Shown piece after piece: positions 1 through 44,376 of a DNA stretch of 44,376 nt. This stretch comes from Streptobacillus canis. GTDB lineage: Bacteria; Fusobacteriota; Fusobacteriia; Fusobacteriales; Leptotrichiaceae. The notes under the pieces were generated by a model. That model ran no database searches. It saw only the letters and a program-made list of their open reading frames with translations, and was not told the DNA's origin. Positions within the stretch are counted from its first letter, which is position 1. Every line of letters starts with the position of its first letter. Where the stretch lies: NCBI RefSeq assembly GCF_009733925.1, contig NZ_WOEI01000011.1, forward strand, positions 1 to 44,376, given 5' to 3'. The position numbers and the translations under genes are program-made.

Positions 1-125
1 CCTTGATTTTATCTAGTTTTTAAGTGATTTAATATACTTTTTTTGTAAAAAAAAGAGATAAAATTTATATGAATTTTCATATGTTTTTTATCTCTTTTCA
101 TTAATTAGGACTTTTCAACAGCCCC
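1..125. mobile_element. Possible right end of an insertion sequence
   Basis: Positions 108-125 read GGACTTTTCAACAGCCCC. Its complement, GGGGCTGTTGAAAAGTCC, resembles the terminal inverted repeats I recall for IS1182-like and related elements. It lies about 10 bases after a terminator-like hairpin, which is where the end of a transposase gene and the element boundary would be expected. No transposase coding sequence is in the window, and the matching left end cannot be seen, so this is a resemblance only. Confidence 0.3.
49..98 (+). terminator. Intrinsic terminator-like hairpin at the left edge
   Basis: An A-rich arm containing AAAAGAGATAAA pairs with TTTTTTATCTCTTTT, and the loop side holds a second perfect palindrome (ATATGAA/TTCATAT). 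The 3' arm is T-rich, so it could end transcription coming from outside the window. The gene it serves is not visible here. Confidence 0.6.
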
Positions 126-198
126 TTTTTTGTAAATTTATATATAAAAATCATTAAAAAACTGGTTAAATAAGTAGTTCTTTTTTGCACATTAAATC

Positions 199-226
199 TT
201 GACTTTTTGATATTTTAAAGTATAAT
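199..226 (+). promoter_or_regulatory. Sigma70-type promoter of the GH112 operon
   Basis: TTGACT (199-204) and TATAAT (221-226) are separated by 16 bases. They lie about 50 bases before the agaS start codon, and no other promoter of this quality is seen before the sulfatase gene. Confidence 0.75.
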
Positions 227-277
227 ATTATTAGATAATATTGGTTAGTACCAGTGAATAAAAAAAGAGGTGAAAAT

Positions 278-1432
278 ATGTATTATTTAGGAATCTGTGA
301 AAACGTATTAGCAGAAACAAATTCATTTAATACTGCAAAAGAAATCCATACTCAAACAGAAATATGGACTAAAGCAGTTGATTATTATGAAGCAAACAAA
401 GAAAAAATTGAAGCATTTTTAGAAAAAGTAGGTAAAGATGCACAAGTAATATTTACAGGTGCTGGAACTTCAGAATATGTAGGAAACATTTTAGCTCCTA
501 TGTTAAATTCTATGCAAGAAGGAGATTTTAGATCTATAGCTACTACAGATATAGTTAATAATCCTCTTCACTATTTAAAGAAAGATAAAAAAGTTTTACT
601 AGTATCTTTCGCTAGATCTGGAAATTCACCAGAATCAGTTGCAACAATTAACCTTGCAAACCAATTAGTTAAAGAAGTATATCACTTATTCATTACATGT
701 AACCCTGAAGGAGAATTAGCTCAAATGGCTACTACTCCAGAATATGTAAATAATACATTAGTATTAATGATGCCTGAAGGAAGTAATGATAAAGGATTTG
801 CAATGACTTCAAGTTTCTCAAGTATGTTAATGACAGCTATGCTTGTATTCTACAACAAAACAAGTGCTGCTAACATGAGGGAAGTTATAGCTCTTGTTGA
901 AAAAGAAAGAGATGCTAAACTTGAAACTATCAAAGCAATTGCAAATGAAGATCAAGATAGAATTATAGTTCTTGGAGATGGTCCTTTCAAAGGATTAGCT
1001 GAAGAATTAACATTAAAAGTAATGGAACTTACAGCTGGTAAAGTTGTTGCTAAAAGTGACACTACTTTAGGATTTAGACATGGTCCTAAATCAATAATAA
1101 ACAAAAATACTATAGTATTCTTATTACTATCTAGTGAAGCTCATTCAAGAAAATATGCATTAGATATTTTAACTGAAATGAAATCTGAAGATGTAGCTAA
1201 CAACATTGTTACATATTCATTAAAAGACTGTGACTGTGTTAAAGAAGCAAGTAAAGTTGTAGTAAGTCCTGCAGTTGAAATCAACTTAGAAAAAGCAATA
1301 TTCACTTACTTAATTTACGGACAAATGTACGCATTCTTTAAATCACAACACTTTAACTTAACTACAGATAATCCTTTCCCAAGTGGAGAAGTTAACAGAG
1401 TAGTTAAAAAATTCCAAATATATGAATTCTAG
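278..1432 (+). CDS. agaS: AgaS-type sugar isomerase/deaminase (SIS protein)
   Basis: A 384-residue cytoplasmic protein of the AgaS family, which converts D-galactosamine 6-phosphate to tagatose 6-phosphate and ammonia. Two SIS sugar-phosphate-binding domains are visible. The first carries FTGAGTSEYVG and SFARSGNSPES (about residues 58-115), the second LGDGPFKGLAEE and the family motif GFRHGPKS (about residues 230-275). The ATG at 278 is chosen because AGAGGTG lies 6 bases upstream; an in-frame GTG at 254 has no ribosome-binding site and would add eight lysine-rich residues. It is the first gene of the operon, 8 bases before the GH112 gene, which fits handling of the GalNAc-derived half of galacto-N-biose. 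GalNAc kinase and deacetylase are not in the window. Glucosamine 6-phosphate specificity cannot be excluded. Confidence 0.88.
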   Translation: MYYLGICENVLAETNSFNTAKEIHTQTEIWTKAVDYYEANKEKIEAFLEKVGKDAQVIFTGAGTSEYVGNILAPMLNSMQEGDFRSIATTDIVNNPLHYLKKDKKVLLVSFARSGNSPESVATINLANQLVKEVYHLFITCNPEGELAQMATTPEYVNNTLVLMMPEGSNDKGFAMTSSFSSMLMTAMLVFYNKTSAANMREVIALVEKERDAKLETIKAIANEDQDRIIVLGDGPFKGLAEELTLKVMELTAGKVVAKSDTTLGFRHGPKSIINKNTIVFLLLSSEAHSRKYALDILTEMKSEDVANNIVTYSLKDCDCVKEASKVVVSPAVEINLEKAIFTYLIYGQMYAFFKSQHFNLTTDNPFPSGEVNRVVKKFQIYEF

Positions 1433-1440
1433 GAGGATAA

Positions 1441-3558
1441 ATGAGCAGAGTTACATTACCTATTGAAAAAGGGTGTGAAGAATTAGTTTTAGAACTAATC
1501 AAACTTTGGGGTGCTGATGCTATTAGAAATAGTGACGGTACAAAATTAAATGAATTCTTTGAAAATCTTGACGCAAAAGTATATTCTACATACTTCCCTG
1601 CTAGAGAAGATCAAGAGTGGCCAAGAAATAATCCTGATGAAATACAACATCAAGCATTAATCTCTGAAAGATATACTGCTTTTGAAGAAACATTAGAGAT
1701 AGATCCTATGGCAGGATATTATAAAGAACAATTAGAACTTGATCCAGAAACAGTTGATTATTGGCAAGTTTTTGATAGAACAACAGGTGAACTTGTTGCT
1801 AAAGAAAACTGGACTTTTGATGGTAATGTAGTAAAAATTAATAAAGTTACAAAATTCCATGAATATACAGTAAACTTTTTCTCAAAACAAGTTTGGGATA
1901 CAACACATATGTACAATCATATGACTAATAACTGGACTACAGATAAGTCTATTCCATATGATGTAGTTTTTGAAAAAACTAGAGAACATATGTACAAACA
2001 TTTAAGAGAATGGTGTGAAAGAAATACTAATATTAATGTTGTTAGATTTACAACTTTCTTCTATCACTTTACTATTATGTATAACCAACATGCTATGCAA
2101 AAATTTGGAGATTGGTTCGGGTATTCTGCATCAGTTTCACCAAAAATGTTTGAAAAATTTAAAGAAGAAAAAGGTTATGAAATTACACTTGAAGATATCA
2201 TAGATAAAGGATATTACAATAACCAATTTAGAAATCCAAGCAAAGTATTCCTAGATTATATAGACTTCATGCAAAGATTTGTTTCTACTATAGCTAAAGT
2301 ATGTGTAGATATAGTTCATGAATATGGTAAAGAGGCAATAATGTTTGTTGGAGATAACTGGGTTGGAACTGAGCCATTTGGTCCATACTTTAAAGATATG
2401 GGACTTGACGGTGTTGCAGGATCAGCTGAATGTGGTGTAGATATACGTATGGTAGCTGATATGGAAAATATCAGAATAAAAGAAATTAGATTCCTTCCAT
2501 ACTTATTCCCAGATACTTTCTATGAAGGAAATACTCCTCACTTAGAATGGGAATACAATTGGATGAGATCAAGAAGAGCTATTTTAACTAAAAAAGTTGA
2601 TAGAATGGGATTCGGAGGTTATTTATCTCTTGCAGCTAAATTCCCTGAATTTGTTGATGGTGTAACAAGATCAACTAATGAATTTAGAGAAATACATGAT
2701 AAAACACCTAATGAAGAATGTATTAAACCTAACTACAAAGTTGGTATATTAAATTCTTGGGGTAAAATCAAATCATGGCAAGCTAACAGAACTGGACATG
2801 CTTCAGGAGTTAAAGAAAATGTTTCTTACATAGGTGTACTTGAAGCATTATCTGGATTACCATACAACTTAGAATTTATTAATTTTGAAGATATTAAAAA
2901 CCCTGAAAAATTAAATGAATTCAAAGTAATCATCAACGTTGGAGAAGCTAATACTTCTTTCTCTGGTGGAGACAAATGGAAAGATCAAGAAGTTCTTAGT
3001 GCAATAAGAGAATTTGTTGCAAAAGGAAATAGTTTTATTGGAGTTGGAGATCCATCTGCAACATGCGGAAATGGTACATATTTCCAATTACAAGACGTAC
3101 TTGGAGTTGACAAAGAAGTTGGAAACACATTACAATTTTCAAGATATATGAAAGAAATTGATAAAAAACATCTTGCTTTTAATGAAATTCAAGGTACAAT
3201 TAATGTAGGTAATAGACATAAATATATATACTCAACTAATGAGAACTTAGAAATATTACAACTTAACAAAGAATTTGGTGTTGAAGCTAGTATCAATTCT
3301 TATGGTAAAGGTAAAGGAGTTTACTTACAAGGTTTACCTTACAGCATAGAAAATACTCGTTTCTTATACAATATCTTAAGATATGTAACTAATGACCTTG
3401 ATAAGAAATATGTAAGTGACAACATTTACGTTGAAGCATATGAATTTATGAATTACATAGCTGTTGTTAACAATAGCGCAGAAAAAGTTCAAACTAATAT
3501 AACAGGGTTAGGCAATGTTGAATTAGAAAAATATGAACTAAAATGGATAATGAAATAA
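1441..3558 (+). CDS. lnpA: GH112 galacto-N-biose/lacto-N-biose phosphorylase
   Basis: A 705-residue 1,3-beta-galactosyl-N-acetylhexosamine phosphorylase. The family splits Gal-beta-1,3-GalNAc (mucin core 1) or Gal-beta-1,3-GlcNAc (milk glycans) with phosphate, giving galactose 1-phosphate and the free N-acetylhexosamine in the cytoplasm. The N-terminal region (SRVTLPIEKGCEELVLELI) and the block VGDNWVGTEPFG around residue 305 are typical of GH112; D305 is the likely general acid. A Rossmann-like domain and a small C-terminal beta domain follow after about residue 430. It is slightly shorter than the Bifidobacterium enzyme (about 750 residues). GGAGG precedes the ATG. There is no signal peptide, so the substrate must be imported, as the following transporter genes suggest. 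The GalNAc- versus GlcNAc-linked preference, or the galactosyl-rhamnose activity of some relatives, cannot be read from sequence; the agaS neighbour favours GalNAc. Confidence 0.93.
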   Translation: MSRVTLPIEKGCEELVLELIKLWGADAIRNSDGTKLNEFFENLDAKVYSTYFPAREDQEWPRNNPDEIQHQALISERYTAFEETLEIDPMAGYYKEQLELDPETVDYWQVFDRTTGELVAKENWTFDGNVVKINKVTKFHEYTVNFFSKQVWDTTHMYNHMTNNWTTDKSIPYDVVFEKTREHMYKHLREWCERNTNINVVRFTTFFYHFTIMYNQHAMQKFGDWFGYSASVSPKMFEKFKEEKGYEITLEDIIDKGYYNNQFRNPSKVFLDYIDFMQRFVSTIAKVCVDIVHEYGKEAIMFVGDNWVGTEPFGPYFKDMGLDGVAGSAECGVDIRMVADMENIRIKEIRFLPYLFPDTFYEGNTPHLEWEYNWMRSRRAILTKKVDRMGFGGYLSLAAKFPEFVDGVTRSTNEFREIHDKTPNEECIKPNYKVGILNSWGKIKSWQANRTGHASGVKENVSYIGVLEALSGLPYNLEFINFEDIKNPEKLNEFKVIINVGEANTSFSGGDKWKDQEVLSAIREFVAKGNSFIGVGDPSATCGNGTYFQLQDVLGVDKEVGNTLQFSRYMKEIDKKHLAFNEIQGTINVGNRHKYIYSTNENLEILQLNKEFGVEASINSYGKGKGVYLQGLPYSIENTRFLYNILRYVTNDLDKKYVSDNIYVEAYEFMNYIAVVNNSAEKVQTNITGLGNVELEKYELKWIMK

Positions 3559-3583
3559 ACAAAAATATTTAGGAGGAACAATC

Positions 3584-4912
3584 ATGAAAAAATTCTTTAA
3601 ATTAGCACTTGCTGCTTTTTTAACAATTTTTACAGTAGCTTCTTGTGGAGCTAAAGCTGAAGAAAAACCTGCGGAAGGAGAAAAAGTTACTTTAAAATTC
3701 GCTGCAATCGAAAGTGCTTATGGTGATCAAATGTGGCCAGCAATAATCGAAGCATACAAACAAGTTAACCCAAATGTTGAAATCGAATTAACTCAATCTA
3801 AAGACATCGAATCAACATTACCTGGATTATTCCAAGCTGAAGACTATCCAGATGTAGTTATGTTAGCTTTAAGTAGAAAAGCAGGAATACCTGAAAACTT
3901 CGTTAAAGAAAAAGCATTAGCTGATTTAACATCAGTTCTTGATATGACAGTACCTGGTGAAACTGGAACTGTTAGATCTAAATTAACAGATGGTGCAGTA
4001 GGAAACAACCAAACTGACCCTTACTTAGATGGAAAAACTTATTTAATGCCTATGTTTAACTCTCCAACTGGATTATTCTTCAACAAAGGATTATTCGAAG
4101 AAAAAGGATGGGCAGTGCCTACAACTTGGGATGAAATGTTAGCTCTTGCTGAAACAGCTAAAGCTGAAGGAATTTCATTATTAACTTACCCAACTACAGG
4201 ATACTTAGATTCATTCTTACCACCAATCTTAGCAGCTAAAGGTGGAACTGAATTCTTAAACAAAGCAATGAGCTTTGAAGAAGGTGTATGGAACTCTGCT
4301 GAAATGACAGATGTATTCAAATTATTAGGGCAAGTTGCTCAATATGTTCACCCAACTACAGTTGCAAATGCTAACGGTGAAGGATTTACTAAAAACCAAC
4401 AATTAGTTATTGATAACCAAGCTTTATTCATGCCTAATGGTACATGGATAGTTGGAGAAATGGCTGCAACAACTCCTGAAGGATTCAAATGGGGAATGAC
4501 AGCTTATCCAGCATTCGAAAAAGATGGAAAACAATATGCATTAAACTTCTTTGAACACATTTGGGTTCCTGCAGCAGCTAAAAACGTTGACGCAGCTAAA
4601 GAATTTATCGCATTCTTATATTCAGATATAGCAGCTAAAATCTTTGCTGAAAAAGGTGCAGTACAACCAATTACTAACTTCCCATTCGATATGCTAAGTG
4701 CTGAAAACCAAGTATTCTACGAAGCATTCAAAAATGGAGCTAACCCTCTAGCAGGTGGATTTGCTGCAACTACTCCAGTTGAAGGTGTAGATGTTAAAGG
4801 AACTGTTTACGATACAATTAACTCTGTAGTAAATGGAACTAAGACTGTTGAAGAGTGGCAAGCAGATGTAGTTAAAATGGCTGACACTTTAAGACCTAAT
4901 GTAATTAAATAA
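3584..4912 (+). CDS. ABC sugar-binding lipoprotein
   Basis: A 442-residue family 1 extracellular solute-binding protein. Residues 1-21 form a lipoprotein signal peptide ending in the lipobox TVASC, so the protein is anchored by a lipid-modified cysteine. The body has the usual sugar-binder pattern: KVTLKFAA near the N-terminus, the YPDVVML strand, NKGLFEEKGWAVPTTWDEM near residue 165, and a conserved C-terminal helix region ending in VVKMADTLR. It follows the GH112 gene by 25 bases with TAGGAGG upstream of the ATG. Its natural ligand is inferred to be galacto-N-biose, lacto-N-biose or a sulfated form, because the adjacent enzymes would act on such a sugar. A hairpin directly after the gene may allow more of this protein than of the permeases. 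Confidence 0.9.
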   Translation: MKKFFKLALAAFLTIFTVASCGAKAEEKPAEGEKVTLKFAAIESAYGDQMWPAIIEAYKQVNPNVEIELTQSKDIESTLPGLFQAEDYPDVVMLALSRKAGIPENFVKEKALADLTSVLDMTVPGETGTVRSKLTDGAVGNNQTDPYLDGKTYLMPMFNSPTGLFFNKGLFEEKGWAVPTTWDEMLALAETAKAEGISLLTYPTTGYLDSFLPPILAAKGGTEFLNKAMSFEEGVWNSAEMTDVFKLLGQVAQYVHPTTVANANGEGFTKNQQLVIDNQALFMPNGTWIVGEMAATTPEGFKWGMTAYPAFEKDGKQYALNFFEHIWVPAAAKNVDAAKEFIAFLYSDIAAKIFAEKGAVQPITNFPFDMLSAENQVFYEAFKNGANPLAGGFAATTPVEGVDVKGTVYDTINSVVNGTKTVEEWQADVVKMADTLRPNVIK

Positions 4913-4928
4913 TTAAACAATAAATCTT

Positions 4929-4960
4929 ATATTACAGAGGGCTTATGCTCTCTGTAATAT
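4929..4960 (+). terminator. Intercistronic hairpin after the binding-protein gene
   Basis: ATATTACAGAG (4929-4939) pairs exactly with CTCTGTAATAT (4950-4960). Three further pairs, one of them G-U, close a TTAT loop, giving a 14-pair stem. Only TTTATA follows, so it is a weak terminator or an RNA-stabilising element. It lies between the binding protein and the first permease. Confidence 0.75.
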
Positions 4961-4978
4961 TTTATAAAGGAGAAGCAA

Positions 4979-5875
4979 ATGAAAAAAGGTAAAAATTATT
5001 CAAGAAACTTATTTATATTCTTTTCATTAGCTCCTGCTATGATCTTATATATTATGTTTAGAATTATTCCTACATTACAAGTATTTAGAATGTCTTTATT
5101 TAGAACTAGTGCATTATCTAGAAATCCACAATTTGTTGGATTAAAGAATTTCTCTATTTTATTTAATGATCCTAAGTTCATTAAAACATTCCAAAATACT
5201 ATTTTATTAATAGTTGTTGTTACAATAGTTACACTTGCAGTTGCAGTTATTTTCGCTGCTATACTTGCAACAGAGAAAATTAAAGGCGCAAATCTATTTA
5301 GGATAATTTTCTACATTCCTAATATATTATCTATAGTAGTAGTATCAGGAATATTTGCAGCTATATATGATCCAGGACGTGGTTTAATAGATAGTATATT
5401 AATAATGTTCAGGATTAAGCCTCCTCAGTTTGGATGGCTTGGTGACCAAAGTATAGTAATTTACTCTATAGCTTTTGCATTAATTTGGCAAGCGATTGGT
5501 TACTACATGGTTATGTACATGGCAGCAATGTCAGCAATACCTGAAAGCCTTTATGAGGCAGCCGATATAGATGGTGCAGGTAAAATCACTAAATTCTTTA
5601 GTATTACTTTACCACTAGTTTGGCTAAATATTAGAGCTACTTTAGCATTTTTTATAATCAGTACAATAAACTTAAGTTTCCTATTAGTAGTACCTCTAAC
5701 AGGTGGAGGGCCAGATGGAGCAACAGAAGTATTCTTAAGCTACATGTACTCTCAAGCATATACTAACCAAAGTTATGGATATGGTATGGCTATAGGGGTT
5801 GTAGTATTCTTATTCTCATTTGCACTATCAGGAATTATTAACGTAGTAACTAATAGAGAAATATTACAATATTAA
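4979..5875 (+). CDS. ABC sugar transporter permease 1
   Basis: A 298-residue inner-membrane permease of the MalF/LacF-like carbohydrate uptake family. About six hydrophobic segments are visible, the first at residues 10-30 (LFIFFSLAPAMILYIMF). The EAA loop that contacts the ATPase reads YEAADIDGAGKITKFFSITLP near residue 190. AAAGGAG precedes the ATG. It lies 11 bases before the second permease and is part of the same operon. The operon encodes no ATP-binding subunit, so a shared MsmK-type ATPase from elsewhere in the genome probably powers it. Confidence 0.9.
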   Translation: MKKGKNYSRNLFIFFSLAPAMILYIMFRIIPTLQVFRMSLFRTSALSRNPQFVGLKNFSILFNDPKFIKTFQNTILLIVVVTIVTLAVAVIFAAILATEKIKGANLFRIIFYIPNILSIVVVSGIFAAIYDPGRGLIDSILIMFRIKPPQFGWLGDQSIVIYSIAFALIWQAIGYYMVMYMAAMSAIPESLYEAADIDGAGKITKFFSITLPLVWLNIRATLAFFIISTINLSFLLVVPLTGGGPDGATEVFLSYMYSQAYTNQSYGYGMAIGVVVFLFSFALSGIINVVTNREILQY

Positions 5876-5886
5876 GGAGGCATCAC

Positions 5887-6774
5887 GTGAAAAAGAAAAA
5901 AGGTATGAGTGCTGAAGCACTATATAAGCTATTCATTTATGTAGCATTAGTTACTTTTGCTATATCAATAATTGTTCCAGTATCATGGGTATTTATAGCC
6001 TCTTTAAAACAAAATTCAGAATTTGTAGGATCACCTTGGACTATGCCTAAAGGTTTCTATTATCAAAACTTTATTGATGCCTTTGTAAATGCAAAAATGG
6101 GTGATTACCTATTAAACTCTATTTATGTTACAGCATTAGCATTAATACTATTAATAGTAGTTGCACTACCAGCTTCATATGTTCTAGCTAGATTTGATTT
6201 CAAAGGTAGAGCATTCTGGAATACTTTCATGAAAGCTGGATTATTCATCAACGTTAACTATATAGTTATACCTATATTTTTAATGTTACTTGATGGAGAT
6301 AAATTCTTAAGAAGAAACGCTATCATCAAAAAAGCCTTTTTCTTAGACAACATGACAGTACTTGCAATAATATATATGTCTACTGCACTTCCATTTACTA
6401 TATATCTATTATCTAACTTCTTCCAGTCTATATCTAAGACTTATGAAGAAGCTGCATATATAGATGGTGCAGGACATTTCACTACTATGGTTAAGGTTAT
6501 GGCACCTATGGCAAGACCAAGTATAATTACAGTAATATTATTCAACTTCTTAGCATTCTGGAATGAATATATTATAGCTTTAACTTTATTACCTGGTCCT
6601 CAAAAAACATTACCCGTAGGTCTTATGACATTAATGGCAGCAAGTAGAGGAGCTGCAAACTATGGTAGACTATATGCAGGTATGGTTATAGTAATGTTAC
6701 CTACATTAATACTATATATTATAGTTCAACAAAAACTTACAGAAGGTATGACTGCCGGAGGAAGTAAAGAATAG
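5887..6774 (+). CDS. ABC sugar transporter permease 2
   Basis: A 295-residue inner-membrane permease of the MalG/LacG-like family. Hydrophobic segments start at residues 12-36 (LFIYVALVTFAISIIVPVSW), and the EAA loop YEEAAYIDGAGHFTTMVKV lies near residue 195. The start is GTG at 5887, with AAGGAGGC 6 bases upstream. It pairs with the preceding permease to form the membrane channel. Its stop codon lies 8 bases before the small membrane-protein gene. Confidence 0.9.
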   Translation: MKKKKGMSAEALYKLFIYVALVTFAISIIVPVSWVFIASLKQNSEFVGSPWTMPKGFYYQNFIDAFVNAKMGDYLLNSIYVTALALILLIVVALPASYVLARFDFKGRAFWNTFMKAGLFINVNYIVIPIFLMLLDGDKFLRRNAIIKKAFFLDNMTVLAIIYMSTALPFTIYLLSNFFQSISKTYEEAAYIDGAGHFTTMVKVMAPMARPSIITVILFNFLAFWNEYIIALTLLPGPQKTLPVGLMTLMAASRGAANYGRLYAGMVIVMLPTLILYIIVQQKLTEGMTAGGSKE

Positions 6775-6782
6775 GAGATTTT

Positions 6783-6950
6783 ATGAATAAATATTTAAAA
6801 CCACTACTTTATTTAATACTATTCATCTTTTTTTTAAAACTAATAGTTAACGGGCAAAAAAATGTTACCCTTCAAGATTTAGGTAAAATGCTTGTTGGAT
6901 TATTTGGATTAATTGGTCTTTTATGGGCATATAATAGAGGTCAACAATGA
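6783..6950 (+). CDS. Small membrane protein, DUF6903-like
   Basis: A 55-residue protein with a lysine near the N-terminus and two hydrophobic stretches (residues 7-23 and about 36-49), ending YNRGQQ. The layout (V-x-GQK early, MLVGLFGLIGLL in the middle, YNR-x-Q at the end) matches my memory of DUF6903, a family of small proteins next to ABC sugar transporters in gut bacteria. That family assignment is from memory. Its gene starts 8 bases after permease 2, with AGGAG upstream. Its TGA overlaps the sulfatase ATG (ATGA), so the two are probably translationally coupled. A role as an accessory subunit of the transporter is inferred from position only. Confidence 0.75.
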   Translation: MNKYLKPLLYLILFIFFLKLIVNGQKNVTLQDLGKMLVGLFGLIGLLWAYNRGQQ

Positions 6951-8380
6951 AAAAGAAAAATGTAGTTTTAATTGTAGTTGATCAATTAAGATACGATAGT
7001 TTAGGAATAAACGGAAATAATATAGTTTCTACCCCTCATCTAGATTTTCTAGCTAATGAGGGGTATAACTTTACTAACGCATATACTGCTACTCCGTCTT
7101 GTGTACCTGCAAGAGCTTCATTACTTACAGGATTAAAACCTGAAAACCATAGACATGTTGGTTATGAAGATGGAATAGAATTTGATTATCCTAAGACTAT
7201 AGCAACTGAATTTGCAAGTCATGGATATTATTGTAAATGTATAGGAAAAATGCATGTATATCCAGCAAGAAAAACTTGTGGTTTCCACCATATAGAATTA
7301 CATGATGGATATTTACATGAAAATAGGAAATATGATAAATCATATATTTCTCAATACACTCAAACTGATGATTATTTAGATTGGATCAAAGAAAAACTAG
7401 GAAATGATGTTGATTTAATAGACCTTGGGCTTGATTGTAACTCTTGGGTTGCAAGACCTTGGCAATATGAAGAAAAATATCATCCAACAAATTGGGTAGT
7501 TACGAGAGGACTAGACTTCTTAAGAAAAAGAGATACAACTATGCCATTTTTCTTAAAACTATCTTTCGTTAGACCTCATTCACCTTTAGATCCACCAAAA
7601 TATTACTTTGATATGTATGCAAATAGTGATATTCCTACTCCTCCTAAAGGAGATTGGATAGAAAAGCTTGGATTAACTGAAGCAACTAAAAATATTTATG
7701 CTAAAAAAGGTATATTAAAAGATGAAGAATTAAGAAGAGCAACTGCTGCATATTACGGATTAATAACTCATATTGATCATCAAATAGGAAGATTTTTAAT
7801 AGGACTTGAAGAACATAATTTACTTGATGATACTATCATTGCATTTGTATCAGATCATGGCGATGAAATGGGAGATCATAACCTACTTAGAAAGGGTTAT
7901 CCATATCAAGGAAGTACTCATATTCCTCTATTTATATATGATAGAGATATTAATAAATCTAAAGAAATAGATGACATAATTGAACTTAGAGATATCTTCC
8001 CTACTCTTATTGAACTTGCTACAGAAAATGAAACTCAAGGTATAGATGGTAAATCTATAGTTAAAACTATTAAAAATGATGAGCCTATACATGAATACAT
8101 ACATGGTGAACATGCATTAGATGACTATTCTAGTCAGTTCATTATTACTAAAGATTGGAAGTATATATGGTATAGTAAAAGTGGTATAGAACAATTATTT
8201 AATATATCAAATGATGAAAATGAATTAAAAGATCTAATTAATGAGAATAAAGAAGTGGCTAATAAATTAAGAGATTATCTTATACAGGCCCTAAAAGATA
8301 GGGAAGAAGGTTATGTACAAGATAATAAGTTGATTAAAGGAATAAAAGCAAAAACAACACTAGATAAAAAGCAGAGATAA
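6947..8380 (+). CDS. Cytoplasmic Cys-type (S1) sulfatase
   Basis: A 477-residue sulfatase of the alkaline-phosphatase superfamily, which hydrolyses sulfate esters, often from host glycans. The N-terminal strand NVVLIVVDQLRYDSLG supplies a metal-binding aspartate (D12). The activation motif is C-V-P-A-R at 52-56, whose cysteine is normally converted to formylglycine by a maturase (anSME in anaerobes). SDHGDEMGDH near residue 305 completes the metal site. There is no signal peptide, so it should act inside the cell. As the last gene of the GH112 operon it may remove a 6-O-sulfate from an imported disaccharide before phosphorolysis; this is inferred. No maturase gene is in the window. A phosphonate monoester hydrolase-like role is an alternative, since these share the fold. 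Confidence 0.85.
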   Translation: MKKKNVVLIVVDQLRYDSLGINGNNIVSTPHLDFLANEGYNFTNAYTATPSCVPARASLLTGLKPENHRHVGYEDGIEFDYPKTIATEFASHGYYCKCIGKMHVYPARKTCGFHHIELHDGYLHENRKYDKSYISQYTQTDDYLDWIKEKLGNDVDLIDLGLDCNSWVARPWQYEEKYHPTNWVVTRGLDFLRKRDTTMPFFLKLSFVRPHSPLDPPKYYFDMYANSDIPTPPKGDWIEKLGLTEATKNIYAKKGILKDEELRRATAAYYGLITHIDHQIGRFLIGLEEHNLLDDTIIAFVSDHGDEMGDHNLLRKGYPYQGSTHIPLFIYDRDINKSKEIDDIIELRDIFPTLIELATENETQGIDGKSIVKTIKNDEPIHEYIHGEHALDDYSSQFIITKDWKYIWYSKSGIEQLFNISNDENELKDLINENKEVANKLRDYLIQALKDREEGYVQDNKLIKGIKAKTTLDKKQR

Positions 8381-8396
8381 TTCTCTGCTTTCTCTT
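8369..8396 (+). terminator. Terminator of the GH112 operon
   Basis: AAGCAGAGA pairs with TCTCTGCTT around ATAAT, followed by TCTCTTTT. The sulfatase stop codon lies inside the hairpin. Confidence 0.75.
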
Positions 8397-9647
8397 TTAT
8401 ATATCTAAACTATCTTCATTTAATAAAAAGTCAAATAGACTCATAGTAATTATTCCATAATCATTTATATATGTTTCCACAACATCTTTTACTATGATAA
8501 TCTTTTTGAATGAATCATTAATATTTTTTAGAGATGCACTTTCTTGCTCTATTTTCTCTAAATTAGGCATAGAATATGCTGATTGAATATATATTTTCTT
8601 ATCTCCTAATGTTGCTATAAAATCAACCTCTAAATATTTTTTCTTATACTTTTCCCCTTCATAATATCTTTTTTCTACAACACCAACATCTACTAAATAA
8701 CCTCTTAATCTTAGTTCGTTATATATTACATTTTCCATCAAATGTGTTTGCTCAAATTGTCTAAAATTTAGCCTTGCATTTCTTAATCCTAAATCTTCAA
8801 AATAGTATTTTAAAGGGGTTCCTATATATTTTCTTCCTTTAACATCATATCTATTTACTGCAGTAATTAAAAATGCATTTTGTAAATATTCGATATACGT
8901 TCCTATAGTTAAATTTGAAATTTTAGAATTAATAACACTTCTAAAAGTTGCTTCTATTTTACTCGGATTTGTAAGTGTTCCAATATTAGAAGCTAATATA
9001 TTAATTAAATCATTTAACTCTTCTTTTCTTTCTATTCTATGTCTTTCATATATATCCTTAATATATGTTTCTTGAAATAAGGAAATAAGGTAATTCATTT
9101 TTTCTTCTTTAGTTTCCATTCTAAGAACTAAAGGAAGTCCTCCATAATTTAAATATTCACTAAAACCTTGGTACATATCTTTAGGATATACTGACATAAA
9201 TTCTTTAAAACTTAATGGATATATATGTAATCTATCTCCACGTCCTCTAAATTTAGTTAATATATCATGTGAAAGAAACATAGAATTACTTCCTGTAACA
9301 TATATATCTAAATTATCTTTATGTAATAAAGAATTTAAAACATCTTCAAAATCCTCTAACATTTGTATTTCATCTATTAATATATATGTCTTTCCATCTT
9401 TAGATATATTAGAATATATATATTCTAATATTTTTCCCGGTTTTCTATATTCTTTATTTTCAAAAAGATCTAATTGAATTGATATAATATTACTATCTTC
9501 CACTCCTATGCTCTTTAAATATTTTTTAAAAATCTTAAATAGAAAATATGATTTACCACTTCTTCTAATTCCAGTAATTACTTTAATCAACCCATTATCC
9601 ATTTTCCTAATTAATCTATTTAAATATATGTCTCTTTCTATATGCAT
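8397..9647 (-). CDS. AAA ATPase with C-terminal DUF4143 domain
   Basis: A 416-residue cytoplasmic protein of the common AAA_14-DUF4143 family, whose molecular role is mostly unknown. The Walker A motif is GIRRSGKS at 26-33 and the Walker B-like motif is TYILIDEIQ near residue 110. The C-terminal half contains VDFIATLGDKKIYIQSAYSM, a restriction-endonuclease-like (D-x-A/Q-x-K-like) strand pattern seen in DUF4143 proteins. The ATG at 9647 follows GGGGTGAAATT. The gene stands alone and has its own extended -10 promoter; similar hairpins lie on both sides of that promoter. The family often occurs in many copies with patchy distribution. Confidence 0.85.
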   Translation of the reverse strand: MHIERDIYLNRLIRKMDNGLIKVITGIRRSGKSYFLFKIFKKYLKSIGVEDSNIISIQLDLFENKEYRKPGKILEYIYSNISKDGKTYILIDEIQMLEDFEDVLNSLLHKDNLDIYVTGSNSMFLSHDILTKFRGRGDRLHIYPLSFKEFMSVYPKDMYQGFSEYLNYGGLPLVLRMETKEEKMNYLISLFQETYIKDIYERHRIERKEELNDLINILASNIGTLTNPSKIEATFRSVINSKISNLTIGTYIEYLQNAFLITAVNRYDVKGRKYIGTPLKYYFEDLGLRNARLNFRQFEQTHLMENVIYNELRLRGYLVDVGVVEKRYYEGEKYKKKYLEVDFIATLGDKKIYIQSAYSMPNLEKIEQESASLKNINDSFKKIIIVKDVVETYINDYGIITMSLFDFLLNEDSLDI

Positions 9648-9669
9648 AATTTCACCCCATTTAAAATTT

Positions 9670-9694
9670 TGGGTATATCTACCCTTATTTTTTA
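9670..9694 (-). promoter_or_regulatory. Leader hairpin of the AAA/DUF4143 gene
   Basis: On the minus strand AATAAGGGTAGATATACCC contains GGGTA/TACCC around a GATA loop and would fall at the very 5' end of the transcript. It matches the terminator at 9745-9780 almost exactly over about 24 bases. Confidence 0.5.
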
Positions 9695-9696
9695 AT

Positions 9697-9724
9697 ATTA
9701 TACCATGAAATAACTTTATTTCAA
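9697..9724 (-). promoter_or_regulatory. Promoter of the AAA/DUF4143 gene
   Basis: Read on the minus strand, TTGAAA (9724-9719) and TATAAT (9702-9697) are 16 bases apart, with TGG directly before the -10, giving an extended -10 element. It lies about 50 bases before the start codon. Confidence 0.7.
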
Positions 9725-9744
9725 AATAACAAATATTATTTTAT

Positions 9745-9780
9745 TAAAAAATAAGGGTATTTCTACCCTTATTTTTTAAA
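9745..9780 (-). terminator. Terminator of the autotransporter gene
   Basis: AAAAAATAAGGGTA pairs with TACCCTTATTTTTT around a short loop. The A and T runs on both sides make it usable in either direction. It begins just after the autotransporter stop codon. Confidence 0.8.
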
Positions 9781-9783
9781 GTA

Positions 9784-12700
9784 TTACCAACTATATCCTA
9801 AACCTAATTTAAATGAATAATCTGAATATGATTTCCTATTTAAATTTAATCCAAAGTTAGTCGATATTAATATGTTCTTTGTAGGTTTACCATCTAAACC
9901 TATTTTAAATTTAGTTCTTAATACATCTGTATAAGTATTATCTAAACTTACTTCATTTTCTTTTAAGTTGATCTTAGATAAATTTACACCTAAATCTGCT
10001 TCAACATATGCATCTACATATTTATGTTTCAATTTAATTCCTGTATTATATCTTGCATAAAACGGTGAACTATTTTCTACTTTTACCTTCATATTATCTT
10101 TAATTATTGGATTAATTACATAACCTAAATTATTTAGATATTGTAACTCTATATCTTTAGTTAATTTAAATACTGGGCTTATCGATACATCTAAACTATG
10201 TTTAATCATATGTATATTGCCTTTTTCAGTTGTATCTAAAACATTAATATATCCTATCTTAGTTTCTCCACTAAACATTCCATACTTAATCCCAAATTTA
10301 GGAAGTATTTCTGTAATTAAGAAATTAGAATTTACTTCATTTTCCTCTAACTTGGTTGATACATTTGAATACATTGTTTTAAAATCTACTCCAGATAATA
10401 TTTCTAAATCTTTGATTTTATTTACTACTTCAATATCTAATTTTACTCCATTACTTAAAAGACTATTTTGATATTTTTTGTTTTCTTGACTATTTACTTC
10501 ATTATCTTTTTTATTATAATTTATAAATGAAGCATAAACACCATTTTTAAATATTGATACATCACTATTTGTTGCTAAAAGATTTAATTCATTTAAGAAA
10601 TATAGTCTACTAACTGCTTTTTCACTTATTATCTTAGTTAGTATAGCCTGCATCTCTTTTTTTGTTACTTTATATTTGAAAAGATTTGATAGATTATCAG
10701 CATTTACTAAATTAATTTTTCCTGGTAAAGTTCCAATTAATACATCTTTATCTTTATTTATATCATTTCCTAGAGTAACCTTAACATTAACAACGTCTAC
10801 ATTTTCAATATTTAATAAATTTTCTTTATTATTTAATACTAGATCTATTAATGAACTTGAACTACCTAAATAATTTCCTATATTTATTATATTATCCTCA
10901 GATTTAATTATTCCACTATTATTAACACTCTTTAAACTTACATCTGCTAAAATTTCTGCTTCAGTATTTTCTTTTAAAATAATATTAGTATTTTCTAATT
11001 CATCTTCTCTAACTATTAATTTTCCACTATTTATTTCTAAATCTTTAATTGTATTTTCACTATTAGTAAATTCTATATCTCCATTCCCACTTTTAACTAC
11101 TTTAATATCCCCAGTAATTAAGTTATTTACTAAAATATTCTCTTCTACTAATAGATTTAATTTAGATTCATTATTTCCACTATTAATTATTTTTCCACTA
11201 TCTTCATTATCTTTATGTAATCTTAAATTTAATTCTGTTGCACTAACATCTAAAATTCCACCATCTTTAATTAAGAAGCTATTATTATTACCTAATTCCT
11301 CTTTATTATCTATTTTTAATGTAATACTACCTTGATTTTTATCTTCTCTATTTCCTATTATTGTAATATTTCCAATATATGTAGGATTAATAGAATTAAT
11401 ATCTATTACTCCACTGTCGCTATACTGTGCATCTACTATAATATTTTTAGATATTAAATTATTATTTAAAATTAAAGTTCCTCTACCAGACAATTTATAT
11501 TCATCTTTAACTTCTATATTATCTAGACTTAAACTAGTATTTTTTTTAGCACCTACATACATCGTGTTTTCTATATTTTTTTCATTTTCTAATTCTAATA
11601 CTCCAAGTGAACCTTCTTTAATATATTTCTTATCTTTATATTCACCAAAAGCACCATAATTTAAATTAATTACTTTAGGTTCATCTATTTCTTGATTATT
11701 ATCTTCAATTATATTTACCTTACTACCCTTATATATATTAATGGTTTTATCTTTTCTTAAAAGTCCTTTACCTTTTAAATTAATTATTCCACCATCTCCT
11801 CCAAGGTTAATTATATTTATTTCCTCAGGTATTTTAATATTTTCATTTCCTATAGTAATTTCTTTACTACTTCCAAGATAAAGATTAGGATAATTTTTAT
11901 ATTTAACATCTAAATTAGTTACATTCTCCCCTAAACTTAATATACCCGTAGAACTTTTATCAATTCTATCTAATAGGTTTGGAAAATCAATATTTTTATC
12001 TACTTCTAAAATACTATCTTCAGAAATTTTTGTAATTGTATTACCTAAACTAGTTTTTTCTGCTACCTTAACTTTTCCTTCATTAATTACAAAAGTTCCA
12101 GTATTAATATTATCTATACTACTTATTTCAAGTAAACCTTTACCTGTTTTAGTCGCTTTAACATTTCCTGCTATCTTAGAATTTATTACTACTTTATTAT
12201 TATTTTCAATATTTAATTTAAAATTTTCAATAGTACTTGTTTCTGAAAAATTTATATTTCCTTTTAATATAGTTTTATTTATCTCTTCTTCAGTTTTTGA
12301 ATTTTCAAAATCTAAATTTTCTCCTTTATCTTTCACTTCTCCTTCTAATATTAATTCAATTTTTGAATCAGGAGATAAATTTATATTAGAATCTACCTCA
12401 ATAGCTCTTTTAAATTCTAATATACTTCCACCTTTAACATTTATTTCCTTGGATTTAAAAGAACTTCTCTCAAATTCATTTAATAAAATATCATTATATG
12501 CTCCAACAATAATATTGTCTCCAGTAAAGATTACTTTCCCATCTTCAATATCAAATTTTCCTTTTATATCACTTTTTCCTCTTAATTCCCAAGCAATATT
12601 ATTTGATGGTTTATATTTTAGATTTATATTGCCAATAAATGAACCCAAATATGTTCTATTTTCGTCTCCTTTAAAATTTAATTCAAAATTAGAAAATTTT

Positions 12701-14217
12701 TCTGAAGTATTTTTTATTTCAGCATCTCTATCAATATGATAAATATCTTCAAATTTTAAACTATTTCCATTTAAATCTAATTTTCCTCCTCTTAATCCAA
12801 AATATATATTATTTGCATTAAGTTGATTTTCAGACATAAGTTTTACAATAGCTCCCTTTGCAACTCTTATGTTCTTTGCAGCATATCCTCCAGTATTATT
12901 TAATAATAAAGTTCCCTCTCCTATATTTATATCTCCTTCATTATTTCCTAATGAATTAACATACAGGGTTCCTTTTCCTATTTTTCTAACTATATTTCCT
13001 TTATTAATTTTAAGTTTATACGTTAAAGTTTTATCTTCATCAATTACATAGCCTGCCGTTTTTAAATCAGCAATTCCATCTATTCTTGTATTTTCTTTAA
13101 ACTCAAGTCTTGCTTCATTTATATTTGTATTACTCAAAACTTGTATAACTAAATTTGGAACATTAAATATTTGATTTTTTAAATTATAAAAATCCGATTC
13201 CTCATTTCTTTTTGTTATATTAGCATTAAAAACTTCTTTTCCATTTATTAAAAGTTTATTAGATTTAAATTCTGCACTATACGCATCATCAATTTCGTTA
13301 CTTTGTGTCTTTAATTTTAAATCTCTATATTTATCTATATCACTTCTTAAAATAGAGACTACATCCCATCCTCTATTTTCTAAAGCTCCATTTCCTGCGC
13401 TATTATTAGCTAAAAATAACCATTTTTTATTCTCTTTATCCCACCAAAATAGAGGAGAACCACTATCACCATTATTAGTTCCAATATCCATAGCAGTCTT
13501 AGGTGTTTTATCTAATCTTATATTTACCCTTTTTTCATCTAGACCATTATAAAATTTAGTTATTCTATTTAATCCTCCACTATATGTTCTATTTAATTTT
13601 GAACTTGTTCCATCTTCAAAACTTACAGTTCTTTCTCCTCTACCCATTCTTGCGACTAAATCATTTTCTGAAACTCTTGATAAATCATACAAAACTTCAT
13701 TAGTTGTAGCGTCATGTAAAACTCTATCTAATCTAACTAAAGCCCAATCTGTTCCTATTGAAGTATATTGATTTCCTATTGCAGTTTCACTAAATTTCTT
13801 CAATTCATTTATCTTTAAATTATACTCTTCATAATTTAAAGTATCTTTATCTCTAAATCTAGAAACTACCTTTTTATTTCCATTATATAAATTAACATCT
13901 TTTCTAATATGCCTACTTAGAAATTCGTATCCAAATCTAAGATTACCTATATGCTTAACACCAGATAAAATTTGTGGATCATCTAAAAAAGAATAACTTC
14001 CTTCTGTATTAACACCATCAAAGTTTGGAACAACTTCTAATGTTCCACTCTTACTTCCATCTTTTTTATATACATTTACGTTCGTATTCCCAAGTTTAAA
14101 TTTTCCATTATTCATAGCAAATGATTCATAATCTTCAGCTGTAATATCATATCTAAGTGCTCCCGAAAAAGAAGAAAAACTCGTTATTAATAGTATAAAT
14201 AATAATTTTCTATTCAT
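9784..14217 (-). CDS. S6-type serine protease autotransporter
   Basis: A 1477-residue type Va secreted protein. Residues 1-20 are a signal peptide (MNRKLLFILLITSFSSFSGA). A chymotrypsin-like S6 peptidase domain follows: likely catalytic H89 (SGVKHIG), D157 (GTDWALVRLD) and S252 (NNGDSGSPLFWW). A long passenger with beta-helix-like repeats rich in N, I, G and K runs to about residue 1180. The C-terminal barrel ends in GLGYSW, with the usual terminal aromatic residue. I see no cysteine in the protein, as is common for autotransporter passengers. IgA protease and SPATE toxins share this architecture, but the substrate cannot be predicted. The start at 14217 is chosen because TGGAG precedes it, it begins the signal peptide, and the upstream in-frame ATG at 14247 overlaps the -10 box. 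Confidence 0.92.
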   Translation of the reverse strand: MNRKLLFILLITSFSSFSGALRYDITAEDYESFAMNNGKFKLGNTNVNVYKKDGSKSGTLEVVPNFDGVNTEGSYSFLDDPQILSGVKHIGNLRFGYEFLSRHIRKDVNLYNGNKKVVSRFRDKDTLNYEEYNLKINELKKFSETAIGNQYTSIGTDWALVRLDRVLHDATTNEVLYDLSRVSENDLVARMGRGERTVSFEDGTSSKLNRTYSGGLNRITKFYNGLDEKRVNIRLDKTPKTAMDIGTNNGDSGSPLFWWDKENKKWLFLANNSAGNGALENRGWDVVSILRSDIDKYRDLKLKTQSNEIDDAYSAEFKSNKLLINGKEVFNANITKRNEESDFYNLKNQIFNVPNLVIQVLSNTNINEARLEFKENTRIDGIADLKTAGYVIDEDKTLTYKLKINKGNIVRKIGKGTLYVNSLGNNEGDINIGEGTLLLNNTGGYAAKNIRVAKGAIVKLMSENQLNANNIYFGLRGGKLDLNGNSLKFEDIYHIDRDAEIKNTSEKFSNFELNFKGDENRTYLGSFIGNINLKYKPSNNIAWELRGKSDIKGKFDIEDGKVIFTGDNIIVGAYNDILLNEFERSSFKSKEINVKGGSILEFKRAIEVDSNINLSPDSKIELILEGEVKDKGENLDFENSKTEEEINKTILKGNINFSETSTIENFKLNIENNNKVVINSKIAGNVKATKTGKGLLEISSIDNINTGTFVINEGKVKVAEKTSLGNTITKISEDSILEVDKNIDFPNLLDRIDKSSTGILSLGENVTNLDVKYKNYPNLYLGSSKEITIGNENIKIPEEINIINLGGDGGIINLKGKGLLRKDKTINIYKGSKVNIIEDNNQEIDEPKVINLNYGAFGEYKDKKYIKEGSLGVLELENEKNIENTMYVGAKKNTSLSLDNIEVKDEYKLSGRGTLILNNNLISKNIIVDAQYSDSGVIDINSINPTYIGNITIIGNREDKNQGSITLKIDNKEELGNNNSFLIKDGGILDVSATELNLRLHKDNEDSGKIINSGNNESKLNLLVEENILVNNLITGDIKVVKSGNGDIEFTNSENTIKDLEINSGKLIVREDELENTNIILKENTEAEILADVSLKSVNNSGIIKSEDNIINIGNYLGSSSSLIDLVLNNKENLLNIENVDVVNVKVTLGNDINKDKDVLIGTLPGKINLVNADNLSNLFKYKVTKKEMQAILTKIISEKAVSRLYFLNELNLLATNSDVSIFKNGVYASFINYNKKDNEVNSQENKKYQNSLLSNGVKLDIEVVNKIKDLEILSGVDFKTMYSNVSTKLEENEVNSNFLITEILPKFGIKYGMFSGETKIGYINVLDTTEKGNIHMIKHSLDVSISPVFKLTKDIELQYLNNLGYVINPIIKDNMKVKVENSSPFYARYNTGIKLKHKYVDAYVEADLGVNLSKINLKENEVSLDNTYTDVLRTKFKIGLDGKPTKNILISTNFGLNLNRKSYSDYSFKLGLGYSW

Positions 14218-14238
14218 AAAACTCCATTCTATAATTTT

Positions 14239-14244
14239 ATTATA
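14239..14244 (-). promoter_or_regulatory. -10 box of the autotransporter gene
   Basis: TATAAT on the minus strand, 22 bases before the chosen ATG. No clear -35 at the right spacing is seen; TTGCTA is 19 bases upstream of it. The gene follows the lacD terminator, so a promoter here is expected. Confidence 0.45.
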
Positions 14245-14267
14245 CATATATTTTACTCCATTTTAGC

Positions 14268-14298
14268 AAAAAAAGAAAGGAAGAACATTTGTTCTTCC
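14268..14298 (-). terminator. Terminator of lacD
   Basis: GGAAGAAC pairs with GTTCTTCC around a 4-base loop. On the minus strand it is followed by TTTCTTTTTTT. Confidence 0.85.
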
Positions 14299-14313
14299 CT
14301 ATATATTTTTCTA

Positions 14314-15288
14314 TTATTTTCCTAATTTTAATCTCCAGTCAGTAGCTGTTTTATTTAATACTTCATCAAGTGATGTAATTTTTTCTTTACCTTCAGTTTG
14401 TAACCATTTTTGACCTGTTTCTCTTCCATCTAAGCTATATGGTTTAATTGCATCTGCCCAAGTAGCTCTTCCACATAATACACCATTAAATGTAGAACCA
14501 GCTTCTTTAGCTAATTCTAATGATTTTTTGAATAAGTCCATGCTTACTCCACCTGATAAGAAGATGAATGGTAATTCAGTAGCTTCAGCTTGTTCTTTAT
14601 AGAATGCTTTAGCTTCTTCTTTAGTGTATACCCATTCTTCACCATATCCTTCAACATAGTTCATATCTACAGGTATTTCCATTTTTAATACTGTTACGTT
14701 ATATCTTTCTTTTGAAAATTCTTTCATCATTTCTATTACTTTGTGAGGTCTAACTTTTGCATATTCTTTTCCAGTTCTTCCTTCTTCATCATAAGAAACT
14801 AATTCTAAGTAGAAAGGAATATCTTCACCTAAACATTCAGATCCTAATCTTTCAACAAAGATGTGTTTAGATTCGTTGATAGCTTTATCATCATCTACAT
14901 CATAGTATAGTAAGAATTTGATGGCATCTGCACCTTGTTCTTTTAATCTTTTTACTGACCATTCTTCTAAAATGTCTGGTAATCTTCCTTTTTTAGTAGC
15001 ATCATATCCTGTTTTTTCGTATGCTAATAATAATCCTGCATCAGTAGCTCTTACTTTAGATGCTGGTAAACCAAATTCTGGGTCTAATAATATAGAAGAT
15101 GCATATTTAGTTAATTCTGAAGAAACTAAACATTTGAAATCTTCAATTTTTTCAGTAGTTGCATCTGAATAAGCCCCTATCATTTTTTTAATAGATCCTC
15201 TTTGGTCTATTGCTAAAGCACCTATGATTCCTTCTTTGTTAGAAAGTCTTTCCATAGCTGCATAAACATTTTTAGAAATTTTTCTCAT
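14314..15288 (-). CDS. lacD: Tagatose 1,6-bisphosphate aldolase (class I)
   Basis: A 324-residue cytoplasmic aldolase matching LacD in length (about 326). It splits tagatose 1,6-bisphosphate into dihydroxyacetone phosphate and glyceraldehyde 3-phosphate. GIIGALAIDQRGSIKKM lies near the N-terminus, and VTVLKMEIPVDMNYVEG near residue 200 holds the probable Schiff-base lysine. FIFLSGGVSMDLF and FNGVLCGRATWADA follow. The ATG at 15288 is chosen; a TTG seven codons upstream would include the ribosome-binding site AAAGGTGG in the coding part. It is a single gene with its own terminator, divergent from pgk. Functionally it could complete the AgaS route (GalN6P to tagatose 6-phosphate to the bisphosphate), although the tagatose 6-phosphate kinase is not in the window. 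Confidence 0.92.
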   Translation of the reverse strand: MRKISKNVYAAMERLSNKEGIIGALAIDQRGSIKKMIGAYSDATTEKIEDFKCLVSSELTKYASSILLDPEFGLPASKVRATDAGLLLAYEKTGYDATKKGRLPDILEEWSVKRLKEQGADAIKFLLYYDVDDDKAINESKHIFVERLGSECLGEDIPFYLELVSYDEEGRTGKEYAKVRPHKVIEMMKEFSKERYNVTVLKMEIPVDMNYVEGYGEEWVYTKEEAKAFYKEQAEATELPFIFLSGGVSMDLFKKSLELAKEAGSTFNGVLCGRATWADAIKPYSLDGRETGQKWLQTEGKEKITSLDEVLNKTATDWRLKLGK

Positions 15289-15326
15289 AACGTGAAATCC
15301 ACCTTTCAAAATTTATATATATAATT

Positions 15327-15332
15327 ATTATA
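15327..15332 (-). promoter_or_regulatory. -10 box of lacD
   Basis: TATAAT on the minus strand, about 38 bases before the lacD ATG. The -35 region is weak (TGGAAA at about 18 bases). Confidence 0.45.
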
Positions 15333-15380
15333 CTACATTTATGTGAATTTTTCCACATTTTTTTATATAAATATATTGAC

Positions 15381-15409
15381 TTGAAAAAAAAGGGGTTTAG
15401 TGCTATAAT
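15381..15409 (+). promoter_or_regulatory. Promoter of pgk
   Basis: TTGAAA (15381-15386), 17 bases, then TATAAT (15404-15409) preceded by TGC, an extended -10. It lies 36 bases before the pgk start codon. Confidence 0.75.
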
Positions 15410-15445
15410 TATCTTGTAAAATCATATTTTTTTAAGGAGAAAAAC

Positions 15446-16669
15446 ATGGCAAAGAAAACTTTAAAAGATTTAGAAGTAAAAGGAAAAAAAGTATTAGTAC
15501 GTGTTGATTTCAACGTACCTATTAAAGAAGGAGTTATCAAAGATGATAATAGAATTAAAGCTGCATTACCTACTTTAAACTACGTTTTAGAAAACGGTGG
15601 AAAAGTAATAGCTTTCTCTCACTTAGGAAGAATTAAAGCTGAAGAAGATAAAGCTGCAAAATCTCTTGCACCAGTTGCTAAAAGATTAGAAGAATTATTA
15701 GGTAAACCAGTTAAATTCGTACCTGCTACAAGAGGTGCTGAGCTTGAAGCAGCAGTTGCTGAACTTAAAGAAGGAGAAATCCTAATGTTCGAAAACACTC
15801 GTTTTGAAGATGTTGAAAACGGAGAAGTTGTTAAAAAAGAATCTAAAAACAATGCTGAACTTGGTAAATACTGGGCTTCACTTGGAGATGTATTCGTAAA
15901 CGACGCATTCGGAACAGCTCATAGAGCACATGCTTCAAACGTTGGAATTTCATCTAACATAGCTGATTCAGCTGCTGGATTCTTAATGCAAAAAGAAATA
16001 GAATTCATCGGTGGAGCAGTTGATGAACCAAAAAGACCATTTGTTGCTATCTTAGGAGGAGCTAAAGTTAGTGATAAAATTGGTGTAATTGAAAACTTAT
16101 TAGACAAAGCTGATAAAGTAATTATCGGTGGAGGAATGATGTTTACATTCTTAAAAGCATTAGGAAAAAATACAGGTAAATCATTATTAGAAGAAGATAA
16201 AGTTGAACTTGCTAAACAATTAATAGAAAAAGCTGGAAACAAATTAATCTTACCTATAGATACAGTAGTTGCTAAAGAATTTAACAACGATGTTGAACAC
16301 CACGTAGTATCTGTTGACGAAGTTAAAGATGATGAAATGGGATTAGATATAGGGCCAGCTTCAATAGAATTATTCGCTAAAGAATTAGAAGGAGCTAAAA
16401 CTGTAGTATGGAACGGACCTATGGGAGTATTCGAAATGCCTAACTATGCTAAAGGAACTATAGGTGTATGTGAAGCTATAGCAAACTTAGCTGATGCAAT
16501 CACAGTAATAGGTGGAGGAGATTCTGCTGCAGCTGCTATCCAACTTGGATATGCTGAAAGATTCTCTCACATTTCAACTGGTGGAGGAGCTTCTCTTGAA
16601 TACTTAGAAGGTAAAGTTTTACCAGGAGTAGACGCAATCGCTGAAAAAAAATGTTGTTGTTCTCATTAA
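15446..16669 (+). CDS. pgk: Phosphoglycerate kinase
   Basis: A 407-residue glycolytic enzyme transferring phosphate from 1,3-bisphosphoglycerate to ADP in the cytoplasm. The N-terminal signature [16 protein letters not shown], the substrate-binding AFSHLGR, and the nucleotide-domain blocks [31 protein letters not shown] and [12 protein letters not shown] are all present, so it looks fully functional. TAAGGAGA precedes the ATG. It is monocistronic, with a strong extended -10 promoter and its own terminator, as expected for a highly expressed gene. An oddity is the extra C-terminal tail KKCCCSH, with three adjacent cysteines and a histidine, which the core enzyme does not need. Confidence 0.98.
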
Positions 16670-16672
16670 TAT

Positions 16673-16700
16673 AAATGCACCTTCGGGTGCATTTTTTTTA
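16673..16700 (+). terminator. Terminator of pgk
   Basis: AAATGCACC pairs with GGTGCATTT around a TTCG tetraloop, followed by a run of Ts. Confidence 0.93.
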
Positions 16701-16751
16701 GCCATGAAAAATATGATAAACAAATTTCACTAAAGGAAGCGAGGAGATAAA

Positions 16752-17651
16752 ATGAAATCAGGATTTATATCAATAGTTGGAAGACCTAATGTAGGAAAAT
16801 CAACTTTGATTAATAAATTAATAGAAGAAAAGGTAGCCATAGTTTCAGATAAAGCTGGAACAACTCGTGATCAAATTAGAGGAATAGTTAATAAGGGAGA
16901 AAATCAATTCATATTTATAGATACACCAGGTATACATAAACCTAAACATTTACTTGGAGAATATATGACTAATCTTGCCATAGAAACTCTAAATGAATGT
17001 GATTTAATACTATTCTTACTTGATGGAACTAAAGAAATTAGTACAGGAGATATGTTTGTTAATGAAAATATTAAAAACTCTAAAACTCCTACTTATGTTA
17101 TAGTAAACAAAATAGATCAAATGAGTGATGAAGATTTAAATAACAAGATGGAAGAAATCAAAGAAAAATTAGGTGATTTTGAAGGAATCATAACTATGTC
17201 AGCAAGTTATGGCATTGGTGTTCATAAAATATTTGACGTTTGTGAAAAATATCTTTCTAATGATATTTGGTTCTACCCTGAAGATTATTATACTGACATA
17301 TCAGTAAATAAAATAGTTATAGAAACTATTAGAGAGAAAATCCTACAAAAAACTAAAGATGAAATACCACATTCAGTAGCACTTGAAATAATTAATATAG
17401 AGTCTACTGAAGATAAAAGAAGATATGACATTAATATCTATGTAGAAAGAGATAGTCAAAAAGGTATAATTATTGGAAATGGTGGTAGATTACTAAAAGA
17501 AATAGGAATAGAATCTAGACGTGAAATAGAAGCATTAACTGATTTAAAAATTACCCTAAAACTATGGGTTAAAGTAAGTAAAAAATGGAGAAAAAATGAA
17601 AAAATGCTTAATGAACTAGGATATGATATTAAAAAATTTAAAAGGAGATAA
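16752..17651 (+). CDS. era: GTPase Era
   Basis: A 299-residue GTPase that binds the 3' end of 16S rRNA during 30S maturation. The GTP-binding motifs are GRPNVGKS at 10-17 (G1), TTRDQ (G2), DTPG (G3) and NKID (G4). A C-terminal KH RNA-binding domain follows with GIIIGNGGRLLKEIG near residue 240. The length is normal for Era. GAGGAGA precedes the ATG. It lies 2 bases before the ADP-ribosylglycohydrolase gene, so the two are probably co-transcribed. No clear promoter is seen between the pgk terminator and era. Confidence 0.97.
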   Translation: MKSGFISIVGRPNVGKSTLINKLIEEKVAIVSDKAGTTRDQIRGIVNKGENQFIFIDTPGIHKPKHLLGEYMTNLAIETLNECDLILFLLDGTKEISTGDMFVNENIKNSKTPTYVIVNKIDQMSDEDLNNKMEEIKEKLGDFEGIITMSASYGIGVHKIFDVCEKYLSNDIWFYPEDYYTDISVNKIVIETIREKILQKTKDEIPHSVALEIINIESTEDKRRYDINIYVERDSQKGIIIGNGGRLLKEIGIESRREIEALTDLKITLKLWVKVSKKWRKNEKMLNELGYDIKKFKRR

Positions 17652-17653
17652 GA

Positions 17654-18838
17654 ATGCTTGGAGCAATAATAGGTGATATAATTGGTTCACCATATGAATT
17701 TGATCAAAATAATATTAAAACTACTATTTTCCCTTTATTTTCAGAAAAATCTTGCTTTACTGATGATACAGTAATGTCTATTGCAGTTGCAGATGGTTTA
17801 ATTGCTGGATATGGAAATGAAGAATTAACAGAAAAGGAAATAATTAAAGCCATGAAAAAATGGGCAAAAGAATATCCTAATGCAGGATATGGCTTAAGGT
17901 TTTCTCAATGGGTATTAAGCGATGAATCTACTCCATATAATTCATTTGGAAATGGTTCTGCTATGAGAGTTTCTGCATGTGCTTGGTTATATAATAATCT
18001 TAGAGATGTTGAAAAATATGCTGAAATCTCTGCAAGAATTACCCACAACCACCCTGAGGGTATTAAAGGAGCTAAGGCTACTGCGGCAGCTATATTCTTA
18101 GCTAGAATGGGGGCTACTAAAGAATATATAAAAAACTATATTATCGACACATATGAATATATATTTAAACCTTGTGATGAAATACGTCCAGACTATCATC
18201 ATGTAGAAAGCTGTCAAGAAACAGTACCTGAAGCTTTTGCAGCATTTTTTGAAGGAAATAGTTTTGAAGAAGTAATAAGACTTGCAATCTCTCTTGGTGG
18301 AGACAGTGATACTCTTGCAGCTATTGCAGGATCTATTGCTGAAGCTTATTATGGCATAGATGAAAGTTTATCAAGTGAGGCTTTCAAATATCTTGATGAA
18401 AATACTGTAGGTTTCTTAACTTACTATTATGAAGCTCTATCAGGTTTAAGAGCTGAAAAGATTGCAGCTATGAATAAAATAATGGAATATAAGCCATTTT
18501 TTGATAAAAGAGAAATAGTTAGATGGTTACCTACTAACAATAGAAAAACTCCAGAATTTTTTGCAGATTATGGACAAGAAGTTAATGATTTAATTAAATT
18601 AATGAACACTCCTAACTTTGCAGATTTTGGTTATCAAAAAACTATTAAAAGACTTAAAATTAATTCATTTAAAGAAGCTATACCTACTGCAAATATGCTA
18701 GGTTTAAGAGCAATGCTTACAAGTATAATAAGACGTGAAAGATTTGGCGTTGGTACTATAAGTAGAGCTATAGCTGACGGATTAGTATCTGAAATACTAG
18801 AAAGATATCAAGAAATTGTAAATAATGTGAACATATAA
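17654..18838 (+). CDS. ADP-ribosylglycohydrolase fused to a DUF6508-like domain
   Basis: A 394-residue cytoplasmic protein. Residues 1-260 are a DraG-like ADP-ribosylglycohydrolase, with metal-binding motifs FTDDT at 35-39 and GGDSDT at 215-220 and an N-terminal GAIIGDIIGSPYEF. Such enzymes remove ADP-ribose from proteins or other acceptors. Residues from about 265 to the end form a second domain. Its final block, LTSIIRRERFGVGTISRAI, resembles the RxERF-containing DUF6508 domain that I recall at the C-terminus of related proteins. The target is unknown. AAAGGAGATAAG precedes the ATG. It is tightly linked to era and followed by a strong bidirectional terminator. No ADP-ribosyltransferase gene is seen in the window. 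Confidence 0.85.
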   Translation: MLGAIIGDIIGSPYEFDQNNIKTTIFPLFSEKSCFTDDTVMSIAVADGLIAGYGNEELTEKEIIKAMKKWAKEYPNAGYGLRFSQWVLSDESTPYNSFGNGSAMRVSACAWLYNNLRDVEKYAEISARITHNHPEGIKGAKATAAAIFLARMGATKEYIKNYIIDTYEYIFKPCDEIRPDYHHVESCQETVPEAFAAFFEGNSFEEVIRLAISLGGDSDTLAAIAGSIAEAYYGIDESLSSEAFKYLDENTVGFLTYYYEALSGLRAEKIAAMNKIMEYKPFFDKREIVRWLPTNNRKTPEFFADYGQEVNDLIKLMNTPNFADFGYQKTIKRLKINSFKEAIPTANMLGLRAMLTSIIRRERFGVGTISRAIADGLVSEILERYQEIVNNVNI

Positions 18839-18863
18839 AAATCCACCTTTCGGTGGATTTTTT
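18837..18863. terminator. Bidirectional terminator between convergent genes
   Basis: AAAAATCCACC pairs exactly with GGTGGATTTTT around a 4-base loop. The A run on one side and T run on the other let it stop both the glycohydrolase transcript and the outer-membrane-protein transcript. Confidence 0.93.
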
Positions 18864-18864
18864 A

Positions 18865-19881
18865 TTACCATGTATAACTTAATCCTACTTGTAAATATGG
18901 TGTTGTTGAATTATATTTTTGGCTATTTGTATCTGGTTCAATTTTAAATTCATTTTCAAATCCCACAGTTCCATTTATATTTAAACCTTTTAATATTTTG
19001 TAATCTACTCTTACACTAGTATTTAATTTAGTTTCAGTTTTTTGACTATCTAATACAAAACTTGGTATTACTAATAAATCTTTCGCTGCTTTAACTTCTA
19101 CTTTATTATCTGATTTAAATCTTAATTCTGCACTTGGATCATAAGATGAATTTACTACAATGATTTTATTAATCATAATTCCTAATTCATTATCTGTAAT
19201 TAATTTAACTTTAGGGTTAATAGTATAGTCTACTTTTCCTCCTAATCTTATATCAGAATTAACTCTAGTTTTCTTAAGTTTTTTACTATCAAATAAGTAC
19301 TCATTTCCAACTTCTACATTTACTCCTGCTTTTCCAGTTAATTTAAGATCTTTATTTACATTGTGAGAAACATAAACTTCTCCATCTACTATATTCATAT
19401 CTCCAGTAAATATATCACGTATTTGAACTTTTGGTGTAAATACATGTTTGTATTCTACATGTCCTCCTACAGTCACAGGATTAATTTTACCTTCGTTAGC
19501 ATATTTTACTCTAACTGCTGGTCCATATTTTCCACCAAATTCATATGCTACTCCTACATTACCATATTTTTTAAAGTCTGCCTTCGCATTAATTTCTGTA
19601 CTTTCTACATCAAAATATACTCCATTTGCTGTTCCTTTATATCCATAACCTAATTTAGCTCCTAATGTAACAAATTCATATACATCAGTTTTTACTGCTA
19701 AATCATGCTTAACCATTGTGTTTTTAATATCAGTTTTATATCCTGCAGATATTTCATTTGAAACAGTTAAATTAGTTTCTACTTCTCCTCCAAATGGTTT
19801 TGCATTGTTAAAGTCAAATACCTTATCACTAGCCATTGCTGCAAGTGGTAACATTGACGTTAATAATATAACTTTTTTCAT
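18865..19881 (-). CDS. Outer-membrane beta-barrel protein
   Basis: A 338-residue secreted protein. Residues 1-17 are a signal peptide (MKKVILLTSMLPLAAMA). The remainder shows alternating hydrophobic and polar residues typical of transmembrane beta strands (for example YEFVTLGAKLGYGYKG and VKYANEGKINPVTVGGHVEY). It ends in LQVGLSYTW, a terminal aromatic as used for outer-membrane assembly. Its function (porin, adhesin or structural barrel) cannot be told. AAAAAGGAGAAA lies before the ATG, and the promoter is close to consensus, suggesting strong expression. It is monocistronic. Confidence 0.8.
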   Translation of the reverse strand: MKKVILLTSMLPLAAMASDKVFDFNNAKPFGGEVETNLTVSNEISAGYKTDIKNTMVKHDLAVKTDVYEFVTLGAKLGYGYKGTANGVYFDVESTEINAKADFKKYGNVGVAYEFGGKYGPAVRVKYANEGKINPVTVGGHVEYKHVFTPKVQIRDIFTGDMNIVDGEVYVSHNVNKDLKLTGKAGVNVEVGNEYLFDSKKLKKTRVNSDIRLGGKVDYTINPKVKLITDNELGIMINKIIVVNSSYDPSAELRFKSDNKVEVKAAKDLLVIPSFVLDSQKTETKLNTSVRVDYKILKGLNINGTVGFENEFKIEPDTNSQKYNSTTPYLQVGLSYTW

Positions 19882-19924
19882 ATTTATTTTCTCCTTTTTA
19901 TTATTCCTTTTTGAGATATAGCTA

Positions 19925-19953
19925 ATTATATCACAGCAAATATCTTAATTCAA
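19925..19953 (-). promoter_or_regulatory. Promoter of the outer-membrane protein gene
   Basis: On the minus strand TTGAAT (19953-19948), 17 bases, then TATAAT (19930-19925) with TGA before it. Confidence 0.75.
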
Positions 19954-20062
19954 CATGACTAAGGACTTTCAAATACTTATCATATAAATGAAAAACTTTT
20001 ATACTCAAAAAAAATATTTGATGTATAATAAAGTTAGATACCAAACAAAAAAGAGAACTATC

Positions 20063-20677
20063 ATGAAAAAACTTTTCTTTTCACTTCTTTTAGTATTAGT
20101 ATTTTTTACTTTTACTAAAGAGGTTAAAGTCGTATTATTAGAATCATCTGATATTCATGGAAGACTATTTTCATATAAATATGCAATAGATGAACAAAAA
20201 TCAAACAATGGATTAACAAGAATTGCTACACTTGTCAAACAACAAAGAGCAGAAAATGAAAATGTAAGAGGATATAACTATGATATGTTCGCTGGAGTAA
20301 ACTACAAAGTAGACATAACTAAACCAGATGGAGAAAAAATAGTTGATGCAACTATTAATGGTAAACCTATAGATCCTAAGACTACATACAAATTAGCAGT
20401 AAATAACTATAAATTTGGAACTATTTCTACTTTAGGTTTAGTAACTGAAGCAGATAAATATTATGATTAAAGCTTAGAAACTGCAGGAGCAATGAGAGAT
20501 TTAATCATTAAATATGTTACTGAAAAACAAAATGGAGTAGTTACTCCTAAATTAGATGGAAACTGGGAAATCATTAACTATGACTTCAACAATCCATTAC
20601 TTGAAAAATTAGCTGAAAAAATTAAAGATGGAAGAACATTAAACGTTAAATCAATAAAAATTGATGAAGTTAAATAA
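20063..20677 (+). pseudogene. Decayed 5'-nucleotidase/cyclic phosphodiesterase gene
   Basis: Remnant of a secreted metallophosphoesterase of the UshA/CpdB type. The 5' part encodes a signal peptide (MKKLFFSLLLVLVFF) and the first metal motif SSDIHGRLFSYKYAIDE. Without a frame change the sequence then jumps to the C-terminal 5'-nucleotidase domain (GYNYDMFAGVNYKVDIT, PKTTYKLAVNNYKFG), so most of the catalytic domain, probably several hundred codons, is missing. The reading frame is also broken by a TAA at 20468-20470 within DKYYD-stop-SLETAGAMRD; the frame resumes immediately and ends at 20677. The family normally exceeds 500 residues. Both defects argue for loss of function. It is followed by its original terminator. 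Confidence 0.88.
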
Positions 20678-20681
20678 TATG

Positions 20682-20714
20682 AAAAGTTCAGGCTCACTAT
20701 GAGTCTGAACTTTT
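20682..20714. terminator. Bidirectional terminator
   Basis: AAAAGTTCAG pairs with CTGAACTTTT, with an inner CTCA/TGAG. It lies between the decayed nucleotidase gene (+) and the toxin gene (-) and can serve both. Confidence 0.9.
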
Positions 20715-20729
20715 TATTTAAACAAATAT

Positions 20730-21095
20730 TTAGTTATCATAAATAGTATTATTGAAACCTTCTAATTTCTTGATTATTTCATAATACTTAGTATTATAGT
20801 CTAATTTTAAATCTCCTATTTCTTTATGTAGTGCCCTTTTATATATTATAGCTTGCTTATGAACCCTAATATATGAAAGTCTTGCTAAATTTAGTTTAGG
20901 AAATTTCTCCGGATCTATCTCTACATCATATTTTGGATTGTAATATTGTTTCTTCGTTATTGTTGAAACAGGTAAAATTATACAATCATTATCATTAGTT
21001 TCTCCTATTACTAAAACTGGTCTCTCTTTTAACCCTTTCCGCTTAGTTCCTATATCAAAATATGGAAATAAGGCTATATACATTTTCCCCACCAT
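20730..21095 (-). CDS. PemK/MazF-like toxin
   Basis: A 121-residue protein with the fold pattern of the MazF/PemK/Kid toxins: an N-terminal beta strand, KERPVLVIGE (the K-x-RP-x-LVI motif), then IILPVSTIT and ARLSYIRVHKQAI. Such toxins cleave mRNA. Its 5' end overlaps the upstream Panacea-domain gene by 41 bases, so the two are co-expressed, antitoxin first. Two starts are possible: 21095 (AGAGGG 6 bases upstream) and 21083 (GGTGGGG close upstream), which gives 117 residues. The family assignment rests on motif memory; the catalytic residues are not obvious to me. Confidence 0.78.
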   Translation of the reverse strand: MVGKMYIALFPYFDIGTKRKGLKERPVLVIGETNDNDCIILPVSTITKKQYYNPKYDVEIDPEKFPKLNLARLSYIRVHKQAIIYKRALHKEIGDLKLDYNTKYYEIIKKLEGFNNTIYDN

Positions 21096-21588
21096 AATCG
21101 TCCCTCTTATCTATAATATGATCTTCAAATTCATCACAATACATATCCCAGTAAGTATCATAAACTCTTTCATTTTCTTCATAAATTAGCATAATACATA
21201 TATTTTTTGTACATCTATCATCTTTGTCTAACCCTTCTCTAGCTTTTCTCCATGCCTTTTCTTTATGGGTTAACTCTATTAACTTACTAGGTGAAAATGA
21301 TGAATATTTTTCTATTACATTATTAATAATATATCTATTAAAAACATTAAGCCTTTTCCTCTTTCTAAATACCTTTCTATTCCTATATGCCATCCTTACC
21401 TTTATAGATACAGGCCCGTATTTCCAAGCCTTCATCTTAGAATAAAAAAGTATATTTCCAGTATAAAGCATGGATTCTTTTTGAGAAAAATATACAAGCT
21501 TTTGTAGCCTTATTTCATCAATATTAAATCCATATTTCTTTAAAAACTTAATAGAGATATATCTTGCAACGTCAATTATATCTTCCAT
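21055..21588 (-). CDS. Panacea-domain (SocA/DUF4065) antitoxin
   Basis: A 177-residue protein with an N-terminal Panacea (DUF4065) domain: IDVARYISIKFLKKYG, then IDEIRLQKLVYFSQKESM, then KAWKYGPVSIKVRMAYR, the typical L-Q-K-L-x-Y and W-x-x-G-P-V pattern. This domain is known as a versatile antitoxin that neutralises unrelated toxins. The C-terminal part is charged and likely contacts the toxin. GGGAGGTTAA lies directly before the ATG. It is the first gene of a two-gene operon with a PemK/MazF-like toxin. Its 5' leader contains a terminator and its promoter is flanked by direct repeats. Confidence 0.85.
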   Translation of the reverse strand: MEDIIDVARYISIKFLKKYGFNIDEIRLQKLVYFSQKESMLYTGNILFYSKMKAWKYGPVSIKVRMAYRNRKVFRKRKRLNVFNRYIINNVIEKYSSFSPSKLIELTHKEKAWRKAREGLDKDDRCTKNICIMLIYEENERVYDTYWDMYCDEFEDHIIDKRDDYGGENVYSLISIF

Positions 21589-21604
21589 TTAACCTCCCTC
21601 CCCT

Positions 21605-21639
21605 AAAAAAAAAAGCAGAATGGATTCCTCCAGTCTGCT
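21605..21639 (-). terminator. Terminator in front of the antitoxin gene
   Basis: On the minus strand AGCAGACTGGA pairs with TCCATTCTGCT (one C/T mismatch) around GGAA, followed by ten Ts. It ends only 17 bases before the antitoxin ATG, so readthrough would control the operon. Confidence 0.9.
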
Positions 21640-21698
21640 GAATTAATGTTCCACCTTTGCTCTCAGGTAGTGGGACACCATACTTTAATTCTTTTCTT
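21605..21698 (-). ncRNA. Candidate attenuator leader or small RNA of the toxin-antitoxin operon
   Basis: A minus-strand transcript starting near 21698 would run about 94 bases to the terminator. It is clearly richer in G and C than its surroundings and contains CCA/TGG and CCT/AGG pairing around GAGAGCAA. It also holds a short reading frame of 12 codons (MVSHYLRAKVEH, ATG at about 21684) with only a poor ribosome-binding site. It matches no RNA family I can name; T-box, SRP RNA and TPP riboswitch features were looked for and not found. It could be a riboswitch-like or peptide-coupled attenuator, or an independent small RNA. Confidence 0.5.
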
Positions 21699-21704
21699 AA
21701 CTAA

Positions 21705-21733
21705 ATAATATCAATTACCCTAATTTATGTCAA
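21705..21733 (-). promoter_or_regulatory. Consensus promoter of the toxin-antitoxin leader
   Basis: TTGACA (21733-21728), exactly 17 bases, then TATTAT (21710-21705) with TGA before it. This is among the strongest promoters in the window. Confidence 0.8.
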
Positions 21734-21764
21734 TCATTTAACTCAACAACCAGCCCTAATTTAT
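21718..21764. repeat. Direct repeat flanking the toxin-antitoxin promoter
   Basis: CCCTAATTTAT occurs at 21718-21728 and again at 21754-21764, 36 bases apart. The first copy sits in the spacer up to the edge of the -35 box and the second lies just upstream of it. Paired sites like this could bind an autorepressor; no binding is shown. Confidence 0.5.
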
Positions 21765-21814
21765 ATTAACATATAAATTAAAAAAAGTAAAGGTTTTTTA
21801 GTATAAAAATTTAA

Positions 21815-22612
21815 TTAATCTATTTTTCTATCATAAGGGAATTCGTCTGGATCAGCGCTAAATCTAACTCCACCATCCATTAAATCAATTTTTCTCAAAT
21901 CTTCTTCATCTAAAGTGAAATTTTGAGAATTAAAATTTTCTATAATTCTTGAAGGTGTTTCAGATTTAGGTATTGCATAAATTCCTCTTTGAATATGCCA
22001 ATTTAATATTACTTGTGAACTAGTAACATCATGTTTTTTTGCAATTTCTACTAATACTTCATCATCTAAATACTTAGCTTTAGCTATAGGCATCCAAGCT
22101 TCTACTTGTATACCTTCTTTCTTTAAATATTCTCTTAATTCAGGTTGTGAAAACTTAGGATGTAGCTCAACTTGATTAAAGAAAGGTTTAATAGAACAAT
22201 TAGCTTTAAGTTTTTCTAAATGATGTATCTTAAAATTACATACTCCTATTTCCTTAACTGCTCCTTCATTTTTTAATCTTTCCATAGCCTTGTATGATTC
22301 GATAAACTTTTCTGGATGTGGCCAGTGTGTTAATAGTATATCTACTTTTCCATCTAGTAGTTTATGACTTTTTTCAAATGATCTTAATGTATCATCATAA
22401 CTCATATCACTTGGCCAAACTTTAGTTGTAATTATTAATTCATCTTTTAATTTACAAGTCTTTAAGAAATCTCCAATAAATTTCTCATTTTTATAGAAAG
22501 TCGCTGTATCTATTAACCTATAACCTGCTTCTACTGCAGTTTGAAGTGCCACTCTCATTTTTTCTTCATCAGTTAATTTATACACTCCAAATCCTAACTT
22601 CCCTATATTCAT
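21815..22612 (-). CDS. Aldo/keto reductase
   Basis: A 265-residue NADPH-dependent oxidoreductase with a TIM-barrel fold. The catalytic tetrad is complete: D35 and Y40 (RLIDTATFYKNE), K64 (ITTKVWP) and H96 (LLTHWP). The cofactor-binding C-terminal motif IPKSETPSRIIENF is present. The family (DkgA/YtbE-like) reduces various aldehydes and ketones; the substrate here is unknown. GGAGAAA precedes the ATG. It is the last gene of the mevalonate-pepC operon, 11 bases after pepC. Only a weak A/T hairpin follows it. Confidence 0.9.
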   Translation of the reverse strand: MNIGKLGFGVYKLTDEEKMRVALQTAVEAGYRLIDTATFYKNEKFIGDFLKTCKLKDELIITTKVWPSDMSYDDTLRSFEKSHKLLDGKVDILLTHWPHPEKFIESYKAMERLKNEGAVKEIGVCNFKIHHLEKLKANCSIKPFFNQVELHPKFSQPELREYLKKEGIQVEAWMPIAKAKYLDDEVLVEIAKKHDVTSSQVILNWHIQRGIYAIPKSETPSRIIENFNSQNFTLDEEDLRKIDLMDGGVRFSADPDEFPYDRKID

Positions 22613-22623
22613 ATTTTCTCCTT

Positions 22624-23931
22624 TTATTTACAAATTGCAAGTGACCCCATAGGATCCCATGGTCTTAATTTTATTGGTTCATCTTTTAATTTATTTTGTA
22701 GTTCTTTAGATAGATATTTTTTATTTACTACTATTTGATAAGTATATTTATCCATCCATTCATCACTCATTACAAAATATCCATCTTTACCATTAGCTTC
22801 ACCCCAGCTATTTTCTACCTTCCATCTAGTTGATTTACCATCAATTATATTTACTCCAGAAAGTACCATAGCATGAGTCATTAAACTTTCACAATATTCT
22901 AGATTAGCTGCTTTACTTTGTTCAAATTTAATTCCTAAACTCTTCTCAAATTCGTATAAATTTAAATCCATAATTCCTAATTGTCTATGAGAATTTTGAC
23001 CTACATCACAACCAAACCATACAGTTTCTCCATCGCTAAGTTGTCTTATAGCTAACTCTTTAAATTCATTCATAGGTAAATTTAAATATCTTACAGGTTT
23101 TCCACCTATAACATTACCTAAAAATTCTACTGTAAACATTTCATAGAAAGGTTTATCTTGTGTAGGTGCATTAATTACACTTACATATTCATTTAAATCC
23201 ATGTTGATATATTTATTATAGAAATCTTGTGGGCTAATTTCTAAATCTCTATGGAATTTCATATCTTTATCATAATATTCAAAGTTAACTGTTCTTGGTG
23301 GAACTCCTAACATAACACATAGGAAGTTATATATTTCTCCCATCATTTCTTCTTTAAGATCATATAATCCTTTTTCATCTAACTCACTATTTCTAATTAT
23401 TTCAGCATTTAATCTTAATTTTTTGTTTAATAGTTTATTTAACATAGCTGAATTTGATGAGTGAAATACTTCTGGCATAGCACTTTTTGGTACCACTCCA
23501 TATTTTTGTATTAGAGATACAACCATATCCCATTGTCCTCCATCTTGTTGTGGTGTAGATAATAGATGGTGCACTATTCTTGAATCTATATCTTCGCTAC
23601 GAGTTTTAATTATAGCGTCTAAGAAAAAGTTTGATTTTTCTAATTTATCCCAAAAGAATGTATATGTTTGAGATAATTCAAAATTTTCTAGATTGTACTC
23701 TTTATTCATTTTATGTCTTAATGTATTTAAAGCTGCAAATATCCAACATCTTCCACTAGATTTTTGGCTAGTAACCTTACCTGTTTCAATATTTTCAGAA
23801 AATACATGTATAGTTTCAGCAAATACATCATTATTCATGACAGCATCTGTGATACCCATTCTAAGAGTAGCATTTTGTAATACTCTATAATTTTTCTCCT
23901 TAAATTTTTTTTCCATTTCTCCAAGATTCAT
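22624..23931 (-). CDS. pepC: PepC/bleomycin hydrolase family aminopeptidase
   Basis: A 435-residue C1B cysteine aminopeptidase, normally a cytoplasmic hexamer that trims peptides from the N-terminus. The catalytic triad is visible: C62 (SSGRCWIFAALN), H353 (LMTHAMVLSG) and N374 (KVENSWGE). The C-terminal residues (DPMGSLAICK) correspond to the tail that sits in the active site of family members and limits activity to aminopeptidase. The length is typical. It sits 15 bases after the HMG-CoA reductase gene with GAAGGAA upstream, so it seems to be in the mevalonate operon although its function is unrelated. Confidence 0.95.
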   Translation of the reverse strand: MNLGEMEKKFKEKNYRVLQNATLRMGITDAVMNNDVFAETIHVFSENIETGKVTSQKSSGRCWIFAALNTLRHKMNKEYNLENFELSQTYTFFWDKLEKSNFFLDAIIKTRSEDIDSRIVHHLLSTPQQDGGQWDMVVSLIQKYGVVPKSAMPEVFHSSNSAMLNKLLNKKLRLNAEIIRNSELDEKGLYDLKEEMMGEIYNFLCVMLGVPPRTVNFEYYDKDMKFHRDLEISPQDFYNKYINMDLNEYVSVINAPTQDKPFYEMFTVEFLGNVIGGKPVRYLNLPMNEFKELAIRQLSDGETVWFGCDVGQNSHRQLGIMDLNLYEFEKSLGIKFEQSKAANLEYCESLMTHAMVLSGVNIIDGKSTRWKVENSWGEANGKDGYFVMSDEWMDKYTYQIVVNKKYLSKELQNKLKDEPIKLRPWDPMGSLAICK

Positions 23932-23946
23932 AAAAATTCCTTCTTT

Positions 23947-25167
23947 CTAATCTATATATTTAATTTTTTCCTTAACCTTGTCTAAAGTAATATGAGTTTC
24001 ATTCTCAAATTCTATTTCTAATTTTTTTATTTCTTCATCACTTAAACCTAAATACATTCCAAATGATTTTAGTTGTAATTTCATATGACCTTTTTGTATT
24101 CCCACAGTAACTAAGGCCCTAAGTGCAGCAAAATTTTGTGCAAGTCCAACACATGCAGTTATCTCTGCTAGTTCTTTAGCATTAGGATTACCTAATATTT
24201 CTAAAGCTATCTTACTTGTAGGATGAACCCCTACAGATCCTCCAAAACTTGCTATAGCTAGTGGTAAATCAATGCTTCCGTGTAATTTACCATCTATATA
24301 TTTCCAGTTACTTAAACTTTGGTATTTCCCACTTCTTGCAGCATAAGCATGAAGTCCTGCCTCTATTGCCCTCCAATCATTACCTGTAGCAAGTGATATG
24401 GCATCTATACCATTAAATATACCCTTATTATTAGTTACAGCTCTATAGGTATCTATATTGGCAAATTCAATAGCTTTTTCTATTCTTTTACCTAAACTTT
24501 CTTCTACTTCTATACTACATTCTGCATGAGTCATACTAGAAGTTGAATAATTAGATATTATGCTCATTAATTTAGTACCATGACATACTTCAAGTATAAC
24601 TGGAGCTATGGTTTCTAGCATAGTATTTACAGTATTTGCACCCATGGCATCTACTGTGTCTACATAAAGATATATAATTAAAAAGTCTTCTTTTCTTTCT
24701 ACTTTAATATCTCTAGCTCCACCACCTAAATTAACTATATTAGGCTGAGATTCATTTGCAATATTTAATAACTTATCTTTAATTGCTAAAATATTTGAAA
24801 TATTTTTTTCATATTCTATAACATCGTATATTGCTATTTGACCTATTATTAGTCTTTCTACTATTCTTGCTCTAAAACCACCACTATTTTTAATTATTTT
24901 AGCAGCATTACATGCTGCAGCTATAACCGATGGTTCTTCTATAGCAAATGGTATTACATATTCTTTATCATTAATTAAGAAATTTGTTGCAAGACCTAAA
25001 GGTATACCGTAAACACCTACTTGATTTTCTATAAACTTATCTGCCATTTCATTACTAAGTACAGATGAATCCATTAAATATTCAAAAGATTCATGCCCAA
25101 TATTTCCATTTTCTTTTAGTAATTTTATTCTTTCTTCTCTTGTTTTTTTGTAGCTATCTTTCCACAT
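23947..25167 (-). CDS. mvaA: HMG-CoA reductase, class II
   Basis: A 406-residue enzyme reducing HMG-CoA to mevalonate with NAD(P)H, in the isoprenoid pathway. Class II features: NQVGVYGIPLGLATNF near residue 50, the catalytic glutamate block PFAIEEPSVIAA near residue 75, VDAMGANTVNTMLE near residue 175, and ATGNDWRAIEAG near residue 260. No membrane domain is present, as expected for a bacterial enzyme. It starts 1 base after mvaS ends. Mevalonate kinase, phosphomevalonate kinase and the decarboxylase are not in the window. Confidence 0.95.
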   Translation of the reverse strand: MWKDSYKKTREERIKLLKENGNIGHESFEYLMDSSVLSNEMADKFIENQVGVYGIPLGLATNFLINDKEYVIPFAIEEPSVIAAACNAAKIIKNSGGFRARIVERLIIGQIAIYDVIEYEKNISNILAIKDKLLNIANESQPNIVNLGGGARDIKVERKEDFLIIYLYVDTVDAMGANTVNTMLETIAPVILEVCHGTKLMSIISNYSTSSMTHAECSIEVEESLGKRIEKAIEFANIDTYRAVTNNKGIFNGIDAISLATGNDWRAIEAGLHAYAARSGKYQSLSNWKYIDGKLHGSIDLPLAIASFGGSVGVHPTSKIALEILGNPNAKELAEITACVGLAQNFAALRALVTVGIQKGHMKLQLKSFGMYLGLSDEEIKKLEIEFENETHITLDKVKEKIKYID

Positions 25168-25168
25168 A

Positions 25169-26305
25169 TTATATCACTTCATATATTCTTTTATGATTTC
25201 TAATTTCTCTAAGATAAGCACTATCTTCAATCATACCAATATCTGCATTACCTTCTTCATCTAAGATAATATCTTCAAAGAATATATTTTCATATTCCTC
25301 TACACTACATCTTCTTCTATTATTTAATTTTTCTTCTATTAATTTTTTATCTAATACTTTTTCATATCCATCAACTAAAGTTATAGAAAAAAATTCAGCT
25401 ACAGCTCCTGAACCATAACTAAACATTCCTATTCTATCTCCAGATTTAATATTTTTAGAATTTAATATTAATGATAACATAGATAGGAATAATGAACCAG
25501 TATATATATTTCCTACCCTTTTATTATACATAGTAGATGCTTCAAATTCATTTAAAATATTTTCATCTCCTGTAATAGATGTAAGCCCTTTGTATGCCAT
25601 CTTACTATATGGAACATGTAAGCAAATTGCTTTAAAGTTAGTGTCATTATATTTTTTATACTCATCGTATGATCTTTTCAATAACTCTAAATATTTATCC
25701 ACTGAAAATTTTCCATCAACTATAGCATATTTTGAATAAGTTGGTCTCCAGAAATCCATAATATCTTCACTTACAGATACTTCATCATTATTAAATTTAA
25801 CTATGCTAGGATTTTGAGAAATAAGCATAGCTATGGCACCTGCACCTTGAGTAACCTCACCACCAGTATTTTTACCATATTTAGCAATATCTGCTGCTAT
25901 TACTAAAACTTTAGATTCTGGTCTAAGCGCTATATGTGCTTTAGCATAATCAAGAGCTGCTGTTGCTCCAAAACATGCTTGCTTTATTTCTATGCATTTA
26001 CAAAAATCATTAATTCCTAAATAATTTTTGATATACACACTTGAAGCCTTAGATTCATCAACTGAACTTTCAGTTCCTATTATTACTACATCTATTGCTT
26101 TTTTATCTTCTTCTGTTAGAATATCTCTTGCTGCCTTAATAGCAAGAGTAACTATATCTTGATTTTTAGAAGTAAATGACATTTCAAGTTGTCCTATACC
26201 CTTAGTATATTTTTCTACTTCTACATTACGAGAAACAGCTAAATCTTTAATATCTAAATATTTATCAGAGAATTCTACTCCTATTTTATCTATTCCTATA
26301 TTCAT
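25169..26305 (-). CDS. mvaS: HMG-CoA synthase
   Basis: A 378-residue thiolase-fold enzyme condensing acetyl-CoA with acetoacetyl-CoA to HMG-CoA. The catalytic cysteine is C111 in EIKQACFGATAALDYA and the glutamate is in VIIGTESSVDESKA (residue 79). The block MFSYGSGAVAEFFS near residue 300 is also typical. It lies between the thiolase and reductase genes, with intergenic gaps of 2 and 1 bases, so translation is likely coupled. Its product feeds MvaA directly. Confidence 0.95.
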   Translation of the reverse strand: MNIGIDKIGVEFSDKYLDIKDLAVSRNVEVEKYTKGIGQLEMSFTSKNQDIVTLAIKAARDILTEEDKKAIDVVIIGTESSVDESKASSVYIKNYLGINDFCKCIEIKQACFGATAALDYAKAHIALRPESKVLVIAADIAKYGKNTGGEVTQGAGAIAMLISQNPSIVKFNNDEVSVSEDIMDFWRPTYSKYAIVDGKFSVDKYLELLKRSYDEYKKYNDTNFKAICLHVPYSKMAYKGLTSITGDENILNEFEASTMYNKRVGNIYTGSLFLSMLSLILNSKNIKSGDRIGMFSYGSGAVAEFFSITLVDGYEKVLDKKLIEEKLNNRRRCSVEEYENIFFEDIILDEEGNADIGMIEDSAYLREIRNHKRIYEVI

Positions 26306-26307
26306 AA

Positions 26308-27372
26308 TTATCTTTCAATTAAAATTGAAATTCCTTGACCTCCTCCCACACAAAGAGTTGCAATACCTCTTTTTAGGTTTCTTCTTATTAATTCATGTAC
26401 TAATGTTATTACTATTCTAGCTCCACTTGCTCCTATAGGATGCCCTAAAGCTATAGCTCCACCATTAACATTTATTTTTTCTTCCGGTATATTTAGTTCC
26501 TTATTAAATGCTAAAGATACTGCACTAAAAGCTTCATTTGCTTCAAATAAATCTATATCTTCTACACTTAAATCATATTTTTCTAAAAGTTTTTTAGTTG
26601 AAAATATTGGAGCAAGTCCCATATAGTTTGGATCATTTCCAACTGTAGCAAATCCTTTGATAGTTGCTAATATTTCTAAATTATTATCTCTAGCATATTC
26701 ATTATCTGCCAATACTAACATTGCAGCTCCATCATTAATACCTGATGAATTAGCTGCAGTTACTTTACCATCTTCTTTAAATGCTGCTTTTAATTTTGAT
26801 AGTTTTTCTCTTTCTAAATTAAATCTTGGATATTCATCTACCATCTCATTATATATTTCTTCTTTAAAATATCCATTTTCTATAGCAGTTTGTGCTTTTC
26901 TTTGAGAATTAAATGCAAAATCATCTAAAACTTCTCTACTAAATCCATATCTATCTACAATATTTTCTGCAGTAATTCCCATATGTGTATTAGAAAATGC
27001 ATCAGTTAATCCATCTTTTAGCATGTTTTCACTTCCTGTCATTTTCTCTACTCCACCTACAAGTACTACCTTATTATCTCCACTTTTTATACTATTAAAT
27101 CCAAGTTCTATAGCCTTCATTCCAGATCCACATACCATATTTACTAAATATGCTGGAACTTCTTCTCCTAAATTACCTTTAATAGCTATTTGTCTTGCTA
27201 TATTTTGCCCTAAATTATTTGCCAATACATTACCTAATATTACTTCATCAATTTTTATTCCTTCTGTAATATTCTTAACTAAATCAGCTGAAAAATCTAC
27301 AAGCTCTATATCTTTAAACATCCCATTATACTTACCTATGGCTGTCCTCATAGCCTTTATTATTGATACCAA
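26308..27372 (-). CDS. Acetyl-CoA C-acetyltransferase (thiolase)
   Basis: A 354-residue thiolase supplying acetoacetyl-CoA for HMG-CoA synthesis. Catalytic residues are all present: C81 (NMVCGSGMKA), H311 (ALGHPIGASGAR) and C341 (ATLCVGGGQG). It is about 35-40 residues shorter than usual thiolases (about 390), mainly because loops in the first half are trimmed; no domain is missing. The start is TTG at 27372 with AGGAGGAG 5 bases upstream, and the next methionine would cut into the first strand. It is the first gene of the operon thiolase-mvaS-mvaA-pepC-aldo/keto reductase, driven by the promoter at 27407-27435. Confidence 0.93.
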   Translation of the reverse strand: MVSIIKAMRTAIGKYNGMFKDIELVDFSADLVKNITEGIKIDEVILGNVLANNLGQNIARQIAIKGNLGEEVPAYLVNMVCGSGMKAIELGFNSIKSGDNKVVLVGGVEKMTGSENMLKDGLTDAFSNTHMGITAENIVDRYGFSREVLDDFAFNSQRKAQTAIENGYFKEEIYNEMVDEYPRFNLEREKLSKLKAAFKEDGKVTAANSSGINDGAAMLVLADNEYARDNNLEILATIKGFATVGNDPNYMGLAPIFSTKKLLEKYDLSVEDIDLFEANEAFSAVSLAFNKELNIPEEKINVNGGAIALGHPIGASGARIVITLVHELIRRNLKRGIATLCVGGGQGISILIER

Positions 27373-27406
27373 TTTTTCTCCTCCTAAAATTATTTCATAT
27401 ATACTA

Positions 27407-27435
27407 ATTATATCTTTTATTTAAGATTTTATCAA
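27407..27435 (-). promoter_or_regulatory. Promoter of the mevalonate operon
   Basis: On the minus strand TTGATA (27435-27430), 17 bases, then TATAAT (27412-27407). It lies 35 bases before the TTG start of the thiolase gene. Confidence 0.75.
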
Positions 27436-27460
27436 CTAAAAGAACTTTATTTTATCTTAG

Positions 27461-27485
27461 AAAAAAAAGCAGGATAAAATCCTGC
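27461..27485 (-). terminator. Terminator of the three-repeat MliC-like gene
   Basis: GCAGGAT pairs with ATCCTGC around AAA. On the minus strand eight Ts follow. Confidence 0.9.
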
Positions 27486-27504
27486 CATTTTCTCGATTAA
27501 TTTA

Positions 27505-28374
27505 TTATTTATGGTCGTGTTTCATATCTTTTGCATAACCTTTAGATGCTTGCCCTGTTACTACATAGCTTGCAACTTTACCGTTCATTTCAACATATGC
27601 TTCTTTACCTTTGATTCCAAATGTTACTTTACCATTGCTGAACATTTCTCCTGATGCACTCATAGTTCTTTTTAAATTATATTCTTTTCCATCTACTTTT
27701 AAAAATAAGTCATCCCCTTTAATTACAGCTAATACATGTGAATGAGCTTCACCTTTAATATTATGAAGATTTAAAATAATTTCATCAAATGATTCTTCAT
27801 GTTTATCATTTAATTCAAAAAATATCATATCACCTTTAATTCCTAAAGTTGCCATACCATCTGTAAACATTTCTCCTGATGCACTAACTTTTCTATTTAA
27901 CTTATATTCTTTTCCATCAACATTTACTAAAGCTTCATCTCCTTTTATTGTTCCTTTTATAGTTGTTTTCTTATTTCCTTCAACATTTGTCATTACAAAT
28001 TTAACTTCATCTAATGATTCTTGTTCTATTTCATAATTTTTAAGTACATTTTTTATTTCTATATATGCCTCATTACCCTTCATAGCTAAATTTACATTCC
28101 CATCACTAAATTTCTCTCCTGATGCACTAACTTTTCTATTTAACTTATATTCTTTTCCATCAACATTTACTAAAGCTTCATCTCCTTTTATTCTTAGCTT
28201 TGCATGTGAATGTTTCCCATGAGTACTATGTAAATTTAAAATGATCTCCTCATCTAATTTTTCCATTAAATCTTTTTCATTTTTCACCATCTTATTTGTA
28301 TTCATAATTGTATTTGAATTTGAATAAGCATTCATCGCTAAAAGTAACATAGGTATTACCATTAATTTTTTCAT
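27505..28374 (-). CDS. Secreted protein with three MliC-like repeats
   Basis: A 289-residue protein with a signal peptide (residues 1-18, MKKLMVIPMLLLAMNAYS). Three repeats follow at about 40-112, 121-190 and 196-268. Each has KGDEA or a similar block, then VDGKEY-x-L-x-R, SASGE, and KG-x-EAY. The order Y-x-L-x-R, S-A-S-G, KG-x-x-A resembles the MliC/PliC domain of periplasmic inhibitors of C-type lysozyme. The cysteines that many MliC proteins use are absent, so inhibition is not assured. The C-terminus ends in KHDHK, and several HSH motifs occur. AAAGGAGAG precedes the ATG. It is probably periplasmic. A related single-repeat protein is encoded just upstream. Confidence 0.75.
   Translation of the reverse strand: MKKLMVIPMLLLAMNAYSNSNTIMNTNKMVKNEKDLMEKLDEEIILNLHSTHGKHSHAKLRIKGDEALVNVDGKEYKLNRKVSASGEKFSDGNVNLAMKGNEAYIEIKNVLKNYEIEQESLDEVKFVMTNVEGNKKTTIKGTIKGDEALVNVDGKEYKLNRKVSASGEMFTDGMATLGIKGDMIFFELNDKHEESFDEIILNLHNIKGEAHSHVLAVIKGDDLFLKVDGKEYNLKRTMSASGEMFSNGKVTFGIKGKEAYVEMNGKVASYVVTGQASKGYAKDMKHDHK
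27872..28192. repeat. 78-base perfect direct repeat inside the MliC-like gene
   Basis: Positions 27872-27949 and 28115-28192 are identical over 78 bases and lie 243 bases (81 codons) apart. They encode the same residues in repeats 1 and 2 (GDEALVNVDGKEYKLNRK and the following VSASGE). The surrounding repeat sequence is clearly diverged, which points to a recent local gene conversion or duplication. Confidence 0.9.
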
Positions 28375-28509
28375 TTAAAATCTCTCCTTTTTTATTATCA
28401 TGGTGTAAGTATATCACTTTATTATTTTTTTTCCTTTTCTTTTTTATTATATTTTTCTTTATATAAATTAAATTTAACTTAGAATTTTAAAAAAAAATCA
28501 AAGAAAAAA

Positions 28510-28529
28510 AAGCAGGATATCCTGCTTTA
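28510..28529 (-). terminator. Terminator of the pgi-lipoprotein-MliC operon
   Basis: AAAGCAGGATATCCTGCTTT is a perfect 20-base palindrome followed on the minus strand by Ts. It overlaps the stop codon of the single-repeat MliC-like gene. Confidence 0.8.
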
Positions 28530-28988
28530 TTTATGATCATGTTCTAAATGTTTTGCATAAGATGTACTTGCCCTACCTACTAAAAAATAAGTAATCATTT
28601 TACCATTAATATCTATATAAGCTGATTTAGCTTTAATTCCTACTATGATAGTTCCATCTTTACTTTTAAACATATCTCCTGAACCACTTATTACTCTTTC
28701 TAATTCATATTCTACTCCATCTTTTCTAACAAATGCTTCATCTTCTTCAACTATAACTAACATATGAGAATGTGGTTGGCCTTTTTCATTATGGAAGTTA
28801 TATACTACAAAATCTTCTATTTCATGTTCATGCTCATGATTATGCGCATGTTCCTCCTTATGTAATTTTACCATAGTTTCTTGTGAATGTTTTTCTTTCA
28901 TCATCATTGTATTTGAATTTGCTGAATCAAAATTAGCAAATGTTGTTAATGATAATAATGTAACTGATAATAAAACTAATTTTTTCAT
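28527..28988 (-). CDS. Secreted His-rich protein with one MliC-like repeat
   Basis: A 153-residue protein with a signal peptide (MKKLVLLSVTLLSLTTFA). A histidine/glutamate-rich segment (KEEHAHNHEHEHEIED, about residues 42-57) may bind metal. One repeat follows that is homologous to those of the neighbouring three-repeat protein: YELERVISGSGDMF and GIKAKSAYIDINGK, ending YAKHLEHDHK. The shared C-terminal YAK-x-x-x-HDHK shows common ancestry of the two proteins. Start 28988 is preferred over 28994 because AAAGGAGAG is 8 bases before it and only 2 before the other ATG. It follows the lipoprotein gene by 14 bases. A lysozyme-inhibitor role is possible but unproven; a metal-handling role is the alternative. 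Confidence 0.72.
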   Translation of the reverse strand: MKKLVLLSVTLLSLTTFANFDSANSNTMMMKEKHSQETMVKLHKEEHAHNHEHEHEIEDFVVYNFHNEKGQPHSHMLVIVEEDEAFVRKDGVEYELERVISGSGDMFKSKDGTIIVGIKAKSAYIDINGKMITYFLVGRASTSYAKHLEHDHK

Positions 28989-29002
28989 TTTCATCTCTCC
29001 TT

Positions 29003-29518
29003 TTATTTAGTATCTAATTGTCCTTTAAGATCTCCAATCATAAATTCCATGATTTCATTTCTACTAATATCTGATAATTTCCAATTACCATCTACTTTTT
29101 GCATTTTAATATTGAAAGATTTTTCTGAATATTTTAAGTTATTCTTATCTAAACTAGTTAAGTAATCAACTATACTTTCATTAAATTCTTCCTCACTATT
29201 AATTTTTCCTGCAAAAGTATCTTTCACCATTTTTTGTAACATGTCTGTAACGTAGAATTTAATATCAATTCTCTTCATGTCTAATTTAATTTCTGAATTT
29301 TCTCCAGTTTCCTTAGTTTCTCCTACTGTATATGTGAATTCTTTTAATAAGTTATCAACAGCATTAGATATGAAATCTTCTCTATCCAAGAATTTTTCTT
29401 GTCTAATCATTTCCATTTCTTTTTCTAATGCAGCTTTAGATTGTCCTGGTGCACTACAAGATAAAATTGTAAAGAATGTTAACATTACAATTAAAAAGCT
29501 TTTAAATATTTTCTTCAT
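29003..29518 (-). CDS. Lipoprotein of unknown function
   Basis: A 171-residue protein. Residues 1-21 form a lipoprotein signal peptide with lipobox TILSC. The mature part has a charged helix (ALEKEMEMIRQEKFLDRED) and a compact alpha/beta region with VDGNWKLSDISRNEIMEFM, the kind of NTF2-like or DUF4878-like end seen in many small lipoproteins that hold W-x-V/L near the C-terminus. I cannot name the family. It lies 12 bases after pgi and 14 before the MliC-like gene, so the three are probably one transcript. Confidence 0.78.
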   Translation of the reverse strand: MKKIFKSFLIVMLTFFTILSCSAPGQSKAALEKEMEMIRQEKFLDREDFISNAVDNLLKEFTYTVGETKETGENSEIKLDMKRIDIKFYVTDMLQKMVKDTFAGKINSEEEFNESIVDYLTSLDKNNLKYSEKSFNIKMQKVDGNWKLSDISRNEIMEFMIGDLKGQLDTK

Positions 29519-29530
29519 ATTTTCTCCCTC

Positions 29531-30886
29531 TTATCTATTTTCTAATCTTGCTAATAGTTTTTTAGTTTGTTCTTCAAATCCTGGTTTTTCTAAAAGAGCA
29601 AACATATTTCTCTTGTATTCTTCAACTCCTGGTTGGTCAAATGGATTAATTCCTAACATATATCCACCTATTGCAACTGCTTTTTCAAAGAAATAGAACA
29701 TATATCCTAAATGATATGGAGTTGCTTCAGGTATATTAATTACAAGGTTAGGTACATTACCATCAACATGTGCAAGTATTACCCCTTTAGCAGCTTGTTT
29801 ATTTACATAGTCTATTCCTTTACCACTTAAATAATTTAATCCATCTAAGTCTACTTCTTCTTTTTCTATTTCTATATCAACTTCTGGAGTGTCTATTAAT
29901 AGAACTGTTTCAAACATAGTTCTTCTAGCTTCTTGTATAGATTGTCCTATAGAGTGTAAATCTGTTGAAAAATCAGCACTTGTAGGATAAATTCCTTTTC
30001 CATCTTTTCCTTCAGATTCAGCAAATAGTTGTTTCCACCATTCTGCGATATAGTGAAGTCTTGGTTCATAGTTAGTTAAGATTTCCATGTTTTTACCTTT
30101 ATTGTATAAAAGACTTCTTGTTGCAGCATAAATCATAGCATCATTTTCATAGAATTCTTTAGTTGAATAATCAACCATAGCATCATGAGCACCTTGCATT
30201 AATTCATCTATATTAATTCCAGCTACTGCTATAGGTAATAGCCCTACTGCAGTTAATACTGAGAATCTTCCTCCAACATTATCAGGTACTACAAATGTTT
30301 CATATCCTTCACTAGTTGCTAAATTCTTTAATGCCCCTTTTGCTTTATCTGTAGTTGCATAAATTCTTTTAGCTGCTTCTTCTTTTCCATATTTTTCTTC
30401 TAATTTTTTCTTAAATACTCTAAATGCTATAGCAGGTTCTGTAGTTGTTCCTGATTTAGAAATAACGTTTATAGAGAAGTCTCTATCTCCTACTAAATTA
30501 AGTAAGTGTTGTAAATATACTGGTGACATATTAGTTCCAGCAAAATATATTTCAGGGGTTTTTCTATCTTCTTTTCTCATATTGTTATAGAAAGTATTAG
30601 ATAAAAATTCTATAGCTGATTTAGCTCCTAAATATGATCCACCTATACCTATTACTATTAATACTTCTGAATCATTTTGGATTTTTTCAGTTGCTTTTTT
30701 AATTCTAGCAAATTCTTCTTTATCATAATTTTTAGGAAGATCTAACCATCCTAAGAAATCATTTCCTGCTCCAGTTTTGTCCATAAGTATTTTGTCTGCA
30801 AGTTCTACAAACGGTCTAATTTGATCATATTCGTGTTTACCAATAAATGGTTTTACATATGTTGTTTCTAATCTTAGTTTCATCAT
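29531..30886 (-). CDS. pgi: Glucose-6-phosphate isomerase
   Basis: A 451-residue glycolytic enzyme interconverting glucose 6-phosphate and fructose 6-phosphate. The PGI signatures are present: [18 protein letters not shown] near residue 80, [14 protein letters not shown] near residue 143, [18 protein letters not shown] near residue 203, and the C-terminal block [14 protein letters not shown]. It is the short bacterial form. Two adjacent ATGs exist (30886 and 30883), with AGAAGGATG upstream. The promoter at 30922-30950 is close to consensus. It is the first gene of a transcript that continues into the lipoprotein and the MliC-like protein. Confidence 0.97.
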
Positions 30887-30921
30887 TCATCCTTCTTTCA
30901 AAAAATTGTCTCTATCTATTA

Positions 30922-30950
30922 AGTATATACTAAAATCAAATTTCTTTCAA
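30922..30950 (-). promoter_or_regulatory. Promoter of pgi
   Basis: On the minus strand TTGAAA (30950-30945), 17 bases, then TATACT (30927-30922). Confidence 0.75.
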
Positions 30951-30992
30951 TACTTTATATACATTTACTTTTATTTTCCACTATCTTTTAAC

Positions 30993-31020
30993 TTGTATTT
31001 TTAAAAAAACAAGGTATACT
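30993..31020 (+). promoter_or_regulatory. Promoter of gldA
   Basis: TTGTAT (30993-30998), 16 bases, then TATACT (31015-31020), 32 bases before the gldA ATG. Confidence 0.65.
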
Positions 31021-31052
31021 ATATTAGTATTATAAAATTATGGAGGTATACG

Positions 31053-32141
31053 ATGACTAGAAACATTTTTTCGCCATCAAAATATATTCAAGGTTTTGGT
31101 GAAATCAAAAAATTATCACATTATTTCAAAAATTTAGGTGAAAAAGGAGCATATATCTTAGTTGATAGATTCATTTTTGAAAAATATGCTTCTGATATTA
31201 AATCAAGCTTTGAAGCTGAAAATATTAAACACCATTTAGAAGTATTTAACGGAGAATGCTCTAAAAATGAAATTAACAGAAATATTGAATTATTAAAAGA
31301 AAAAGATTGTGATGTTGTTATTACTATAGGTGGAGGAAAAACTATAGATTGCGGTAAAGCTACTGCACATTATTCTCATTTACCTATGATAGTTGTTCCA
31401 ACTATCGCATCAACTGATGCACCATGTTCAGCTTTATCAGTTATATATACAGATAACGGAGAATTTGAACAATATTTATTCTTAAAAGCTAATCCTAATG
31501 TAGTAGTAATGGATACTGAAGTTATAGTAAACGCTCCAGCAAGATTACTTGCAGCAGGTATAGGAGATGCTTTAGCTACATATTATGAAGCAAAAGCTTG
31601 TCTTGATTCAAATTCTAATACTATAGCAGGTGGAAAACCTTCTAAAACAGCTATTGCTCTTGCAAAACTTTGCTTAGACATCATCATGGAAGATGGAGTT
31701 AAAGCTATGGCAAGTTGTGAACAAAAAGTTGTTACTAAAGCATTTGAAAACGTTGTAGAAGCAAATACTTACTTAAGTGGAATAGGATTTGAAAGTGGAG
31801 GACTTGCAGCAGCACATGCAATACATAATGGATTAACTATCTTACATGAAGGACATTCTATGTATCATGGAGAAAAAGTATCATTTGGTACTATAACTCA
31901 ATTAGTTCTTGAAAATAGATCACTAGAAGAAATAAATAAGGTTATTACTTTCTGTAAATCAGTAGGATTACCAACTTGTCTTAAAGACTTAAATATGGAT
32001 AAAGTTTCTAGAGAAGCTCTATATGAAGTTGCTAAAGCTTCAGTAGCACCTGGTGAAACTATCCATAATATGCCATTTGAAGTAACAGCTGATGATGTAT
32101 TTGCAGCATTACTTACAGCAGATAAATTAGGTTCAAGATAA
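31053..32141 (+). CDS. gldA: Glycerol dehydrogenase
   Basis: A 362-residue iron/zinc-type alcohol dehydrogenase oxidising glycerol to dihydroxyacetone with NAD. The N-terminal SPSKYIQGFGEIKKL, the nucleotide-binding TIGGGKTIDCGKA near residue 90, and the metal-binding blocks GIGDALATYYEAKA, GLAAAHAIHNGLT and MYHGEKVSFGT are present. The length matches GldA (about 365). TATGGAGG precedes the ATG. It is monocistronic with its own promoter and terminator. No dihydroxyacetone kinase is nearby, so the physiological direction is uncertain. Confidence 0.95.
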   Translation: MTRNIFSPSKYIQGFGEIKKLSHYFKNLGEKGAYILVDRFIFEKYASDIKSSFEAENIKHHLEVFNGECSKNEINRNIELLKEKDCDVVITIGGGKTIDCGKATAHYSHLPMIVVPTIASTDAPCSALSVIYTDNGEFEQYLFLKANPNVVVMDTEVIVNAPARLLAAGIGDALATYYEAKACLDSNSNTIAGGKPSKTAIALAKLCLDIIMEDGVKAMASCEQKVVTKAFENVVEANTYLSGIGFESGGLAAAHAIHNGLTILHEGHSMYHGEKVSFGTITQLVLENRSLEEINKVITFCKSVGLPTCLKDLNMDKVSREALYEVAKASVAPGETIHNMPFEVTADDVFAALLTADKLGSR

Positions 32142-32144
32142 CAT

Positions 32145-32170
32145 AAAAGGTGGCAATGCCACCTTTTTTT
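32145..32170. terminator. Terminator of gldA
   Basis: AAAAGGTGGC pairs with GCCACCTTTT around AAT, followed by more Ts. Four As on the other side may also help stop sdpI transcription. Confidence 0.9.
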
Positions 32171-32186
32171 ATACATTATTATCAAA

Positions 32187-32816
32187 TTATATTATCTTCT
32201 TATATATCAAATATGAATATACTGTTGGTGCAAATATAAACACAAATGAAACAAAGAATGCATATTCTGTAATTACTGAAAATAGGGTAACTATTCCAGC
32301 TAAAACAAACATTTTTCCACCAAATCTATGAGTTCTATTCCAATTATCTTCATCATTTAAAGTCCATGGAGTTCTAATACCTATAGTATAGTTTTGTTTA
32401 CATTTAGGCATATAATTACCTAAAACTATAAATAGTATTGCTATAGGTACAAATATTAATTTAGAAACACTAATATTGTATCCTAATGATACTAGTATAG
32501 TTATTATCATAATAAAATTAGACATTATAGGTATTAACCAAATAAAGTTTTTAAATAAAAATGTTTTTTGATTTTCTGCATTTCTAGGATCTTCTTTAAC
32601 ACCAAATATTGAAAATGCATTTATAGCTGCAAAAAGTAATGGCATACCGAATATGAACATATTTTTTGAAGTATATCCATCTATTTCTCCACTAAAATTC
32701 CAATGTGTAGGGATCATTTCTGGTAATCTAGAATAAACTGCTAATCCATATATGATAGGTAATAAACATAAAACAATAGAAATCATCACTTTTTTCTTAT
32801 TAAGCATCTTGGTCAT
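32187..32816 (-). CDS. sdpI: SdpI-family membrane protein
   Basis: A 209-residue inner-membrane protein with about six hydrophobic segments. The N-terminal DUF1648 signature (YSRLPEMIPTHWNFSGEIDG) and the SdpI signature near residue 140 (GNYMPKCKQNYTIGIRTPW, then WNRTHRFGGK) are clear. In Bacillus subtilis SdpI gives immunity to the SdpC toxin and acts with SdpR. Its gene overlaps the sdpR-like gene by 17 bases, so they are coupled. No sdpC toxin gene is visible, as in many genomes, so this may be a cell-envelope stress or immunity protein. Confidence 0.88.
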   Translation of the reverse strand: MTKMLNKKKVMISIVLCLLPIIYGLAVYSRLPEMIPTHWNFSGEIDGYTSKNMFIFGMPLLFAAINAFSIFGVKEDPRNAENQKTFLFKNFIWLIPIMSNFIMIITILVSLGYNISVSKLIFVPIAILFIVLGNYMPKCKQNYTIGIRTPWTLNDEDNWNRTHRFGGKMFVLAGIVTLFSVITEYAFFVSFVFIFAPTVYSYLIYKKII

Positions 32817-33072
32817 CTCCTTTAAAATTATTAAACCATAAAATTAATTCTTCAAATACTGAAATATTCAATTCATAATAAATGAAGTTTTTGTATTTGC
32901 TCTCTCGTATTAAATCCGCTTTTTTTAATAAATTTAAATGATAAGAAACTGTTGGAGCAGTAATATTAAATGAATTTGCAATATCTCCAGCACTCATTCT
33001 ACCATTTTTTAAAAGTAAAAGTATTTCTCTTCTAATGGGATCAGAGAGGGCTTTAAAAGTTTCTTTGAACAT
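32800..33072 (-). CDS. sdpR: ArsR-type autorepressor (SdpR-like)
   Basis: A 90-residue winged helix-turn-helix repressor. FKALSDPIRREILLLL is the typical ArsR start; the recognition region is DIANSFNITAPTVSYHLNLLKKADLI, and the wing region is RESKYKNFIYYEL. No metal-binding cysteine is present, which fits SdpR rather than the metal sensors. It is followed directly by sdpI. Its promoter carries palindromic TTAGATA-like sites, suggesting autoregulation, possibly relieved when SdpI sequesters the repressor at the membrane, as known in Bacillus subtilis. Confidence 0.9.
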   Translation of the reverse strand: MFKETFKALSDPIRREILLLLKNGRMSAGDIANSFNITAPTVSYHLNLLKKADLIRESKYKNFIYYELNISVFEELILWFNNFKGDDQDA

Positions 33073-33086
33073 AATCTCACCTCTAT

Positions 33087-33120
33087 TTAGATATTTATCT
33101 AATTAGATTATATTCTAAAT
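33087..33120. promoter_or_regulatory. Palindromic operator candidate of sdpRI
   Basis: TTAGATATTTATCTAA (33087-33102) is a perfect 16-base palindrome between the -10 box and the start codon. A second imperfect dyad, ATTAGA/TCTAAAT, spans the -10 box. The half-site TTAGA/TCTAA occurs four times. Confidence 0.6.
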
Positions 33121-33135
33121 AGATTAAAAAGTCAA
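33107..33135 (-). promoter_or_regulatory. Promoter of sdpRI
   Basis: On the minus strand TTGACT (33135-33130), 17 bases, then TATAAT (33112-33107). Confidence 0.8.
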
Positions 33136-33138
33136 GAA

Positions 33139-33160
33139 AAAAAGAAGACTTACGTCTTCT
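33139..33160 (-). terminator. Terminator of the glucuronide operon
   Basis: AGAAGAC pairs with GTCTTCT around TTAC. On the minus strand TTTTTTTC follows. It overlaps the eda stop codon by two bases. Confidence 0.85.
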
Positions 33161-33794
33161 ATTTTTTTAATTCATTATATTTTTCAACAAATTTTTTTGT
33201 TTCTTCTTTAACACTTTCATAGCCTAAAGTTTTAATATTTTTAGTTAAAGCGCTTCCTATACCCAATGCAAATACTCCTGCATCTAACCATTTATCCATA
33301 TTATCTATACTTACTCCACCAGATGGCATCATCTTAGCATGTGGAATAGGTCCTTTAACATTTTTAATAAAGTTAGGCCCCAATAAATCACCAGGGAATA
33401 ATTTAATTAACTCTGCACCACTTTCTAAAGCTTTAACTATTTCTGTAATAGTTGCGCAACCTGGTAAATACGGAACTTTATATCTATTACACACTTTAGA
33501 GATTTCAACATCTAGATGAGGAGATACTATAAATTTTGCCCCTTTCATTATTGCTATTCTAGCAGTAATGTCATCAAGAACAGTTCCAGCTCCAACTACA
33601 ACACCAGGTATATTTTCTTTCGTTAATTTCTCTATAGTATTTTCTACAAAAGGAGTAGAAAAAGTAAGTTCAATTATATTAATTCCACCTTCTATTACCT
33701 TTTTAGAAATATTATATGCATCATCATCATCTTTTCCTCTAATTACTGCAATTAATTTATCATCATATATTTTTTGAAATAAATTTTTTTCCAT
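33159..33794 (-). CDS. eda: KDPG/KHG aldolase
   Basis: A 211-residue class I aldolase cleaving 2-keto-3-deoxy-6-phosphogluconate to pyruvate and glyceraldehyde 3-phosphate, the last step of glucuronate breakdown. LIAVIRGKDDDDAYNI, the catalytic glutamate in IIELTFSTP, VGAGTVLDD, the Schiff-base lysine in LIKLFPGDLLGPNFIK, and MMPSGGVSIDN are all present. The ATG at 33794 is chosen, with GGGGGTG upstream; the longer frame to 33827 runs into the preceding gene. It lies 2 bases after the SDR gene. The KDG kinase that must make its substrate is not in this operon. Confidence 0.94.
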   Translation of the reverse strand: MEKNLFQKIYDDKLIAVIRGKDDDDAYNISKKVIEGGINIIELTFSTPFVENTIEKLTKENIPGVVVGAGTVLDDITARIAIMKGAKFIVSPHLDVEISKVCNRYKVPYLPGCATITEIVKALESGAELIKLFPGDLLGPNFIKNVKGPIPHAKMMPSGGVSIDNMDKWLDAGVFALGIGSALTKNIKTLGYESVKEETKKFVEKYNELKK

Positions 33795-33796
33795 AA

Positions 33797-34621
33797 TTAC
33801 ACCCCCGAATATGCTGAAAATCCACAATCAACTGGAATACAAATTCCTGTTACAGCACTTGATTTACTACTATCTGCTAAAAATTCTAAAGCACCATTTA
33901 ACTCTTCTGGCAATACAAATCTTCCCATTGGAGTACTATTTAATATTTTTTCAGTTCTTTTAGTTGGATTTCCATTATCGTCAAATAATAATTTTTCATT
34001 TTGCATAGTTCTTAAGAATCCTGGAGCTATTGCATTACATCTTAGCCCAACATGTGAAAAATGAACTGCAGTCCATTGTGTAAAATTACTTACAGCTGCT
34101 TTTGCTCCTGAATAAGCAGGTATTTTTGTTAATGGAGTATACGCATTCATACTTGAAATATTGATAATATTTGCACCTTCTCTTCCTACCATATCTTTAG
34201 CAAATACTTGTGTAGGCAATATAGTTCCTAAAATATTTAAATTAAATACAAATTCTATTCCTGATTGTTCTAATCCAAAAAAATCTTTTGTATCATTTGG
34301 TAAATCTGTCTCATGATATTCATTTTCTGTCGTTGCTTTTGGAGAATTTCCTCCTGCACCATTAATTAATATATCACACCCACCGAAATGTTTATCTATT
34401 TCTTCTTTTGCTTTTTTTATACTTTCTACATCTAAAACATTACATACTACAGGTATAGAATATCCTCCATTTTGATTGATTTCATCTGAAACTTTTTTTG
34501 CATTTTCAAAATTTAAATCAAGTAATGCAATTTTACACCCTTTTGTTGAAAGAAATTTAGCCATTTCCGAACAAATAATTCCTCCTGCACCTGTAATTAC
34601 AACAACTTTATTTTCTAACAC
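33797..34621 (-). CDS. SDR-type fructuronate reductase (mannonate oxidoreductase)
   Basis: A 274-residue short-chain dehydrogenase. The cofactor-binding motif TGAGGIICSEMA is at 11-22 and NINILGT, ISSMNAYTP and the catalytic YSGAKAAV (Y and K) follow. The C-terminal block FLADSSKSSAVTGICIPVDCG is typical of SDRs. Position between uxuA and eda, downstream of uxaC, points to reduction of fructuronate to mannonate. Several anaerobes use an SDR here instead of the long-chain UxuB; this role is from context. The second motif glycine pattern (GGIIC) is slightly unusual. Confidence 0.85.
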   Translation of the reverse strand: MLENKVVVITGAGGIICSEMAKFLSTKGCKIALLDLNFENAKKVSDEINQNGGYSIPVVCNVLDVESIKKAKEEIDKHFGGCDILINGAGGNSPKATTENEYHETDLPNDTKDFFGLEQSGIEFVFNLNILGTILPTQVFAKDMVGREGANIINISSMNAYTPLTKIPAYSGAKAAVSNFTQWTAVHFSHVGLRCNAIAPGFLRTMQNEKLLFDDNGNPTKRTEKILNSTPMGRFVLPEELNGALEFLADSSKSSAVTGICIPVDCGFSAYSGV

Positions 34622-34623
34622 TT

Positions 34624-35667
34624 TTACTCTCCTTTATTCTTTTTACACATTTCCCAAAGTCCATTGATATATGTAGCTCCTAATGCTCTATCATATAATC
34701 CATAACCTGGTCTTGCCTTTTCTCCCCAAATTTCTCTACCATGATCTGGTCTTACATATCCTGTAAATCCAGCTTCATAATATGCCTTAACTATGGCCGC
34801 AAAATCAAGAGAACCTTCACTTGAAAGATGAGCTGATTCTTCAAAACTTCCATCTTCTAATATTTTTACATTTCTTAAATGTGCAAATGGAACTCTTCCC
34901 TTTCCAGCATATTTTTTTACCATAGCTACAAAATCATTTTCTCTACTACATCCAAGAGAACCTGAGCAAAGTGTTAAACCATTATTTTTTACATCATATA
35001 ACGATAAAAATCTATCTAAATCTGCTTCATTTTTAATTATTCTTGGAATTCCAAATATTGGCCAAGGTGGATCATCTGGATGTATACCCATATCAATATC
35101 ACATTCAATTGCAACTGGAATAATCTCATCTAAGAATAATTTCAAATTGTTCCATAATCCTTCTTCTCCTAATTTTTGATAAGATTCTATTAACTCTTTT
35201 ACTTGTTCTGGGCTATATGATGAATCCCATCCTGGAAGTGCAAGCTTAGTTGGATCTAGTTTGTCAATTTGTGATTTATAGTAAACTAAAGCTTTTGACC
35301 CATCTTCTAATACTTTATCAAGTTGACTTCTCGTCCAATCAAATACTGGCATAAAGTTATAACAAATTGTTTTAACCCCAACTTTAGCACATCTTCTAAT
35401 ATTTTCTTTATAATTTTCAATATATTCTTTATAGTTTCCTCTTCTTAATTTAATATCCTCATGAACAGGAATACTTTCTATTACTTCCATATCTAGATTA
35501 TGACTATTTACCATTTCTCTTAATTCTTCAAGATCTTCTATAGGCCAAATTTCCCCTACTGGGACACTGTACACTGCTGTTACTACTCCAGTCATTCCAG
35601 GTATCTGTCTAATATTTTCTAGTGTTACAGGATCATCTTTCCCATACCACCTAAATGTCATTTTCAT
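34624..35667 (-). CDS. uxuA: Mannonate dehydratase
   Basis: A 347-residue enzyme removing water from D-mannonate to give 2-keto-3-deoxygluconate. UxuA blocks: MTFRWYGKDDPVTLENIRQ at the N-terminus, GVVTAVYSVPVGEIWP near residue 28, GVKTICYNFMPVFDWTR near residue 100, and HPDDPPWPIFGIPRI near residue 197 with metal-binding histidine and aspartates. The C-terminal block is YVRPDHGREIWGE. Its start overlaps the uxaC stop (ATGA), and the SDR gene follows by 2 bases. Confidence 0.96.
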   Translation of the reverse strand: MKMTFRWYGKDDPVTLENIRQIPGMTGVVTAVYSVPVGEIWPIEDLEELREMVNSHNLDMEVIESIPVHEDIKLRRGNYKEYIENYKENIRRCAKVGVKTICYNFMPVFDWTRSQLDKVLEDGSKALVYYKSQIDKLDPTKLALPGWDSSYSPEQVKELIESYQKLGEEGLWNNLKLFLDEIIPVAIECDIDMGIHPDDPPWPIFGIPRIIKNEADLDRFLSLYDVKNNGLTLCSGSLGCSRENDFVAMVKKYAGKGRVPFAHLRNVKILEDGSFEESAHLSSEGSLDFAAIVKAYYEAGFTGYVRPDHGREIWGEKARPGYGLYDRALGATYINGLWEMCKKNKGE

Positions 35668-37073
35668 TTTTCCTCCAAACCAAAATATTCTAGAGCATTT
35701 CTATATGAAACATTCTCTACTAATTTTGTTAATAATCTATCATTATTAGGAATTTCTCCTAATATAACTAAATTACCAATAAATTCACAGAATATTCTTC
35801 TAAAATAATCATGTCTTGTATACGATACAAAACTTCTTGAATCTGTAAGCATTCCAACAAAATTCATTAATAATCCTTGATCTGCTAATGCTTTTAATTG
35901 TCTTAACATACCTTCTTTAGTATCATTAAACCACCAACCAGAACCAAATTGTAAATACCCCTTAGGTAAATTTGAACTAAAATTTGCTAAAGTACATGAT
36001 ACCATATTATTTTGACTTGGTTCTAAATTATATACTATAAACTTAGGTAACCCTTCATTTTCTTTCATTAATGATAATATTAAGTTTAAGTTTTCTGCTA
36101 CATTACCTTGATCCATTATTGAATCACTTCCCGCATCAGCTCCTATTTTTTCTAATAATGTCCTATCATTATTTCTAATAGCTCCATAATGCAATTGCAT
36201 TACCCAATTATATTCTTTGTATTTTTTTGCTAGATCTACAAGCAAAGCTGTTAAATACTTACTATATTCTAATTTAGTTATTTTCTCTTTTCTTAAAACT
36301 TTTAAAAAAATATCATTTATTTCATCTTTAGTATAATTACTAAATTCTAATTTAGATATACCATGATCAGAAATACTACATCCTTTTTCTTTAAAATAAG
36401 TAATTCTATTATAAAATGCATTAATATATTCATCATAATTTGAAACTTTAATATTAGCTAAATTTCCTAATTTTTCAACATTTGATAAAAAATTTTCATT
36501 ATATACATTAAAAAATATATCAGGTCTAAATCCTGGTTCTACTCTTACTTTAAAGTTTTTATCTTTTTTTATTTCATCATGATATTTTAAATCATCAAGT
36601 GGTCCATCAGTAGTACATACGTAATCTACATTAGATATTTGAATTATCTTTTTAGGACTATATTTTTTTTCTTTAATCACTTTATTACATTTATCCCAAA
36701 TTCTTTCCCAATTTTCCTCATTTAAAATTTCATCTATACCAAAATATTTTTTTAATTCCATAGCTGACCAATGGAATAATGGATTTCCTAAAGTATTTTC
36801 AAGCGTCATTGCCCATGCTTTAAACTTTTCTTTATTACTCGTATTTTTTCCAGTTATTTCTTCTTCTTTAACTCCATTTGCTCTCATAGCTCTCCATTTA
36901 TAATGATCACCTAAAAGCCATATTTCAGTTATATCTTCAAATTCTTTATCTTCTGCTATTAATTTAGGATCTAAATGACAGTGATAGTCAATTATTTTTT
37001 GTTCTTTTGCAATGTTATATAATTTTTTTGATATATCATTATGTAACATAAAATCATCATTTATAAAACTCAT
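35664..37073 (-). CDS. uxaC: Glucuronate isomerase
   Basis: A 469-residue amidohydrolase-fold isomerase converting D-glucuronate to fructuronate. The metal-binding motif DYHCHLDP lies near residue 29, WLLGDHYKWRAMRANGV near residue 52, WVMQLHYGAIRN near residue 291, and FVGMLTDSRSFVSYTRHDYFRR near residue 405. The length is normal (about 466-470). Its ATG overlaps the stop of the LacI-type gene by 2 bases, so the two are coupled. Confidence 0.96.
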   Translation of the reverse strand: MSFINDDFMLHNDISKKLYNIAKEQKIIDYHCHLDPKLIAEDKEFEDITEIWLLGDHYKWRAMRANGVKEEEITGKNTSNKEKFKAWAMTLENTLGNPLFHWSAMELKKYFGIDEILNEENWERIWDKCNKVIKEKKYSPKKIIQISNVDYVCTTDGPLDDLKYHDEIKKDKNFKVRVEPGFRPDIFFNVYNENFLSNVEKLGNLANIKVSNYDEYINAFYNRITYFKEKGCSISDHGISKLEFSNYTKDEINDIFLKVLRKEKITKLEYSKYLTALLVDLAKKYKEYNWVMQLHYGAIRNNDRTLLEKIGADAGSDSIMDQGNVAENLNLILSLMKENEGLPKFIVYNLEPSQNNMVSCTLANFSSNLPKGYLQFGSGWWFNDTKEGMLRQLKALADQGLLMNFVGMLTDSRSFVSYTRHDYFRRIFCEFIGNLVILGEIPNNDRLLTKLVENVSYRNALEYFGLEEK

Positions 37074-38083
37074 TTTATGTTATCCTTTCTATTTTCATTT
37101 ATTGTAGATTCTCTAATAATAAGTTCTGCTGCTATTTCAAAGCTTTTATCTATATTATTTTCACTTTCAATTTTTTCTATAAGTATTTCTAATAATTTCT
37201 TTGCTATCAATTCAAAATTTTGTTTTATTGCTGTTATAGATGGTGTTAATACAGAGCATATAAAAGTATTACCAAATGTTACTACTTTAATTTCTTCTGG
37301 ACATTTAATTCCAAGTTTTTGAAAAGCTCTCAATGCACCAAATACCGGATAGTCAGAATCAATTAATATTGCTTCTGGTAACTTTTTCTTTTTATAAATT
37401 TCTATGATATATTTTTCTACACTTTCAGGTGTTGAATAACCATCTAAAATACTTTGTTTTTTATCTTTAATATTATATAGCTCCAAAGCTTTTTTAAATC
37501 CTTGAATCTTTTTTTTTGCAGTTAAACTTTCTTTATTATCAAGTAAAAAAACTATGTCACTACATCCTAAATTTATTAAATGCTCTGTTGCTATAATACC
37601 ACTTTGAAACTGATCTGTCCCTACATAACTATAGTTACCATATATTCCTGATATAACAAAAGGTAGTTCACTTTTTTTAACATATTCTATATCCTCTATA
37701 TCTCTTGGATTTAAAAGTATTATACCATCATAATAACTTTTAGCTATACCCCCATAAGGATTTTCTTGTAAATCAGCAACAGAATTGTATACTATTACAT
37801 CATAATCAACAATATTTTCTAAAATATGTTGCATTATAATATAATTTTTATTCAAAGGGTGTTTTCTAGAAATATTAGCTATTAAAGCTATATTTCTAGA
37901 TTTACTTTCAGATAACCTTTTAGCATTATAGTTAATACTATAATTATTCGATTTCATAATTTCTAAAATTTTAATTCTTGTTGAATTTTTTACACCACTT
38001 TGATTATTTATAACTTTTGAGACTGTTTTTGCAGAAACTCCTGCTATTTTTGCTATTGTCTTTATAGTAACTTTCTCTTTCAT
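37070..38083 (-). CDS. LacI-family regulator of glucuronide use
   Basis: A 337-residue repressor. The N-terminal helix-turn-helix (TIKTIAKIAGVSAKTVSKVI, residues 5-24) and hinge helix (YSINYNAKRLSES) are typical. A periplasmic-binding-protein-like effector domain follows to the C-terminus (YDGIILLN, GSYVGTDQFQSG-like YSYVGTDQFQSGIIATEHLI, PEEIKVVTFGN). The ATG at 38083 is chosen because it begins the DNA-binding domain. The longer frame to 38146 overlaps a promoter. It sits inside the operon it probably controls; the operator-like sites near 43940-44055 are candidates for its binding. The inducer is probably a uronate or glucuronide, inferred from context. Confidence 0.9.
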   Translation of the reverse strand: MKEKVTIKTIAKIAGVSAKTVSKVINNQSGVKNSTRIKILEIMKSNNYSINYNAKRLSESKSRNIALIANISRKHPLNKNYIIMQHILENIVDYDVIVYNSVADLQENPYGGIAKSYYDGIILLNPRDIEDIEYVKKSELPFVISGIYGNYSYVGTDQFQSGIIATEHLINLGCSDIVFLLDNKESLTAKKKIQGFKKALELYNIKDKKQSILDGYSTPESVEKYIIEIYKKKKLPEAILIDSDYPVFGALRAFQKLGIKCPEEIKVVTFGNTFICSVLTPSITAIKQNFELIAKKLLEILIEKIESENNIDKSFEIAAELIIRESTINENRKDNIK

Positions 38084-38119
38084 AATTTCACACTTTCTTA
38101 ACAATTTTATCACCTTAAT

Positions 38120-38146
38120 ATTATAATTAATTATAAAAATTGTCAA
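38120..38146 (-). promoter_or_regulatory. Internal promoter before the LacI-type gene
   Basis: On the minus strand TTGACA (38146-38141) and TATAAT (38125-38120), spaced 15 bases; TAATAT gives 17. It could drive regulator plus uxaC-uxuA-SDR-eda apart from the transport and glycosidase genes. Confidence 0.55.
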
Positions 38147-38158
38147 TAAAGAATGTTT

Positions 38159-39601
38159 TTATTTTGCTTGTTTTAAATCACTAATATGTTTTTGTACTTC
38201 TTCCATTTTTTCTGGAGTTAATGGATAATATTTTAATGAAATAACTGAAGCTATCCATCCAAGTACTGGCATTCCTATAAATAAGAACATCGCTGCATAG
38301 AATAATTGTGGAGTATTTGGATCTCCAATTTTAGGGAATCCATTAGTATATCCTATCATTGCTACTACTAGACCTATTATTGTAGTTGAAACTGAAGAAA
38401 TAACTTTATCAACAAATGAGAATAATGTTCCCATCATACCTGGCACATATTTCCCTGTTCTATATGTTTCATAATCAGCACAGTCTGCTATTGCATTTAT
38501 TGTTAATCCTCCACTTGCACCAACTATTCCTCTACCTATACACCATAATACTATAAATGCTATAGTTTCAAATCCAAATAAGTTATTTGCACTTATCTTA
38601 GTTGGATCTCCAAATTGGAATAATAAGAATAATAGAATATAAGTAATAATTGCTCCCCAAGCTGTAGTTATCATACCTTTTCTAATTCCTAATTTTCTTG
38701 AATATTGTGCAAAATATTGTAATAATAAGAATGCTGGAACTATAGTTATTAAAGCCATTTTCGATTGTAAAGTATTATCCCCCATAATAATTCCATAAAC
38801 CATTATACCAACTGCTGCATTTCCTGATGTAGTTCCTGCAATTTTATCAGTTGATGCCGCTACTATTAATGTTTGTATTGCTCTATTATTTTTAATAATA
38901 TCTACATAATCTTTAAACTTAATATTTGCAGTTGCATTTCCAGCTCCAAAAAATTCTGTTCTATCTTTTTGATATATTCCTATAATTGCTAATACTGTTA
39001 ATATCATACTTGCAAACATAAATGTAAATAAAAATTCTCTGAATAACTCTAAAGTAAATGCATTACCATATTTTGGTAATAAATATCCATTTACATACAT
39101 AGGGAAAATTAAAGATAAAAATACTAATGTATAAGCACCTTCAAAACTTGAAAATAATGGTCTTTGTTTAGGATCATTCGTTATACAAGCTTGTCCAGCT
39201 TTAGTTACTGCTGTTTGACATGTATATCCAAGGATAAAAATTATATAAACTACTAAGAAAAACGGAAATCTAACTGCTTCTGGTAATGTAGGCGTTACTA
39301 CATAAATTAATGTCATTGTAATTGACATTATTATATTTCCTATAACCATATATGGTCTAAATTTCCCAAATTTTCCATCTGTTTTATCAATTAAATATCC
39401 TACAAGCGGATCTGTAATTCCATCAAATATTCTCATTGCTGTTAAAATATTTGATATTACAACTGTTGCAACTCCCATAAACCCTGTTGCAAAATATCCT
39501 AAATAAAATGTTAATATAAAAAACATATTAGTTGCAGTATTATTTACTGAAAATAAAGCTATTTGCCATACTTTGGCTCTGTTATATTTAATTTGTTCCA
39601 T
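38159..39601 (-). CDS. GPH-family glucuronide/sugar symporter
   Basis: A 480-residue inner-membrane transporter of the glycoside-pentoside-hexuronide:cation family (MelB/UidB type). About 12 hydrophobic segments are seen. IFDGITDPLVGYLIDKTDGKFG near residue 55 is the family signature, and GLTINAIADCADYETYRTGKYVPGMMG near residue 365 is the second. It probably imports glucuronides or short uronic-acid oligosaccharides with a cation. AGGAGG lies upstream, 12 bases after the beta-glucuronidase gene. Confidence 0.9.
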   Translation of the reverse strand: MEQIKYNRAKVWQIALFSVNNTATNMFFILTFYLGYFATGFMGVATVVISNILTAMRIFDGITDPLVGYLIDKTDGKFGKFRPYMVIGNIIMSITMTLIYVVTPTLPEAVRFPFFLVVYIIFILGYTCQTAVTKAGQACITNDPKQRPLFSSFEGAYTLVFLSLIFPMYVNGYLLPKYGNAFTLELFREFLFTFMFASMILTVLAIIGIYQKDRTEFFGAGNATANIKFKDYVDIIKNNRAIQTLIVAASTDKIAGTTSGNAAVGIMVYGIIMGDNTLQSKMALITIVPAFLLLQYFAQYSRKLGIRKGMITTAWGAIITYILLFLLFQFGDPTKISANNLFGFETIAFIVLWCIGRGIVGASGGLTINAIADCADYETYRTGKYVPGMMGTLFSFVDKVISSVSTTIIGLVVAMIGYTNGFPKIGDPNTPQLFYAAMFLFIGMPVLGWIASVISLKYYPLTPEKMEEVQKHISDLKQAK

Positions 39602-39613
39602 TGTTTCCTCCTA

Positions 39614-41380
39614 TTATTTCTTTTTATAATTAAATTCTGGTATATTATTCCATCTTTGTTTTAAGTGATGTGCTACAAATTTTGGTGCCCTGTCTCTTGT
39701 AAATACACCTTTTTTATTTCCTTGTACTCTAAAAATTCCAAATTTAGTTTGAAAATCAGCAAAATTCCATGTTTGTTCACCTACAAAATAATCTAGTTCA
39801 TCAAATATTTTTTCATTCATTTTATAATATTCTATTTGAAATTCTTCTGTAAAAGGTGTTCTAATATCTATATCATGCATCCCGGCAATAGTATCTGCAC
39901 CATATTCTGTAAACATTATTGGTTTATCTGGAAATAATTGATGCCAGTATTCCAATTCAGCTCTCATATTATTTTCTGCAGTTTCTAAATCAGAAAGATT
40001 TACATACCAACCATAATATCTATTTAAACAGATTACATCAACTAAATCTGTTGCTAAACATTTACCTGCTGGTGCAAGCATTATATTTACAAAAGTACAT
40101 GGTCTATTTTGAGGATCTAAACTTCTTGCAAGTTTAAATAATGGTTCAAAATATTCATGCGCTCCTACTTCTGCTGTAGATGGTTCATTTGCAATAGACC
40201 ACATTACAACACATGCATGATTTTTATCTCTTTTAATTAATTCTCTAATTACTTGTTCATGAGCTTCTGTAGTATTTAATGTTTCCCAAGTATTTTTCTT
40301 TTCTGAACTACCCATTAGATCAAATCCAAAATTTTCCATTAATCCTACTGCTGTAGTTTCATCTATGACTACTATCCCTTCTCTATCTGCAAGTCTCATC
40401 ATTTCTTCAGAATAAGGATAGTGAGATGTTCTAAATGTATTAGCTCCTAACCATTTCATTCTACTGATATCTACAACATTTGCTACTTCATCAAGTCCTC
40501 TTCCATGAAGATAAGTATCTTCATGTTTTCCAAATCCCTTAAAGTAAAATGGTTTACCATTAATCAAAAATTGATTATTTTTAACTTCAACAGTTCTTAT
40601 CCCAAACTCTTCAATATATTCATCTTCTACTTCATTATTTTCATTTATTAATTCAACCTTAGCTTTATATAGATAAGCATTTAATGGTTCCCATAATCTA
40701 ACATTAGATATATTTAAATTTTCTCCACTTGCTACTATATTATTTTCTTCATCCAATATAGTTACTTTTAATTCCTTTATACTTCCTATAGTATCTACTT
40801 TTACATTAACTTTAGCATTATTATCTAATACATCATAAGTAATAGTAATATCTTCTATATGATTTTTAGGTTTTATCCATAATTTTACAGGTCTATGTAT
40901 TCCTGAATAATTAAAGAAATCAAAGTTTTCATCTACTAATTTCTTTACTACATTTCCATTTTCATCTTTAATTTCTTTATAATTACCTACTGGAAGTGAA
41001 GTATGATCTAATACATTAGAAACTAAAACTTCTAATTTATTTTCTCCTAAACTAACTACATCTGTAATTTCAAACTCAAATGGTGTAAATCCACCTTTGT
41101 GTTCTCCTACTAATTCATTATTAACATATACTTTAGCTATATGTGAAACTGAACCAAATCTTAAATATATTCTTTTTTCTAACATATATTTACTTACAGT
41201 AAATTTTCTAGTATAAGTCATATTTCCTACATAATGTTTTTTCTCAAATTCTGAGAATTGATCATTAAATGATCCTGGGACACTAATCATATACTTCATA
41301 TCATCATTTTCAAATTGAAAATCCCAAATTCCATTTAATTCAATAATTTCCCTACTCAATGTTGATAATGGATATAACAT
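39614..41380 (-). CDS. uidA: Beta-glucuronidase (GH2)
   Basis: A 588-residue GH2 enzyme releasing glucuronic acid from beta-glucuronides. Domains: sugar-binding jelly roll (about 1-170), immunoglobulin-like domain (about 172-265), TIM barrel (about 270-588). The acid/base is E399 (SIANEPST), the nucleophile E492 (MFTEYGAD). The N-x-K motif that recognises the glucuronate carboxylate is N555/K557 (GNKKGVFTRD), so it is a true glucuronidase and not a galactosidase. There is no signal peptide, so it acts on imported substrate. It is in the same operon as the GH3 enzyme and uxaC, whose substrate it makes. Confidence 0.95.
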   Translation of the reverse strand: MLYPLSTLSREIIELNGIWDFQFENDDMKYMISVPGSFNDQFSEFEKKHYVGNMTYTRKFTVSKYMLEKRIYLRFGSVSHIAKVYVNNELVGEHKGGFTPFEFEITDVVSLGENKLEVLVSNVLDHTSLPVGNYKEIKDENGNVVKKLVDENFDFFNYSGIHRPVKLWIKPKNHIEDITITYDVLDNNAKVNVKVDTIGSIKELKVTILDEENNIVASGENLNISNVRLWEPLNAYLYKAKVELINENNEVEDEYIEEFGIRTVEVKNNQFLINGKPFYFKGFGKHEDTYLHGRGLDEVANVVDISRMKWLGANTFRTSHYPYSEEMMRLADREGIVVIDETTAVGLMENFGFDLMGSSEKKNTWETLNTTEAHEQVIRELIKRDKNHACVVMWSIANEPSTAEVGAHEYFEPLFKLARSLDPQNRPCTFVNIMLAPAGKCLATDLVDVICLNRYYGWYVNLSDLETAENNMRAELEYWHQLFPDKPIMFTEYGADTIAGMHDIDIRTPFTEEFQIEYYKMNEKIFDELDYFVGEQTWNFADFQTKFGIFRVQGNKKGVFTRDRAPKFVAHHLKQRWNNIPEFNYKKK

Positions 41381-41388
41381 ATTTCCTC

Positions 41389-43113
41389 CTATAATTTAGC
41401 TTGCCATTGTCCAGCCCATACATTTTCATTGAAATGTTGACCTTTAAATTCTGACTCACCCATTAATTTTTCTATTAAATGATCTATAGTTACTTCATTG
41501 TCACAATATGCATTAATATAACACTTAACCATAGTTGCATCATGTAAATGGTTAGTGAAATTAAATGATACCATTACTGTAGGCACTTCATGTACATACC
41601 AAGGTATTTCATTAGACATAGGTCCACTCCATTTAATTCTCATATTGTTTGCTTCTGCATATCCTTTAATATTTGCAAATACTAAAGCTGCATCTACTTC
41701 ACTTCTATATTTCTCTATTGATCCTTTTTCTCTCTTACCAGGTTCATTTACTGTAACTTCAAAACCTTTTTCTTCTAACTTCTTAACACAGTATTCTTGA
41801 AATTTTTCATTTGGTTTATATATTCCATTTTTTTCACCTTCAAGAATATATAGTCTTATTTTCTTATGTGTTTCAGGTCTTATAGGCAATTCAAATTTAG
41901 TATTTTTTATTAAACTTATTCCTTTATCTGCCGCTTCTTTTTGCATTTCTAAATGTTTTTCACAACCTATAATATCCAATCCTTTTTCATCTTTTAATAA
42001 AGTATTTTCTTTTTGTCTTATATGTAGATTTAATTTAGCTTTAAGTCCTAATACTCTTCTTACTGCATCATTTAACCTTTCTTCAGTAATAATTCCATTT
42101 TTATATCCCTCTAACATATAATTAAAATCTTCATCTATATCATTAAAGAATAAGAACATATCGCATCCTGAAGCTATCGCTAAAGGAACATAGTCTTTTC
42201 TTCTCATACTTGCAGTCATTCCTAACATATGTGAAGCATCGGTAATTACTAATCCATTAAAATTTAATTTATCTTTTAGCAATACTTCTATTAATTCTGG
42301 AGATAATGTAGCTGGTAAAATATCTTCATCCTCAAGACTTGGATTTATTAATTTTTGATAATGTGGTAATGCAATATGTCCTGCCATTATCATTTCAACT
42401 CCATTATTTATATGATTTCTATAAACTTCACCAAAACTCTTCTCCCATTCTTCAACAGTTAGCTCATTTACTCCAAGTATTAAATGTTGATCTCTTTCTT
42501 CTGTTCCATCTCCTGGAAAATGTTTAATACATTTTATAATATTACTTTTATCAAGTCCCTCTAAATAGGCATTTGTATGTTTAATTACTACATCTACTTC
42601 TCTTCCATAAGCTCTTGTATTAACTATAGTATTTCTCCAATTTTTTAATATATCTACGCACGGATCAAAATTTACATTTATTCCTAATGCTTCTTCCTCA
42701 ACTCCACTTACATACCCAGCATTATATGAAACTTTTGTATCTCCACTAGCTTCACACATAGCAGCTGTTGCAATATATGTCCCATCAGAACATGCTCCAT
42801 TTCCACCTGAATCACAATTTGCAGCTATTAATAAAGGTATTTTAGAATTTTCTTGTAATGAGTTTAATAAATTCATTACTTCATACTTATTACCACCTTG
42901 ATATCTAGCTCCTCCTACTTTAAATTTAGTAATAATTTCCTCATTTGAATATTTGGCTTCAGCAAATGGTGAATTACCTAACCAAAATAAATTAAAGAAT
43001 AATTGCCCTATTTTTTCTTCATCAGATATATTTGCTAATGTATCTTCAACCCATTTAATTTGTTCATCATTTAAGTTATATGGTTTTTCTCTTAAATTAA
43101 CTAATTTTGACAT
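41389..43113 (-). CDS. GH3 beta-N-acetylhexosaminidase-like enzyme
   Basis: A 574-residue cytoplasmic GH3 protein. The motif KHFPGDGTEERDQH (197-210) has the Asp-His dyad (D208/H210) of the NagZ branch, which uses it as acid/base; the nucleophile is D292 in LVITDASHM. A C-terminal domain (about 390-574) follows, longer than in NagZ. The family removes terminal GlcNAc or GalNAc by hydrolysis; some members instead are phosphorylases. In this operon it would alternate with the beta-glucuronidase on hyaluronan-, heparosan- or chondroitin-like fragments, which is inferred. GGAGGAAC precedes the ATG. Confidence 0.88.
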   Translation of the reverse strand: MSKLVNLREKPYNLNDEQIKWVEDTLANISDEEKIGQLFFNLFWLGNSPFAEAKYSNEEIITKFKVGGARYQGGNKYEVMNLLNSLQENSKIPLLIAANCDSGGNGACSDGTYIATAAMCEASGDTKVSYNAGYVSGVEEEALGINVNFDPCVDILKNWRNTIVNTRAYGREVDVVIKHTNAYLEGLDKSNIIKCIKHFPGDGTEERDQHLILGVNELTVEEWEKSFGEVYRNHINNGVEMIMAGHIALPHYQKLINPSLEDEDILPATLSPELIEVLLKDKLNFNGLVITDASHMLGMTASMRRKDYVPLAIASGCDMFLFFNDIDEDFNYMLEGYKNGIITEERLNDAVRRVLGLKAKLNLHIRQKENTLLKDEKGLDIIGCEKHLEMQKEAADKGISLIKNTKFELPIRPETHKKIRLYILEGEKNGIYKPNEKFQEYCVKKLEEKGFEVTVNEPGKREKGSIEKYRSEVDAALVFANIKGYAEANNMRIKWSGPMSNEIPWYVHEVPTVMVSFNFTNHLHDATMVKCYINAYCDNEVTIDHLIEKLMGESEFKGQHFNENVWAGQWQAKL

Positions 43114-43125
43114 TGTTCCTCCTAA

Positions 43126-43917
43126 CTATAACTTGCTATTGTATTCATCTATATATTTTTGATCTATATATTTATTAGATATGAATTCATCTAAAATACT
43201 ATCTTTAAATCTAGTCCAACTTCTAGCTTCATCATCAAATATTATTGGATAGAAATGTACTTGATTATCTTTGGCTGCCGTAATATCTCCAGGTGAATCT
43301 CCTATCATTAATATATCATTAGGATCTATTCCTTCATCTACTAATTTCTTTATACAGTCTTTTTTAGTCCCTGAATCTTGTCCCATTACTATATCTACAT
43401 ATTCAAGCAAACCATGTCTTTCCCATTCAGAAAGTATTGCTTCCTTATTTGCAGATGAGACTATTACTATTTTAACATTACCTTTCATTGCATCAAAAGC
43501 TTCTTTTACCATTTCAAATGGTTTATCCATACCAACTAGAGATTCTATTCTTTTATTAACCTCCATACTCCAATGTAAAGTCTTTTTCAATTCTTCTGAA
43601 TCTGTTTTTTCTATCTCTCTTATTAAAGAATTATTTGATAATTCGTTAGTGGAGTTTATCCAATTATCAACTTCTTTTAACATAGAATATTTAGAATATT
43701 TTTCACTAAAGATTTTAAATATTTCATTTAAACCATGAAATCTATTTATACCCCTAGTTTTTGAATAAAGATTAATCTTATTCCATAAAGTTAAAAATTC
43801 TTCTCTCTCTTCTACATTCCAAATATCTGCAGCAAGAGGACCAAAACATTCAATATGCTTATAATTCATAGTATCCATTACACAACCATCAGAATCTACA
43901 CATACTATTTTTTTCAT
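43126..43917 (-). CDS. HAD-family phosphatase
   Basis: A 263-residue haloacid-dehalogenase-type phosphohydrolase. Motif I is VCVDSDGCVMDT (nucleophile in DSD), motif II VIVSSANKE, motif III K with ILMIGDSPGDITAAK. An alpha-helical cap lies between motifs I and II, so a small phosphorylated sugar or metabolite is likely; the substrate is unknown. The ATG at 43917 is chosen because AAAGGAG lies 11 bases upstream, whereas the ATG at 43938 has no such site. It is the first gene of the glucuronide operon. Confidence 0.82.
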   Translation of the reverse strand: MKKIVCVDSDGCVMDTMNYKHIECFGPLAADIWNVEEREEFLTLWNKINLYSKTRGINRFHGLNEIFKIFSEKYSKYSMLKEVDNWINSTNELSNNSLIREIEKTDSEELKKTLHWSMEVNKRIESLVGMDKPFEMVKEAFDAMKGNVKIVIVSSANKEAILSEWERHGLLEYVDIVMGQDSGTKKDCIKKLVDEGIDPNDILMIGDSPGDITAAKDNQVHFYPIIFDDEARSWTRFKDSILDEFISNKYIDQKYIDEYNSKL

Positions 43918-43941
43918 TAATTTAATTACTCCTTTCATTTT

Positions 43942-44054
43942 AGTAACCGTTTACCATATAGAGTTAAATAAAAAAGTTACTATATGGTAACCGTTTACCA
44001 TAATTAATATAATTAAATAAAGCAGTTTTACTTGCTTTATAGAAACCGTTTTCC
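43942..44054. promoter_or_regulatory. Three LacI-type operator-like sites
   Basis: GTAACCGTTTAC occurs at 43943-43954 and 43987-43998, and the related GAAACCGTTTTC at 44042-44053. Site centres are 44 and 55 bases apart. The first two extend to ATGGTAA...TTACCAT-like arms. They lie downstream of the -10 box in the leader of the glucuronide operon, a position where a LacI-type repressor could block transcription, perhaps by looping. Confidence 0.75.
44017..44040 (-). promoter_or_regulatory. Leader hairpin between operator sites
   Basis: ATAAAGCA pairs with TGCTTTAT around an 8-base loop. On the minus strand a T/A-rich tail follows but no long T run, so any terminator role would be weak. Confidence 0.4.
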
Positions 44055-44075
44055 TTTTTCTATAACATATTATAC

Positions 44076-44097
44076 CTTGAAATTTAAAATAGTCAAG
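44076..44097 (-). promoter_or_regulatory. Promoter of the glucuronide operon
   Basis: On the minus strand TTGACT, 16 bases, then TATAAT, reading from about 44097 to 44070. It lies about 160 bases before the first start codon and just after the rRNA operon terminator. Confidence 0.78.
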
Positions 44098-44117
44098 AGG
44101 GGAAAATAAAAAAACAA

Positions 44118-44141
44118 AAAAAAAGAAGCCAAAAGGCTTCT
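44118..44141 (-). terminator. Terminator of the rRNA/tRNA transcript
   Basis: AGAAGCC pairs with GGCTTCT around AAAA. On the minus strand ten Ts follow. Confidence 0.9.
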
Positions 44142-44165
44142 ATGTATTCTGTTTTAAATATTAAA

Positions 44166-44242
44166 TGGCGACCTTGGAAGGACTCGAACCTTCGACCCTC
44201 TGATTAACAGTCAGATGCTCTAACCGACTGAGCTACAAAGTC
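44166..44242 (-). tRNA. tRNA-Asn (anticodon GTT)
   Basis: A 77-base cloverleaf. The acceptor stem GACTTTG/CAAGGTC includes two G-T pairs. The D-arm is GCTCAGTCGGTTAGAGC, the anticodon loop CTGTTAA sits in the stem TCTGA/TCAGA, and the T-arm is AGGTTCGAGTCCT. CCA is encoded at the 3' end. It follows the 5S rRNA gene by 13 bases. Confidence 0.96.
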
Positions 44243-44255
44243 ATGATTTAAAAAA

Positions 44256-44367
44256 AGTTTGGCAACTACCTATCTTCCCTATTACTAAGTATTTTCAGCG
44301 TACACAGACTTAACTTCTAGGTTCGAAATGTAACTAGGTGTATCCCTGTGGCTATTGTCACCAAACT
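44256..44367 (-). rRNA. rrf: 5S ribosomal RNA
   Basis: About 112 bases with the 5S layout: closing stem AGTTTGG/CCAAACT, the conserved CATTTCGAACCTAGAAGTTAAG loop region (here shown only in part as TTTCGAACCTAGAAGTTAAG), and the GGTAGTTGCC end. The exact ends may be off by one or two bases. The 23S and 16S genes would lie to the right, outside the window. Confidence 0.93.
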
Positions 44368-44376
44368 TGTTTTGTT

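Follow-up and report, generated by a model that had tools for sequence, protein, structure and literature searches.

A single ToxI-type RNA antitoxin unit, probably captured without its toxin, heads a Panacea-PemK operon in Streptobacillus canis

The window, by which we mean the whole stretch of 44,376 nucleotides that was analysed, carries on its minus strand an antitoxin gene and a toxin gene, headed by a promoter, a short predicted RNA and a terminator (Table 1). An earlier reading made from the letters alone (the sequence-only reading) had placed toxin-antitoxin genes here, and the Pfam matches in Table 1 bear this out. With a Panacea-domain antitoxin beside a toxin gene, the pair belongs to the Panacea type II toxin-antitoxin operons. 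The Panacea antitoxin has lost the stop of its orthologues (162-164 amino acids) and extends into the start of PemK, giving a 41-bp overlap (21055-21100, minus strand). Adjoining the operon on the plus strand lies a 5'-nucleotidase-like gene (19988-20677) that looks broken into two short frames, the first of them with PF02872.

A relative of the antitoxin was found in 14 of the 33 genomes of the family, and close orthologues (60-65% identity) in three small ones, where the toxin gene adjoins the antitoxin gene in every case. By eye, the orthologous antitoxins resemble those named Streptobacillus felis, ratti and moniliformis. Regarding the neighbourhood, two of the three loci keep most of the adjacent genes. 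Locus L131 has AKR, PepC, HMGR, HMGS and thiolase in the order of the window. Locus L129 has the 5'-nucleotidase pieces, both of them matched beside the operon, and AKR, HMGR, HMGS and thiolase, but PepC had no match there, and AKR is separated from the antitoxin gene by around 960 bp. For L130 the match is limited to the antitoxin-toxin pair. The names AKR and nucleotidase were tested by Pfam and the other neighbours were named from our reading of their sequences.

Table 1. Features at the head of the Panacea-PemK operon, in coordinates of the window
Feature	Position	Strand	Basis or remark
PemK/MazF-like toxin gene, 121 aa	20730..21095	-	PF02452, 33.2 bits; 80-84% identical to three relatives
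Panacea/SocA antitoxin gene, 177 aa	21055..21588	-	PF13274, 58 bits; ATG 21588-21586
GTTAAATG, right copy, present start codon	21586..21593	-	Sequence comparison
Shine-Dalgarno stretch AGGGGAGGGAGGTTAA, straight behind the U-tract	21589..21604	-	Read in the sequence
Predicted RNA, about 94 nt	21605..21698	-	Predicted start about 21698, end 21605
Intrinsic terminator	21605..21639	-	Folding; hairpin 21639-21614, tract of 10 U 21614-21605
Single ToxI-type unit, GGTGTCCCACTACCT-linker-AAAGGTGGAACATTAA (putative pseudoknot core)	21643..21679	-	Similarity, R1 model
12-codon frame ATGGTGTCC...CATTAA, probably a chance frame over the unit	21643..21681	-	Comparison with 8 other units
Cassette promoter TTGACA-17-TATTAT, TG 5' of the -10	21705..21733	-	11/12 consensus matches; -35 21733-21728, -10 21710-21705
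GTTAAATG, left copy, place of the ancestral start codon	21735..21742	-	149 bp from the right copy
Old operon promoter TTTACT-17-TAATAT	21763..21791	-	Compared with relatives by reading, not scored there by a tool

The consensus promoter described in the sequence-only reading is real and lies on the minus strand. Of the 94 promoter-like sites in 16 kb, a total no higher than expected by chance (shuffle mean 102.1), this one and two others agree with the consensus at 11 of 12 positions. The RNA of around 94 bases that should start from it agrees with the sequence as well, and the stretch 21698-21604 folds with -26.3 kcal/mol (z -2.95), none of 200 shuffles reaching so low. The terminator hairpin has 6+4 pairs, one C.U mismatch and a GGAA loop, and its folding energy is -13.7 kcal/mol (z -3.92, 0 of 200 shuffles). 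A simple terminator scan of 20800-23200 reported no terminator, which we attribute to the mismatch in the stem. Thus the strong terminator claimed earlier stands, with its distance to the antitoxin ATG corrected from 17 to 16 nt. One of the identities that had been offered for the element, a small RNA, also fits: a small RNA that has a predicted promoter and a terminator of its own precedes the operon, so that transcription into the operon has to pass this terminator.

The identity of this RNA comes from its core. When the leader was compared with plasmids by blastn, two records matched, the informative one being Enterococcus faecalis pGTC3 (E 2e-6), which carries the sequence as three tandem units; the match stops immediately upstream of a gene annotated as ToxN/AbiQ (PF13958, 143.5 bits). 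In Oceanivirga miroungae, a member of the Leptotrichia family to which we attribute locus L139 through the name of its ToxN, a promoter-like pair is followed by three units GGTGTCCCGCTACCTATATCCCAAAGGTGGACCATTAAAGAA with a period of 42 nt, then by a terminator and then by toxN. Near-identical tandem units thus precede ToxN/AbiQ genes in the Enterococcus plasmid, in Oceanivirga miroungae and in one clostridial genome. As a side observation, a lysine riboswitch (102.6 bits) lies behind the O. miroungae toxN gene (L139 2078-2243).

Eight such units (three from Enterococcus, three from Oceanivirga and two clostridial; alignment A3), with the window excluded, served to build a sequence model, R1. 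It gave the window unit 35.0 bits (E 6.5e-10 by a rough calibration), the runner-up in the 44 kb scoring 9.4 bits. Leaving out the variable linker, the window unit has the same sequence as Enterococcus unit 2. It differs at one base from Enterococcus units 1 and 3 and at two from those Oceanivirga, clostridial and viral units with which it was compared. There is one unit in the window, with no tandem repeats; the repeat-tail motif ATTAAAG is present 5' of it and altered 3' of it (ATTAATTC). On this similarity we hold it nearly certain that the core of the leader RNA is a ToxI-type unit. The leader is therefore probably a single ToxI-type RNA antitoxin unit that landed without its own toxin, and a riboswitch is unlikely.

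We also tested the helices of an H-type pseudoknot on 11 units, pairing columns 1-3 with 12-14 and columns 4, 5, 7 and 8 with 29, 30, 32 and 33; a C.A position within stem 2 was excluded from the tested structure. Pairing occurs in 93.5% of the 77 cells, a value equalled by 36 of 500 shuffles. Stem 1 is invariant across the 11 units. Regarding stem 2, one pair varies on both sides (C-G in 7 units, U-A in 4); this number of changed cells and this covariation score were each equalled by 1 of 500 shuffles. Another pair fails in 5 of the 11. The last units of Leptotrichia, judged by eye only, have GUUGC...GCAAC, with G-C replacing C-G. Alignment A4 does not include the units of Leptotrichia, whose 3' strand MAFFT put out of register, and the unit of L182 was excluded as too divergent. 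The pseudoknot fold is plausible, short of proven.

The 12-codon frame seen in the sequence-only reading exists, while the leader-peptide role suggested for it falls away. Its ATG is found in one of the 8 other units, stopping there after six codons. In three more (ef2, cl2 and ll1) the frame is open to the equivalent stop with AAG in place of ATG, as is to be expected from the letters that the units share, and in the remaining four it runs past. We reject a leader-peptide attenuator for this lack of a conserved ATG, and the frame appears to be a by-product of the unit. The riboswitch option is likewise unsupported, the core being a ToxI-type unit; riboswitch, T-box and TPP-like readings made by eye found no support in Rfam. 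At gathering score, Rfam (release 15) reported tRNA and 5S rRNA only in the whole window and nothing in the leader, where the top weak match was SdsR_RyeB (20.9 bits against a cut-off of 38), best aligned over the terminator. This blank is uninformative because Rfam misses genuine ToxI loci: at E<=1 it detected no ToxI in five ToxN-bearing loci (L139, L001, L147, L157 and L134), nor in a two-unit remnant described below. The earlier remark that no RNA family was recognised holds for Rfam, a library that this branch of ToxI escapes in genuine loci too.

The cassette is absent from the three orthologous loci of Streptobacillus, where the promoter leads directly to the antitoxin start. R1 found no unit in 80 Panacea loci of other genomes, the best 80 of 178; the scan covered 86 sources with the three orthologous loci counted twice, and in L007, L010, L027 and L058 fewer than 200 bases of upstream sequence. 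We reject a leader conserved along with the operon for these absences. The conservation in relatives on which the sequence-only reading had made its leader depend is thus lacking at the operon, none of the three Streptobacillus orthologues having the cassette, and present for the RNA unit itself.

These results also bear on a regulated attenuator of Panacea-PemK, in which the leader would sense a ligand, a protein or translation and switch the terminator. A strong terminator 16 nt upstream of the operon is what such a device would have. Nevertheless, no alternative antiterminator pairing was established, the unit is missing from all three orthologues and, by R1, from all 80 other Panacea loci, the short frame has no conserved ATG, and the same ToxI-type unit precedes ToxN elsewhere. 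We consider an attenuator very improbable.

The site itself suggests how the cassette arrived. Once the 149 bp between the two copies of GTTAAATG (21742, 21593) are dropped, the window can be aligned with each of the three relatives over the whole distance between the old promoter and the start codon. Among 20000 simulated 68-nt stretches, 58 had a match of 8 bases up to the start codon, a figure to be read with the fact that the repeat is 8 bp only and was spotted before being tested. As three relatives are without the cassette and omitting the 149 bp restores their layout, we infer that the toxI cassette was probably gained in the lineage of the window, which is simpler than a loss in three relatives. 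The -10 of the old promoter is TAATAT in the window, where the three relatives all have TATAAT, and a TATAAA follows in the window after three more bases; this comparison depends on the alignment, MAFFT inserting 5 bases there, and the TATAAA stands at a 20-base spacing. The difference suggests that the old promoter may be weaker and that the cassette promoter may have taken over.

We therefore favour, with a probability of about 0.85, a captured one-unit toxI cassette, without toxN, that now heads the Panacea-PemK operon. The cassette (promoter, one unit, terminator and Shine-Dalgarno sequence) would come from a type III ToxIN module minus toxN. A Streptobacillus-like lineage would have acquired it at the start codon of a Panacea-PemK operon that had itself been inherited vertically. 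Its promoter would produce a short RNA folding like a ToxI unit; most transcripts would end at the terminator and a minority would continue into Panacea-PemK. Since the terminator lies downstream of both promoters, and the older of these seems to have been weakened, the operon is probably expressed by read-through of the toxI terminator, like toxN in type III systems. By similarity, the RNA could act as an inhibitor, by binding, of a ToxN-type RNase that arrives on a phage, a plasmid or another incoming element, or that is encoded elsewhere in the genome. Of this picture, the sequence itself shows the identity of the unit, the layout, the lack of a cassette at the orthologous loci and the empty site; transcription, termination, read-through and antitoxin activity are predictions.

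Whether the RNA keeps antitoxin activity is about an even bet. A lone unit may be too little, because neutralisation needed 2.5 repeats of ToxI_Pa and 1.8 of antiQ in work cited by PMC5086642. A single pseudo-ToxI repeat failed in the PhiTE study (PMC3475682); in the assay described there most of the mutation groups placed in ToxI left activity intact, which suggests to us that a single cognate repeat is active in that assay. Furthermore, purified single ToxI repeats are reported to bind E. coli ToxN (PMC8860590).

The RNA could also be an inert relic, a degraded toxIN locus without toxN and with no present antitoxin role, of which the promoter and the terminator alone matter. We put this at somewhat less than even odds, an estimate that competes with the antitoxin-activity step only and not with the captured cassette as such. 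The window has one unit, an altered 3' tail and no ToxN within 44 kb (tblastn of two ToxN proteins, best E 0.57). Moreover, a remnant of this sort exists in G011, a genome of the Leptotrichia family (L178/L168), which has a two-unit toxI remnant, no terminator seen and no ToxN found. The intact promoter, unit core and terminator speak against decay, and this is a weak argument because a recent gain would look alike.

Regarding the distribution of such units, ToxN (PF13958) scored above the cut-off in 20 of 98 Fusobacteriota genomes. The pattern GGTGTYCCRCTACCTN{3,12}AAGG was found in 8 of the 98 (13 sites; reversed-pattern control 0), and in 7 of these 8 the unit precedes ToxN, one site per genome being read; the eighth is G011. 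A related, stricter pattern was present in 1 of 391 Clostridia genomes, upstream of ToxN, and in 0 of 398 Bacilli genomes. Exact patterns thus undercount, because Enterococcus and Lactococcus plasmids do have such units, those of Lactococcus being related units on a plasmid with ToxN. Among the other ToxN-bearing records (53/54 plasmids and 2 phages), L183 and L182 were inspected.

The Enterococcus leader found no further unit-bearing plasmid (3 records, the other two being short pieces); a match of the window leader to a S. aureus plasmid was a 28-base piece. The E. coli collection gave no match. In the phage collection (27 records, 20 listed) the staphylococcal matches were pieces of around 30 bases, many within terminase genes; among the matches listed, six from Bacteroides/Phocaeicola cover the unit end and the terminator with 76-78% identity. 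A whole-leader DNA search of the 33 family genomes returned short pieces only, and this blank carries no weight because the O. miroungae array was missed save for a short piece. PADLOC made no call for the Panacea-PemK pair of the window and called AbiQ for two ToxN.

Solitary units were also found in viral contigs. Three patterns gave no match there. Among 55 distinct viral loci obtained from short patterns, R1 matched at full length in two, L186 (222-259) and L187 (5660-5697), with 48.6 bits each and one ToxI-type unit per contig; their flanks are 97% alike, so they represent one lineage. L188 gave a partial R1 match of 22.3 bits, and the remaining 52 were at or below 17.4 bits or unreported. 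PF13958 had no match in L186 and L187; that search gave a signal nowhere, so the absence of the toxin is unproven. As two viral contigs hold a lone unit with no detected toxin, single-unit toxI occurs beyond the window. In L187, 11 residues behind the unit weakly resemble a ToxN start (E 0.05), possibly a toxN stub.

A bolder extension of the captured-cassette reading would make solitary ToxI units recurrent RNA decoys of phages and chromosomes, comparable to RNA anti-CRISPRs, with one locus here both giving immunity to ToxN and driving or restraining Panacea-PemK, as a type II/III hybrid; we think it unlikely. A different hybrid, in which the ToxI-type RNA would also inhibit PemK, a toxin of the MazF/ToxN fold class, seems to us the least probable of all. 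ToxN is placed structurally in the CcdB/MazF superfamily (PMC10305079), the promoter of the RNA is now the best promoter of the operon, and the ancestral stop of the Panacea antitoxin is lost. Furthermore, both proteins are somewhat further from their orthologues than the orthologues are from each other: Panacea is 61-64% identical to them, compared with 65-83% among them, and for PemK the values are 80-84% and 84-91%. For AKR, encoded next to the operon, there is no such excess (88-91% and 86%). Nevertheless, these figures come from four species and may reflect only the position of the window in the tree, and PemK is still 80-84% identical to relatives without a ToxI unit at the locus.

Thus, a concrete identity can now replace the possible new riboswitch. 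Judging from this locus, an RNA antitoxin of type III may part from its toxin and find a new use at the head of a different toxin-antitoxin operon, to which it supplies promoter and terminator. Should the single unit still be able to block ToxN, we would have here a minimal RNA against addiction or abortive infection; solitary antitoxin units, given the viral copies, would then parallel RNA anti-CRISPRs. As Rfam detected no ToxI in the ToxN loci tried, RNAs of this sort readily escape notice.

The core is of a known kind, and its setting before Panacea-PemK was not found in print within the open-licence PMC literature. That search returned no report of a solitary ToxI or of a ToxI-Panacea pairing, one of its queries being blunt in that 'toxIN' was taken as 'toxin'. 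The window shares with Panacea (PanA/SocA) operons a Panacea antitoxin beside a PemK-type toxin, PemK being among the toxin domains named in PMC8832971; the main text of that paper mentions no RNA antitoxin, terminator, leader or ToxN. With RNA anti-CRISPRs (Racrs) it shares that one repeat of a defence RNA stands alone, away from its system, and often just behind a predicted promoter; Racrs are CRISPR repeats with demonstrated activity, whereas the window unit is known by its sequence (PMC10651486). The pseudo-ToxI of phage PhiTE also consists of ToxI-like repeats outside a toxIN locus, 1.5 of them in the wild-type phage. It is phage-borne and, as described in PMC3475682, has to undergo repeat expansion or recombination before it is effective against ToxIN, whereas the unit of the window has host genes as neighbours and a promoter and a terminator of its own.

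The closest comparison is with the ToxI of ToxIN/AbiQ. A terminator between the RNA antitoxin and the toxin gene is described as a defining feature of type III loci (PMC5086642), and in ToxIN it is reported to yield ToxI in excess (PMC5772629). A promoter-like pair, a terminator and a Shine-Dalgarno sequence are common to the toxI-toxN junctions of L001, L139, L181 and L183, and by eye the position of AGGGGAGGGAGGTTAA in the window matches that of their Shine-Dalgarno sequences. L139 has a TTGACA/TACAAT pair at the equivalent place before its units (by eye, and the only promoter compared in detail), and the weakest terminator of those folded (z -1.59). The window accordingly has the ToxIN layout, with a promoter before the RNA and a Rho-independent terminator after it, as far as can be read from the DNA, and it agrees with ToxI in unit sequence, in the Shine-Dalgarno sequence that follows directly and, plausibly, in a capacity for pseudoknot pairing. 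It differs in having one unit instead of several and, in the place directly downstream where ToxIN loci have the ToxN/AbiQ gene, the Panacea/SocA gene of the Panacea-PemK pair.
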